DNA of 64,000 nt from Tausonia pullulans (taxonomy: Eukaryota; Basidiomycota; Tremellomycetes; Cystofilobasidiales; Mrakiaceae), in NCBI GenBank assembly GCA_951802195.1, contig OX637620.1, forward strand, positions 744,001 through 808,000. Direction: 5' to 3'. Both the position numbers and the translations under genes were made by a program. The notes beneath the pieces are model-generated. The model was not told the origin of the DNA. It was given only the letters and a program-made list of their open reading frames with translations, and searched no databases. Below are positions 1 through 64,000 of this stretch, one piece after another (position 1 is the stretch's first letter; each line of letters opens with the position of its first letter).

Positions 1-1399
1 ACGGGGAGAGTACCACCGGGGCGAGCGGACGCTCATGCTCTGGTTCAGGCTCCTCCGACGCACTCTGAGGCTTGGGTGGCCTTGAAGACGACGGATGCTC
101 GCTCGCTACAGAGTCAACGTGGTCTTCCTGTGTGGGCTCGAAGCTGTCGGGCTTGTCTTCGGTTGAAGAAGGAACCGGCGCTGGGGTCGGGGGCTTCGAT
201 GGCGGGAGAGGCGTCTGCGATGGAGAGCTGCTCGAGGGAAGTGTTTCGGACGAATTGAGTCCATTGTCGGATGCAAGCTTACTCGCAAGAGCAACTTCCT
301 CAGCCTCTGTGGGCGCTGATGGAGGAGCTGCTGCAGCAGGGAAAGCAGCGTCCTCGCTGGTCTCGGACGTTGAGGATGCGGCCGTGGTCGTCGTGTCGAT
401 ATCCCCTTTTGAGAGTGTCGCGTCGTCGTCTCCATTGCTGGAGATCTCCGTCTTCGTCTTCTCTTTCTCCTCAAACTTCGCCTGCTCCTCCTCCTTCGTC
501 GAGTTCGCATCACCGCTTGAAATCGTTGCCGACGATGTCTCGACCTCCTTGGTCTCCGCGGCCGCCGCCGGCGATGCAGCAGTCATCGCGGCTTCGGCTG
601 CCTGCTTCTTCTTTCGTTCCTCCTCTCGCTCCTCCTTCAGCTGCTGCTGCGTCTGTTTCTTGACCTTGGGCTTGGCCGGCGTCTTCTTGAATTCGCTCTT
701 CTTGAACGCGCTCTTGAGCTTGTCCTCCTCCGACTCGCCCAGCAGGCCCGCGAGCGGGTCCGCCCTCGCTGCACTCACACCATCGCTGAGGATGGCATGG
801 TCCTCGAGCGCGTGGAGGTCAACCACAGCCGGAGGAGGACTGATGCCTCGTGGAGGAGGAAGAGGAGAGACTGCCGAGAACGAGCTCGAGTATGGCGGCT
901 CCTTGCGGGCAGCAGCCGCACCCCACGACGAGCCACCAAACCCACGGTCATTGTCGTCATCGTCGATAGCGCGGGAATGCGCCGACGACTCAGACAGGGC
1001 TGCGATATATGGGCTCGGTCGGTCTTCGCTGGGCGTGAGGGTGGGCGTCGCGAGTGGGGGACCATACCGGTCCTCGGGAGGGGCGAGAATGGCACTCGTG
1101 CTGCCACTGCTGCTGGCGTTGAAGAAGCCGGAACCGTTGCCGGCGGCCATTGTGCTCGTGCTCGTGCTCGTGCTCGTACTCGTACTCGGGGGAGGCTCGT
1201 ACATGGACGTGGGCATCGACATGCGCGGCAAGGCATCATCGAAAGGGGAGACAGATGTGAAAGCCTCTGGGGAGGGTGGGTCACGGCCGAAGCCTCCTCC
1301 AATCGAGGACGAGGTCGTCGTTTGGTACGTAGAGGTGGCCGCCCAGGGCGAGACCTCGTTCGCGAATGGGTTGTCGTCCTCGTCGCCCCATGCGGACAT
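1..1399 (-). CDS. N-terminal part of an unrecognised protein, cut by the left edge
   Basis: A reading frame stays open from an ATG at 1399 to the left edge, about 466 codons, and the gene continues outside the window. The product begins MSAWGDEDDNPFANEVSPW. It is then rich in Ser, Thr, Pro and Ala, with a Ser-Thr run encoded by a hexamer repeat at about 1152-1188. A basic, probably coiled stretch follows at about residues 235-275 (KSAFKKSEFKKTPAKPKVKK, then QQQLKEEREEERKKK), and then an acidic Ser/Glu/Thr-rich region. No folded domain is visible. The acidic DDNPF start and long disordered N-terminus would suit a sorting nexin such as Vps5, whose PX and BAR domains would lie off the edge, but that is a guess. 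Codon use and the lack of stops support coding on this strand. Confidence 0.6.
   Translation of the reverse strand, partial: MSAWGDEDDNPFANEVSPWAATSTYQTTTSSSIGGGFGRDPPSPEAFTSVSPFDDALPRMSMPTSMYEPPPSTSTSTSTSTSTMAAGNGSGFFNASSSGSTSAILAPPEDRYGPPLATPTLTPSEDRPSPYIAALSESSAHSRAIDDDDNDRGFGGSSWGAAAARKEPPYSSSFSAVSPLPPPRGISPPPAVVDLHALEDHAILSDGVSAARADPLAGLLGESEEDKLKSAFKKSEFKKTPAKPKVKKQTQQQLKEEREEERKKKQAAEAAMTAASPAAAAETKEVETSSATISSGDANSTKEEEQAKFEEKEKTKTEISSNGDDDATLSKGDIDTTTTAASSTSETSEDAAFPAAAAPPSAPTEAEEVALASKLASDNGLNSSETLPSSSSPSQTPLPPSKPPTPAPVPSSTEDKPDSFEPTQEDHVDSVASEHPSSSRPPKPQSASEEPEPEHERPLAPVVLSP
1152..1188. repeat. Hexamer tandem repeat (gtgctc/gtactc)
   Basis: About six copies of a six-base unit lie inside the left-edge gene. 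They encode a Ser-Thr repeat on the minus strand, so copy number can change without breaking the frame. Confidence 0.8.
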
Positions 1400-1645
1400 G
1401 ATGGAGCAAGTGAGGTAGAGGGAAAGATTGAGGACTGAAGGAGATGCCTTGCCGAGTTGAGGGAAGAAGGAAGCGAGGGTCGTGCGAGCTGATGGTTATC
1501 GATCAAGACGCGGCCCGAGCTGGTGCCAAGTTCGCGAACCCGCGTCTGACCGATCCGCGGATACGTTTCCTTCACTACCAGAGTTGGTAGTACAGCAAGT
1601 AGTACAAGACAACAGGCCATATCATCAATCTCTCTCGATCTCCCT

Positions 1646-3854
1646 TCAGCTAAGGAGACCCTGTCGCTTGAGGTCCTCGAATGTCCTCCGGTCCATGACG
1701 TTGCCTTCAGCATCCTCGACCTCCTCCATCGCCTCGACCGCACGAGCGTCCTGTTTACTGTCCTGCTTCAGCCGTTCGGCCACTGGGGAAGAGAGCGATC
1801 GCTACGTCAACTGAAAGCCTAGCGAGGAGAATGAAAGAGTGAGAGAAGACTACGAACAAGCAAGCGCATCCTCAATCTTGGTAATCTCGTGGAAGTGCTT
1901 CGTGTTGGGTAAACCGAGAGCGCGCATACCGAACGCGTGGCGAGACTCCTGGAGGACGAAACGATGGGTCAACGCTCGAACGGACAGCACAAGATAATTC
2001 ACTAGAGCAGCGACAAACCTGGAAGTGGCGCTCAAAGTTTTTCCGGCCCATGTAGGCGTAATCCGAGCAGATCTCGCACCGGTACTCGACGCCAAGTCCG
2101 TGAAGCTTGTACAGCCAGTACGGGATCGGCTTGCCGTCCCAGCCCATAGGCAACTTCAGCGGGTTATAGATCTTGCCCTCGCCGTCCTCATCCTCTTCCT
2201 CAATTCCACCTCCCTCCGCATCCGTGGGAGGGAGCGCCATCTCGACCGCGGGCTCCTCGAGCTCAAGCTCGCGCTCGCGGGCCGTCAGCGCCGCGCGACG
2301 CTCAACGTTGGATCGTGTGTCAAGGATGAGCGGAGCAATAAGAGGCGACTTCAGGAGTAAGCTCGTCTGGTGCGTGAGCAGGGCTGCAGGCTTGAGCTTG
2401 AGGTGCCGAAGCTCGGCAAAGTCCGTCGCAGACGGGGCGGCTGAGGTCGACAAGGAGCCGGCAGCGCCGTGGGTGGCTTGAAGACGAGCGGCAGCCTTTT
2501 CGTGCTTCTTCGATTTGAGGTGAGCATCGTAGACGGTCTGCTTCGAGTACATCTTCTGGCCTGGGAGGTATCGGGAGCGAGCGGAGGGAACAGGTCAGTA
2601 CTGGGAGAGAGGGGCAAACAGAGAAAGAAAGGATAACGCACAAGCCGGACACCAGATTCCCTCGCCCTCTTTCTTCTCCCCGTTCGCAGCTCCATCCGCT
2701 GCCGACTCGCTTTCCCGCTCCCAACCCTCGAGCTTGTCCTCGCTCCAGAGCGTCTCGAACTCGGTCTCGGCGGCCTTTTCCTGGTCTGTGACATCAATGA
2801 GAGGCTTTGTCCGCTTAAGGAAAGAGATGAGGTAAGAGTGAAGAGCGGTGATGTATCTGGAGAGACAGGTTGTAACAAGATCAACCAGGTCAGGCAGCTA
2901 GCTTAACGTGCAGCGCGTTTATTGGGCTAGCGAGACAACGCACTCGAGATACTGTTGGGATCCCTTCTCCTTTTTGCCAATGCTGGAATCCGGAGTTCCC
3001 TTAGCAAGCAAGTCGAGGTATGAGAGATAGGACACCCTAGTCGGAATTGAGACGTGGATCAGCCAACTTCGCGGTGGCGCGGGTCGCTGCGACGCGTACG
3101 ACTAACCTCGAGACGCCCTTAATGTTGATGTATTGGCCGTGGTAGATGTAGACGTCGAGGAACCGACCGAGACCCTCCTCTCCGGAGAATAGGCTCGAAA
3201 TGGCTGGCGGAAGAGGATGGCCGATCCGACGCGGCAGACTCATCCATCAGCGCGCGCGCCTCGGCAGGAAACAAGTTGATCAACTCACGGTCAACGACCA
3301 TTTCCTCATCCTCATCTGGCTCTGGGCCTTCAACAAGAGCCCGAACCTCAGCCTCAACGGCGCGGGCGTCAACGGCCGGGTTCTTGCGGTGGAACTCTTT
3401 GATGTCAATGAGGCGGGCGTAGAACTCGTCGAGATCGTCCGCCGGCGGGGGCGGAGCGGCAAGAGCAGAGACTTCCTTGGCTCGAGAGCTGAGCAAGGAA
3501 GGGCACAGGCAGACAGGTAGACATGAGGGTGAGCAGATGAAGACGAGACACGACGCGGAGACGACGCGATCGAGTGAACTCACCCGGAGGGGTCGGCGTA
3601 GTGCTCCTTGAGAGACTCCTTGCGGGCCACAATCCGGTCTAGAACGTCGGAAGCACGGTGCTCCTTTTCGAGTCGGTGCTTGTGCTGCAGGTAGAGCGGG
3701 CAAGGTGTCAGAACGCGTGAGGGAAGGCGCGAAGGTAAGGGTGAATGGGCAGACTGACGCTCCGGTCTGGCTGGAGGAAGATGGCGGCGAGAGCCTGCTC
3801 GTAGCGGTCAATCTCCTCGTGCTGTTGGCGTGCGGTCTCGATGAGTGAGTTCAT
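1646..3854 (-). CDS. Splicing factor 3a subunit 3 (SF3a60 / Prp9)
   Basis: Subunit of the SF3a complex of U2 snRNP, needed for branch-site recognition in the nucleus. The first exon (3759-3854) encodes MNSLIETARQQHEEIDRYEQ, like the N-terminal helix of SF3A3. A later exon has LIDIKEFHRKNPAVDARAVE, matching the family's IKEFHRKHP segment. The C-terminal part carries GWDGKPIPYWLYKLHGLGVE, then the C2H2 zinc finger CEICSDYAYMGRKNFERHF, then ESRHAFGMRALGLPNTKHF. The last exon (1646-1782) gives DALALAERLKQD and ends RRTFEDLKRQGLLS, close to the human end TYEDLKRQGLL. Several short introns interrupt the gene. It is divergent from sec66, with 218 bases between the start codons. Confidence 0.95.
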
Positions 3855-4072
3855 GCTGCCGGGCCGAGCGTAGTGGTTGATGTCAAGTCGATGAGGATGA
3901 GGGCGGCGGACGAGAACGACAAACGTCTCCCTGTTCCCACGCTGCGACGGCACTCGTGTCCTAGTGCCTCCCCCCGTCTCGCCAGCGACAGCAGGTAGGG
4001 GAGCAAGCCCGTCAACCGCCATCGACGACACAACCAGATACACACTCCTTCGACTCTCTCCCCCACTCCGCC
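3855..4072. promoter_or_regulatory. Shared divergent promoter of SF3a60 and sec66
   Basis: Only 218 bases separate the two start codons, so both promoters must lie here. No TATA-like box stands out. Confidence 0.5.
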
Positions 4073-5342
4073 ATGGCCGTAAACGTTGGCCTCCTCGCTC
4101 CTCTGGGTTCGTCGATTGATCAACCGATGAACACCGCAGCTCAGGCTGACCTTGCGCTCTCTCACGCCTGTCTCGTCTTCTCTCTTTCAGCCTACTGTGA
4201 GCTGGCGAAGTCCGAGACTCCTGGCACGCTCTCTCTCATTGACATTCTCCATCTCTCTCTTTAGTGGTCGTCCTTGTCACTGCTCTTGGCATCTTCTCCT
4301 CCATCTACCGAAGGCGCAAGGCCGTCAGTCCTTCTCGCTCGCCTCCCCCGCGCGCCGCGCCCGTGCGCTGTCACGCGTCAACGCGTTGTCGCCACCTCAT
4401 CCCTGACCTGTTACTTGCCTGTCTTTCCTCCTCTCTTCCTCATCTCCCGTCCTACCCGACCCCAGGCCGAGGCTGTTGACAGCCCCTGGTTCCCGACGCA
4501 TTCGGCCCGGGACATGTACATCACACTCCTCTCAACCGAGCCCGCGCCGCCTGAGTCGCTCATCAAGTCTGCTCTCCTCCTCCGAGCCATGACGGACGTC
4601 AAACGAATCATGAAGATGCGAGATGACAAAGCCGCTCTCTCAATCCTTATCGGCAAGGGTGCCGTCGGTGACGACCTCCTCGCTCGATTTCAGCGGGCCG
4701 AGAAGGAACTCGAGGCTGAGATCCTCGACGTCGTCAACGAGGCCAACTCCTTCACGCCTGCTTGGGGACCGGGCATCTTTCAGACAGCTTCCGAGATGGG
4801 TCAGTGGCCGGCTGAACGGACATGGCGCATGCTCAAGTAACGATACTGATACGTCTGTTCTCGACATTACAGTGGCGGGCGACAAGCTCCGGGAGGACTG
4901 GACCAAGATCCCTCACATCAAGGCCCTTGAGGGTGCGTCCTACTCGCTTCACATGTAGACGTGTCCTCTGTCTGACCTACTGTCATAAACACGACAGAGG
5001 AACGCCTCCTCCGCACCCTCGGCAAGACCCTTCCCCCTGGCGTGACGGCGCCTACCACTCTCACGCCTACCTCTCCCTCCACGCTCGCCTCCCCTGCTTC
5101 CGCCTCTCGTTCTTCTGCTCAAACGGTCATCCCAGGGTCCCTCGCTGCCGCTGCAGCCGGAATCAAGTCCGCGGGAGGAGGGAGCCAGACGCCGAGTTTG
5201 AGCGGGACGGCTTCCCCTACGAAGGCGACATCTGGCAAGGTACGCAGAGCGTCTTGGCATTACACTCCTGAATCCCAGCCCGGGCTGAATTCGATTGTCG
5301 GTTGAACAGAGCACGCCCAGCAAAAAGGGCAAGAAGAAGTAG
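4073..5342 (+). CDS. sec66: Sec66/Sec71, subunit of the Sec63 ER translocation complex
   Basis: Single-pass ER membrane protein that works with Sec62/Sec63 in post-translational protein import. Exon 1 (4073-4106) encodes MAVNVGLLAPL. A 6-base exon at 4191-4196 adds AY. Exon 3 (4265-4323) supplies the membrane segment VVLVTALGIFSSIYRRRKA. The next exon starts at 4466 with AEAVDSPWFPTHSARDMYIT and continues through LIKSALLLRAMTDVKRIMKM and GKGAVGDDLLARFQRAEKEL, all typical of Sec66. Later exons give VAGDKLREDWTKIPHIKALE and EERLLRTLGKTLPPG, a Ser/Thr/Ala-rich tail, and a basic end SKKGKKK. With the small exon the junction reads PLAYLVV, like PLIYVFI in yeast Sec66; without it the reading frame still holds. 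Confidence 0.9.
4191..4196 (+). other. sec66: 6-base microexon of sec66
   Basis: The bases cctact are flanked by tctctttcag on the left and gtgagc on the right, ideal splice sites for this genome. Inclusion turns PL-VVV into PLAYLVV, restoring the tyrosine usual at this point in Sec66 proteins. The length is a multiple of three, so a gene finder can skip it unnoticed. Confidence 0.7.
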
Positions 5343-7728
5343 TCGCGGGAGGGACTTGGAGGAGGAAGAAGCATTGGCTGTGTGTTGGCTTGTCTTTCGC
5401 GTACGATTTGGGATCGCTTGAGATTCGATGTTTCGTCTTATTTTGTTTGGAGCCTTTCAAACGTGGCTGATCTCTGCGGGTCTCTTTATATATCACTGCA
5501 TTGTCCGAGATCAGGATGTGGCATCGGAATCTGCCCTTTCATCGTCCCCCCCTTGCTAGGATCTCGAAAGAAGCCCTCTAATTCCCTCCCTTCGGGTCCG
5601 CTCTATGTGTTCCTCGTTTGGACGCACGGCCCAGTATCACAGTCGCATCCAGGCGCGCATGAGCATCTTCCGGTATGAGAGGACTTGTCAGCAGAGGAGA
5701 AAGCACGATCAGCCATCAGGGCCAGTACCTACCCACGGATGCAATCGGCGCAACATGGCTCGTGGGTGGGAGGATTGTCGTTGTCCTGATTGAAGGGAAG
5801 GCGGAAGGATGAGTCGCTGGGATGTAAGCGATGAGGAAAGGGAGAGGAAAGCGCACGTACGGAGGAGGACATGAGGAAAGAGGGAAGGAAGGTGGGTGTT
5901 GATGGAAAGAAGCGGAACGACTGGGTGGAGGCGACCTTGAGCAGTGCAAGCGAGGCAGGTGATTGCCGTCGTTTCACGTCGACGCTGCGCGAGAACAAGG
6001 AGTGAGGCGTCAGTGTCAGCCGGCTCTCGCCGCTTTCGGGCCGCCTGATTCTCGGAAGCAGCGGAGTGCTCGGTGAGAGAAACGATACGCGTCACATGGA
6101 GGAAATGACGCTCCACCGATAACGAGGCCGACGACGGGGCTCGTCGGCAGAAGGGGAGCTAGAGATGCTACTGAGTCGAGCCGGAGTTTTGAAGATGTAT
6201 GTCAAGGACAGGTCGAACTAAGCCATCATTTAAATGGTGAGATATGTCCTTTCATTCTGGCGAAGAACGTTAATAAGCAGGTCACGATGTAATAATAGAA
6301 CGTCATAATAATCATGCCATGTTGTTCAGCCCTCCACCAGCCCTCAAGACCTCATGATACCACTGCTTAAGCCTCCCTCCGTAAATGGTGATCTGCGCGC
6401 TGCCTCTCCGACCACTGCCTCTTGCCCTCGCTCGCTCATGTTCGCTCGTTTCTCTATCTAGCACCGACACTACCTTGACGACGTCAGGCAAGAGCAGCTG
6501 AGTAGGCTTCACGCGCACCTACATTCCACAAAAGGAATCTGTCGAAGTGAGCGGCAAGATAAGCGCGCGCAAGTCATTCATGCGGCGGACTCGCCCATCT
6601 ACATTGCAACACGACGAATGCACTGGCGGTTGCTGATCGAGTCGGGACTGGCCATGTCCGCGGTACTTCTAGTGGAAGGTAAGAGTGGGTGAGCGAATAG
6701 GCAGACAAGCGCGCAAGAAAAGACGTACAATCAGGGACATGTCGCCGGAGAAGGTAGAAGTTGGGGGTGCCCTCCTAATCTCTCCCATGGAGACAAGACC
6801 AGGGAGGGAGCGTCGGCGCTGGCATCCCTGGACGTTTGGGTTGGAGCCCTCGCAGGTGTGCGCAGTATACTCCGGCGGCCAAGTCACGAAATCTGTCAGC
6901 TCTCATTCGAGTCATCACGAGAGCGGAGCAGAGCCTCGTTCGGTGATGGAGGACCCCGACGGAGGAGCGGCGAGACAAGGGTGAGAGGGTGGAGAAGAAG
7001 GGGGAAGAGAAAGAAGACTAAAATCACACGCCGACCGTCCAAATGAGCACTACCATCCCTCCTAGACGCTCCTCAGTTCTGAGCTATCGTCGCCATTGTC
7101 ATCGCCATCACCACCGTTACCACCATTAGCATCATTCCCAGCCCCAGCGTGTAGACCTTCCCATCATTTCTTGTCCGTCGGCCGATGCGCCAAATGGTGG
7201 ATGCGACCGTTGGGATCTCGTCGTCCGTAACATTGAGCTTGCTGTACCATCGGTGACAGATAAGGCGCCAGATCCGGGCTAGGAAGATGTAATGGAACAG
7301 GACGACGTACCGCGGGGGGCGAGGGCGTTGGATACATGAGCGTCTGAAAGGTAGGGGGATCGGAGGAAGAAAGAGTGTTTTTTTTTTTTGTATTTAAGTC
7401 ATGAGTTATACGTGGAGAACGAGGTAACCCTATGAGAGATAGCGAGTTGTAGCTAGATAGAGGGAGAGCGGACATGACCGAGCGCGAAAACGTCGGGCGA
7501 GGCGCCGTGGGAAGAGGGTTGGCCGAAACACTGGGGATGGTTGGCCGGACGGCGTGATGGGCGCCGTGAGAGGGGGGGGTTGGTCGAACCACCGGGATGG
7601 TGGTTGGCCGGAAGGGGGTTGTGGCGGCGGTGCAGACAACACAGATCACAGGAGATGTGTCGTGAAAGAGATGGAAGAAGGACCAAATTGGTGAAACGTT
7701 GTGAACTTCTTTGAAGTGTCTTATTGTC
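5343..7728. other. Gene-poor stretch, possibly one unrecognised spliced gene on the minus strand
   Basis: No product could be recognised. On the minus strand there are convincing intron ends: a long pyrimidine tract then cag just before 7345, and gtacgt near 7311. There are also exon-like fragments, including a C-terminal piece at 6312-6518 (DVVKVVSVLDRETSEHERAR ... GGGLNNMA) and an acidic Gly/Asn/Asp-rich piece near 7060-7150 ending DDSSELRSV. These could not be joined into one credible protein. Many overlapping frames on both strands look like chance products of skewed composition. Confidence 0.25.
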
Positions 7729-7812
7729 TCCGAGCAACCTCGGTTCGAGTCCGGGTGCTACCTGCTTCAGCATCGGTGGCATAGTATAGATGGTTAGTAC
7801 ACTCGGTTCTGA
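7729..7812 (+). tRNA. Permuted tRNA-Gln (anticodon CUG): 3' half precedes 5' half
   Basis: The 3' half comes first. 7729 is position 38, 7730-7734 (ccgag) the 3' side of the anticodon stem, and 7735-7738 the variable loop. The T stem is ctcgg/ccggg (7739-7743, 7751-7755) around ttcgagt, then the acceptor strand tgctacc (7756-7762) and discriminator T (7763). After an 11-base spacer (7764-7774) comes the 5' half: acceptor ggtggca (7775-7781), T8, A9, D stem gtat/gtac around agatggtta with G18G19 and A21, then ctcgg (7802-7806) and ttctga (7807-7812). Acceptor strands pair 7/7 with one G-U, and anticodon stem, T stem and D stem also pair. Joined, the loop is ttctgat, anticodon CTG, with U33, R37 and U73 as in yeast tRNA-Gln. 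No other half lies nearby. Confidence 0.85.
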
Positions 7813-7823
7813 AGAGTCGTTGG

Positions 7824-7828
7824 TTTTT
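7824..7828 (+). terminator. T5 RNA polymerase III terminator after the permuted tRNA
   Basis: Five Ts begin 11 bases after the end of the 5' half. A run of four to five Ts stops Pol III, so one transcript could cover leader, 3' half, spacer, 5' half and an 11-base trailer. Confidence 0.6.
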
Positions 7829-8162
7829 ACCGGTGGCTCCAAAGGAGAATGCTTGGAGAAACCCGCAGGCGAAGCTGGCGCGCTGAATCAGAGAGGATGC
7901 TCTGCACCACCAGTCTCTTCTCGCGTCGCCCAGATGTATTCATTCACTGGACGCTTTCTGCTTTGCCCAACATGTTGATCGATACGCCTAGGAACGATGA
8001 GAATGAGGCGTAGGTAGCTGCAGGTGGTATTATCAATACTGCTACGTGTCGCACACATTTGCAGTTTCTGCTATGATAGCTAGGCCCTGCTCTGTACCAT
8101 CTCAGAAGGATGATCGCCTTCGGCACAATCATGGGAAGAAGAAAGCTGTCTCATCGTCATGT

Positions 8163-9405
8163 TCAAGCGTCCTTCTTCTTCTTCTTCTTCTTCTTCTCGC
8201 CCTCGTCACCGTCCCCACCGGCAGCCCCTCCTTCCTCAGCAGCCGGAAGGGCTTCTCCCACCTTGCGCTTCTTGCCCTTCTTCTCCTCTCCTCCAGGAAC
8301 AACCGCAGCAACAGGGGCAGGTACCCCTCCAGCCTCGGCGGCCGCAGCGGCCGTCGCCTCCTTGACCGAGACGGGTGCGGTGGAGGAGGAACCCGTGGTA
8401 CCGAGGGCGAAGTTCCGGAAGAGGAGCTTGTCCATCGGCTGCTTACGAGGCGGCTTGACGGGCGGGACAAATCGCGCGACGGGGAACGCTGGCGGCGGGG
8501 CGGAGGAGGCGAAGGAGGAGACAGGGGTGGAGGTGGAGACGGAGGGGGCGGTTTTGGAGGTGAAGGAGGAAGAGGTGGAGGCGGAGGGGGTGGGCGCCTG
8601 GGCAAGGACGAGATGGGTGGAGATGGGCCTGGGGGCGAGGAAGTAACCTCCTTTGGATCGACGGGGAAGAAGAGGTCGGAGGGAGGAGAGCTCGTCGCCG
8701 CCGGCCTCGGAGGAGGAAGCATTGTAGAGCGTGTACGACGCGTGCTTTGTAGTAAGGGAACCAGTCGGAGGCTCCGGGGCGGAGGAGGAGGAGGAGGGTG
8801 CAGAGATGGAAGGAAGGGAGAACTGGATGTTGGCGAGGTTCTTGGATTTAAGCTGAGAGGAAAGGAACCGAGGCCGGTGCGCGACGAAGACAGGACGACA
8901 AGAGATGAGTCAACAACGTGCCTCGAGATTAAACGTCTTTTGCCTACAACAATAAGGACTGGACACACCCCGTCAGGGATCCGGATTGCCCAAAGCTCGA
9001 GCTTCGGGTCGGCCGCAAGCCGGTCAAAGTCAAACGTCGAAGTGGCCTTGTCGACCGTGAGCGCCATCATGTTGCGCGGGGCCTTGTAACGGCTGGGAGT
9101 AGGAGAAACAGACGGTAATTCTCGACATCAGCGAGTGCGAAGAGCGCCACCAAGATATAGTGACACACGAACAGCTCCTTGGCGATCCGGACGACTGAGA
9201 CGTCGCCGGCAGCGGGCTCGTCGTCGCTTGAGCTGTTCTCATCGTCTGAAGAGGTGATCATAGCGGCGCTTTTGTCGACTATCTTGGAAGCGGCCTTAGC
9301 CTTGCCCTTGGAGGCGGCCTTCTTCTTGGACTTGTCGGCGGCAGCGACGGGCTGGACATCGTCGATGCGAGAAGAGGAGTCCGAATCGGAATCCGAGGGG
9401 GCCAT
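8163..9405 (-). CDS. RNA polymerase I subunit Rpa34 (A34.5)
   Basis: Nucleolar subunit that, with A49, forms the TFIIF-like dimer of RNA polymerase I. The ATG at 9405 gives MAPSDSDSDSSSRIDD, an acidic Ser-rich start. The core reads ELFVRYKAPRNMMALTVDKA, then KLELWAIRIPDG, then LKSKNLANIQFSLP, matching the Rpa34 pattern in which a short W-x-I-x-x-P segment leads the dimerisation region. Two introns are clear: donor gtgtca after ELFV, and donor gtgtgt after PDG with the acceptor before LKSKN. The later part has PPVKPPRKQPMDKLLFRNFA, like the PRK-x-LxxEHFATG segment of yeast Rpa34. The protein ends in a Lys run, KKKKKKKKDA, also seen in yeast Rpa34. An upstream in-frame ATG exists but the Kozak context and acidic start favour 9405. 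Divergent from the CK2 beta gene. Confidence 0.75.
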
Positions 9406-9693
9406 GGTTTTGATGAGGAGAAGAGACGAGGTAAAGAGGGCTGCTGGCTGTGATGACGTTTCCGAGGGCAAGTCTCAGGAGACGATCTCGGATGCTCTCG
9501 CTCGCTGTTGTTGGTGGTGGTTGTCGTGGGAGTTGCAGTGCCGGCAAAACTGAGGCGCGCTCGACGGGCGAAGGCGGTCGAGGCGCGGCGCGTTCAGAGC
9601 GAGGAGAGGAGAGGAGAGCGAGACCGCCAGGCCAGCTTCTCCCTCTCGACCATCTTCACCCTTCCCGTCTATCCCATACTCACGCAGCCAATC
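9406..9693. promoter_or_regulatory. Shared divergent promoter of rpa34 and CK2 beta
   Basis: 288 bases separate the start codons. The right part is pyrimidine-rich, as is usual for leaders in this window. Confidence 0.45.
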
Positions 9694-11865
9694 ATGGCGC
9701 CCACCCAAGCCGAGCAACAGGCCCAGGACGACATGGAAAACGACCAGCTTCAGCAGGACGAGGAGGATCTTGAGGGCTACGGTCTGTCCCCCTCCTGCCT
9801 CCCCCCCCCCCCCCTCCCCCACTCGCAGTTGCTCCCATTCGTCAACCCACCTGTCGACGATTGTCCTGGACCAAGCTGATCTTTCCCCCCTGCTTCAGCC
9901 TCTTCCTCCCCTCCGAGCTCGACCCAGACCTCGACCCTCACTTGGATCGTTCGTCCAGCGCGCTCCGCCTCTACTCTCCCGTGGCTGCACGCGTCCGCAT
10001 CGTCGGTTGACTCGGCTGACTCGCTCGCTTTCTCATCCGCTGTAGACGTGGTTCACCTCACTCCCTGGCCACGAATATTTCTGCGAGGTTGCCGAGGAGT
10101 TTATCGAGGACGACTTCAACCTGACAGGTCGGTCCTTCCCCTACACGCGTTCGGCGGTTTCGTCGTCCCGTCGTCTGTCGCGTCTGCTGGCCGGCCCAAG
10201 GAGCCAGGCCTCGTCACCGACAGCGAGTCGCACAGCACAGCGGGTCTTTCCATCAGCATCAAACATAATCGATGCTGCCCGAGCTGCTGCTGCTGCCGCT
10301 GGACCGGACGTGACGACAACGCGGTCGAACACAAGCCTTGCCGCAGGACTCGAGCGCTAACGACCCCTCGCTGCTTTCATATCTTCAGGTCTCCAGGCCC
10401 AGATTCCGTTTTGGAAGGAGGCCCTTGAGATGGTTCTCGATGTCGAGCCCGGTGAGCGCATTTCCCTATCCACGCGCTCGGCCGAGGGCATGCCGCGATC
10501 GACGCGCTATCGCTGACTCATCCATCCTCTTCTCCCGTTCTTCCTTGACACACAGAGGAGGACTCGCTGAAGATCCCCGATGTGTCCATCGTCGAGTCAT
10601 CGGCCGAGCTCCTGTACGGTCTCGTCCACCAGCGGTACATCTTGACCCGGCAAGGTCTTCAAGCTATGGTTAGTAATGCTCACTCGCTAGAGGTACGGCC
10701 TTGAGTCCCCTCTGACGGGCGCTACGATGCTCTCCTTCAAACGCCGTTTCCAGGCGAGCAAGCAGTTTGGCTGCTGTCCACGGTTCTACTGCCACGCTAC
10801 CGCCGTCGTCCCGGGCGGTCGATCCGATCTCCCCGGACTTGACACCGTCAAGCTCTACTGCCCTAATTGCGGTGACATTTATAGCCCACCAAGCAGCCGA
10901 TTCCAGGGAGTCGACGGTGTGTTCAGTTGCTGTGCCTCTACTCCTTGGGCCAGGGCTTCATCTAACTATCAATCTCTCTTCTAGGTGCCTTCTTTGGAAC
11001 CACCTTCCCTCACCTCTTCTTCCAGACTTATCGCGAGCTTTTCCCTGCGCCCTTCTGCCCTCCCTCGACGTCCTCCTCCTCCATGACTGTCATTCGCACG
11101 GGTTCGTCCGCTGCTGCGAGCTCCTCTACGATCTCCCTTCAGGCTGAGTCCACCACTGCCGTTGGCGGCGCGGCGTCCACAGCCCCGGCGTTCCGCAACC
11201 CGGATCCATACGGAGGCCAGAAGGCACCTTTTGGCGAGGTCTACGCTAAGCGTATTTACGGCTTTCGCGTCTCGGAGCGGGCTCGATCAGGGCCGAGGAT
11301 GGCGTGGTTGAGGATGCGACCGACGGCGCCCGAGGAGCTGGACAAGGTGGACTGGAGGGGTCGGTGGATCGGCGGTGGGCCTGGAGAGGATGGCGATGAG
11401 GATGAGGAGGGAGGCGAGGGGGGGCGGGGAGAGGCGGGCGATCTCTTTGACGGTGACAAGGACGACGTTGAAGACGGCGAGGGGAGCGAGTCAGAGGAGG
11501 AGGATGGTGAGTTGTATGCTTCCTGGTCTCTCCGCGTCCTTGAGTGTGACTGACGACTCTCGGTGTTTTCAGCCCCTGTGGCCCCCTCGGGCCCGATGAA
11601 GAAGGCCGCTGCTTCCATCTCTACTACTGGCGTCGCAGGTCGACAACTGCCAGTCACTACCGTCGACTCTGATTCGGAGGACGACTCGGCGCTCGACACG
11701 CCCGTGCCCTTCCCCTCGTCGGCAAATGCCATGCTCCGCGCTCGTCGCATGAACCAAAAGTCGAAGGCTGCTACAGCCCCGAGCAGGTGGGTTCTCCGAG
11801 ACTCGGCGACGTTGGTGGCTGCTGAGGGCAATGGTGGGCATGAGGCTGTGAGGGTGGTGATTTGA
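9694..11865 (+). CDS. Casein kinase 2 regulatory (beta) subunit
   Basis: Regulatory subunit of the tetrameric Ser/Thr kinase CK2. The first exon encodes MAPTQAEQQAQDDMENDQLQ with an acidic stretch. The second (9899-9948) ends TLTWI and joins to TWFTSLPGHEYFCEVAEEFI, then EDDFNLTG, the family signature. Next come LQAQIPFWKEALEMVLDVEP and VESSAELLYGLVHQRYILT. The zinc-binding dimerisation site follows as CCPRFYCHATAVVPGGRSDL and VKLYCPNCGDIY, with four cysteines in two CPxxxC/CPxC pairs. A further exon gives AFFGTTFPHLFFQTYRELFP. The C-terminal half is longer than in yeast, with an acidic Glu/Asp/Gly tract and a Ser-rich end WVLRDSATLVAAEG. Six or more introns; intron 1 holds a run of 14 C (9801-9814). 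Confidence 0.95.
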
Positions 11866-12283
11866 GGTGGACCGGCTCTCTTTCTCTTTTCGGGTGAGAT
11901 TTCGCCTTCAAGAGGCTCCTCCTATCTTTGTCTCCCCTCCCTATTCCTTTACTCTCTTCATGATCCCTCATTTTTGCACTCTATCGCTTTTCTAGTCTCT
12001 CGTTCTCAATGATGGATTTTGGTCTGCGAGTTACCTGTCGTCAGTCTTGTCTAGCAAAATATGGTCACACTGTGACAAAAAGCTTTATTGCTTCAGGCCT
12101 AGAGAAGGATCGTCCGACATTTATTTCATTATTCTACCCAAGGACTGAGAGAGATCTGCAAGGAGACAGGTCGCCACCAAAAGGGCGAGCTCATCCGCAT
12201 CGACCACCTAGCACTGCGAGTCCGAATCCCAACGGGACTCACCCCGCGTCCGTCCGTCCAACCTTTACAAACACCCCCTTCCG
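11866..12283. other. Spacer between CK2 beta and pop1
   Basis: About 420 bases in tandem orientation, holding the CK2 beta 3' end and the pop1 leader. A perfect 6-base inverted repeat (gtcaca-c-tgtgac) sits near 12063-12075. Nothing else was seen. Confidence 0.4.
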
Positions 12284-15200
12284 ATGCCTCCACGTCGACG
12301 CCCCGGTGCGTCCTCTTCGGCGGGCACCTCGAACGGCAAACCCCAGACTTCGACGAGTCATAAACGGTCCCGGTTGCTCGCCGGCCGCCAAATCAACGGA
12401 GGAAGCGGCGGCAGCGGCGGAGGGAAGGGTAAGGGCAAGCAGGCCCGCCCGCCAAGCACGGTCGCGGCTGGGAGGGGCAGCATGCTAGCCGTCAGCAGTA
12501 CGTGCGAGATGTATCGATTTAGTTGTGACCCCGTGGAGAACGGCAGGGGTGTTAGCGACTAACTCTGTCGTTGCTCGATCGTAGGCGCGGCTGGTCTTCC
12601 TGGAGCTGTTGACGTCGAGAAGTTTGCCCTGGTTCGTCTTGGCCGACCTCTTCCTTTGACTAACTGCAGATATGCTGATTAGAAGTATGTTCTATAGGCA
12701 CGCTCCTTTGAGGTCGAAGCAATGAAGACGGCGATGAAGACGGCCTTGTGCGTTCTTGTCCAAAGAGACAGGCGCGTCGTCGTTGTGACCTACAGATTGA
12801 CATGCATCTCGCTTTTTCCTTCTCTTCTATCATATCGTCCTACTGGCTCCTCGACGAATAGCGATTCTTCCACCAAGCGTGCTTTCCAGACGCTCCCCCG
12901 CCACCTCCGCCGTCGCGCGGCTTCCCACAACGCACGACGCGTCCCAGGCAGACTTCGAGCAAAGGCGGCTTCCGAGGCTCGTCCTTCGCTCTTGCGATCG
13001 AGCCAGACGTCGACTGGTTGCTGAGACTCATTGATTTTATATGTGCCAGATTGATCCGAAGACGGCGCCTGAGCCGAAGCACTACCCCAAACGCAAGATC
13101 TCGATGAAGACGGGCCTCACACGTACAGCGAAGCTCCGACGAAGACAAAGTCCGTCGCCCAGACCTTATATTAGCTCTCAGCCACTGACGATGATGGTCT
13201 CCTCTTCACGTAGAGACGAAGGCCTGGTTAGAGACGCACATCTGGATGGCTAAGCGCATGCACATGATTAACATCTGGGGATTTCGCCTTGTGAGTATCA
13301 ATTGTCGAAGTACATTCCGTTCCAAGCTCATTTAGTGCTTCTCTCTCAGGCCCATCGTCCCACCGAAAAGGCTTTCCGGCCTTCTCATCGTGCAGCCATC
13401 CATGGGGCCATCCTCACAGACGTTTCATACTTCTCGCTTCTCGAGCTAGAAGGAGAGGAACCCGTCCTGGAACGCGTGCTGAGGCGCGTCTCTGCCGAGG
13501 TCTGCTGGGGCAATAGGTGCGCGGCCTCCCTGTACTCCCTCTATTTCTGGCCCATGTTGTAATACTCTGACGCATGCACATTCGCTCTTCTTGTTCATCA
13601 GGTACTCTCCAGGGTCAAGGCAGGCGACGACGACGCTCCATCTTCCTTCCGCCTACCCTCTAGGACTTCTTTGCCCTGCCACAGTCCTCTGGTGCCCCCA
13701 TCCATCCTCTCCTTCGAACTCGATCGACGCCAATTCCGCCTCTTCTTCCACTGTCCCCGAGCCTCGCCGCCAAGTCTGGATCCGCTTCCACCCCGGGTCG
13801 CACGCCGAGGTCTGGGGAGCCCTCCGTGCCTCCATCGGCGCCACACTTGAGGAAATCCGCGCCGAGCGCGCTTTCATCCCCGGCAATTGCGACACCGCTG
13901 CTCAGGGTAAAGGAAAGGGTCGAGGGGGCACTGAGCAGGAGACGACCGTCGGTCTAAGCGACATCCGACAGACGGTGAATGCGCTCGAGTTCATCGGGCC
14001 CAAGGCGGCGAGGGTGCTCAAGGGTGCTCTTGGTGGGCTCGTGAGGAGCGAGGACAGGGCGGAGATGAAGGAGATCTGGGCGAACTTCGCCGATGTCCGG
14101 ACGGCTGGAGCGCTTCCTGAGGGGATGGTGCTCGGAATGAAAATCTACGACCCTCGACTCAGGTGAGTCTGGTTCTCCCCATCGAGGCGATGAGCTCTTG
14201 CTGAGATGCTCTTTCATTCTCACTCCAAAGCTACCCTCCGACGAACCCTAAAGACGTGACTGCAACTAATTCGGGACAGACACCGGCTTGGACGCACCAG
14301 CCGAGCCCAACGCTTGCTCGGAACGAGCTATGGGACGGTGAACTGAGGCGCACGATTAATCGGAAACAATTCAAAAAGGTCGAACTCGACCAGAGGCGGC
14401 ACAAGGTGGGATCTTATTCTCGTCTCCTTGTCTCGCCGCTTCTGGATCAACCTGACATGCGCATCATTTGCTTTTCCAGCTCGGTCAGCCGGGCAAGCCT
14501 CTCCGCGCCCTCGCGCAAGATGCTCGTGTCCCGCTCATGCTCGTCCAGACCTCGCTCGCGCCTCCCGACGGGTCACCCTCGTCGTCCCAATATGCCCAGC
14601 ACGGTTTCACCCTCTTTCTCCCCGCAGGCTGGGCCCAGGCGTTCCTTTCCTCGCTTGTCTTCACGGGTACCCGCGTTGGTGGCCTCCGAGAGCGGCAAGC
14701 CAGGGCGTTCGAGAGTGGGGCCGGGTCGTTCCCGGAAGATTGGGCAGGGACACGGGCGAGTGGTCGATGGTGGGATGAGCAGGAGCAGGGGCGGAAGGAG
14801 CGATGGGCAAGGAAGCCGCCGGCAAAGAGGCCGCAGTGGATGAGCCTGGGTTGGGCGGAAGAGGGATCGGGACAGCCTGGGAACAGTCCATGGAAGCCTG
14901 ACTGGGAGACGCTTGTTCGTCGGACATTGGTTGACGATGAGGAGGCGGTGGCCCTCAACGAGGACACGCCGGAACCTTGGCTACTTCGTCTTCCTGGAGG
15001 ACTTGCTGGCCTCCTCCCCCGGCTACTCCTCGCGTCGTTCACCGACGATACCGGCGCATCGGTTGTCTTTACTCTTCTCGAAACGCTCAACGTCCTTCGG
15101 AAGCGCCGCAACCTTTCGCCCTTGGCCTTCGGTGATGGACGCCGACTTCTCGCCGGAGCGCTCGTACGCGTGAGTGTTGAGATGCTCGGTAGAGGCGTTG

Positions 15201-15685
15201 CAGGCGAGGTTGGACCAATCTACGTCTTAGATGGCGAGGGAGAGGGAGAGGAGGAGGTCAGGTGGAGGGAGGCGTTTGCAGGAGGGAAAAACGGGCGGGA
15301 CATGGACCACGACGAGGAGGTGAGCAGACTTGCTCTCTGTCTCTCCTTGCTTCTCTGACTGACGTCTCTCTTCTCTCCGGACTCTTGCTTTCAGGCCGAG
15401 TCAGCCTATATCCCTCCCCCTTCATCTATTGTCGGCTACCAAACCTCAGGAGCCTTCTCTCTCGCCCGCGGACGCGGACACGGCATCGGTGCCGTATGCC
15501 TAACGACTCTCCTCACGCTCATGCAGAAGGACTTCAAAGCAGGCCGGCTCCGACCGGTCGTCGGTCGTGGTCAGGGAGGAGAGACAACATATACCTCGGT
15601 AGACGGAGAACTGCTCAACCTCGTCAAGGTCCGGGCACGGGAGAGTCGAGTGCCGAGGGCGGCGGTGCTACGTGTCTTGGATTGA
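12284..15685 (+). CDS. pop1: RNase P / RNase MRP protein subunit Pop1
   Basis: Largest protein of nuclear RNase P (tRNA 5' end cutting) and RNase MRP (rRNA processing). The ATG at 12284 gives MPPRRRPGASSSAGTSNGKP and a basic Gly-rich start. Next come LPGAVDVEKFALARSFEVEA and the POP1 signature KRAFQTLPRHLRRRAASHNA, RRVPGRLRAKAA. Then follow ETKAWLETHIWMAKRMHMIN and IWGFRLAHRPTEKAFRPSHR, HGAILTDVSYFSLLELEG. The POPLD region includes FTLFLPAGWAQAFLSSLVFTG and later SARPW-type segments. The end is VKVRARESRVPRAAVLRVLD, as in other Pop1 C-termini. About nine introns. Pop1's enzyme would be expected to cut the 5' side of the permuted tRNA at 7729-7812; that link is inference. Confidence 0.93.
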
Positions 15686-15925
15686 TACGATGTCTAGAAG
15701 GAAGGGCTCACCTTTGAGAGACTGCGCATGTGAACGCTGCTTCCAAATCAGGCGAGTTTTTTGAGATTCAGCGTCGAGTTGTCATAGGGAATTGTTTCAC
15801 TAGGGAATACTCTATCTCAAGAGATAAACCTCGGAGAAACGAGAAGCGATGACGCGCCGATCGGGTGCAACCGAAGGACGCGCCGCGAGAACGTCAACAT
15901 CCATCGCATCTGCCTTCTTCCCATT

Positions 15926-17720
15926 ATGGTTCTCTCACTTCTGCGCCAGTCGAGCGCAGTCGTACTCATACTTTCTTTGGGATTCATCGCCAACGCTCTT
16001 CTCGTCGTTGCGCTCGTCGTCCATTTCTTCGACCAGAACGCTGCCTGGGAAGTCGCGTGCTTCGCCGCGTGAGTCTCACCTTGTTTCCTCGCGCTGCACT
16101 CGCACTCCGAGAAAGGACGCTGAAGATGTCAAATCTGGCACAGAGACGGTCTCTGGAGACCGATGCAGGTGAGCCCTTCATCGTAGACGACAGGGGAGGG
16201 CGGGGGGCAAGAGACGACCTCTGAACGAACGAGCTCTCTACCGATTGCAGCGGATCTTTGAGGTCAATCGGAACGGAGAATCGGCCCTTACCTTCTCCGG
16301 AGACGAAGTGTGAGCTGATGTCGCGACATCTTAGCAGAAAACCTCGCTTTGCAGTCCTGACACACGTATGCTTGCCTTACGCCAGCCCGAAACACGAGAG
16401 CGCGATCGTCATTTGTGCATCCTTACACTGCTGCCTCAATGTTGCCAACCAAAGGCTGATTCTTTCGGGATCAGGCAACCATCAGTCGTACAATGACTAC
16501 TTGCACATCCAAGCGCTTGCCATTCGATTAGGCATGCTTGGGCGGTGCCGCTGTGAGTCGCATTATGGCCGCCGCTTTCTCTCTGTCTATTTCTGATCTG
16601 TCTGTCTGTCTTGTCCCTATCACGAGACTTCGCCAAAAAGGAGGTCAGCCGAAACGGGGTTTTCTCAGATGCGTTCTCTTGCACTCATCTCTGCTTTTCG
16701 TGCTTCAGCTCGTCTGGAAGCTACCCTTCTTCGGCATCTCGCTCTGGCTCATCGGCATGATCCTCATCGATCGTCGGTGGACAGATGACGAGCATCGGAT
16801 CCGCGAAACATTCAAGCATGTCAGCGAAGGCAAGAAGAGACCCGTCTGGGTCATCTCGTACCTCGAAGGTTTGTCATTTGCCTTGACACTTAGGCGGCAG
16901 GATGTCGGATTAAGCCAATCTCACTAGGTACACGCAAGACCGAAAAGAACATACTCAAGAGCCAAGAATTTTCACGTCAGAAGGGCAAGCCCGTCCTTGA
17001 CGAGGTGGGCTCTGTCGTGAGTGGCGTGGAAGGACAGCACTACTGACATAGAGGCGCTCATACTGCAGGTTCAGTTCCCTCGGACTAAGGGCTTCGTGGC
17101 GACTGTCCAGGGCGAGCAGGACCTAATTTGACCCTCAGGTTTCCATGCTGATCATCTCACCCTTTCAGGCCTTCGTGGATCGCACGTCCAGGTCGTCTAC
17201 GATCTCACGCTTGTCACCTATTCACCCAAGGATGGCTTCCAGGTGAGGCCATAATTGTGTACTCTCGCACTCAGCAACGACCGCTGATTTGCCCGAATAT
17301 CTCCTAATCCCCAGTCTCCATTGTCTATGGCTGACCTGTACGGTTGCCCCGACCTTGCGCGCGCAGGATGGAAGTTCCACCTCCACGTCAGGCGGTTCGT
17401 CATTGGCCTTCTCCAGGTGGCAGCTTGCTTCGCCTCTGTTCTCATCCATCCATCCATTCAGCACCCTGATCAAGGATCTACCTGAGGAGCCAGAAGCGCT
17501 CGCTCTCTGGGTCGAGCAGACTTGGGTCAATAAGGATCGCGTGCTCAAGGTCTGTCCTTTCGATCGCTCATCAACGATAAGTGCGCTTGCTGATCTACAT
17601 AGCGAACGAGTGCAGGAGATGCGCACCAAGTGGACGGACACTTCGATCCTTAAGGAGCAAGGCTCCGGGGTCCGCGCATGGCCGTACTGGGGTGGGCGTG
17701 AGACGAAGAAGCAGGCTTGA
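15926..17720 (+). CDS. Lysophospholipid acyltransferase (PlsC domain, AGPAT/Cst26 type)
   Basis: Membrane enzyme moving an acyl group from acyl-CoA to a lysophospholipid. The start ATG (15926) leads into a hydrophobic segment, VVLILSLGFIANALLVVALV. An exon with RIFEVNRNGESALTFSGDE follows. The catalytic HX4D motif is NHQSYNDYLHIQALAIRLG. Then come VWKLPFFGISLWLIGMILID and the second motif YLEGTRKTEKNILKSQEFSR, then PRTKGFVATVQGLRGSHVQV. The C-terminal part has DLARAGWKFHLHVRRF and LPEEPEALALWVEQTWVNKD, and it ends WPYWGGRETKKQA. The combination EGTR...PRTKGFVAT is typical of the AGPAT3/4/5, LCLAT and yeast Cst26 group. Many short introns. Converges with the Mpv17-like gene, 182 bases between stops. 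Confidence 0.85.
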
Positions 17721-17902
17721 CAAAGCGCAAGGCGGAAAGAGCGGAGGCAGTCACAACATGCTTGATTCCTGCTTATTGGGACATCGAAGCTCGCAGGCCT
17801 ATACATCCACTGAAAATCATTGATGACAGCGAGTAAAAGCTAAGACACGACATGCGTCCCTTCCCTCTCCTCTCTGAGAGAGATCGCAGATCCAATCTCT
17901 CA

Positions 17903-19363
17903 TCACTGGCTTTTTTCGGCCTTAGACTTGGCCTCCGCCTCGGCGGCAGCACGGATAGCGGCGTGACGCTTCTTCTTGAGGCTATGGTGGAAGGAGAGGC
18001 AGGGAGTGAGCGGTGAAATCGAGAGACAAGAAGTGGGTTGGGCAGATCCATCACGCACAGAGTCTGCGCGCCAAGACCGACGGAGAACTGGACGAAAACG
18101 CCCCAGAGAGCCCAAAGGTCGACAGGAAGGACTGAAGACCCGGTAAGCAGGCTTTAGTAGTTGGTATTGCTTTTCGGATTGCAATAATGGAGAGCACCCA
18201 CGCTTTGTGGCAATTATCATCGAGATGGGCTGGATGATAAGCGTCGCCTTATAGATCTTGGGCCAACCCATGCGAACGATGCCCTCGATCTGGGGGTATG
18301 AGCGCGCACCGCCGATGTAGGCGAGCGCAAGGACTACGCATCGAGAGGAAGATTTTCAAAATCAACAAGGTGCAGTACGAGGTAGGTGAGCTGAGGGAGG
18401 ACATACCGTAGACGAGGGACTCGATCGGTGCCTGAACACCGAGTCCGACAGCGAGACCGGTGAGTCCAGCCCGCTTTGGGTTCGAGGTGAGCGCCTTGGG
18501 GATAAGAAGCGCAGAGAGTTTGGAGAGGAGGAGAGGGAGATAGTCTGAAGATGGTACAACGTAGGGTGTCAGTAGCGATAGGATCTCTATCGGACCAGCT
18601 GTTCGCGAGATGTTGGGTAAAGCACTCACGCTTCATCTGTAACCCGGCGAGATGCAATGAATATATGCAGAAGCGAGATATTAATAATCAGCCTCGCTCT
18701 CGTGTCCTCCATAAAGGAAACAAGGCGTATAAGGAGGCAGAAGGGCCATGCGACCCTCGGCCATATCCTTCTTCCACTTCCGATCGATATCTACTCGCTC
18801 ACACTGCTACACCATCCTGGAGTTCATTGGACTCACCGGTCCCGAAATTAATCCTCCGTAAGCTGCCATAAGGAGGGCTTTCTTGTCGGTCGCCTCCTTG
18901 CTGACGGCGCAAGCAACGCGCGAAACGCGGTGGACCTTCTCGGAGGATGACGCGGCAAGGAAGGACTTTGCTTCGGCTTCAACCTTGTTAACTGAAGGTG
19001 CCGGGCGGGCGAGGTAGGTTGAGATGACCGCCTGCAGGTAGTAGGACAGGGCTGGTTTGGAAATGCAGTGAGGTAGGAAGAAAGGCCGGAGATGCGCGAA
19101 GGAACGTCGGGGAGTAAGAAAGTCGAATGAGAGAAGCAAGGCCGATCGAGCAAGAGCGAGAGCAGCAATGAGCAAAGCAGCTCTTGGCCAGCGAAAAAAA
19201 AAAGAACTGGCTGTAGCTGACCAAGAGTGATTGACTTCGTAAGAAGCGGGTTGGAGACGAGGCGCTGGAGGTACGCCTGGAGAAGCCGTTGGGTCACGGG
19301 TAGCGGGAGGGGAAGGGCCTGGGAACCAGTCCGGGTGACGTTGGAGGCCGGGGAAACACTCAT
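17903..19363 (-). CDS. Mpv17/PMP22-family membrane protein
   Basis: Small four-helix membrane protein of the peroxisomal or mitochondrial inner membrane family. The ATG at 19363 gives MSVSPASNVTRTGSQALPLP, then RLLQAYLQRLVSNPLLTKSI, the usual YLQxLxxxPLLTKxxT start. The second part has ATDKKALLMAAYGGLISGPV, containing the signature GGLISGP. Later exons give YLPLLLSKLSALLIPKALTS, KRAGLTGLAVGLGVQAPIES, then MGWPKIYKATLIIQPISMII and VDLWALWGVFVQFSVGLGAQ. The C-terminus is basic and helical (LLKKKRHAAIRAAAEAEAKS). The family's WxxWP and N-P-x-x-Q points are only partly kept (WPKIYKAT), so the exact branch is open. Peroxisomal PMP22 is as likely as mitochondrial Sym1. Confidence 0.8.
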
Positions 19364-20260
19364 ATCTGGAGAGGGAGGATAGAGGAGAAGAGAACGTTTA
19401 GATGGACGAATGAAGGTTGGACGAGGAATGGAAGAGGGGTGAGCCGAGCCGGTAAAGTGACCGAGGGAAACGAAGTCATGGGGGCGGACACCCCACTTCA
19501 TCGGCAACAACTCGGCCCGAATCCGGAGGGAAGAGGAAGAAAGAGGGAAGGACAAGGAGAACGAAAAGGAGATGAGAGACCGAATCGTATGTGTGGGAAA
19601 GCCTTAAGCCTTCATCTTGAGAGATTGATAGGATCCAGTCAGGATTGGTCGACAATCTAGGGAAAGGGGCACGCAGTTCACCTGGCTACTCGCTGGCAAT
19701 TTCACGCTGCGACACACTCATCAGTTCCAGTTCAGTGCCTTGAAAGAGGAGACCGAGGAGAAAGCTGAGGCAGCAAAAAAACAAGCTATCGGCTTCCTTT
19801 GACACAAGGTAGTCTTCCGCTCCATGCAAGGCCTGCCTGGGCGGAAGACCCTCGTCTGAAACCATTGTCGCAACGAACAGGTTGCGCCGGGTCGTCAACC
19901 TCTTAGATTGCCATCTGAGTAAAAAAAAAGTTCTTTTTACGACCAGGATATTGTGCTCCTCCTCCTCTCCTCTTCTTTATTTCTGACCGCCACCTGTTCT
20001 TTCTTCGTTCCCTTAGTCTTCCTTCACCGAGCTGTCCTCGACCCTTCTATCCTTCTTCGCTTACTCGATCTCTTTCGTCGTTTCCCTCTTCAATAACTTC
20101 TTCCACTCCCACTCGCTCTTCTCGCAGTAAATAACATTAAAATTATTGGAGACAAGTAAGGAGAACGGCCTCAGTGCATTTGACTGTCCGTTGCTTGCTC
20201 GAGTCGCTCTCACTTGAGCGGCTGTTCTCTTGCTCTTTCGATGTCCCCATTGCGAACTCC
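19364..20260. other. Spacer with a pyrimidine-rich leader-like block
   Basis: No gene could be supported. A CT-rich block at about 19960-20130 looks like the leader of a plus-strand gene and precedes the decayed cupredoxin-like gene. Confidence 0.35.
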
Positions 20261-21321
20261 ATAAGCAGCCTACAATTCAGCCAAAATTACAGCTGCCGAT
20301 GGAGGCCTCGACCTTATTATATTCTCTCATCGAGCTAGTGAGTTTCTCATACTCTCGGCGGATACCCTCCAGAACGCAGAGACGGCCGGGCCAAGTATGC
20401 AGCAGACTAACCACTATCTGTTTCGGAAGGCGTTGAACCTCTTGCAGCACCGTCACTCAATCGATCTTCGGCCCCCTTTAGTGGCACTGAATACCCCGGA
20501 GGAGAGTAGCTCACTGAGTACTTTCCACCAGCTTGCATCGCCGATTACGCTGAGGGCTCGTTCAGCAGCGGCTTCATCCCCGCGGCCGACGATGCAATCA
20601 TCTTCGAGTCCGAAGTCCTGGAGTAAGACACGAGTCCCTTCAAAGTGCTAATGCAAGGTCCTCCTTCTTGGTGTTCAGGGACCCCAAGGCAGAATCGGCA
20701 TGATCGACTCCAGTGCGTCCCTCAATGATGACGACTTCGAAAAAGATCCATTATCTCAAACCACACCTCTTCTTCAATCAACGATATCGATTTTTCAAGC
20801 GGCGCGCTCAAGCAGCAGATGACTTGAGCTGGTCTGCTCATCGTTGAGCTGGAAACCGCTACTATCGTCGCCGCTGCTGCGAGTGCCTCGATACGCCTTA
20901 AACATCTAGTTAGGGGATTTCTCGAGCTGGCCATCGAGGTCTGTTGTATACAGGAGGCCATGAACTCTACCGCCCTGGCCGCCGCGGTTGGTTCGACCAC
21001 TGCCACCTCCGGTTCCGCCACTAGGGTTGCCGTCTCGGGTAAGTTTATACACTTACAAAATTGTCGAGTATACTAAGGAGGGTTGTTTTCATCTCTCTTC
21101 TCTGGAATCCACAGAAGCCAGCGCTGCCGCGAGCGCAAGCGCGTCCGCCAAGCCTGCTTCTGATGCCAGGTGCGTCGTTCCTTAAGCTTAAGGTCCTTGT
21201 GAAATAACAAGACTGGCTGTGCTTTCGTACTTGAAAGCAGTCAGTGCTAACGCTACCGCTCCTCTTGGCTTTGCGCTCGTCGGCGCTGCCGCTGTCTTTG
21301 AATTTAAGGGAGAGGGATAGT
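20261..21321 (+). pseudogene. Decayed cupredoxin-like gene with a GPI-anchor-type tail
   Basis: Fragments in order on the plus strand recall fungal secreted cupredoxins: YNSAKITAADGGLDL near 20270, then TEYFPPACIADYAEGSFSSG and FIPAADDAIIFESEVLE at about 20518-20622. The second piece matches the family pattern TxSTFxxxC...GGFDSGF. Next is RIGMIDSS near 20690-20710, like HCxxGMVGVIN. An Ala/Ser-rich tail follows in apparently clean exons: GSTTATSGSATRVAVS, EASAAASASASAKPASDAS, then NATAPLGFALVGAAAVFEFK before a stop at 21319-21321, like a GPI signal. The core fragments lie in different frames without credible splice sites between them, and no signal peptide or start was found, so the core looks broken while the tail is less damaged. 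Assignment rests on short pieces. Confidence 0.35.
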
Positions 21322-21892
21322 TACGACATTTTCTTTCTATATATATATTTTACATATTACACGATGCAATCTTGAATGACTGGTGGGGCACTACTGCGAT
21401 AAGAGTGGACTTTGGGGATTGAACAGCGTGATCTCGAAATTATCTACTCAGTGACGGACCGAGAAGAAGAAACGACGGGAGAGTGGGAATTCTCAGGACA
21501 TCGTGAAGGAAGCGAGATACGAAGGGTATGAGGTCAAAACCAGCTCCGAGGAGCGCTTGGTGGGCAAATAGACTGCCGGAAAGGCAGGGAGAAGAGGACA
21601 AACGAAGATGAGAGAAAAGAGGGGAATGGCGTTTGGTAATTGGTGTCGCCCTGCACGGAAAGAGACATGCCTTAATCAGGGACCAGTGCAAGCGTTGGCA
21701 TGACGGGGCGACGAAGACAGACAGCGACCCAACCATCCGCAGGCCTTAAAAAGAGTTTTTGCGATGATATGAGAGAAGACTGTTGGTATTTTGACATATG
21801 ATCGTTGGAAACCCATCGCACAGAATACACCCCGTGGCCCATCCAGTTCGGCATGTTGGTCGATTAGACGATCTGTGCAAAAGGGCGTCGCA

Positions 21893-23981
21893 TCAGCTGT
21901 GGCCATCGACCAGAAATATTGATATCGCGAAGGAGTTCACCTCCTGAAGATTGAGCGGCATCTCGTCTAAGGGTACAACAAGAGAAGGTTAATAATGAGC
22001 GATGTCGCGAAGGCAAGATCAACCAGGCAAACAAACCGATCTGCGTTGAGTAGAACTGCTCAATGTCGCGGAGGATGCGAACGTCATCGACCGAGACAAA
22101 CTGCAGAACGGGGCGAGAGGGAAGGAGTCAGTAAGTCGGGTCCCCATGACAAGACACAAGAGACCTCTTGACGCACGTTGATGGCGACTCCCTTGCGACC
22201 GAAACGTCCGGAACGACCGATCCTGTGGAGATAATTCTCGCGGTTGATCGGTAGGTCGTAGTTGATGACGAGCGAGACCTGCTGAACGTCGATTCCACGG
22301 GCCCAGACGTCGGTGGTGATGAGAACACGTCTGTTTTAGGGAGGGAAGTCGAGTGAGGTTGGCAAACGATTGAACACGAGTGTGAGACGCACGAGGATCC
22401 ACCGCGGAATTCGCTCATGATCGAGTCACGCTCCTTCTGGACCATCTGAGTGAAAAAACGGAAAGTCAGTTCAAAGTCTGACGACTAGATGAGCAAAACG
22501 AGCAAGGACTCACGTCCCCGTGCATTGAGGAGACAGTGAAGTTTGCCTCCCGCATCTTCTCGGTGAGCCAGTCAACTTTGCGCTTGGTGTTACAGAAAAT
22601 GACGGCCTGAGTGATCGTGAGGCTGGCAGTCAGGGAAGGGCAGGTGTATCAGTTCAAGAATCGAGAGAAAGAGAGAGAAGATTACGGCGCGCACGTGTCG
22701 TAGAGATCGCAGAGGGTGTCGAACTTCCAGTCCTCCTTCTCGACGGCTACGAAGAACTGCTTGATGCCTTCGAGTGTAAGCTCATCACGCTTGACGAGGA
22801 TTCGGATTGGGTCCGTCATGAACTTGGTCGTCATCTCGAGAACGTCGTAGGGGAGCGTCGCGGAGAGGACGACGACTTGGGTGGCAGGCGGGAGGTAGCG
22901 GTAGATGTCGTAAATCTGGTCTTTAAACCCTTGGTTGAGAAGCTCGTCGGCCTCATCAAGGACAAGCATCTGTAGAGGGGGAGGGCGCGATGGGTCAGTA
23001 GGAAGTTCCTCGTCCGACCATGCATGCGAAGGGATCGCCGACCTTGATGTTGCGCGTCCGAAGGTTCCGCCGCCTGATCATGTCGAAGACGCGTCCGGGC
23101 GTGCCCGAGACGACGTGCTGTCCATAGTCGAGCTTCTTGATGTCCTCGCCGATGGATGTGCCTCCAATGCAGGCGTGGCACTGGACATTCATGTAGTCGC
23201 CGAGGGCTAGGACGACCGACTGGATCTGGGTCGCCAACTCGCGCGTAGGCGAGAGGACAAGCGCCTGGGTGTCACGGATGGAGGTGTCGATCGACTGGAG
23301 GATCGAGATGGAGAATGTAGCGGTCTTTCCGGTTCCCGACTGGGCCTGAGCGATGACATCACGTCCCTTGGTGATAGGGAGGATGGCACGCTGCTGAATG
23401 GCCGAGGGCTTCTCGAAGTCTGGTAGGCGATGAGACACGTCGAGTTCAGGCGGCGTTCGGTCCTGGTGGGGAGAAGAGGAGAGCGACAACACGCACTGTA
23501 GGCGTAGATACCACGGAGAAGGTCCTCCTTGAGGTTGAGGGCGTCGACTAAGAGGAGCAAACACGAAGAAAGAAGAGGAATAACGCGATACAAGTGTGAA
23601 AGTCAGCCTCAAGTTGAGAACGCGTCGAGCCACGGGTGCTCGGTCTCGATAGACCCAGAGCAACTTCGCTGGTCCAGAGCTAACATTGGGAAGACCCGCG
23701 AGTCTCGTCTGGACATGCATAGAAGGAAAACAATCACTCACAAGTCGGGGCCTACACGGAGAAAGGCGGGCAAGCAGACCTCGAGGATGAGCTTCCCACC
23801 TCTCTCCTGAGGTAACTGGATCCGGTACCATCTACCACTATGGCGTTTCAATGATAAATACGTACGACTTTGACGGCCTCTGAGGACTCAAACACCTGTA
23901 AAGTACTCGTAATAAGCGGGTGGGACCGTCGCGTGGAGCGAGGGAGAAACAACGCACGAGCTTCTCGTCGTTGCTATTCAT
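21893..23981 (-). CDS. DEAD-box RNA helicase eIF4A-III (Fal1)
   Basis: ATP-dependent RNA helicase, core of the exon junction complex in most eukaryotes and an 18S rRNA factor in yeast (Fal1). Exon 1 (23958-23981) is MNSNDEKL, exon 2 (23866-23895) [10 protein letters not shown], and a 10-base exon (23742-23751) gives APT. The next starts [17 protein letters not shown]. Motifs in order: Q motif [22 protein letters not shown] (Walker A), PTRELA, TPGR, DEAD in [18 protein letters not shown], then [58 protein letters not shown] and [18 protein letters not shown]. These segments match eIF4A3 rather than eIF4A1. The end is unsettled: read straight through, NLQE runs to a stop at 21893; with a 44-base intron it would end [10 protein letters not shown] at 21864. 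Confidence 0.93.
23742..23751 (-). other. 10-base microexon of the eIF4A-III gene
   Basis: On the minus strand, gccccgactt is preceded by ccgtgtag and followed by gtgagt. It joins KV to FDALN, giving [20 protein letters not shown], which matches [20 protein letters not shown] in human eIF4A3. Without it the frame is lost, so it must be used. Confidence 0.8.
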
Positions 23982-24228
23982 CGTCTGCGGGACGGCAGAG
24001 AGGGAGGACCCATCAATCTCTCTGAACTGCTTTTGAGTGAGCTAACGATGTAGTCTCACCGAAGGGAGAGGGATAGGTGGGAGGATGGGAAGAAGTGGTT
24101 GGGCGGGTGGTCGTCTTCGGGATGGAGCCGGGGGGAAAAGGAGACTGGAGAAAGGGCCTCGCGCGCTATTGCTCCCTCGACGTCTCGACCTTGACGACCA
24201 CCTACTCTCCCCACCAGTACTCAACGTT
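23982..24228. promoter_or_regulatory. Shared divergent promoter of eIF4A-III and mitochondrial thioredoxin
   Basis: 247 bases between the two start codons; no distinct box was recognised. Confidence 0.45.
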
Positions 24229-24964
24229 ATGCTCGCTGCTCGCTCCTTCACCCTCTCCATGTCCCGCCGGGCATTTTCAACCAGCGCCCGCAGGCTCGAC
24301 CTCTTCGAGAAGGTTTCGGCCGAGACTTTCGCAAAGGAGGTCGCCAACGCCGAGAAGGGCAAGCTCACCCTTGTCGACTTCTACGCCGAGTGAGTCATCC
24401 TTGAGATCTCTACGTCCCTCAGACCTACGTAGCTGAGTACGTTCATCGGTTTTCCAAACCCAGCTGGTGCGGACCCTGCAAGAGTGCATCCAGCGAGACG
24501 GAGTGGACTGAGGCTCGTCGATAGGTCGCTGACCCATCAATCTCGCGCTCTTCTTTCAGTGCTTAAGCCGGTGCTCAAGAAGTGAGACTATTTCATCCTC
24601 GGAGGATGGACGGAATGCTGACTTGTATCTTAACAGGGTTGAGGCCTCGCCGAACTTTGACATCGACCTCGTCACTGGTATGTCTCCACGGGCAAATCGT
24701 CGAATGTCGGAGCGCGCCGAAGACTGACTTCCCTCTCGGATCAGTCGACATCGAAGAGCAGGAGGCTCTCGCCGCTCAGTACAAGATCCGCAACCTCCCT
24801 ACTGTCATCGCCTTCCGCAACGGGGAGGAGGTCGACAAGTTTAGTGAGTGGCGGGCGAACTTGTCTTTCATCCTCGACCCTCGCTGACGTCGTCTCCTTC
24901 AGTGGGAGCGCCTCCCCCGAAGGCTGTCCAGGAGTTTGTTCAGAAGAACCTCGCCTTGCAATAG
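24229..24964 (+). CDS. Mitochondrial thioredoxin (Trx3-like)
   Basis: Small disulphide reductase. The start at 24229 gives MLAARSFTLSMSRRAFSTSA, then RRLDLFEKVS: a basic, Ser/Ala-rich leader of the mitochondrial import type. The fold follows with [23 protein letters not shown], carrying the redox motif WCGPC. Next come NFDIDLVTVDIEEQEALAAQ and YKIRNLPTVIAFRNGEEVDKF with the cis-proline after LPT. The end is VGAPPPKAVQEFVQKNLALQ. Five short introns break the gene, and one exon (MLKPVLKK) is only 22 bases long. The stop is 45 bases from the stop of the converging BNR-repeat gene. Confidence 0.93.
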
Positions 24965-25009
24965 ATTAAAGCATGTTTTCCGGAGACCAGCGTCTCAATG
25001 CAGGCTACT

Positions 25010-27179
25010 CTAGCAGAGCCGGAAGTCCATCACCTTGATGACTGGGCCCTCTGCTTCCGTTGCCCCCGCAAATTTGGCAAAGAACAGGCTTAAGACCCCA
25101 TCTCCCTCGTTTAGGCGCGACCGCTAACTAGTGACCGCGTCAGCAGAGCTCTCTGCCTCTTCCTACACCACGGCCAACTCACGTCGTAGAGGACTTCGTT
25201 CTCGCCAGCGCCCGCCAACCGGAACACCTCCTCCCATGGCGCATCCGCCCTAGTGCGAGCCATGACGACGAGCTCCTGAAGCAAGGGTAGGAGGATATAA
25301 ATTTGTTTGGAGCGTGGGTCTTCGAAGATTTTGCCTCGTGCGGACCGGTCCGAGGGCGGAAGGATGTCCAGTGGGTCGCGCGACCAGGAGGTGGAGGCTC
25401 GATCAAGGGCATAGTGGATCCTGAGGAATACCAGGGTCAGCGAAAGCCTGATGAGAAGGACTCGAGTTTGCGTGGCTTCTCACCATCTCTCGACCCCCAA
25501 GATCAACTCGCGGTTGAGGATATGTGTTCCACCCTTGGCGTCGACGCATTGGGCTTCTTGATTCAGAATGCCTGGTGGAAGCGATGTTGAACGTCAGCTT
25601 GTTTGCGAGTCCTGCCTCCAAAACAAACGAGCATGGACAAACCAGACCGTTTGGGAATCCTGAAAGCATTGATTCCCTCTGTGCTTGGCAGGATCGGACG
25701 CTCGCCACTCCGACCAAGCTCTCGCCCCTGGGCGTTAAGCCAGACCTGCCCAGGGAGGCCATCCGTGTCCACGGGCGACCGAGCGAAGCAGAGGTCGTGG
25801 TTCTTTCATTCAAGTTCCCCAAGAGAGGATCAGTAGCGTCGAGAATGGAGACGGGCTCATCGTCTCGTTAAACGCTCACGTTCTCCGGCCCATTCGGCCC
25901 AGCCTGCTGCCGACTCTGTTCGAGGGTGACGGGGACATAATCGCGCCACGTCCAGCTCACATGAAGCGCGCCCTCACCGTCGAAGTCGATGCCGTTGACG
26001 TATGTAGTGCGGGCGCAACGTCGTGAGTCGGGGAGGGCCAATCTGCACTCAAAGGGAAAGAGAGGGGATCCACGCATTGTTCTGCACGCCTTGTAAGAAG
26101 ACGCCACGCGCCTCCCAGTGTGGAGTCGGGGTCGGAACATAGATGAAAATGAGGTCTTTGCCAAGGCCCGAGATGCCTACCCGATAGGAGAGGAGGAGAG
26201 CGTTGCCCTTCGGGAGGCTGAGGAAGCGTGGATACGTCACATCCTGGTTGAAGAAGAAGGGGGACAGGTCAGGAACTACGCTCTGAAGCTACTCGTCTAG
26301 GGAGAATGAAAGAAGCACATCAAAGTAGGTCTTGGCCTCGAGATGCTCGAGCCGTGGAAGCGCATGCAGGACGGGAGAGAAGCTCTCGACGGACCAAGTG
26401 GCCTTGGACGGCGCTCTGGTCAAATCGACGAGCGAGTGGCGGTAGTTGATCGGCGTATCGTGATTGTCGAACGAGAGGTGGATTGTCCCGTCAGAGGGGG
26501 AGATGCCAAGGGAGATCACCTACATGTGTGGGCAAAGAACAGGCCAGTGGCGGATAGGTCATATGGCGGATCAGTCAGGGACCCGCACGTAATTTCAGAC
26601 TTATAGGGAAGCTGCGCGCAAGTGATGCTCACGTTGTGACCATCGTCCTGCAGTACGCACCGGGGCAATGGATCAGACATTCTACCGAGCTTTCTTTCCG
26701 CAAGCTGATATATCTTACCTCCGTCTGGTCGTAGTCGTTGAACTCGAGAACGTCCCAACTCCTCAAATCCGTCGACAACTCTCGCCTGGCTAGGAAGACA
26801 TGCCTCCTACCAGGCTGATTGTCTCTGTAGAAGGCAGCATATTGCCAACCTGCAAGCAGGAAAAGGCGACCGCAGAGAGAGACACACACGCTCGCAATTA
26901 GCGGAGATGCCCGACGAGGAGAAAGCTGTCGGTTGCAGCGCGCCTCTCCATCAAGTTTTACCCACCGTGACTGCAAGCGAGGGCGTCCTGTTGGAAACTG
27001 CCACCATTGAGGTTGTTGATCGCCTTAGGCGTATAACCTAGGGTGGTCTCGAGGAGGAGATGCATGATGAGGAGGACAATATAGGAGGAAGGAATGGGTT
27101 CGTTGATCTGGAGAGATCTCACGAAATAGATGTCAGTCCAAGATGCTTTGGGCAATGACTTCGCACACTCTTGCTCCAT
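25010..27179 (-). CDS. BNR-repeat family protein, probably a secreted or anchored carbohydrate-related beta-propeller
   Basis: The ATG at 27179 leads to a hydrophobic segment (SSYIVLLIMHLLLETTLGYT) that may be a signal or anchor. The body matches the BNR_4 pattern: GWQYAAFYRDNQPGRRHVFL and ARRELSTDLRSWDVLEFNDY, then DGHNVISLGISPSDGTIHLS and FDNHDTPINYRHS. Next come TYPRFLSLPKGNALLLSYRV, GISGLGKDLIFIYV, YVNGIDFDGEGALHVSWTWR, NHDLCFARSPVDTDGLPGQV, GILNQEAQCVDAKGGTHILN, ARGKIFEDPRSKQIYILLP and ADAPWEEVFRLAGAGENEVL. The last exon ends GPVIKVMDFRLC. The repeated S-x-D-G-x-x-W-like and GTHILNR elements fit this family, whose members are often found near polysaccharide-degrading enzymes. Substrate unknown. 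At least six introns. Exon joins near the start are less certain than the core. Confidence 0.75.
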
Positions 27180-27508
27180 CGAGGCTGATGACCTTCGCTT
27201 CCCGCCTCAATTGTTTGTGTGCCTCATTGACTTATGCCTATTTCTGCAATGGCGTCTCCCGGGCCGCTTCTTCTTGATGTGACCACCTGATGAAGTGAGC
27301 AATCTCGGTCTCGGTCGCTCTTTTCCCCGACGTCATGCACCCTCGTGACAGTATCTTCTCGTCTTCCCTCTTGATGAGGTGACCCCAGGCACAACGCTAT
27401 CTTCAAAGGGCTCAAGAAGAGCGAGGCGTTTTACATATCCTTCCTGTTTCTCTGAAAACCCTCTCTCGGCCTCCCTCCTACCGCCATCATCAGCCAGTTG
27501 CCGGAACC
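27180..27508. promoter_or_regulatory. Divergent promoter of the BNR-repeat gene and the sugar transporter
   Basis: 329 bases between start codons. A carbohydrate-related protein and a sugar transporter share this region, so co-regulation by carbon source is possible. No binding site was recognised. Confidence 0.4.
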
Positions 27509-30500
27509 ATGACCACTCCTCACGACCCTCAGCGCGACTCCTTTGACGGCGACCTCAAGAAGCCTGAGTTTGAACACATCGAAGAGTTCGACCACCAGGT
27601 CGGTCCGATTATAAGCGAGTATCACCGTCGCCACCTAAACAAAGCCTTCTTTCTGCCTCCAGATTGAGAGAGCTACTGTTCTCAAGTCGAAGCTTGATGA
27701 ACTGAGCATCTGGGAATCCCTCAAAGTCTTCAAAAAGGCCAGCCTCTACTGTGCCCTCGCGGCGTTCAGCGGTTAGTCGGATGGACGCTGTCGTTGGAGT
27801 GGTCGATTGTCTCTGGCCCGCGACTGATACAGATCGCCTGTTCCCTTCCTTTCTTCTTCAGCCATGCCGGACGGCTATCAGGTGAGAAAATATTCCTTGC
27901 AAGATTCTCAAGTCAAATCTGAACTCAAATCTCTTCCTCCAGATCAACCTGGCTGGTGAGCCAAGCGGCGACACAACACTGCGCGTCATTTCCCGAACTT
28001 ATGCCACGTTCTCATCCGCAAAGGTTCCATCATTGTCCAGCCTGGCTTCATTGGCCAATTTGGAACCATCATGGACAAGACCGGAAAGCTCGTCATCAAC
28101 CCTCAGTATATATCCGCCTGGGGAGGTTCGTCTGGCACCTAATTCTGTCGGTGCAGATTCCTGCTCTTTTGACATGTTCGTTTATTCTCGCCCTAGGCTG
28201 TCAGTCCGCTGGCCAGGTCATCGGTATGCTCTCCATTAACTTTCTCTCCGACGCCTTCGGCCGGAAGAAGGCGATCTACACGCTGTGGTTCATCCTTGTC
28301 ACGTCCATCATCGCCGAGTCTCTCGCCTCGCACTGGTGGAGTTGGCTCATCGCCAAGGCAAGTTCCCCTCATCCAATCTACCGTTTACTTGTCTCTGACA
28401 GTATCACGCCTTTTAAAGATATTGGCTGGCGCTGGCGTTGGAATGCTGCAGGCGACGATCCCGGTGTTCATTAGCGAGCTGTCTCCCACTCAGCTCCGAG
28501 GAGCCCTCATCAATAGTTACTCACTCTGGTTCTGCTTCGGTCAGTGAGTCATTATTCTTCCTCTTCTCGGTGATAAAAGGAGCAATCGGTAAAATCTGAC
28601 GTGGAGCACGCGCGATCAGATTCCTCGGTCCTCTCGTGCTTCGTGAACTCAATGCTACGAACTCGCTCAATTTTCGCACTCCGATATACACACAATGGGC
28701 TATGATTGGAGTACGTCGCTGCCAATATCTGTTAGAAATCCCGTGGTTGAAAGCTGGCCCCTGGCTCAGATCATGGCGATCATCTACGTCTTCCTGCCCG
28801 AGAGCCCTTGTAAGTCGCTGTCGGTGACAACACTTCAGGACCCAGTCACCGCTTGAATGACCCTTTCATCAACGTACAAAGGGTGGCTTGTCTCCAAGGG
28901 GCACGTTAAAGAGGCTAAGAGCGTGCTACAACGGCTGAACGGTGGTATCGAGGGCTACAATGTCGAGCGTGAGACCAACATCATGTGCGAGGTCCGTCTA
29001 GCTTCAGTCGCTTCTCTGAACGAATGGAGAAGCCTTTCTTACTTAGCCTGCCTCATGCGAGCACAGCTAATCTACAAGGAGCGACGGGAGGCTGTCGCCA
29101 ACAAGGAGGGCTCCTTTATCTCCATCTTCAAGGGCACCAATGGTGTGAGTTCGCTTCTCCAAGAAACCTCGGGCTATCGATCCTAAACCTTGTCTCGCTG
29201 GCCTGCAAACAGTTCCGCACATTGATTGCCTGCTGGCCCAAATGCATGCAGCAGCTCACTGGACTCACCCTGGGTGGGCTTGATCTCATCCTCTCACGAC
29301 ATGGGATCATTCAGCTGACCCCCCACGCCCTCCTCAGTGAACTCGTACAGCTCCTACTTCTTCAATCTCGCCGGCTTCACGTAATTATGTGGTCCAAAAG
29401 CCTGCCATAATGTGGCCTAATAGATTGATTTTGTCTTCTACAAATTAGCGCCTCCATGTCTTTCACGATCGTGCGTCAGACCTTCGTCTCAGACGACACG
29501 TTCCCTGTATCTGACTCTGATACTTTCCATTTAGACCATCATTCTCGCCTGCGTCCAGATCGTGACTATCCTGGTCACAGCACTTTTGACGGACAAGGTC
29601 GGACGAAGGGGGTTTACCGTCTATGGCTTCATTCTTGCAGCCCTTGCAGTCCTTGCGATCGGTAAGTCTCCGAGGTTCTGACACGCGAAGAGTAGATTTG
29701 ATGACGCCGTCTTTCAGGCATTATCGGCTGCTTCAACTTCAAGCGTCCTCAGCTCGGTAGTCTGCTTGTGAGTAGTAGGCCTCGGTTTCTTTCCCCTCCC
29801 TGTTGACTGATGCAGCGTATTGTCCTAGATTTTCTTCGCCTGCCTTGTATGTATAAAACTAGTCACTCTACCCCAGCGTCATCTCCCTTGACTCAAAGAG
29901 TTCTTATCTCCATCGGCAGAATATTTGCACAAACACGTGAGTCTTTCCTGGAAGATACCGGCTCTCTTTGCAATTACTGACTGATCTGACGTGTTGTCCT
30001 TTGTTGCAGCGGAGCTGGTGCCATCGGCTATGTGAGCTCTTCTCCACCTTTGTTGCACAATACCTTTTTGACTCCTTGTACTCGCCCACAGGCCTATCTC
30101 GCTGAAGTTCCATCCCAGCGCTGGAGGGCTCGTACCGCTGGTTTCGGCGCCGCTATCGCCGCCAGTCTCGGGATCATCTTCTCGACCACCGTACCTCTCA
30201 TGCTCAGGAAGGGGGACGGCACCGATAATATTGGCGTGAAGACTGGGCTCATTTTTGCCGGCATCAGCATTCCCTCTTGCGTATATCCCGCCCTTACCTC
30301 GTCTGCTGAGTCGTTCAGACCTGACCAGCTCCGTCGCCGTCTCGATGTAGATTGTCGCCTGGTTCATCATGCCGGAGACTGCTCGTCGCACTTCGGCCGA
30401 GCTTGGTGTGTTCTCGTGGTAGCCGCCACACACACTCATTTCCCTGACTGTCGCGCGCTTGTTCCGGCACTTTTCTACAGACGAGATGTTTGAAAATAAG

Positions 30501-30620
30501 GTCAACCCGCTCAAATTCAAGGGCTACCTTACGCAGGTGCAGTTGAATGCCAACGAATCTCACGGTACCGCCAGTCAGCGGCCCGGAGCGGCGATGGCAA
30601 CGAAGGGGGCGGCTCCTTGA
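27509..30620 (+). CDS. MFS sugar transporter (maltose/alpha-glucoside permease type)
   Basis: Twelve-helix proton-coupled sugar transporter of the plasma membrane. Start MTTPHDPQRDSFDGDLKKPE, then a cytosolic N-tail (IERATVLKSKLDELSIWESL). Family marks in order: MPDGYQINLAG, QSAGQVIGMLSINFLSDAFG with the GRKK loop, WSWLIAKILAGAGVGMLQAT, PVFISELSPTQLRGALINSY. The central motif PESPWWLVSKGHVKEAKSVL is the PESPxWL signature of the alpha-glucoside group. After the long loop come WPKCMQQLTGLT, ILVTALLTDKVGRRGFTVYG, then AEVPSQRWRARTAGFGAAIA and IAWFIMPETARRTSAELGV. The tail is NPLKFKGYLTQVQLNANESH ... MATKGAAP. More than a dozen introns; several junctions in helices 7-10 are inferred only from frame. 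Confidence 0.88.
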
Positions 30621-31086
30621 TCCCTTTTTTTTCTTTTTCTTTCTTTCTGTTTTTCTCCCTTTGGTTGACTTGTGGGCCCATCTGGAGGCAACTTTTCGTG
30701 TTCTAGTGGAGATAAAGCCTTCGTTTCGTGACTGGTGAGCACTGAGTGCGTACTCGCTTTGCAGCTATGATCCGTTAGTATGTGCGGATCCCTAGACTGC
30801 GTTTTGACGTTTACGGAAATTCAGCACCCACGGCTTCGAATTCGAATGTATGCCTTTATTTACATCGATTGAGAAACTAATTTATTACTTCTTATTAACA
30901 ATACCCGAGTGAAGATGTACATGTATGTGCGAGAGCGAGCGCGAAGATCTGGATGAACTGACGTGTATCTAGCAGCAGCAGCTACTTAAATGGTTGCACT
31001 CCGGACATACGAAACCCCATCAGCAAGCAAAGCTTCTCCGACAAAAGATGGACATTTTTACTCGTGGGCGGCCGCGCTAGTATCAT

Positions 31087-31127
31087 TTGAATGAGCGGCA
31101 CGCGCGCGGCTGACTGCGCTCATTCAA
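31087..31127. repeat. Perfect 11-base inverted repeat with 19-base loop
   Basis: The arm ttgaatgagcg (31087-31097) is exactly complementary to cgctcattcaa (31117-31127). The loop is GC-rich. It could fold as a hairpin in either strand. Confidence 0.7.
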
Positions 31128-31944
31128 CTGTTGGGCTCCAGCCTTCGCGATACTCACTCGCTAGCCTTCAAAACACAAAAAGCTAATCATAGTTTGCAAA
31201 AAGACGAATGGGTGACGCGGGCCTTCACGGTAGCCGTCGATGGAGACATCTGAGGCAAAGATCGAGAACAGCAGTGCCCAGTAACGGGGAGTCGACGGGT
31301 GAGTCATGATGCACGATCGAATTTGCGCACCAGCTCAGCTTGAGAGCCAAACACGACAAACAGAGAACCACCGATGGTGTGCTTATCGCTTCCGTGCTTC
31401 CGCTCCGTTCAGCTCAGAGGTTAGCTCGGTCGTTCTCGCAATCATTCGCGAATTCAAGAAGAAGCGACCAGAGGAAGAGAGACAGAGTCAAGATTTTTTT
31501 TTTCTTTTTTCGTCTACGACTCTCTCCATCTGTCATATTGACACGACTTTCCCCCCTTTTTTTTTTGACCATAACTCATGTATCATAATGTGCCAGAGTA
31601 GATTCAGGCGAAGAGAGAGGAGAGAGGAGAAGAGAAGGCAAGAATCCCAACAGTCTTTAAACTATCTAGAGCGCGCTCAAGGTTGCTCCTCTTCTTCAGC
31701 ATAGACTGTCAGTAGCAATATGTCAGCCTCTGTCTAATCCCTCCTAGTGCAGTCATCGCCGATCTGTCCAGGTTCTGCTCCGAGGACCGCGCACTTGCAG
31801 CGCCTGCCGCACCTTCTTTTCTTTCTCTCTCAAAACGTACGTCACTGATCAGCGAGGCTCTCGACGGATGATTTGAGTGAGTTATTGGTCTTCCCCTTCG
31901 TCTTTTCTTCTCCCTATAAAGCGACAAATGTCCCCGTTGTTTGT

Positions 31945-31969
31945 CCCCCCCCCCCCCCCCCCCCCCCCC
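31945..31969 (+). repeat. Run of 25 C
   Basis: Homopolymer tract on the plus strand in the long spacer upstream of the Ecl1-like gene; its exact length may be a sequencing estimate. Confidence 0.8.
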
Positions 31970-32311
31970 GTATTTTTTTTTCTTTTTTCTTTCCTTCCAA
32001 GCAGCTAGTTTCTCCGGTTCAGAGATCTTCTGAGGCCCTCGTGTGCTACTCTTATTGTTCCAAGACCGGAGTTGGCGAGCGCGCGCAGAAGAACCGTAGC
32101 GGTGACGCGGCCGCCTTCTTTTCGTTTCTAATATGAGCCAGTCATTCGTGGCACTGTACTGTCTGTCCTTCAAGGAGTCGATTGATAGGTTGAATAGATA
32201 CTGGGACGAGCGAGGTCAACAAGAAGTTGTTCCGGCGATCGACGATGAGAAGTGTCATCAAATCACTGACTAACTTCGGGCACGGGCGCCATCCAGAGAT
32301 GGGTCCAGAAG

Positions 32312-32511
32312 NNNNNNNNNNNNNNNNNNNNNNNNNNNNNNNNNNNNNNNNNNNNNNNNNNNNNNNNNNNNNNNNNNNNNNNNNNNNNNNNNNNNNNNNN
32401 NNNNNNNNNNNNNNNNNNNNNNNNNNNNNNNNNNNNNNNNNNNNNNNNNNNNNNNNNNNNNNNNNNNNNNNNNNNNNNNNNNNNNNNNNNNNNNNNNNNN
32501 NNNNNNNNNNN
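32312..32511. other. Assembly gap (200 N)
   Basis: Exactly 200 unknown bases; true size not known. Nothing can be called here. Confidence 0.98.
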
Positions 32512-33209
32512 GAAATGGCACGCACATGATGTGCTCCCGACTGTCGCTGCGTCAGACAGACTACGGGAGAACAAGCAAGATCGACTACAACGTGCGACTC
32601 TGAAACTGTAGCTCTACCCGGGCCTTGCCGTTGCGTCACTGCTCGTCCGCTGCTGGGGTTCTCTACCCCCGTCCCTCCCCCCCCCTCCCACTCTTCGTAC
32701 CTCTCAGGCGGGAGGGGAGAGCGAGAGCGAGAGTAATCGAAGTAATATAGTGAGGAAGGGGGACCGACTGACGGTGTACATAAAAGAAGCAGCCGCGGAC
32801 TCGCGGCCCTGGCTCTCTTGCAGTAGCCCTCAATCGGTCTTTGCTTTACCCCGTATTCTGCTCCGCCCTTTGATAAGAGAGTAACGATGAGAGGAGAACA
32901 AGTGCGGGGGACCAGAGAGTCTGAGAAGGACAAAAAAACCCAGAGACGAACGGTCGAGCGTGCTGTCTGCCTGGGAACGGCTTCCACTCAAACCTGCCAC
33001 CCGCCTTTGCACCGCCCACGCACGCCCTCACCGCTCGCCTCGCGCGCGCGACAAAGTCCAAGCCTTTCGCGAGAGCCTAGCTGCTCAAGCCCCCCACCCC
33101 CCAACCCCAACAACCTTTGCCCTTCGCTTTCTTTCCCGGCGTCGTCCAACCCTCGCGCTCCGCTCGCCTTCGAGTGCCTCCCCTCCCCTCCCCAGACCCA
33201 CTGTTCACC
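32512..33209 (+). other. Upstream region and leader of the Ecl1-like gene
   Basis: No gene is supported. The last 250 bases are pyrimidine-rich, like other leaders in this window. Confidence 0.4.
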
Positions 33210-35259
33210 ATGGACGAGGAAATGCCCTGTGACTCGTGCGGCCGCGTCAGTTCAGCCCCTCTACTACATCCGGATCGTGCCGAGGAGGAGGGGAGGACGG
33301 AGGAGTCTGCGTCGGGCGACCCTGCCGAGAGTCGTCGGCTTTGCTTCTCCTCTCCGCCCTCGACCTCTCGGCTCGCTCTTGCTCTGGCCAGCATGCTGAC
33401 CCTTTGCCGCCTTTTCCCGCCTCATGCAGATCACCGGGGGAGAGTGAGTCTGGCCTGCTGGTGGCGTGCGTGGCCCTCTCTTCAGCACGGTGGTGACTGA
33501 CCCCGCTCTCTGTCCCTTTGTCCTTTCGCCCTGTCCTCCCTACTACCCTCGCTGTCTCCTCGCCCACGTTCGACCCGCCCGCCTCTTTTCCTCACCTCTT
33601 CCCGCCACCCCTCTCAGTCTTTACTGCTCCGAGGCGTGCCAGGCCAGCGCTAAGATGGAGACTCTTCAGGTGCAGTCCTCGAGTGACTCGGCCCAGTACT
33701 ATCAGGGCTCCTCAACCAGCATGCGTTCGAGGGCCACCTCTCCGCCGCCGTTCTCGTCGCCACTCTTCGGACCTGTCCCTTCACTCGTCCGGTCTCACAG
33801 GGGCTCGCCGTCGTCCTCGCCTGCGTCGTCGTCGCCCCAGACGTCACCGAGTCCGTGGTCACAGTCTCGAGAGGTCGACTCAGGCTCGCCGCCGCCGGCG
33901 CTTCACCTGCCTCCCCAGGCGTATCCTTCGCCCAAGCTTCGCGCATCGGGTTCACCTCTGGACCCGGTCTCGATCCCCCCCCAGTCACGGTCGTCGTCGT
34001 CCCACCATCAGTATTCGGAATCCTACGGCACTGCCGGCAGTGAGACCCTCCGCTACAATCGTCGACCGGGCCCGATGGCGAACCTAACGTCGCCGGTCGC
34101 GCTCTATCCCATTGGCCGGGCCAGTGCCCGCCGAACGTCGTCGTCCCAGACGACAGTCACGAACGTCTCGAGCAGCCTCGGCTTCACATCTGATTCTGTC
34201 GGCAAGGAGAGCGCTCTCAAGAGCCGCTGCGACCGACCGGGCTGCAATACCCGCCACACCGACCCGCTAGAGCTTGAGCGTCGGGGCGCTCAGATGACCC
34301 GAGGCGACATCCTCCGCGGTGGAGGCATCAAATCCCACAGCGAGGATGAACACTTGTCCGGCAGCCCTCGGTCTTTATCTAAGTTCGGCGTCCGGGCCTC
34401 GCCTAAGCTGGTCGCCCACCACCCCTCGCCTTCTGGGCGCGTGCTCCCGCTTCCTCCGCCGCTCGGTCGCCGTCGCTCGATCCCCATGCACCACTCCAAC
34501 ATCCTTCCACCTTCACCAGCCCATGTACCCGTTTACGATCATCTTCGGACGCCCCCGCCTCTCAGCCTCGAGCTCTCGGCGTCCCCTCCAAAGGTTTCGC
34601 CGCCTCCTCCTGCTCCGGTCTCAGAAGAGCACGATCGGGGCCGCAACCGCCGCCGCGAGTCTGACGCTGTTGCTGTTACTGGTTCGGACTCGTCGGCGAC
34701 CTCGAGGAGCAGGAGCAGCGCGCTTGGAAGTCGGAGTCGCACCCGCGAGGTCAGCCCCGTTCGGGCTCGCCTCGCCGACGACGGCATCGTTGAGCGCGGC
34801 CGGAGACCGAGCGAACGCGAGCGGGAACGCCGAGGCCGCTGCGGCTTGGATAGAACGGGAGCTGATGATGGCTCGTCACCAGAAGCGAGCGGCGATATCG
34901 ATGAACGGGGATCTTCTCGCAGGCGCAGCACCTCGCGCTCTCGCCACCGCACGTCATCTCGCGGACGGGCCTCACCTCCTGGACAAAGAGATTATCTCCC
35001 CGTCTTTGAGCGCACGCCTGAGGTCCACGCTAGGTCGCTCTCGGAGTCGCCGCCACCCGTCCCTGTTGGCGGGACTCTTCGAGGACGTCGACCGACCGTC
35101 GTCGCCAAGCCGGAGGCTTTCACCGCACTCGACGGCGGGCACGGCACCATCCGGGTGTCGTCAACGGCCAAGCCTCGGGGTCGGATCCCGATGGACCGCA
35201 CGGTTGATGTGCAGGAGTCGGCCAACGCTTGCATAGGACCCATCGGCGCGTCGTCGTGA
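33210..35259 (+). CDS. Ecl1-like zinc-knuckle protein with long disordered tail
   Basis: Exon 1 (33210-33245) encodes MDEEMPCDSCGR. A 14-base exon (33430-33443) gives ITGG and part of the next codon. Exon 3 starts at 33618 with LYCSEACQASAKMETLQVQS. Joined, CDSCGRITGGDLYCSEACQ is a compact CxxC-CSxxC zinc knuckle at the very N-terminus, as in the fungal Ecl1 family (PF12855), small nuclear proteins linked to chronological lifespan in fission yeast. The remaining 550 or so residues are Ser/Pro/Arg-rich, with one short Cys pair (KSRCDRPGCNTRH) and Arg-Ser stretches (RRRSTSRSRHRTSSRGRA). Fission yeast Ecl1 is far shorter, but long forms exist in filamentous fungi and basidiomycetes. Family call rests on the knuckle alone; role is unproven. 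Confidence 0.65.
33430..33443 (+). other. 14-base microexon of the Ecl1-like gene
   Basis: atcaccgggggaga lies between ctcatgcag and gtgagt. It carries the linker between the two Cys pairs and sets the frame for LYCSEAC; skipping it would break the protein. Confidence 0.7.
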
Positions 35260-36852
35260 TCCAGGTACCTCGTGCTTCGCAGCATGATGTCATACTTTCC
35301 CATTCATTGTCATCGCCTTCTTATCTCCTGCTACGTCGCCCTCGCATCGTTCGGTCCTTCGCCTCTCGCACTTCCCGTTTCCTTGCTCCACAACCTCAAC
35401 GCCTGCCCACTCTACTTCCCTTCCAGCTACTTTACGCACTCAACGCCCGCTACTCGTCCTTCCCCTATCTGAGCGCTCGTCAACCGAGGCTCTCCTGTCT
35501 TCCCCCTTCTCCCCTTTTGTGCTCTAGTCGCCATACCCTTCCCCATTACTCACTCTCTTTCTCACACACACACACCCCTGCCCCCTCTTCCTTCCGTTGT
35601 CCACATCTTAACATAGCTTTTTCACGCCGGGAAGCCCCTCGGCTTGGCCCTCATCTTTTCGAATTCTCTCCCTCCCGCTTTCCTTTTTACCCCCTAAAAA
35701 GCCACGCTGCGAAGCGTCCTTCATGCTCCTCGCGAGTGGACCGCCCACGTCTGTCCATCACTCCTTCCTTTTCACAACCCGCTCGTTGCTTCCTCCTCTC
35801 CCCAAAACACCCTCCTCCCTTCGTTGTACGATAGCCTGTCTTGAAACAAAGAAACAGCACTTGATCCAAAAACCTTCCCCTGTAAAGCCTGTCCTCGCGT
35901 GTTGTCTTGTCTTGAAGAAGAACGCAGTCTATTAAGCGCGCGCCCTCTTCCTTCTTTTTGGGTCGCTCCTACTTACTTGTCATCCCTCTTGAGCTGAACT
36001 CTCGTGTGCTTCTCGAGCAAAGAGTCCAGTGCTAATGAAGACGGCGCCTGCGCACTCGTTCCCACGCACCTGCCTTACCTCGCCACCCTCCACGGCGGCA
36101 TCTGGGTCGCTCTGGCTTCTCTAAGCACTATCGACCACGATCTGCCTTACCCCCCTCTTAACCTCGCACCATCCGGTCTACTCTCTTCAGGGAGTGTTTC
36201 GTTTCCAGCCCATCAGTTTATCGACCGTCGAAGGACGCCTCGTTTGTCAGTAGCCTCCGCTCGCGTCCACTTCGCCTCAAGCGCCGTCGCCCGTCCCCGT
36301 TCCAGCCAGCCAGCCAGCCGACCTTGGCCCTGAAGGAGACCAATATCTTCCACCTGAATACTTCCACCCAGGCCTCATTTTAGAGCCTTCCGACCAGTCT
36401 TCGGTGTCCTCGCTTTGAGCGAGAAAACCCCTTCTTGAATCAACCTCTCGCTACCAGCCCTCCTCGAAGCACGGCAGCGGCCGTACCGCCGACGACCGTC
36501 CGCACTCCTCGCACCCATCCACTCTCACCCTTGCCTAGTAAGTTGACGAAGCCCATATCGTCCTCGAACGATCTCCAGGGCCAATCCCCGCCTCACTTCA
36601 GCAGCTTCCTTGGAAACCACTCCGCTCTCGCGTGACCTCCAACCCCAAACCGCCTTGCCCAAGACGACCTCATCGCCCGCCTCCTCCCGTCAACGGCTTC
36701 CTCCCCCACTTCCTTACCATCCCGCCCCCTTCTCATTCCCTCTTTCCATTCTTCACATATCGTTTCCGCTTCCCATCCACCAAGCCCCCGCTCTAGATCG
36801 CTCCCTACCGCCTCAACGCTCTGCAGAACCATTCTCGCGACCCAACCTCAGC
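35260..36852 (+). other. Spacer: 3' end of the Ecl1-like gene and long pyrimidine-rich leader of gid7
   Basis: Nearly 1.6 kb without a supported gene. The plus strand is strongly C/T-rich over most of its length. Short frames starting with ATG occur in the leader; none looks conserved. Confidence 0.4.
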
Positions 36853-39691
36853 ATGAACACCCACTCCTCGCCTTCAGCCCCGCGACCAGCCTCGCCGGCC
36901 TTCCCCGCCTCGTCCCCCTCCCCGCTCCGGAACGGTCACGTCCCGAGATCGTCTTCACCATTGCCTCCTCATTCCACGAACGGGAACGGGAACGGAAACA
37001 GCCTCAACGGCCATACTGTCCATTACTCCGCCAGCGCAAGTGCAGACGACGAGACCATGTCAAGTGGCGAAACACGTCCGTCATCGATGAATCATCGCAC
37101 CCAGCCATCGTCCTCGAGGACGGGCGTTCCCATCGCAGGCGCACGGTTGTACCCGGACGAGCCTCGGCTCGACAGAGGAGAGGTAGTGAGGCTTGCAATC
37201 CAGGCACTCCGAGACTGCGGATATACGTACGTCTCCCCTGATCTGTCCCTAGCTGGCGAACTTTGGCTGACTTGAGACCTCTTCGTTTGCCTCGGCACTC
37301 GCACGCACTTCACCCACCAGTGAGTCGGCCGCTGGATTAGAGCGCGAGTCCGGCTACGTCCTGGAGGCACCCACGCTGAGCGAGTTCCGCGAGGCGATCC
37401 TCGGTGGCCGTTGGGACGAGTCCCTCGGGCTCTTTGACGATGTCGGTCTCACGGGGACCAGCGGCGACATCGTGCGTGCACAAACACGCACCCTCTCCTT
37501 ATGGCTAGCGATGCTGACGAGGAAATACACGGGTGACTTGTCAGGCTGCCCGATTTCGCATCGCCGAGCAAGAATACCTCGAGCTCCTTGAAACGTCACA
37601 GACAAAGCGCGCCTTGGCTGTTCTTCGTGGCAAGCTCGCTCCGCTCGAGCATAACCCAGATCGGATCTCGTTTCTGTCGAGGTGAGATTTGTTGTTCGCC
37701 TTCCCTGTACTTGATTGAGAGTAACTCACGGGCTCGATCTCCTCTTCAAGTCTGCTGATGTGTGTTGACCCGGTTGAGCTCATGGAGCAAGCGTCATGGG
37801 ATGGCGTTCGGGGCGAGTCGAGAAATCGCTTGCTTGACGAGATCTTTGGTTGGTATGAATTCAGAGCAGAGCAGAGCTGGGCGACAAGCGCTGATCGGCC
37901 GATGGTGCAGCCTCAATCCCACCGAGCGTGGTCCTCCCGCCCCGCCGTCTCGCCGCCCTCCTCAACCAGGCGCTTCACCACCAAGCCGCCTCCTCCACCT
38001 ATCACGTCCAAGCCCCAGTTACTACGACGCTCTTCATCGATCAGTCGGGAGCTCGCAACGACTTCCCGTTGGTTCTCCGGCATCGACTACGGAGGCACGC
38101 CGATGAGGTGTGGAATCTCGAGTGGAGTCACAACGGTCGGATGCTGGCGACCACGAGCAAAGACCGAACGGTTATTATCTGGGACATTCTGGTGTGTCTG
38201 GGTGTTTTCTGTCGCCTACATACTGTGGCTGGTTTGACCTGCATCCCGCCTGCCTAGAGAAAGAACCCAGACGGTACTCGCAGCATCATTCACCATGAGC
38301 TCTACGGGCACACTGAGCCCGTCGGGAACCTCGCTTGGTCTCCGGACGATCGTTACCTTCTTTCGACGGCTGAGAATGTTATTAAGGTCTGGACGGCAGT
38401 GCCCGTGAGTTCGAAACGAGCTACAGCGATATTCTACGATGGTTCGATCTGGAGTCGTTGACCTGTTTCCTTTGTGCTTTCGCAGACGGGGACATGGAGG
38501 TGTGCGTTCACCCTCTCTGGTAAGGATTGCCATGATGACTTTGTCTCGGCCGTACGATGGCTTCCGGACGGGAAGCGGTTCATCTCGACAGGCGAGGACG
38601 GATTTATCATGCGATACGTGAGTCCTTCGAGTCTCCACGCACGAATATCTGCCATAAAGACACTGATGTAGCCCTGGTGCACGGAGCGACCAGCGCCTCG
38701 TTGTTTCGGAGGACGAGAATACCGTCGTCGCCGTTCGATCTGCGACGGTTGACACTCACCCGCTCCGCGTTTTTGACTTTGAGGTCTCGCCGGATGGACG
38801 ACACCTGCTGGGTGTCGCCAATTGTGACCGAAACTCGCTTTTCAAGGCCGATGAACAGCTCAAGTTTGTCGGTCTCTCCGGCAAGCCCGCCGGGTACGGG
38901 CCTGAGAGCTTCCGGATGGTTGTCTTTGATTTGGCAACGGACAAGCTTGTTCCGTGGGTAGTCTCATTGCCACGCTTCGTTCCTCGTGTACACGAACTAA
39001 ATCCATTCTGCATATAGGGGGGAGCAAGACACTCTTGGAGGCAAGGTGACGAGCTTCAAGCTCTCTAAGGACGCCAAGACGGGCCTCGTCAGCCGGAATC
39101 CAGATGTGCGTCCAAAAACGCCCTCCCTTGTGTGTCCTCACCTGACAATCTCTCTCTACTCCAGGACATCCAATTATGGGACCTCTCCATGCCCGAACAG
39201 CCGCGGCTCATCCGGCGGCTCAGGGGGCATTCGCAGACCATGTACTTCATCAGGAGCTGCTTCGGCGGACCAGACGACAACTTTGTGCTCTCTGGCAGCG
39301 AGGGTGTGTGACCTGCCCTTCCCCGTTTTTATTTTCCCTGAGTGAAAGAAACTGAGTTCACTCTCCCACAGATTCCAAGATCTATGTCTGGCACCGCCAG
39401 ACGGGAGAGCTCTTGGAGGGTCTCACGGGTCACGAGCGGGGTTGTGTCAATGCGGTAGCGTGGCGTCCTCAAACGGAGGGTGACACAGGAGCGCTCTTCG
39501 CCAGCTGTGGAGACGATCACTCTGTGTAAACATCTAGCTTCAAATACTCGTGTCATATTGTAGCATATACTGACGTGCCCTTCCTCTCTCCTGACACAAG
39601 CATCCTCTGGGAAGCTCCTGGTCCCGGTGACGCCGATGACGTGCCGCGAGCGGCGCAAGACCCTTCACTAGACTCGTCAATATATCTCTGA
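36853..39691 (+). CDS. WD40 protein Gid7 / WDR26, subunit of the GID/CTLH E3 ubiquitin ligase
   Basis: Scaffold of the GID E3 ligase that destroys gluconeogenic enzymes in yeast. After a disordered Ser/Pro/Asn-rich start (MNTHSSPSAPRPASPAFPAS) come the LisH/CTLH region: DRGEVVRLAIQALRDCGYTE, SAAGLERESGYVLEAPTLSE, FREAILGGRWDESLGLFDDV, then FRIAEQEYLELLETSQTKRA and VLRGKLAPLEHNPDRISFLS. The WD40 propeller follows: RHADEVWNLEWSHNGRMLAT, TSKDRTVIIWDI, ELYGHTEPVGNLAWSPDDRY, DDFVSAVRWLPDGKRFISTG, then FDFEVSPDGRHLLGVAN, IQLWDLSMPEQPRLIRRLRG, NFVLSGSEDSKIYVWHRQTG and CVNAVAWRPQTEGDTGALFA, SCGDDHSVILWEAPG. The order LisH-CTLH-WD40 is that of WDR26. Ends DPSLDSSIYL. About nine introns. Confidence 0.9.
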
Positions 39692-40092
39692 ATTTATTCC
39701 CATTTACTTTTTACTACATTTCTTCGTTTCTTCGTTCTAAGTTTGCATCGAGCGCACCTTGCGCAGGCCTGGTTGCGATCCCACTTCCTTCACCTCCTGC
39801 TTTTGTTCTCTTTCTTTTTCTCAAACCTTTCACAGCTATATGTCTCGTTTTCCCCGTCCTTCACCCTGCCTGTTGACATAGTCTTCCATATTCAGTCCTA
39901 CTTGTGATCATTTCATCGCTGTCTGTCGAGACATCCCGCTGCGCTCTTGCGGCCTCCTGCACTTACATCTTGAGACGTGTGAGCGTCGCCTCGGTGGAGG
40001 CAAGGGGCTGGCTGGCTGCCAACCTTCTCCGCCCCGCCCTCCCACCTCCAACGCCCACATTCGTTCCTCTCCCTCCCCTCCTTGAGCCGCCG
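39692..40092. other. Spacer between gid7 and the acidic coiled-coil gene
   Basis: About 400 bases, tandem orientation. Pyrimidine-rich; no gene or distinct site seen. Confidence 0.4.
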
Positions 40093-41793
40093 ATGAGCGT
40101 CCATACCTTGAAGGTACCCGAGCTCCCCGCTAGAGCAAGCAAGTTTCCGAGGCAGCTCACGCGAACTGGTGGCCAGCAATCCCCCGCCGGTGAGTTCGAG
40201 CCTTGTTCTCGCTCTCCCGCCATACTCTCTCCTTCTCCTCCCTCTACTGTCCATCCATCGACTTTGACGATTTTTTCTCCCTATCTATACAGATTCAGCT
40301 CCTCGTATTCGCCCCCACTCGAAGCACCGTTACTCCCCCTCGTCTTCCGCCCCCGCCCTTCCCGACGACGAGAACAACGACCCGGACCGGACCTTGGTCC
40401 CCCACGATCGCGAACCTTCCGCCATTGGCCAGCTTAAGTATCAGCAGCAGAAGCAGCTGCACTGGAAGGCACAGCAAACCCCTGGCGATGTCTTTGGCGA
40501 GTTTGGACGCATCCCGCAAAAGGTCAAGAGGAGGCTCAAGATGATGTCGCCTCGTTCTCCGGCGACACTGGTCCAGCCAGAGACTGGGAAGGATGTGGAG
40601 ATGCGTGAAGCCGGTGAGGAAAGCACAAGTGATGAGGACGGAGACGGGGATGAGAAAGAGGAAAGTTTCGAGGAGAATGAGAACGAGCCGATAGAGACGA
40701 CGATGATGACGGAAGGGGACATCACCAAGCTGTTCACGGAGGGGGACGACGATCAGACGATGGTGGCCGCGGAGCAGGAGGAGGACGAGTGAGTGCGAGC
40801 CCAGTTTGTTTTCGCCCTCGATTCTGAACTGGTATGGCTCATTTGCTGTTATTCAGGGATTCCCAGCTAGTTGAAAAGTTCAGACGTAAGTCTCTCCATT
40901 GCGTCGAATGGTGGATGATTCATGCGAACACCTGTTTGTCGTTCTCACCTTCAAGTCACTAGCACCCAGCGTGGCATCGTCGAGGTCAACAGCGCGAGGG
41001 AGTCTATGGCTAGGTTCGGTACGTCCCTCTACCCACAGTTATAATCTTTACACTCCGCAGCTGATGGCATGGCCTACCTCTAGCCAAGAAGTACGCCCGC
41101 ATTCACGGAGCGACGGGAGTCCAGCAGGCTAGGGATCTCAAGTCGAGTAGATCGCATCTTCCTTCTCTGCTCGTCCCAGATCATCGTTGACCATCATCAG
41201 CTTTTACCCTTCAGGGCCTGCCTTGAGACGATCATCTCGACGACTAGTAGCGCCCTCACGCCGATGCTCGTGCGCTCTGAGGACCTTTACGATGTCTATG
41301 TTACCTTCGCCGCACGTCCCATTGCAACGAAGGAGTTATAGAGGCGCCTCTGACTCAATTTTTATTTCGCTCTGGAAGGAGCAGCACAAGACTCTTACCA
41401 AGCGGTACATGATGGACCTCGAGGCGATCGAGGAGGAGAAGAGCCGCTTCCGTGAGGAGTTGGAGAGATTCAGTGAGCTCCCTCCCGCCTTCTCCCCCCT
41501 AAATCGCTTCAGAGCCGGGCTGCACTGAAGATCCCTCTGTTTCGCCTTCCCTTTCTTGCCCCCAGAATCTCAAATCCCCCTTGCCAAGAAGGAGGTCATG
41601 GACGAAATCGACGGATCCATCGCCTCGTTCAAGTGCGTTCGTCTCGCGGCCCTCCTCGAAACGTAGGCACCATCTGAAGAAGTCCCTCTTCTCTCTCCAT
41701 CGCAGCAAGCAGGCGGCCGACCTGGCTTCTAATAAAGAAGTTGACCGGCAGATCAACAAGGCGATCCAGACGCTGTTCGCGGGCTCGGGCTGA
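40093..41793 (+). CDS. Unrecognised acidic protein with C-terminal coiled coil
   Basis: No family was recognised. Start MSVHTLKVPELPARASKFPR. A basic patch (DVFGEFGRIPQKVKRRLKMM) is followed by an acidic tract (residues about 170-230, with EESTSDEDGDGDEKEESFEE). After two small exons (DSQLVEKFR and VTSTQRGIVEVNSARESMAR) comes a more structured part: FAKKYARIHGATGVQQARDL, CLETIISTTSSALTPMLVRS, then a probable coiled coil (EQHKTLTKRYMMDLEAIEEE, FKSQIPLAKKEVMDEIDGSI). The end is INKAIQTLFAGSG. Seven or so introns; the join SEDLYD-EQHKTL uses donor gtctat and an acceptor before gagcag, chosen by frame. Architecture would suit a chromosome or meiotic protein such as Ecm11, but that is a guess. It converges with CENP-C. 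Confidence 0.65.
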
Positions 41794-42108
41794 AGAGCAG
41801 GACCCGCGACTAGCATGGCACAGAGAGAATGTGGACACAATACGATTTGCAATCTCACCGAAGAGTCTGCCCGAGATAAGGAAGAGGAAGGAAGAGAGAC
41901 AAGATGCGACATGAGGAGAGAGAAATAGGGAGTGCCCCGAGGTGACACCAGAGAACAAGGGGACGACGGCAGTACAGAGGGAAGATGGAGAATAAACTGG
42001 AAGAGAAGGGTATTATGACGATGATACGGTGATTGTACGAAGAAATACAGTACAATGGACGACAGGGGGGATGGTGCAAGAGCGAAGGAGGCGGTTTGGA
42101 GGCGGCCA
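41794..42108. other. Spacer between convergent stops (acidic protein / CENP-C)
   Basis: 315 bases holding both 3' ends; purine-rich on the plus strand. No other feature seen. Confidence 0.4.
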
Positions 42109-45100
42109 TCACTTTCCCGGACCCTTAGAGCTCCTCCTCTTGGGCGTAATACTTCGGCGGGACGGTGGCGGCGGAGGGAAGTCCTCCTCCTCGGCAGCCA
42201 TCTTCCTCGCCTGGGCGAAAAATAACTTCGCTGGCCGCTCCGAGATGGTGTGGATCGAGTACTGGTTGCCTGTGGGAAGGATCCAGCGGGTCAGTGAGTT
42301 CAGAAGCGAGGAGGGAATGAAGGCTCGGGACCAACCTCGCGGCACCATGAACTGCCCACCGGGAGCCATTGTAAAGGACGTCCGGTGAATCTTGACGGTG
42401 ACGGCGCCCTCGATAACATAAAAGAGCTGGAGTGAGTAGAGATCCTCGTCAGTTTTGGCTCTCGATGATGATCGACAGACCGAGGGGAGAGGGGATGGCG
42501 CACGTAGGTGTTGTCCTTGGTCGGCTTACTCGGCTTCTCGCCGCCGACGGGGATCTCGAGCATGCCCGCGGCGACGAAACTGGCGTCGCCAAAGACTTTC
42601 TGGAACTTGAAGCCCGTGGGGTCACCGGGCGTCGTCCGAGGTTCGAGGAGATGGGAGGGGAACGCGATCCCTGGAGGATGTCAAGTTTTGATCAGTCACT
42701 GACCACCCACACCAGATAGGAGGACAGGCACTCACGACGCTCAATCTCTTGCTTGCCAGCGTAGTCCCAAACAATCCCATGCTCTTGTGTGTCCCGGTCC
42801 CAACCAAGCTCGGGCTGGTCGACCGACATCGGCTGGTGTTCCTGATCTTCCTCATCGCTGTTCCATTGCTCGCGCTTGGGCTTCTTCGCCTTAGGCTTGA
42901 CGCTCGCTGTCCGTCCGCGGCGGGACTTTGAGAGCGGAGCAGGCTCCTCCTTGGGAATCCGGAGGACCTCCTTGATGATAGGGACGACGGGCCGGCCGGA
43001 CTCACGACGACCGTAGATGAACTTCTCACCACGCCAGTACTCGAGCGGGGCGCATCGCTTTCGGCGGGAGCGGCGAGAGGCGCCTGCGTCCTCGTCCTCT
43101 GAGTCGGAGGAAAGCTCTGAGAGACCTATGAGCAAATAGTGTTAGCATAACGGGCGGAGAAGGCATCAAGAGAGATGAAAAGGACAGACGTTTCCGGTTC
43201 TCAACCTGCTTTTTGGGCGGCTGTTTGGTCATCCTCGGCTTCGGCTTCGACGGTTGGGCCCGCTCCTTGCCCTTCTTTGACTTCTGGACAACCATAGGCT
43301 CCTCCTGCTCCTCTTCCTCCTCCTGCCACTGCCCCTCGCCACCCTGATCGTCTTGCTCCTGATCGTAGTCGCCCTCTTCCTGCTGTTGGTCAACATCTTG
43401 GTCCTCGTACTCCTCCTGCTCCTGAACCTCGGGAGACCGACGACGAGCCGGGGCCTTGGACTTGCTTGGCCCAGCTTGAGGTATGGCCGGTTCCTCCTCT
43501 TCTTCCTCATCATCCTCCTCATCCTCCTCGTCCTCCTCATATGGTTCCTCGATCGGGATTCTTCGTTTCCCGCGGCTTCCGCTACTGTTCAGCTGCTGTT
43601 TCTTTGAAAACGCTCGCACCGGCGCGGTATCCTCCTCCTCCTCCTCCTCCTCCTCCTCCTCCGTCTCCTCCTGCAGCTTCTGCTCAGGGAGAGTCATATC
43701 TGCTCCTGATCCATCAAGTAGGCTGTCAATGCCCCCCTCTTCTCCACCCGCCATCGACGTGTCCGCCAGTGACACCTCATTCTCGTTCTCTTCGAACCGA
43801 TCGTCGTCAAGATCGAGCGGAATGTTCAAATCGTGGCCGGCATCGTCGTACATGCTGGTGTTGCCCTCGTTTTGATCGTCGTCTCGCGTTTCATTGCCGT
43901 CCCCACCCCCAACGGTCGACATGGAGGACCGCGAATTGAAGGGTTTGCCCCGTGACATGGGCGAAGCCGCATTCTTCCCCATCTCGACTTCGTGGTCGTC
44001 CTCATCCTCATCGCTCCGAGTCCTTCTTCGACCATTGGCGAGCGACGAAGTTGGCTTGGTGGACTTGGTAGCGGTAAGCGCCTTGCCCGGCGTAGGGATC
44101 CCAGTCGAGCGCTCGGTTGCCGACCCGCCGGCGGTGATGCTGGGACCTAGAGACGCCCCGCGCCGCCAGGAGGAGATGGGGATCCGTGAGCCCGAGGGTG
44201 AGTTGAAGGGCGAGCGCTCGACTCGGGAGGGTGAAGGGAGAGACTGATATGCCGCGGATGGGTCGGAGATCGGGGTGTGCGAGGTTTGGGCCGAGGAAGG
44301 GGTGGCTTTGAAGATGGGTTGCTTGGGCGTGCCTGATGAAGAACGAGAAGCTTTGGTTCGTCAGAGGATGCATCGCCATAAGATGCTCAATCGCGCTCAC
44401 GCTTACGATGGAAGAAAGGTTTCTTGGCTAGGAGAGAAAACAAACACGATGATGCGTCCACGCAACAAAGGAAGGGCTCAGTCAGTCACACAACCACTCT
44501 CTCCATCCACAACATCCTGTAGTAGCATATGTATATACTCACCTACGGATGTGGTGGATATGCCCTCCATGTCGTCCTCGTCAAGCGCCTGGGCGACGGC
44601 GTCCTCAGCCTCGAGCGAGCTGTCGCGGTGGAGCCGACCCGGGGTGGTGGTCGAGGACATCTCGGAAGTGTCGGCCGCAAGGGCCGCGAAGGTCGTTGGC
44701 CGGCTGCTCCGAGCGTTCTCCGGCGTAGGGGAGCGCATGAAGGCCGCTGGGTCCTCGAAGAGGTCAGGACCCGTCCGGGGGACGGCCTTTGGCATCGCGC
44801 GTCCGGTGAGGCTGGCGAGAGGAGGAGAAAGGACCAAGTACGTCAGTTTGGGCACTTGAAGAGGACCGAGAGCGTGGATAGATATGCAGTCTGGATGGAT
44901 GGATAGAGAGCTGCTGACGCAAGCAACATGGTCTCGTCGGAAGACGGATCGGCAGCGGGCGAAGGAGAGCTGTCACCCAACAAAGGCAGGCGCCCGCCGG
45001 GAACGCGCGACCGCGTCGCCCCATCGGCCTCACGATCTCGTTCGCCTCATCCACCCCTGAGCTAGCAGCCTCTATAGAAATGCCTGGATGCAAGGGAAGG

Positions 45101-45244
45101 GACTCACGCCCCGGTGACGCCGATGTCGTGGACGTAGGGGATGTAAGGCTTGTCAGCCTCGGCTCGCGCCCTCTTCTCAAACGCGAGCTGGTTGGGGCCG
45201 CCATTAGTATGGCTGGGTGGCTTGCGGGCGGTGGACTGCGACAT
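42109..45244 (-). CDS. Centromere protein CENP-C (Mif2/Cnp3)
   Basis: Inner-kinetochore protein that binds CENP-A nucleosomes. Start MSQSTARKPPSHTNGGPNQL; the N-terminal part has YIPYVHDIGVTGA and TGRAMPKAVPRTGPDLFEDP, with DLFEDPAAFMRSPTP like the Mis12-binding N-terminus. A long disordered middle follows, partly very acidic (Glu runs encoded at 43631-43670 and 43490-43550). The CENP-C motif is RRSRRKRCAPLEYWRGE, followed by the cupin dimerisation domain: HGIVWDYAGKQEIERR, FKFQKVFGDASFVAAGMLEI, NTYVFYVIEGAVTVKIHRTS, FTMAPGGQFMVPRGNQYSIH and TISERPAKLFFAQARKM. The stop at 42109 follows a basic tail (RRSITPKRRSSKGPGK). Divergent from slm3, 260 bases between starts. Confidence 0.92.
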
Positions 45245-45504
45245 GCTGTCGGCGAGCGGCGAGCGGGGCGAAATCTTGGATGATCTCCTGGGGTTGATGG
45301 TGACGAGGCTGGCGCGAAGGTAGTGGATGTTGACGGTTGGGCGAGCGAGCGGGCGGGGTTGGCTTCCTCCAAGAGTGAGCGAGCCCGCAGAGGGAAACGG
45401 TCCGGCCGTCCTTGCCCTCCCTCCACCAACGCGACAAAGAATCATGGCGACGACGACGACCACCACCACCGCCATCCCAACGAGTCATCCTGGCTCTCCC
45501 CAGC
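45245..45504. promoter_or_regulatory. Shared divergent promoter of CENP-C and slm3
   Basis: 260 bases between start codons; contains purine-rich and pyrimidine-rich halves. No known element recognised. Confidence 0.45.
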
Positions 45505-47455
45505 ATGCACCTCGCCCCAGGAGTCCGATCGCTTGCGGCCCTCCAATGGCTCCGGGGCGCGACGAAAGTCTTTTCCTCCTACGGCTTTCACCCCGGGGCG
45601 CCGGCCTTGACAGGTCGCCGGCGATTCAGCTCTCATGCGTCTGGTGGCCGGCTAGACTCTCCGTTGTACCCTCTCGATTCCCGACTCAAACCAGGAGACG
45701 AAGGTGGGAGAGCCCTATAACATCCTACCGGAGCTGGTCACAGCGCTTAGCGGCTGACTTCTCTGCTCCACTCCACCCTGTCTATCGCCGTCCCTCCTTG
45801 TCCTCATCAGTTGTCATGGCCATGTCCGGTGGCGTTGACTCGTCGGTCTCGCTTCGTCTTCTTGCTCAGCATGTCAGTGCCCCTTCTCCTTCTCCTCCCT
45901 GCTCCCACCTTTTGCTGACGGACGAGGGCGCACTTCATCCCTCCTGTGACAGGATCTCTCCCTGTCCGCGGTTTTCATGCGCAACTGGTCTCAAGAAGCG
46001 TCAGATTCTCTGCAAGGCTGCGAGTGGGAGAAGGATTGGGAGGACGTCCAGCGGGTCTGCAGGATGCTCGATGTGCCATATCGAATGGCGCGTCCCTATC
46101 TTGTGCACCCGTTTGGGTTGCTTTCTTTCTGACATGCGCTCAATCGTTCAGATCGACCTCTCTCGGGAGTACTGGCTACGGGTGTTTGAACCTGCCATCA
46201 GTGATTGGGCTGGGGGTGTCACGCCAAATCCAGACATCTCGTGCAACAGGTGAAAGGTGGAGTCTGTGCTTCAGATGGCATATTCTGGCTGAACCCTTCC
46301 TTCGCCAACAGGGAGATCAAGTTTGGCGCCCTCATGGACAAGGCCATGACAAGCCCCTCCGCATATCTTGCTACGGGTGAGTACCTCCGCTTTCTTCCCA
46401 AAGGTACCCAACAGCTTTGACTGTTGTGCTTCTACCTCCAGGTCACTACGCGCAGCTTCAGCAAACCCCCGCCGGCCGAATTCAGCTGCACTCCTCCCCA
46501 GACAAGATCAAAGACCAGTCGTACTTCCTTTCTTCGGTCTCAGAAATCCAGCTCGAAAAGGTCCTTCAGCAGCATCCTTCGCCCCGCGTCCTCCAACGGC
46601 AGACTGACCTCGCCTTTCCCCTTGTTCAGTCGCTGTTCCCGATCGGCCATCTCGAGAAAGCCACCGTCAAGGTTCTCGCTCATCAGTTCGGCCTTCCAAC
46701 AGCCTCTCGCAAAGAGTCAATGGGAATTTGCTTTATCGAGAATAAGCAGCGCGAAAGCTTCTCCGATTTTCTTTGTGAGTTGGTGGTCTCCATCTCTACT
46801 GCTTTTCGCCCACTCGTCATCTAAAAAGGCGCGTGCAAGAGTAGCCGAATACATCCCTCCCCAGCCAGGCAAGATCATCACTGAAGCGGGCGTCGTCGTC
46901 GGCGATCACCAGGGTCTATGGACGATGACGGAGGGCGAGCGGTGGCGCGTCGGCGGCTTGAAGAACCGTTGGTACGTCGCTCGAAGGGACCAAGAGCGGA
47001 ATGAGATTGTTGTCGTCGAGGGAGCGTAAGTACGGACTCCTTGTTTGTACTGTCGCACCACGCACGGCGAACTGATCGTGAGGTGCACCTTGTTAGAGAC
47101 CACCCGAGCCTTGTCGTCCAGTCCTTCACGGCGAGCGGCTGGAACTGGGTCTGGCCAGAGCACCCTCCTCCCGATGAACTCAACACAGCAGAGGGCCTCA
47201 AAGTTGAGATCAAGACGATGTCGTCCGTACCCAAGATGCCGGCGGCGATCCGGCGAGGGTGCGTCGTCGAACCAGCGACACTTTGATTATCTGCTAACAG
47301 CCTTTCTCAAACTACTCAGAGCTCGCCCTGAAGAGTATCAGGTGGAGTTTGAGGGCGAGGCGAGGCTCCCAGTCACGCCTGGGCAAGCGGTCGTTGCATG
47401 GAAGGGATCGTGGTGCCTGGGCGGCGGTGTGATCCAGCGGCGCTCGCCGGTATAA
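45505..47455 (+). CDS. Mitochondrial tRNA 2-thiouridylase (Slm3/Mtu1, MnmA family)
   Basis: Puts sulphur on U34 of mitochondrial tRNAs for Lys, Glu and Gln. Start MHLAPGVRSLAALQWLRGAT gives a mitochondrial-type leader. An intron with donor gtggga and acceptor cctcatcag joins RLKPGDE to VVMAMSGGVDSSVSLRLL, giving the PP-loop SGGVDSS in frame. Next come DLSLSAVFMRNW, WEKDWEDVQRVCRMLDVPYR, IDLSREYWLRVFEPAISDWA, GVTPNPDISCNREIKFGAL with the first catalytic Cys, YLATGHYAQLQQTPAGRIQL, KIKDQSYFLSSVSE, FPIGHLEKATVKVLAHQFGL, and SRKESMGICFIENKQRESFS with the second Cys. The end domain has YIPPQPGKIITEAGVVVGDH and a beta-barrel-like tail ending VIQRRSPV. The alternative unspliced ATG at 45444 keeps the frame but lacks a credible leader. 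Confidence 0.92.
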
Positions 47456-47668
47456 GGAGCTTCAAGGAGTTCCGCATGAGCAGTGCAAGCACATGATCTG
47501 AGATCCACATTTTCCAAGGTCTCAAGTGCATGAGAACAAGAAGACGAGAGAACGGCAAGGGTGGAGGCGTCTCGCTGCGCCTCGCGGAAGGCGCTCCCAC
47601 CGTCCCTCCTCAGTAATCGAGTTCAAGCCTCCGCCTCTCCCTTGCTCCAAACCTTGACCCTTCTCGAC

Positions 47669-49343
47669 ATGCCTTCGAGTAAGCAAGACTGAAAATATCT
47701 TATTCATCGTTCTGATCTCTGGCGTATGTCAAAGGATCATCGAAGCGCACCTCCCACCCTCCGACGACGACTTCCACCTTACCAGGCAACGGCCGGGGGC
47801 GAGCCTCGCTCCAACCTCGTCGTCGCTCGCCCATCCATCCCCACCCTCCATCTGCATCCACTACGTTCTCTGCTCCAGCCAATTCAAAGGCCAAGAGGGA
47901 GAAGATCAACAACAGGGGCAACATCGCTAGCGGTGGCGGCGGCGGCGGCGGCCCCCCGAAGATGGACGACTCCAGCGGCGGAGGTGGCGGCAGCGGGGAG
48001 CGCGACCACCTCGCGGATGATGACGCATCGTGAGTATTGCGGATTACTTGAGAGGATTTGATAGACCCGTAACGCGTTGGGTGGGGGTGCTGGGTGATAA
48101 TAGTGTCGAAGGGTCAAGGTGAAAGCGGTGATCGCTCATGCCGTCGGTCTCCGCCGCCCTTGTCTCGCAGGCAGCTCAACATCTCCGAAATCTCAAACAA
48201 TTACTACAAGAAGAGGCAGGATAAGAAGGCGAATAAGGAGGAGGCATACAAGCGGGAAATCGCTACTATCTTCGGCGAGGCCAAGAGCAAGATCGAGGTC
48301 AAGTGGGCGGGCGAGACGGAGCGAGTGTGAGTCGAGTCGCGTCTTTTTCGTCGGTCGACTGGTGGACAGAGCTGTCTCAAGCTCTCTGTCTCGGCAAATT
48401 GGTTTAGCGCGCTCCTTCCGTGGCTCAGCTGAATCTTGCTATGGCCATAGGAGCGCGAGGATCGAGGATATCATGCTGCTTCTCGAGCCCAACGATGCTC
48501 AGCGCGAACTTGGCCCTTACACTGCGCTGATAAAGGACCGAGAGGTGCGTCTCCAGTTGTCTGTCTATCTGCATCTCTCCTCTTGAGCCGACTTGGGCAC
48601 ATCCTCACACCTCTTCCGCCACAGGCTTGCCATCACCAGACAGGCAGCATCTATGGCAAGATTGTCGACCATCTCTATGATTCTGCGTTTGAGAAGTTGG
48701 AAGCTCAGATCACCGAACGTGAGTGTATGCGCGCGCTTAGTCGTCATCGCTCAAGGCGATCGAGTGGCGCTGCTTGAATTTGCTGTTCCATAGAAAACCT
48801 GCAAACTGATACTGACCATTCCTCCCCTGTCTCCATGCCCCCGGCTCATCAGTGACAGGGCGACCTGCGATCCTTGGTGGCGTGCAACATAAGACGCTCT
48901 GGGCAACCAAGAACGCGCTCGATAAGGTCTTTATGGAGCAACGGGTTCGTCCGACTCTCTTTCTCCCCTCTTCCATCCTTCATCAACCCTCTCGACGGCT
49001 TTCCCTCTTCTCAAGTCAATCCATGACGTTTGATGCTAATGTTTGGCCCCTCTCTTCTCGCACTCGGCCGACGTACGGGCTCGCTCGCTAATAGAGGATC
49101 ACCGAGCCTCAACAGCTTGTCCGTTCGTTTAGCGACCTCCTCAAGCAGGTTACGCCTCGATCGAATGCTGTAGTTGGAGGCGGAAGCGGCTCAACTTCCG
49201 TGGCCAAAGTCGTGGCAGCCGGATTGAAGTCGACGGGCAAGAGGAAGCGGTCGTCGAAGGCGAGCGAGCGAGGCGGCGGCGGCGCGGGAGCAACATCGGC
49301 TGCTGGGGGCGATGAGGCATGGAACATGATGATGTTGACGTAG
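47669..49343 (+). CDS. Unrecognised protein with helical core and basic C-terminus
   Basis: No family was recognised. A very short first exon (MPSR, donor gtaagc) joins to SSKRTSHPPTTTSTLPGNGR. The N-terminal third is disordered and contains a Gly run encoded by ggc repeats at about 47930-47952, then DDSSGGGGGSGERDHLADDD. After the intron comes a charged, helical core: QLNISEISNNYYKKRQDKKA, NKEEAYKREIATIFGEAKSK, WAGETERVSARIEDIMLLLE, PNDAQRELGPYTALIKDREA, then IYGKIVDHLYDSAFEKLEAQ, RPAILGGVQHKTLWATKNAL and LVRSFSDLLKQVTPRSN. The C-terminus is basic then Gly-rich (KSTGKRKRSSKASERGGGGA) and ends NMMMLT. Core and basic tail suggest a nuclear protein. Confidence is in the gene, not in its role. 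Confidence 0.6.
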
Positions 49344-52300
49344 TCACCTTGATGGGGAGTACGGATGCATGGAGTGGTGGCCGTTTAACATGAGGAACAA
49401 AGGAAAGCTGGACGTGGCAGGTCAAAAGGAGCGGAGCTGAGTCCGACGGGTCGCCGGAGCATTCACTTTTCATTCGGAGTATGAGCGTTTCCAGGGCTCT
49501 CACCCTCATGCTAATTTTGTGGGGGCCGTAGCAGCAACTTATGCATCACACCACAGTATTCCCTAATACCAGTCTCTTGGGTTCACTGACCTCTCAAAGG
49601 GACTACTGACTGCGGCCCAGGTCTCAGCTCCTCGCTCCCCGCAATGTTCAGAAAACAACAACCAACAACCCCACATTACACCGTGACAACATGAACTCCT
49701 TCTCCTTGCGCGCGCGCATCTCCGTCGATTGATCGGCCCCTGTGTACTGATGACGACGCATCAATTAGATGGGATCAACGTCACTGTTATCAGCCGCCGT
49801 CTCGGCCCTGCGCCATTACTTCCAATCTCAATGACCAGGTGCGAGCGCCGGAGTTATACGTACAGATGGGGAGCTAGATGATGAGTTGTCCGTAGCAATA
49901 TCCCCTCTTCGCCCTTCCAGCTAGCTCAGAAAACAGTTGGGGTTTTGATGGCCTACGAACTCCAATCCATACAAGTCCCTACCCTCCTTAGTTTGATCTC
50001 AGTCTCCGGAACCCAAACGTCTTTGTCGAATCATCGCCCATCTTTATTAGCCCCTGTGTGCGTGCCTCGCACTATGCATGCTGCCAGGCGTGCCTGGCGG
50101 TCTAGCGTCGGTCGAGTTACGCACCTGAGACACACCCATATCGACGCACGGCATGCGCCGAAGCCTTGAATCGACCGCTGCTCATAATCCACTAAACAAA
50201 GACAGACTGAGGATGGAATCGAACCGATCAACGAAGCAGATCGAGAGAAGTGAAACTCCTCCGTATCCCCGCTGACTCGATACCCCCGTGAACTAAGAAA
50301 AAAGGATATTTTATGCTCTTGATCGTAGATGAGGCTCTGTCGTCGTACTGTCGGCGCCGCCTCGGGCCCTTGTCCGTACATTTAGATGCGTGCATGTCGA
50401 TCGACCTGGCCGCGGCCCCCTGCTGCTAAAGAGGAGCAGGCACGGAAGTATGCGCTCTCTCACGCACACGCAAGCCCTTATGCATCGGCACCAAACACGG
50501 GTCATGCTGGCTGGCCGATTGCGAGCGAGCGTGCGTGTGCTTTCATGCCTCCCTTCTCATGGAATTTGATGGCGAGCTGGAAAATGACCGACGGGTCTGA
50601 GAGCCTGCATTTTACCTCTTACCTTTACTTCCTTGTGCTGTGTCTGCTCGCGTGTAACATGGCGGTGTCGAAGGCGACAGGAGAGGAAGGCGGAGGAGCA
50701 ACAGGCGAGGAGGCGAGCGAAAGCCGTCGGCGTTTGCTTTCTTTTCTCATGAGCGACGCACCGACGCGGCGGATCTCTCAGCGCGTGTGCGCATGTGTGC
50801 GCGCGCCCGCCAGACACCATACAGATGACTGAGGAGCCGACCAACAACACCTTACTGCCAGGGACTTTGGCCGCCCCCCCTGGCGAAAATGAGCCTCGGA
50901 AATTCTGTCCAACGAGTCCTGAGCGGCTTCTTCTCCTGGGGCGCCGAGCTCGCCGTCTTCACGGCTCTCCCATTTCCTCAGGGCGTGGGTGAGAGCACAA
51001 GCAAGTCGGTTGGTCGCTGGCTGGCCTGGGGCCGAGGGGGAGAGCTGCGTGATGACAACTAGGGGCGTTCGGGATATGGCAGCATGATGAAGAATAGGAG
51101 CTATGTGTGCTAGACCGGAGAAAGGGAACAAAATGCAAGGAGGTCTACGTCGTGACGGTGTGGTGAAGAGGAGGCCTGGGTCAAACGTCATCGCCGTCGA
51201 TGGCTTGCGTGGCGGCTGGCCTCGCCCTCTCCTCGGCTCGCCCCGCGGCCGTGTGGACGTGAATGATGGAATTCGTGGGTCGGTCGCGGTTAAGCGGGGC
51301 AAAGGAGGGCAAAGGGGCCGGCCGCTTTCACGCCCCCTTCCCCGCGCTTGCCCAGCCTCCCTCACGCGCTCGCTTGAACGCGCGCGCTTGCTTTGACTTT
51401 CCTCCGTCCGCCCAGGCAGCTCGCCCCGCCCGCCCGCCTGCTCTCCAACGTCTCGCTGCCCTGCGTCTCACACTCGACCTCCCGCACACTCGAAGCTCGT
51501 CCTCCATCCGGCCGCCCTCGCCGCCCGCCGCAGACAGGTTAGTACTGCTCTTCCTCGTCCCGCTGGCCCCGATGCCACGTCGGACAAAGGAGCCCAAGCA
51601 TGGACGAAAGGAGCAGGGAGGACTGACGACACCCTCTCCCTTGTCTCCGCACCGACCTGCATCTTGCCCTCCTCCCCCTCCCTCCTCGCTCCCTTCACCC
51701 TGGCTCGCTCCGCCCTTCGCGTTCTCTCTTCCAACCTTCGCCTTCGCTTCGTCTCAGCCTCGTAGCAGCAGCCTGCCTCCGACGACCAGACCTCCCTCGT
51801 CGCCCAGTACCTCTCTCGCGCTCGCTCGCCCGCCCTCCTCGACCCTCCTCTCGCTCGCCCGGTCTCCCGAGACCTCGTCTTGCCTGACCTCGTCTCCCTT
51901 GCCCTCGTCCACGACGCCCCGCCCGCTGCCCCCTTCCATTCTGTCCGTGGCGCTGCTGCTGCTGCACCGCAAGTCTGCTGCATCTCTCGTGGGTCGCCCG
52001 ATCTCTCTCTCCTCTCTCTACCCACTCCTCCTTCACTCGTTGGTCTCGAGAGTTGCGATCCTGCCAACCTCCCCGCTGGCCCCACTCCATCCAACCCGCC
52101 CGCGCCCCTTGCCTACTCCCATCCGACGCTACCTCGGGCATTCGCTCGCCTCCTCGATCCTCACTTCACACAACCGACCGACCAATACTCAACGTTTGCT
52201 AACGGGCTCCGTCTTTCGTCTCACCTCCATTCGCTCTCTCTCTCACACGCTCCTTTCAGGCCACCATCTCTCTTAAGCTCGGAAACCGCTCAACACAGTC

Positions 52301-52436
52301 ACTTTCTGCCCGCACATCCGACGTAGCCGCGACCTCCTTACCGCATCATCGTCTCATACCCTCCAACGGACCAGCCAACAAATAGCCAATTTACCTTCAT
52401 CCTCCCCTCCCCTTGCTCCCGTTGTCGCCACGCACG
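49344..52436. other. Long spacer upstream of cdc25
   Basis: Just over 3 kb with no supported gene. The right 1 kb (about 51400-52436) is strongly C/T-rich and is probably cdc25 leader and promoter. It contains several ATGs, so the leader could hold short upstream frames. The left part has mixed composition, and no RNA gene was recognised there. Confidence 0.4.
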
Positions 52437-55400
52437 ATGACCGAAGTCTGCACCTACTCTTCCTCGTCGCCCTCACAGCCGGACGCATTTGCGTCTTCGG
52501 CATTCTTCTACAGCCATCAGGGTCCGCCGTCATCGCCCTTCACGCCAGGCGACGAGGATCTTGACGTCGATGCCTCGTTCGCCTCGTCCATATCCATCAC
52601 CTCCAACGCCGACAACGCCGGATCTCGGTACCACTCGTCGCCGTCAACGTCAGGGGGGACGACGACCGGCGCCGGTTCTGCCACCGCGGGTTCGGCCTCA
52701 GTGCACTACCTCCCCTCTCCTTCACCAGCCCACACCCATCGTCGAGGGCTCGACCAGTCCTTTGTGTTCCCCTCGGTCCCCAAGCCTGACCAGCTTGACT
52801 CATCCTCGCTCGGCCGCAGTAGCGGTGGCCCGCTCTTCAAGAAGCCCTCGCCGCGACTCGCTGAAGGCGGCGCCTTCTCTTCCCGACCGTCTCCGCTTTT
52901 CCCCTCCTCCTCAGCTTCTGCGTTCATCTCCGGATCTTCCTCATCTTCCTCATCCTCCGCTGCTTCCTCTTCCTCTCACACTGGCTTTGGTCGCGCTCGT
53001 TCTGAAACGAATCCCGGTCGTCGACCGTTGGCTCTTCCTAGCCAGGGCGGTCGGCGCGCGTTTGGAACGGAGCTCTCAGCCAACACGGACTCGCCCATCT
53101 CTGCCTCCAGGGGCGGCGGATCCGTCCATGGTCCGAGCACGGCGAAGAAACTCGGAAGCACTATGTGCTCTCTTCCACTTCCGAAGGCCTCGTCTCTGTC
53201 GGTGGAATCGCCCTCGGCGAAGGCAGCGATAGGCGGAGCTGGAGCTGGCAGCACGAAGTCCCGACCCACGTTCCCAGCTCAGTGGAAGGCTGTCAACATG
53301 GGGGGTGGCTTTGGTGCCGATCTCCGTCGGGGAGGCAAGTTTTTCACAGCCATCAACAACCGCGATTCTGCATCCGAGCACGTGAGTCCGCGCCTACGCG
53401 CCTCTTTGCGCAGCAACAGCATGCTGATGTTGGTCGACCATCCTCCCCTCCCTCACTTCAGAATGACTCGCCATCTCCTCTTAATCCCTTCCACGAGACG
53501 CCCTCCCGCCGGCGACGTTCCATTGCCGCCGACTCGCCCCTCGCCCGGCGATTCGACGACATGGATGTCGATGGCGACGATGATGATGCCGCCTCGGGTT
53601 CCGCTCTCCTCTCCATGCCCCCCTCTCCCGCCTTTTCCACCGGCAGCGACCTCGCCGACTTCTTCCACGGCTCGCCCTCGACGGCCCCGGCGACCAAGAC
53701 GCTTTTTGGCGACCTCACCCGCTCTAACGCTAGCTCTCCTCCGTCATCTCCCTCGTCGGACCGCCCCCCCTCTCTCAACTTTGGCACTTCATCTTCCACC
53801 TCTTCCCGCCCGAAGAGCTCCTCAGGCTCCGGTAATCTTTTCACCTCTCGCGCCTTTGAGCGCACTGCCACCGCCTGCGGCCCCCCTCTCTCTTCTGCCG
53901 GTCCGCGCGCGGCGACCCTTACCTCCGCGTCGTCGTCGTCTTCCTCCTCCCGCAGACAGCACCCCTACCCGAAACGGCCCCTTCTCTCAGCTATGCAGAA
54001 CCCTGCGACGTTGATTGATGACGCCCCCCCACAGCAGTCGGCCTACCCGATCATGTCATCTGCCTCTCCGTCTGCTAGCGCTGGCCCGCTCGTGTCGACG
54101 ACGACGTTCCCGCGAAGCCAGATGTCGATGCGTCGAGCCTATTCCGTTTCTACGGATGCGGCACACTTTGTCGCAGGCATCGCTGGTTCCCCGATCCCTC
54201 GCCACCACGAGACCCGTCGCTCGGCCGACGAGTCGTGTGGTGAGAGCCCCTGCCGCGACTCCCCCGCCGCTGTCGCTCAGAGGGACTACGCACGCAGGCA
54301 CAACGCTCGGCTCGTCCGTCTCGCTGATGGCTCGCCGGCCTTCCGGCCTGCGCATGAGGGTGGCGGCGATGATGGCGGCGACGAGGACATGATGATGCGT
54401 TCGCCTGAACGCAAGGTGCCGGCGCCGATGCTTGGATGCGTCGGTTCGCCATCGACGTACATGCCTCTTGGAGGTTTTGGTGACAGCGAGGCGGCGGGCA
54501 AGATCCTCCCTTGCAAGAGCGTCAAGGATGATGGTCTGATGCGCATCAGTGCCGCAACTGTGAGTCTAAAGTGGTGGCCCGATCCTGAAAATCCGTTCTG
54601 ACTGTTTCCTCGTTGCTAGCTTCGTGACCTCATCAACGGTCGATATGCCTCGCGGGTCAGGGCGTATCACATTGTCGACTGCCGGTTCGAGTATGAGTAC
54701 GCTGGGGGCCACATCCAAGGCGCCGTCAACCTCCGGAACGAAGGTGAGGTTGCCGAGTTCCTCCTCACCACCGGCAAAGGGATCCACGAGGACGGCTCCA
54801 GTCCCCCTTTGCCGAGCACGAGCGGTCGGGTGGACGCCGACGGCGAGATGGCCAAGACCATCATCATTTTTCACTGCGAGTTCTCCAAGAAGCGTGGGCC
54901 CGAGACGGCCAAGGAGCTTCGCAAGGCCGACCGGGCGACCAACACGAGGTCTTACCCCGCCCTCCACTACCCGGAGGTTTACATTCTCGAGGGTGGCTAC
55001 TGCGAATTCTTCAAGAAACAGCCTGTGAGCGCTCTATACCCTCGTCATTGTATTCTCCTTCTCTTGTTGACCCCTATCTCAGGACTCGTGCTGCCCTCGA
55101 GCTTACGTCCCCATGGATGATCCGGCACACAACGTTAAACGCTCATCCCACATCCACGAGTTCCGGACCCGCAAGTTCGCCCGCGCCCAGTCTTGGCAAG
55201 GCGAAGTTGGTGGCATGTTCGATGGCCCCTCTTCGCAAGCGACAACGGTGCCTGCTCGACCCCGCTCGTCGGGTATCCCACCTTCGCTGGCGTTCGCGGC
55301 TGGCTCAATCGCAAGGGACAAGCGCCGCCCGGCGATTGCGGAGGAGGAGGAGCACGACAGCTCGTTTTCCTCCTCCGTCGGAGACAGCCCGATCCAGCTC

Positions 55401-55541
55401 GTTGGCGGACCCTCAGCTGGCTCCAGGAGAGAGCCGTTCAAGCCCGTCCAACCTCTTCTTCTTCGACCGAGGGCGGCGCTTGACCGAGCGGCGAGCTCGC
55501 CATTCCTTCCTCTCGGTGGTGGCCCGGCGGCTCCCGCTTGA
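52437..55541 (+). CDS. cdc25: Cdc25-type dual-specificity phosphatase (mitotic inducer)
   Basis: Removes the inhibitory phosphate on Tyr15 of Cdk1 to start mitosis. Start MTEVCTYSSSSPSQPDAFAS. The first two thirds are disordered, rich in Ser-Pro sites (SPSPAHT, KPSPRL, DSPSPLNPF, SSPPSSPSS), as expected for a phosphorylated regulatory arm. The rhodanese-type catalytic domain follows: ISAATLRDLINGRYASRVRA, YHIVDCRFEYEYAGGHIQGA, VNLRNEG, then IIIFHCEFSKKRGPETAKEL with the active-site loop HCEFSKKR (HCx5R), LHYPEVYILEGGYCEFFKKQ and YVPMDDPAH. A tail with FRTRKFARAQSWQ ends GGGPAAPA. Three introns at least. The long Ser-rich stretch and large upstream region point to heavy regulation. Confidence 0.93.
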
Positions 55542-55991
55542 TTTCATCCTCATTTTCCCCTTTGCATTTCTTCCCCATTCTCTGTCTCCTTCATAATTTC
55601 TACAGCAGTCTCTTTCTCCTTCCATCTTCCCCACGAACTAACACTTCTACCCCCCCCCCCCCCCCCCCCCCGACCTCTCACGCAATTCTTCGTCTTCCCT
55701 CGATCTCGGTTTCCTGCACAATTTCTCCTTTCTCTTCACCTCCCTTTGAATGCCCGTTACGATCGATCCTTCATACCACCCAACTCTTTTTCTCAAGCCC
55801 TTTCTCCGATTTTCTCACACCACAACGCCCCACACCTTCCTTAGGCACGAACGACTCGTCTTCTCGTTTTCCCCAGCTCTCTTTCTCTCTCTGCCCCCGT
55901 GCTCCGTTGTCGCGTTATGTGGATCATGCTCGTTGACTCGGACATCCCTATATGACGACCAAGGAAGGAGCATGTGCCCATCTATATCTGA
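55542..55991. other. Spacer between convergent stops (cdc25 / aim25)
   Basis: 450 bases of strongly C/T-rich sequence on the plus strand with a run of 22 C at 55650-55671. No gene seen. Confidence 0.4.
55650..55671 (+). repeat. Run of 22 C
   Basis: Homopolymer tract in the 3' region of cdc25, within a longer pyrimidine-rich block. Confidence 0.8.
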
Positions 55992-58035
55992 TCACCACCC
56001 TGATCCACCTCCCTCCCCTCCTCCTTCACCACCATCTTCCCCGCCCCACATCCCACCCTCCTCTTCGCTCCAGACCTCCTCATCCCCTCTCGGAGAAGCA
56101 CCCCAAGGATCCTCCAAGAGCTCCTCCGTCCCCTGCCCACCCGCCAAGTCCTCGCCCCACCATTCCCTCTCCCCCGTTTCCCGCCCGGGCTGCTGCTGCT
56201 GAGGCTCCCGCATCCCCGAGGGGAGCTCAGCGCCCTCCATCGCCTCCTCCTCTGGCGCCAGCCCTCCACCCGGTCCTTCCACACCTCGACCAGGGAACTC
56301 AGCGGGTGGAGCTCCCCCGACTGCCTCACCAGCGCCGAACCCACCGACCCCGAACACCGGGAACGGAAAGAAGCCTCCTCCCCCCATGATCCCTCCATGA
56401 TGCCCATGGTTCGAGCTCAGCTGAGAGAAATAGTCGAAATCGATCGAGACGGCCGTCGCGAGGGCGACGGCTCGTTCATCGAGTGTCAGGCCACGAGGGG
56501 AGGCGGTCGTTGGTGGGGAGGGGATGACGGCTGTTGAGGGGGATTGGGCGGAGGAGGAAGGGGAAAGGGGAGAGGCGAGTTCTTGAGCGACTGCGTCGAA
56601 GCGGATGACTGCGAACGGATGGAGAGGGTGAGTGAGGAGTATCTCAAGGAAGGAGGCTGGGTCGAAAGTTCCAACCATAGGTTCCAGTATCCGTGAACAC
56701 CTACACTCTCAAAGACCAAAGCGTCAGCTTCACCACAAACTTCCCTCTCAGGCGACAGAACTCACCTCCCTCGCCAATCCAACCCAGTTCCGATCGACAC
56801 TCGCCCTCGCCCTCCCTTCCCCATCCCTCAACCAGAACCCCCACGCCCACAGCCCTTCGTCGATCGCGGCGAACTGCTCAAAGACACCAGGGGAACGGGC
56901 GAGGAAGAGGTCGTACTTCCGGCGCCAGGGATGCCAGACTCTGGAGAGGGGTTGGGTGAGTGAGACGGAGAGCGAGCGCGAGAGGTTTGAGGGAAAGACA
57001 AGACACACTGCTGGGCTTCGCCTACGAGAGGAGCATCATCTTCCGGACCAGAGTGGACGAAGATTTTGGAGTTGATGAGCTGGAAGGGTCTCCGGACCTG
57101 TAATGCCATCGTCAGCAAGTGCTTCCCACTACTCGCGTGGCATTCCGGCCTTTGGCTCGCTCACCCAGAGGATTGGCCTGCCGGACGCATCGAGGACGAC
57201 CGCCTTGAAGGGCCGATGGGTCCGGAGGGCCTGTCGCTTGACGGAGCCGAGAATGCCTTGCTCTTCTTCAGCGATGCTGGAGGATTGGGGCTATGTCAGT
57301 CTGACAGTTGGACTTCGAGTCTCGGAATAGGCTCACAATCCGATGGGCTGACCGGCTGCATCGCAGATGGCGTCTGCGATACAGACAGCCCGAACAGGTG
57401 CGGATCGATCGTCATCAAAGGAGCAAAACGAGAGTCAGTACTCTCCCTTCCTCTTCCCTCCCTCCTTGCTCCTTCTAGCAAGATCGTTCACATTTGTTAC
57501 CGACTTCGAATCCCGCCAGGATGTTAAGCATCTCAATCTGCCTTGTCACAACGATCGCCGGCTGCTCGAGCAGGACGCGGGCAGCATGTGTTGGAGCCAG
57601 GACCCCGCCGTTAGGGTCCTCAGGCATCTCGACTTTGACATCCTGGGCCGAGGGCGCGCCAGCAGCGGGCTCGATGATGGGGCGGCTGCTGCCGTTCAGG
57701 TCGGCGTGGCTGTATACGCCTGGTTCCTCGGCGGCAGCCGCCGGCGGGCCCGGTGGCCGCTGGGGGATGCGGAGGTAGGCCGATGGCGACCCGTGCCGGA
57801 GCTGCGACTTGCGTGGGCCAAGCGAGCGAGATGCGGGTGGTCGTCGGGCGACGGGAGCGGTATGGGAGAGCGAGCGGATGAGGCCGAGATCGGAGGACGA
57901 AGGGGGGTACAGAGGCGGCGTCGCCAGTGGGCTTTTGGTGCTGGCCGTCCGCGGGCAGTCGAGCGGGGGGCGACGACCTGCAAGAGCCCTGGAACGAAGA
58001 GCCGGTGGTGTGCGCCCGAGGACCGAGGAGAGCAT
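55992..58035 (-). CDS. Mitochondrial phospholipid scramblase family protein (Aim25-like)
   Basis: Member of the scramblase superfamily; yeast Aim25 is mitochondrial. The start MLSSVLGRTPPALRSRALAG has the basic, Ser/Leu/Ala make-up of an import leader. First exon ends VVTRQIEMLNILAGFE, the usual entry to the beta-barrel. Then AICDAAGQPIG, VKRQALRTHRPFKAVVLDAS, GRPILWVRRPFQLINSKIFV, VWHPWRRKYDLFLARSPGVF, EQFAAIDEGLWAWGFWLRDG, RASVDRNWVGLAREVFTDTG and YGWNFRP..LLTHPLHPFAVIRFDAVA. The C-terminus is long: LTLDERAVALATAVSIDFDY, then a Gly/Glu-rich stretch with several Gly runs, ending GGGSGW. The tail after about residue 450 has no visible fold and may be read through a pyrimidine-rich region. The exon join at GFE is inferred. 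Confidence 0.82.
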
Positions 58036-58417
58036 GGGCTGTATGCGCGGATGTGCGATGGTGGTTGAGGATGATCGAGGTCCGTGATATGTCGGCAGCT
58101 CCTCGCTCGCGCTCTCGCTCGGCGGCGGCGGGTCCTGTCAGAGGTCACTCTTCCTCCATCCTGCCTGCCAACCCCAACACACTCTCGCTTCATCCAACAC
58201 CCGGCCTCCTTCTCGTCGCTTCCCTTCCCCCTGCTCTCTGTCTCTTCTCTCTCTCACTCGTCAGCCCGTTCTCGAGACTCCGTCAGCTCCCCCACGAGCC
58301 CGCCTGACTCTCCCTTGTGCCATCATCCTCGCCCCGACCTTCTCGCTTCCTCGCACCCACCGCACGCGCCTCAGGCCGACCGACCCAACCCCTCATCCAC
58401 CTTCCGTCCTCCCCGAG
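58036..58417. promoter_or_regulatory. Shared divergent promoter of aim25 and the G-gamma gene
   Basis: 382 bases between start codons, with a pyrimidine-rich block on the right side. Confidence 0.4.
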
Positions 58418-59467
58418 ATGTCCAGCCGTCCTCACAAGCAGTGTACGTCCTTGATCCCTCTCTTTGGTGCTGCCTGCTTGGCCCTCAGACTCCGTCCGAG
58501 CCACGGCGGCGCGCCTTCGGAGGCTTCTCTTCTCGCGGCCCCTCTCTCCCTGCATCCTTCTCTGACCCCTTTCATACCTGCCCTCGCGCCTTCTTCCTAC
58601 AGCCATGCAGGAGCTCAAGCTTCGCCGCCTGACAGAGCACAACCAGCGTCTTCGAGACGACCTCCAGCGCCCCCGGGTCAAGGTATCCGAGGCCTCTCAG
58701 AAGTCAGTCGCCCGCTCTCGCTCTCGGCGCCGCTTCCGATCTTTAGTCCGGCAGCGCTGCTGTCTTGTTTCTCTATCGCCTGCTCTGCCTCTTTGAAGAG
58801 GGTAGAGGGGGTCTTGCTCCCCCGTCGCCCGCTTCCCGCCTCAGGCGTTGATTGGAGCGAGCGAGCGAGCGACGCCGAGCCGGCCCCCCTTTGTCTCGTC
58901 TCAGGCTACTGGGGCCACCGGGAAGGAAGGCAGCAAGAGAGAGTGGAGCGCTCGCGCCTCTCTCCCCGTGTTTCGCTCTTCCCTTCCCTTCCTCTCTCCA
59001 CCTCTACGCGTTGTCGAGGCGGGTCTACTGTATCTCTGCTCGCCACCCATGTGGCTGTCATAGAATGCTATATTTTCTCCAGAGGAGTCGTCGCTTGGAT
59101 CCGCGACCGTCCACACCACCCCGTCTCTCCCACCTTGTGGCACTAGACTGATGACGCGTCACCAAACTCCTTCCTTCTTCCAGCCTCATCCGATACTGCA
59201 AGACGACCAAGGATCCGCTCGTTCCTTCTGTCTGGGGGCCGGTGGATAAGAACGCCGAGTAAGTGTTGACAGCAGAGGAGCGTGAATGGATCGGTACCCT
59301 GACATTGTTGCGCACGCGCGTCCTTGTTACCCTTTCCTCTTTTCATTAGCCCGTTCGGTAAATTTTCACCTTCTTCATGCAGTGGTAGCACAACAAATCA
59401 GGACTGACATCTCTCTTTCTTTCTCCAGCTCCTCCTGCCCAGGGTGGCTGCTGCGTCGTCATGTAGA
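58418..59467 (+). CDS. Heterotrimeric G-protein gamma subunit (Ste18/Gpg1 type)
   Basis: Small membrane-anchored partner of G-beta in pheromone or nutrient signalling. Five exons: 58418-58442, 58603-58702, 59184-59258, 59350-59357 and 59430-59467, summing to 81 codons. The product begins [20 protein letters not shown], then [20 protein letters not shown] (coiled coil that binds G-beta), [20 protein letters not shown], and [21 protein letters not shown]. The end CCVVM is a palmitoylated Cys next to a CaaX box for farnesylation, as in fungal G-gamma proteins. The 8-base exon 4 is needed to keep the frame of the CaaX end. Introns of about 480 and 90 bases are unusually long for this window. Shares a promoter region with aim25. 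Confidence 0.9.
59350..59357 (+). other. 8-base microexon of the G-gamma gene
   Basis: cccgttcg sits between ttttcattag and gtaaat. It joins NA-D to PFA and fixes the frame so that the last exon reads [11 protein letters not shown]. Skipping it would read a different frame and lose the CaaX box. Confidence 0.8.
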
Positions 59468-60026
59468 GGCCGCCGAATGCACCCATCTCTGGCCTGACTT
59501 GCTCCCTCTCTGTCCCTCCCTCGCTCGCACATCCCCTCTCGCATCTCTTCAGTCTCTATCTCTCTTTCTCTCTCTCGGTCTTTCCTCACTTTCGTACAAT
59601 TCCTCATCATCGTCTCCACGCAACTCTTTCCCCTTTTTTTCCCTCCCGCATACTACCCCTTCTCTCTCCCTACCTTACACGGATCTTCTTTTCTCCCCTT
59701 GGCTTCCTTCCATCAAGCCTAAAAAAAAACGCTCACTTTGCTCTCCTCCCCTCTCTCTCCCCCTTAACCCTTCATTCTGGGTCTGGCCTTCTCAACCAAT
59801 CCCCCTGAGCCCTTATTGTCCCCTCTCCTTCTCTCTTTTGTATACCCTTCGCCGCCCAGAGGGCTCTTTTTTTTTTCGTATGCTCTTCCTTTTCTCCGGG
59901 GTTTCCTATTCAAACAGCCAATACCAACCATACCCTTTTTTTTCCCATTTGTTGCTCTCTTCAATCTTTCTCTCTCTTTTTTTGGCCGAGTAAGAAAAAA
60001 AAAGTGCAATACTAGAGAGACCAGCT
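59468..60026. other. Spacer between convergent stops (G-gamma / gatA)
   Basis: About 560 bases, very C/T-rich on the plus strand, with T runs near 59635, 59870 and 59936. No gene seen. Confidence 0.4.
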
Positions 60027-62149
60027 TCACCGACCTGCTGCTCCCTCCTCTGCAGCCGCAGCCGCAAGCGCCCTCTCCACCGCCCTCCCAACCTCCATCA
60101 TCATCTGCTCCCCACCCCAGAATCCAACGATCCCCACCCCGACCGGCGGCCCTCGCTCCGCAGACAAGGGCGAGACAGGGAGACTCATCGCCGGCAAGCC
60201 CGTCAGGCTCGCGGGGACCGTCAGGAGGTCCTGCACGTAGCTGTTGCTCGTCGTTGACGGTGAGGTGGTGGTGGTGGAGGAGAGGGAGGAGAGGAGGGGG
60301 GCAGGACCGATAGCGGACGGATGGAGGAGGAGGTCGATGCCTTGAGGAGAGAGGGACGACGACGACGACGACGACGAGAGGGGGGCGGGAGCATGCGGGT
60401 GCCGAAAGAGTGAGAGGTAGGATTCAAGGAGATGACGGCGGAGGGAGAGGGAGGGAAGATAGTACGAGTCGTATGCCCTGTTCCCCCACAAGGTTACGTC
60501 AGGTCTACAGGGAGCGATGAGGTCGAGAGAAGACCCAGTAGCGAACTCACTCAGCCGAAAGAGCATAGCTTCCAACCAACACCCTCTTTTTCACCTCTTT
60601 ACCAAACCCTGCCCCTCTCGTCGCCTCGTACCCCTCCCCTTCGGCCAGCGTGCCGTACCGCACGCCGTCGAACCGCGCCAGGTTCGAGCTCGCCTCGGCC
60701 GAGGCGATTGTGTAGTACGCTGCGAGAGCGTGCGGCGCCAGTGGCGTCGAGACGGATTGGATAGTGGCGCCTAGGGAGCGAAGGAGACGGATGGTCGTGA
60801 GGAGGGGAGGAAGGGAGGCCGGAGAAAGCTCGGCGGGGAAGGCTTCCACGGGAATACCAACGCGGAGGCCGTCCAGTCGGCCGTTCTTGAGCCCTGGGAC
60901 AGCGGCGAGGCAATCGGCGACAATCTCAGCTGCCCGGGCGCGGACAGAGGAGGTCGCGCACGTCAGATCCTTGGCGTCGGGCTGGGAGATGACATCTGTG
61001 GAGAGAAGGAGGGTTTAGCAAGCGAGAAGGCCGGGAAACCTGCGGGTAGGGACAGACCAAAGACTCGCTGAACGGAGGAGACGTCCCGGGCGAGGATGCC
61101 GACAGTATCGAGGGTGTCGGCATATGAGATGAGGCCCCATCTAAAGGGGGGGGGGGAGGGAGACATGAAGACGGTGTCAGCCATTCAAGGAACAGCAGAC
61201 GAGAGGGTGTCGAGCCATCCTTCTCACCGGCTGACCAGGCCATACGAAGGCTTGAGGCCGACGATCCCGCAGTACGAAGCCGGAAGACGGGTCGATCCAC
61301 CGGTGTCGGTTCCAAGTGCGCTAATGGATTTAACTCCTTCGATTAGCGATGAGAAAGAGCCATCTCCGGGATCTCAGACTCACGCCCAAGCCATCCCGCC
61401 AGCGACGGCAGCCGCGCTCCCTCCGGAGCTCCCTCCACAACTGCGCTTCTCTCTTGCTCGCCATGTCGCCTCTGTATTACTGTCGAACTCGGAGCCAAGA
61501 GACACATCCGAAGAGAATGGGTTCACAGGTGGGGAGCGGCCGTTCGGGAGGTTCATCGTGTGTGAGCCCATGCCGAACTCGTCCATCGCTGTCTTGCCGA
61601 TGAGATGAGCGCCGGCGCGCTCGAGGAGAGAGGTCGCCGTGGATGAGTATGGCGGGCGAAAGTCTTGACGAGAAGCCAGGGAAAAAGTAGTTCAGCTTCT
61701 CGAGAGGTGACAGACAGATGGACAGGTGTTGCACGGCGCGTTGCAAGCCAAGCTCCTAGGGCACACCTTGAAGAATATTGGAACCGGCCGTGGTGGGAAT
61801 TGAGTCATGGCAAAAGCTGTCCTTGATGGCGATGGGCAAGTCGGCGAGCGGGTGCTTAACCGAAGGTTCTCGAGGGGTCGATGGTACGCGAGCTGGAGGA
61901 GCAAGAGACGCGTCTCGATCAGCCCTACCCTGTGCTCTCATGTGTCCTGTTGTCACCAAGCTTCTATGCACCATCGCTAGTCCAGACGAAAGCGTTCACC
62001 CCTCCCTCGCCAGAATCCCGCCGGGCGATGTTGGCTCGTGCTTCAGCGATCGATGGATAGAAGTTCACGCTCGAAGTCGTCGTCGACGACGACGAAGCCG
62101 GGCGCGCCTGGCGTAGCAGCGGAGTCGACAGCCGTTGGCGCTTGATCAT
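60027..62149 (-). CDS. Mitochondrial glutamyl-tRNA(Gln) amidotransferase subunit A (GatA/Her2)
   Basis: Amidase that supplies ammonia to convert Glu-tRNA(Gln) into Gln-tRNA(Gln) in mitochondria. The start [20 protein letters not shown] is an import leader; then [20 protein letters not shown]. Catalytic Lys in [20 protein letters not shown], then [20 protein letters not shown] and [20 protein letters not shown]. Ser-cis-Ser site in [60 protein letters not shown] and [11 protein letters not shown]. Later [20 protein letters not shown], then [51 protein letters not shown], and [41 protein letters not shown] Ser run near residue 440 comes from a gac-type repeat at about 60354-60380. About seven introns; one holds a run of C on the coding strand near 61146. 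Confidence 0.92.
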
Positions 62150-62412
62150 GATCTGCTTTGAGAACGACGTTTCTCCTCTGAGTTCGATAAAAGAGGAGGT
62201 CCGTGTTGATAGTCGGAAACACGTCTGAAGGGTCCTTCCCTACCTCTGGCTATCGGTCGAGTCAGGTAAGACCCATGCGCTTGACTCAACCTCCCCGCTT
62301 CCTTCCTGTCCAGCTTGAACTCAAGTCAAACCCCCAACCGCCATATTTTCCTCTCTAGCTCGATCACACACAGGTCTAGCCCAAACCCCATTGCTCCCTC
62401 GCCGCTCCTCAC
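62150..62412. promoter_or_regulatory. Shared divergent promoter of gatA and arg7
   Basis: 263 bases between start codons of two mitochondrial-enzyme genes. No known site recognised. Confidence 0.45.
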
Positions 62413-64000
62413 ATGCTTCCTCTCCGCGCCGTCGCTCGCGGTCCGGCCGCCGCCTTCCTTGGTCGGTCGGTCGCCTCCATCCGATGCGCGTCGTCGGGCT
62501 CGCTCGACAAGAGCCGATTCATCCACCCGGACCAGCCTGCATCGGCCTTCCCGCTCGGCTACCAGTGCGCGGCGACCCACTGCGGTGTGAAGAAGACGAC
62601 GGCCCTCGACCTGGGTCTCCTCGTTTCCGAGTCGGCCCAGACGAGTGCCGCCGCAACGTTCACGCGCAATGTCTTCCAGGCCGCGCCTGTCCATGTCTCT
62701 CGGGAGGTCCTCCTCGGTCAGCACGGACGTGCCAGGGCGCTCGTCGTCAACTCAGGCTGCGCCAACGCCGTCACAGGCAAACAAGGCATGACCGATGCCC
62801 GTGCGATGGTTGGGACCGTCGATGAGCTCGTCGCGTCGACCGCTCCCACGACGCTTGTCCTCTCGACGGGTGTCATTGGCCAGACACTCCCAATGGACGC
62901 CATTCTCCCCTCGATCCCCAAGATCCACTCAGCGCTGTCTGCGGACCCTCAGGCGTGGGTTGACCTTTCGCGGGCGTTCATGACGACCGACACGTTCCCC
63001 AAACTGCGGACCAAGACCATCACCCTCGGCGGCGTCCCTGTCCGGTTTGCCGGTATTGACAAGGGAGCCGGCATGATTCACCCTTCAATGGGTCCTCCCA
63101 AGCCCGTTCAGCCCATGCATGGAACGCTCCTCGGAGTCATCGCCACGGACGCCGCCATCGCGCCCGAGGCGCTCCAGGCGGCACTCACCTACGCCGTCGA
63201 CCGGAGCTTCAACGCCATCACCGTCGACGGCGACATGAGCACCAACGACACCGTCGTCGCCTTTGCCAATGGTGCGAGCGGCATGGAGCGCGAACTTGTC
63301 GAGACGGACAAGGAGTGGGTGCATTTCAGGGACGAGCTCACGTCGTTCGCAGAGGACCTCGCCAAGCTCGTCGTCCGGGACGGCGAAGGCGCGACTAAGT
63401 TTGTGACGGTCAACGTCAAGGTGAGAGCAAGCCGATAGGACAAATAAGATGAGGCTTCGCTCACTGATGGTTGTTTCTCCGCCCAGGGTGCTCCGTCTTA
63501 CGAGGCGGCCAAGACTATCGCTTCGACGATCGCCACCTCCTCCCTCGTCAAGACTGCGCTCTACGGCCAGGACGCCAACTGGGGTCGCATCCTTTGCGCC
63601 ATGTACGAAGTGCTCCTTCCCACCTGCCTATCTCGCTCCGACTGACCCGTTCCCTCTGTCTTTTTCAGTGGCTACTCCGCCCTCCCTGAAGGCACCCTCG
63701 ACCCAACTAAGACCCGCGTCTCCTTCGTCCCTACAGACGGCACGCCCGAGCTCCTCCTTCTCGACCAGGGCGAGCCCGTCCCTTTCTCCGAGGAGGAAGC
63801 CGCCCGGATCCTCGCGCTCGAGGACCTTGAGATCTCGGTCCACCTTGGGGCCGGTGAGGAGGCCGCCAAATACTACACGTGTGATTTCAGCCATGTGAGT
63901 GTTTCCAAAAGTGGGCCGAGTAATAATGGTATGCCAGATTACTGATACATATGCGCACTTGCAGGAGTACGTGACGATCAACGGCGACTACCGGTCGTAG
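62413..64000 (+). CDS. Mitochondrial ornithine acetyltransferase / N-acetylglutamate synthase (ArgJ, Arg7)
   Basis: Bifunctional enzyme recycling the acetyl group in arginine synthesis. The first exon (62413-63420) begins [20 protein letters not shown], an import leader. Then [98 protein letters not shown] and [20 protein letters not shown]. The self-cleavage site is [11 protein letters not shown], with Thr as the nucleophile. Next [20 protein letters not shown]. Exon 2 starts at 63487 with [20 protein letters not shown], then [20 protein letters not shown] across an intron, and the end [12 protein letters not shown]. Three introns only, few for this window. The stop is the last base of the window, so the gene is complete. 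Confidence 0.96.

Follow-up and report, generated by a model that had tools for sequence, protein, structure and literature searches.

Does the sequence at positions 7729-7812 (+) of a contig of the yeast Tausonia pullulans represent a working tRNA-Gln(CUG) gene whose two halves lie in reversed order? The locus is part of a 64,000-nucleotide stretch of chromosome 1 (C1:744001-808000), referred to here as the window, from a genome of 23.86 Mb in 21 contigs. T. pullulans is a Tremellomycete (Basidiomycota, Cystofilobasidiales), and the earlier note on this DNA had correctly placed the locus in a fungal chromosome. Direct reading of the sequence shows the 3′ half of the tRNA (positions 38-73; 7729-7763) placed before the 5′ half (positions 1-37; 7775-7812), with 11 nt between them and the junction at 37/38, in agreement with the layout described in that note. 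The conventional or intron-containing order, with the 5′ half upstream of the 3′ half, was not found at this locus. All features lie on the + strand. The 3′ half closes with the 3′ acceptor strand (7756-7762) and the discriminator U73 (7763). A linker of 11 nt (7764-7774) then connects the two ends of the acceptor stem, leading to the 5′ acceptor strand (7775-7781) and, near the end of the unit, to the anticodon CTG (7809-7811). The B box (GGTTCGAGTCC; 7742-7752; labelled by the definition in PMC3978253) is located upstream of the A box-like D-arm sequence (TAGTATAGATGG; 7782-7793). Leader-pairing analysis defines a leader at 7717-7728, the end of an intron-like upstream flank, while on the other side a segment at 7813-7823 separates the 5′ half from TTTTT at 7824-7828, a probable RNA polymerase III terminator according to a survey of T runs around such units.

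Rejoined in the usual order, the halves form a complete cloverleaf, as had been claimed. The acceptor stem is paired at 7 of 7 positions (one G-U), the D stem at 4 of 4 (one U-G), and the anticodon and T stems at 5 of 5 each. U8, A14, G18G19, A21, U33, the anticodon C34U35G36, T54T55C56, A58 and U73 are all present. Even with three mismatches allowed, the window has a single T-arm motif and a single D-arm motif, so a second copy of either half is absent nearby, in line with the earlier view that a pair of broken tandem copies is unlikely.

Routine tools did not report this gene: in the window, neither ARAGORN in linear mode nor Rfam at its gathering score called a tRNA. Run on the excised locus L009 in circular mode and with introns, ARAGORN joined the halves round the ends of the sequence into a tRNA-Gln(CTG), and made the same call in other Gln loci. 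We built a covariance model, R1, from 15 conventional tRNAs of the genome and three Gln forms, all rotated at 37/38 and with Leu and Ser tRNAs excluded. R1 was applied to the window and 97 loci, amounting to 283 kb including overlaps, or about 1.2% of 23.9 Mb. It detected the window locus at 61.8 bits (E = 2.2e-19), a score helped by construction because R1 includes the Gln(CUG) form; the sole other match in the window scored 7.5 bits. A permuted initiator tRNA-Met and a permuted tRNA-Thr(UGU), both absent from R1, scored 47-54 bits, and half matches to conventional tRNAs reached at most 28.2 bits, the value also of the top half match on the mitochondrial contig. In a set of 43 loci, many of which overlap (126 kb in all), 145 matches at E ≤ 1 separated into 25 at or above 47 bits and 120 at or below 26.5 bits; two of the 25 were the tRNAs outside the model, Thr(UGU) and initiator Met. 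Among the other loci examined, R1 revealed no further kinds of permuted tRNA (E ≤ 1e-4, 1e-6 or 1e-3, depending on the set). The permutation-aware search that the earlier note had proposed for the whole genome was thus carried out over about 1.2% of it, and there it added initiator Met and Thr(UGU) to Gln.

A genome search with the 84-nt unit returned 23 matches. Nineteen are complete units and four are halves, which form two pairs on C16, so that there are 21 loci in total: one each on C1 and C14, two each on C16 and C17, three each on C11 and C12, and nine on C18. All 21 are ordered 3′ half, linker, 5′ half. The tRNA body is conserved as far as both edges of the unit, base 38 at its start and base 37 at its end, while the flanks and linkers vary, the latter spanning 4-46 nt in 20 distinct units. 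The 5′ half retains 97-100% identity across the matched portion at the 21 loci, and the whole units shown in the alignment begin with TCCGAG at the start of the 3′ half. Three versions of the acceptor stem exist among these loci, and the versions match within units. Acceptor pairs 3:70, 4:69, 6:67 and 7:66 differ on both sides yet stay paired in a comparison of three distinct rows, and no compensated pair is left in these three rows once the partner column is slid by 1-3 positions. These compensated changes suggest that the two halves of a unit co-vary and evolve as one molecule.

No conventional counterpart was found. Searched against the genome at E ≤ 10, the rejoined 73-nt tRNA matched 31 times, each time as a half within the 21 loci: 21 matches fall on the 5′ half, one at each permuted locus, and 10 on the 3′ half of such loci. 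One of the 31 extends two bases beyond the 5′ half. The joined Gln anticodon arm matched 81 genomic sites at up to three mismatches, none with 0 or 1, and no tRNA-Gln was recognized at the 20 of these 81 that were checked with ARAGORN and with R2, a covariance model of the joined Gln (best 13.9 bits). R2 likewise identified no conventional Gln in 34 sequence sets. Its top matches were halves of permuted units and conventional tRNAs to which ARAGORN gives another identity, namely Val and intron-bearing genes that we interpret as His. The gene family that the earlier note had named as grounds for abandoning its reading was therefore not found in genome-wide BLAST-type and pattern tests, through which diverged or intron-bearing genes could escape. 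For tRNA-Gln(UUG), which is needed for CAA codons, two patterns gave 0 matches genome-wide and a yeast sequence query, itself uninformative, gave none; this tRNA may be permuted, intron-bearing or diverged. Exact patterns had 0 matches in viral contigs and prokaryote genomes.

The two further tRNAs detected by R1 are a tRNA-Thr(UGU) at L057:3839-3711 (−), equivalent to C2:1549210-1549338, with a linker of 53 nt, and an initiator tRNA-Met at L072:2640-2716 (+), equivalent to C6:345176-345252, with a linker of 5 nt. The Thr row within R1 is the AGU isoacceptor, unlike the permuted Thr(UGU). When rejoined, both give a cloverleaf in the R1 alignment, the two columns of one pair in Thr being marked non-standard. 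Genome searches located the Thr unit once and the initiator unit at 14 places, each match covering the whole permuted unit; the permuted order was seen in 13 retrieved loci and in L072, so all 14 initiator places are permuted. Initiator linkers measure 5-8 nt, and the L083 copy carries a compensated change in the T stem. The initiator loci start with U1:A72; A1:U72 is typical of eukaryotic initiator tRNAs. GGGCYCATAACCC is the usual initiator anticodon arm in fungi, plants and animals. This 13-base core, expected from the rejoined initiator halves, occurs 0 times in the genome, as does its backwards control, and neither this pattern nor the genome search revealed a conventional initiator tRNA-Met. 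The permuted tRNA-Met has a GGG:CCC anticodon stem, which is an initiator mark, and it has A54. A54 is given for initiator tRNAs in the survey of permuted genes (PMC3978253).

Taken together, 36 loci (21 + 14 + 1), the window locus among them, encode the 3′ half of a tRNA ahead of its 5′ half on one strand, and they occupy 12 of the 21 contigs. This total is a lower bound, at least 36, because R1 covered about 1.2% of the genome and other permuted isotypes may exist. The reading of 7729-7812 as a circularly permuted tRNA-Gln(CUG) gene is thus supported, and its extent had been underestimated: there are 21 copies, with 14 of initiator Met and one of Thr(UGU) in addition.

We examined transcription signals in 33 distinct units (19 Gln, 13 initiator Met and 1 Thr), obtained by merging loci with identical flanks. 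A run of at least four T follows the 5′ half within 40 nt in all 33, compared with 6% of 40-nt stretches drawn at random from the window, and none of the 33 contains such a run inside the unit. The intervening sequences are short and free of terminators (4-46 nt in Gln, 5-8 nt in initiator Met and 53 nt in Thr). TATA motifs are located at −51 to −60 in 10 of the 13 initiator units, compared with 5% of random 70-nt stretches. They are present in 3 of 19 Gln units, twice at −7, and in 0 of 1 Thr unit. These counts suggest that most initiator genes are TATA-driven and that the Gln genes are not.

The leader upstream of the 3′ half was analysed for pairing with the anticodon loop. Of 26 distinct leaders, 19 have a base −3 that is able to pair with base 32, where the A-I pair would lie: 11 of 11 initiator leaders, always as C-G, the single Thr leader, and 7 of 14 Gln leaders. 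A full leader helix of 4 bp is available in 3 of the 26, all Gln. For Gln the A-I register is the best of eight, with 37 of 56 cells paired and 15-32 in the others, while another register pairs more in the initiator (24 vs 20 of 44 cells) and in Thr (4 vs 1 of 4), which makes the leader evidence mixed. In the window the leader pairs weakly, at 32 and 35 only; its G at −3 can wobble with U32 at the A-I pair place. Since CTCGG/CCGAG is common to the anticodon and T stems, the energy minimum of the window precursor is a fold other than the cloverleaf, with alternatives lying lower by 1.4 to 4.6 kcal/mol. The rejoined tRNA likewise has its minimum in another fold (−27.6 kcal/mol; z = −2.6 relative to mononucleotide shuffles), and energy folding misses the cloverleaf for many other units too.

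The genome encodes candidates for the processing enzymes that such genes would use. A domain search identified a tRNA ligase domain (PF09511) with kinase and phosphodiesterase domains on C6; the L072 initiator tRNA-Met sits about 0.4 kb past this gene. Matches to PDB entries point to a Sen34-like (E = 2e-15) and a Sen2-like (E = 6e-7) endonuclease subunit, the Sen34 piece scoring 25.9 bits in one search and 27.5 in another against a Pfam cut-off of 27. In several conventional genes, Gly(GCC), Lys(CUU) and Asp among them, ARAGORN with introns predicts an intron beside the anticodon, which makes it probable that this yeast splices tRNAs near 37/38.

A circle pathway, in which splicing at 37/38 is followed by opening at the acceptor end, has been described for algae (PMC3978253), and by analogy the likely route in T. 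pullulans is the same. A single Pol III transcript would span leader, 3′ half, linker, 5′ half and trailer and end at the T run. In the folded precursor, the linker would close the acceptor stem and the anticodon stem would close the whole. The Sen2/Sen34 endonuclease would then cut at 37 and 38, and tRNA ligase would join 37 to 38 into a circle. RNase P and tRNase Z would remove the linker, opening the circle at its acceptor end, after which CCA would be added. Initiator tRNA-Met would be produced by the same route, which is probably essential given that the searches revealed only permuted genes for this tRNA.

We consider it highly likely, from sequence evidence, that 7729-7812 is a working permuted tRNA-Gln(CUG) gene, one of 21 supplying this tRNA in T. 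pullulans through circular splicing. Four other explanations were weighed. The units could be dead, either relics of tandem duplication or a tRNA-derived repeat, with missed conventional genes doing the work. Their many copies, several of them in inverted pairs with near-identical flanks, would fit a repeat, and conventional genes that have diverged or carry introns could have been overlooked, the covariance search having covered about 1.2% of the genome. Dead units would not be expected to show compensated acceptor changes, conserved tRNA bodies between variable flanks, a T run after every one of the 33 distinct units and TATA motifs in 10 of 13 distinct initiator units, and BLAST-type and pattern tests of the genome found no conventional Gln(CUG) or initiator gene to replace them; we regard this explanation as unlikely. 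An artefact of assembly or mapping has the oddity of the arrangement alone in its favour. With 36 loci spread over 12 of 21 contigs, in an assembly of 458-fold HiFi coverage and QV 71.1, the assembly error that the earlier note had allowed for is very unlikely, and we attach next to no weight to an artefact.

The halves might also be combined differently from what we propose. On C18, ARAGORN with introns does pair the 5′ half of one copy with the 3′ half of the next, as an ordinary tRNA with a long intron of 763 or 1,125 nt. However, each half is present only once in the window, some units, e.g. on C1, C2, C9 and C12, have no other unit close by, and the 5′ half is followed by a T run in all 33 distinct units, which makes such pairing extremely improbable. 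Maturation in trans, from separate transcripts, would make these split tRNAs, many of which have their junction at 37/38, as here. Here 4-53 nt separate the two halves, which share a strand and have no run of four T between them, and no placement of the halves in separate transcription units was found; moreover, acceptor versions agree within units. We therefore judge a split arrangement to be very improbable. The permuted Gln(CUG) gene is real, fungal and multi-copy and, on these sequence features, very probably functional.

Permuted tRNA genes have been described from small algae, nucleomorphs and a few archaea, and 34 of them, in seven organisms, were known by 2014, with intervening sequences of 1-74 nt (PMC3978253). 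The Tausonia units resemble the type II genes of Cyanidioschyzon merolae, Ostreococcus, Micromonas and the Bigelowiella nucleomorph as presented there, with the 3′ half first, the 37/38 junction, a short linker, a T run downstream and, in part, an upstream TATA (PMC3978253). The entries for C. merolae in its table include permuted Gln(CTG), of type II, and iMet, and both Micromonas have a type II permuted iMet (PMC3978253). In contrast to these algal genes, the host is a fungus, the families comprise 21 and 14 loci rather than the at most two genes per tRNA of that table (PMC3978253), and no intron was seen inside the halves. The archaeon Thermofilum pendens is similar in its permuted initiator Met and in having permuted genes as the sole source of their anticodons (in Tausonia, the sole source found), but its junction is at 59/60 and CCA is encoded (PMC3978253). 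In the green alga Auxenochlorella, too, the tRNAscan-SE set was incomplete and permuted genes were then detected (PMC12633428). The earlier note had named no fungal case, and our search of the open-access literature, a scope that leaves most subscription-journal papers outside, likewise showed none among the titles and abstract openings listed. As far as searched, the type II architecture is known, while the lineage, the copy number and the initiator are new.

Several observations describe the genomic setting. The ArgJ gene at 62413-63438 groups with Phaffia and Mrakia in a nine-row group (support 100/98) of a 26-row tree, 25 rows of which were hand-picked among the 120 matches listed; Phaffia belongs to Cystofilobasidiales. 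COX1 search matches point to basidiomycetes, the best being an 856-aa protein with a partial and a complete COX1 in tandem. The window also encodes a POPLD domain at 14468-15358 (+), about 6.7 kb from the permuted tRNA, and a tRNA 2-thiouridylase-like gene at 45327-47029 (+; Pfam tRNA_Me_trans). The POPLD domain occurs in the RNase P subunit Pop1. Permuted tRNA genes form inverted pairs at C6:375298/383989, C3:560189/570578, C14:217890/229662 and C16:558035/563536, and conventional tRNA genes do so at C6:687292/709370. These pairs are spaced about 5-22 kb apart, with identical or near-identical flanks in several (C6, C14, C16), an arrangement reminiscent of the borders of palindromic or centromere-like regions. 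The published assembly, gfTauPull1.1, has a span of 23,873,987, which is 18,514 above the total of the contigs analysed, and a mitochondrial genome of 18.82 kb (PMC11803393). Its reported BUSCO completeness is 29.9% (66.4% missing) despite the QV of 71.1 and a k-mer completeness of 100% (PMC11803393), an oddly low value for a complete assembly that may reflect unusual gene structure.

A broader interpretation, which we put forward tentatively and hold to be somewhat short of probable, is that all cytosolic translation in this yeast begins with an initiator tRNA obtainable solely by way of a circular RNA, that the permutation is old and widespread in Cystofilobasidiales, that this lineage brought essential tRNA genes into permuted order and multiplied them, and that an upstream TATA, instead of A and B boxes in their correct order, drives at least the initiator genes. 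Its order-wide part draws on one published tRNA count, the 49 tRNAs with 12 anticodon species reported for Phaffia rhodozyma with tRNAscan-SE 1.23 (PMC5103461). The 130 and 119 tRNAs given for Mrakia neither support nor exclude it (PMC12749792). If the order-wide reading is true, the 12-species count of P. rhodozyma would be partly explained by the same annotation blind spot. Because linear-mode ARAGORN and Rfam made no call in the window, routine fungal tRNA annotation can miss essential tRNAs. With at least 36 permuted genes, in multiple copies and forming the only initiator source found, T. pullulans places the phenomenon in fungi, and the case of this basidiomycete yeast suggests that permuted genes can bear an essential load. 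It offers a test organism for transcription from reversed A and B boxes, for circle formation and for the origin of permutation.
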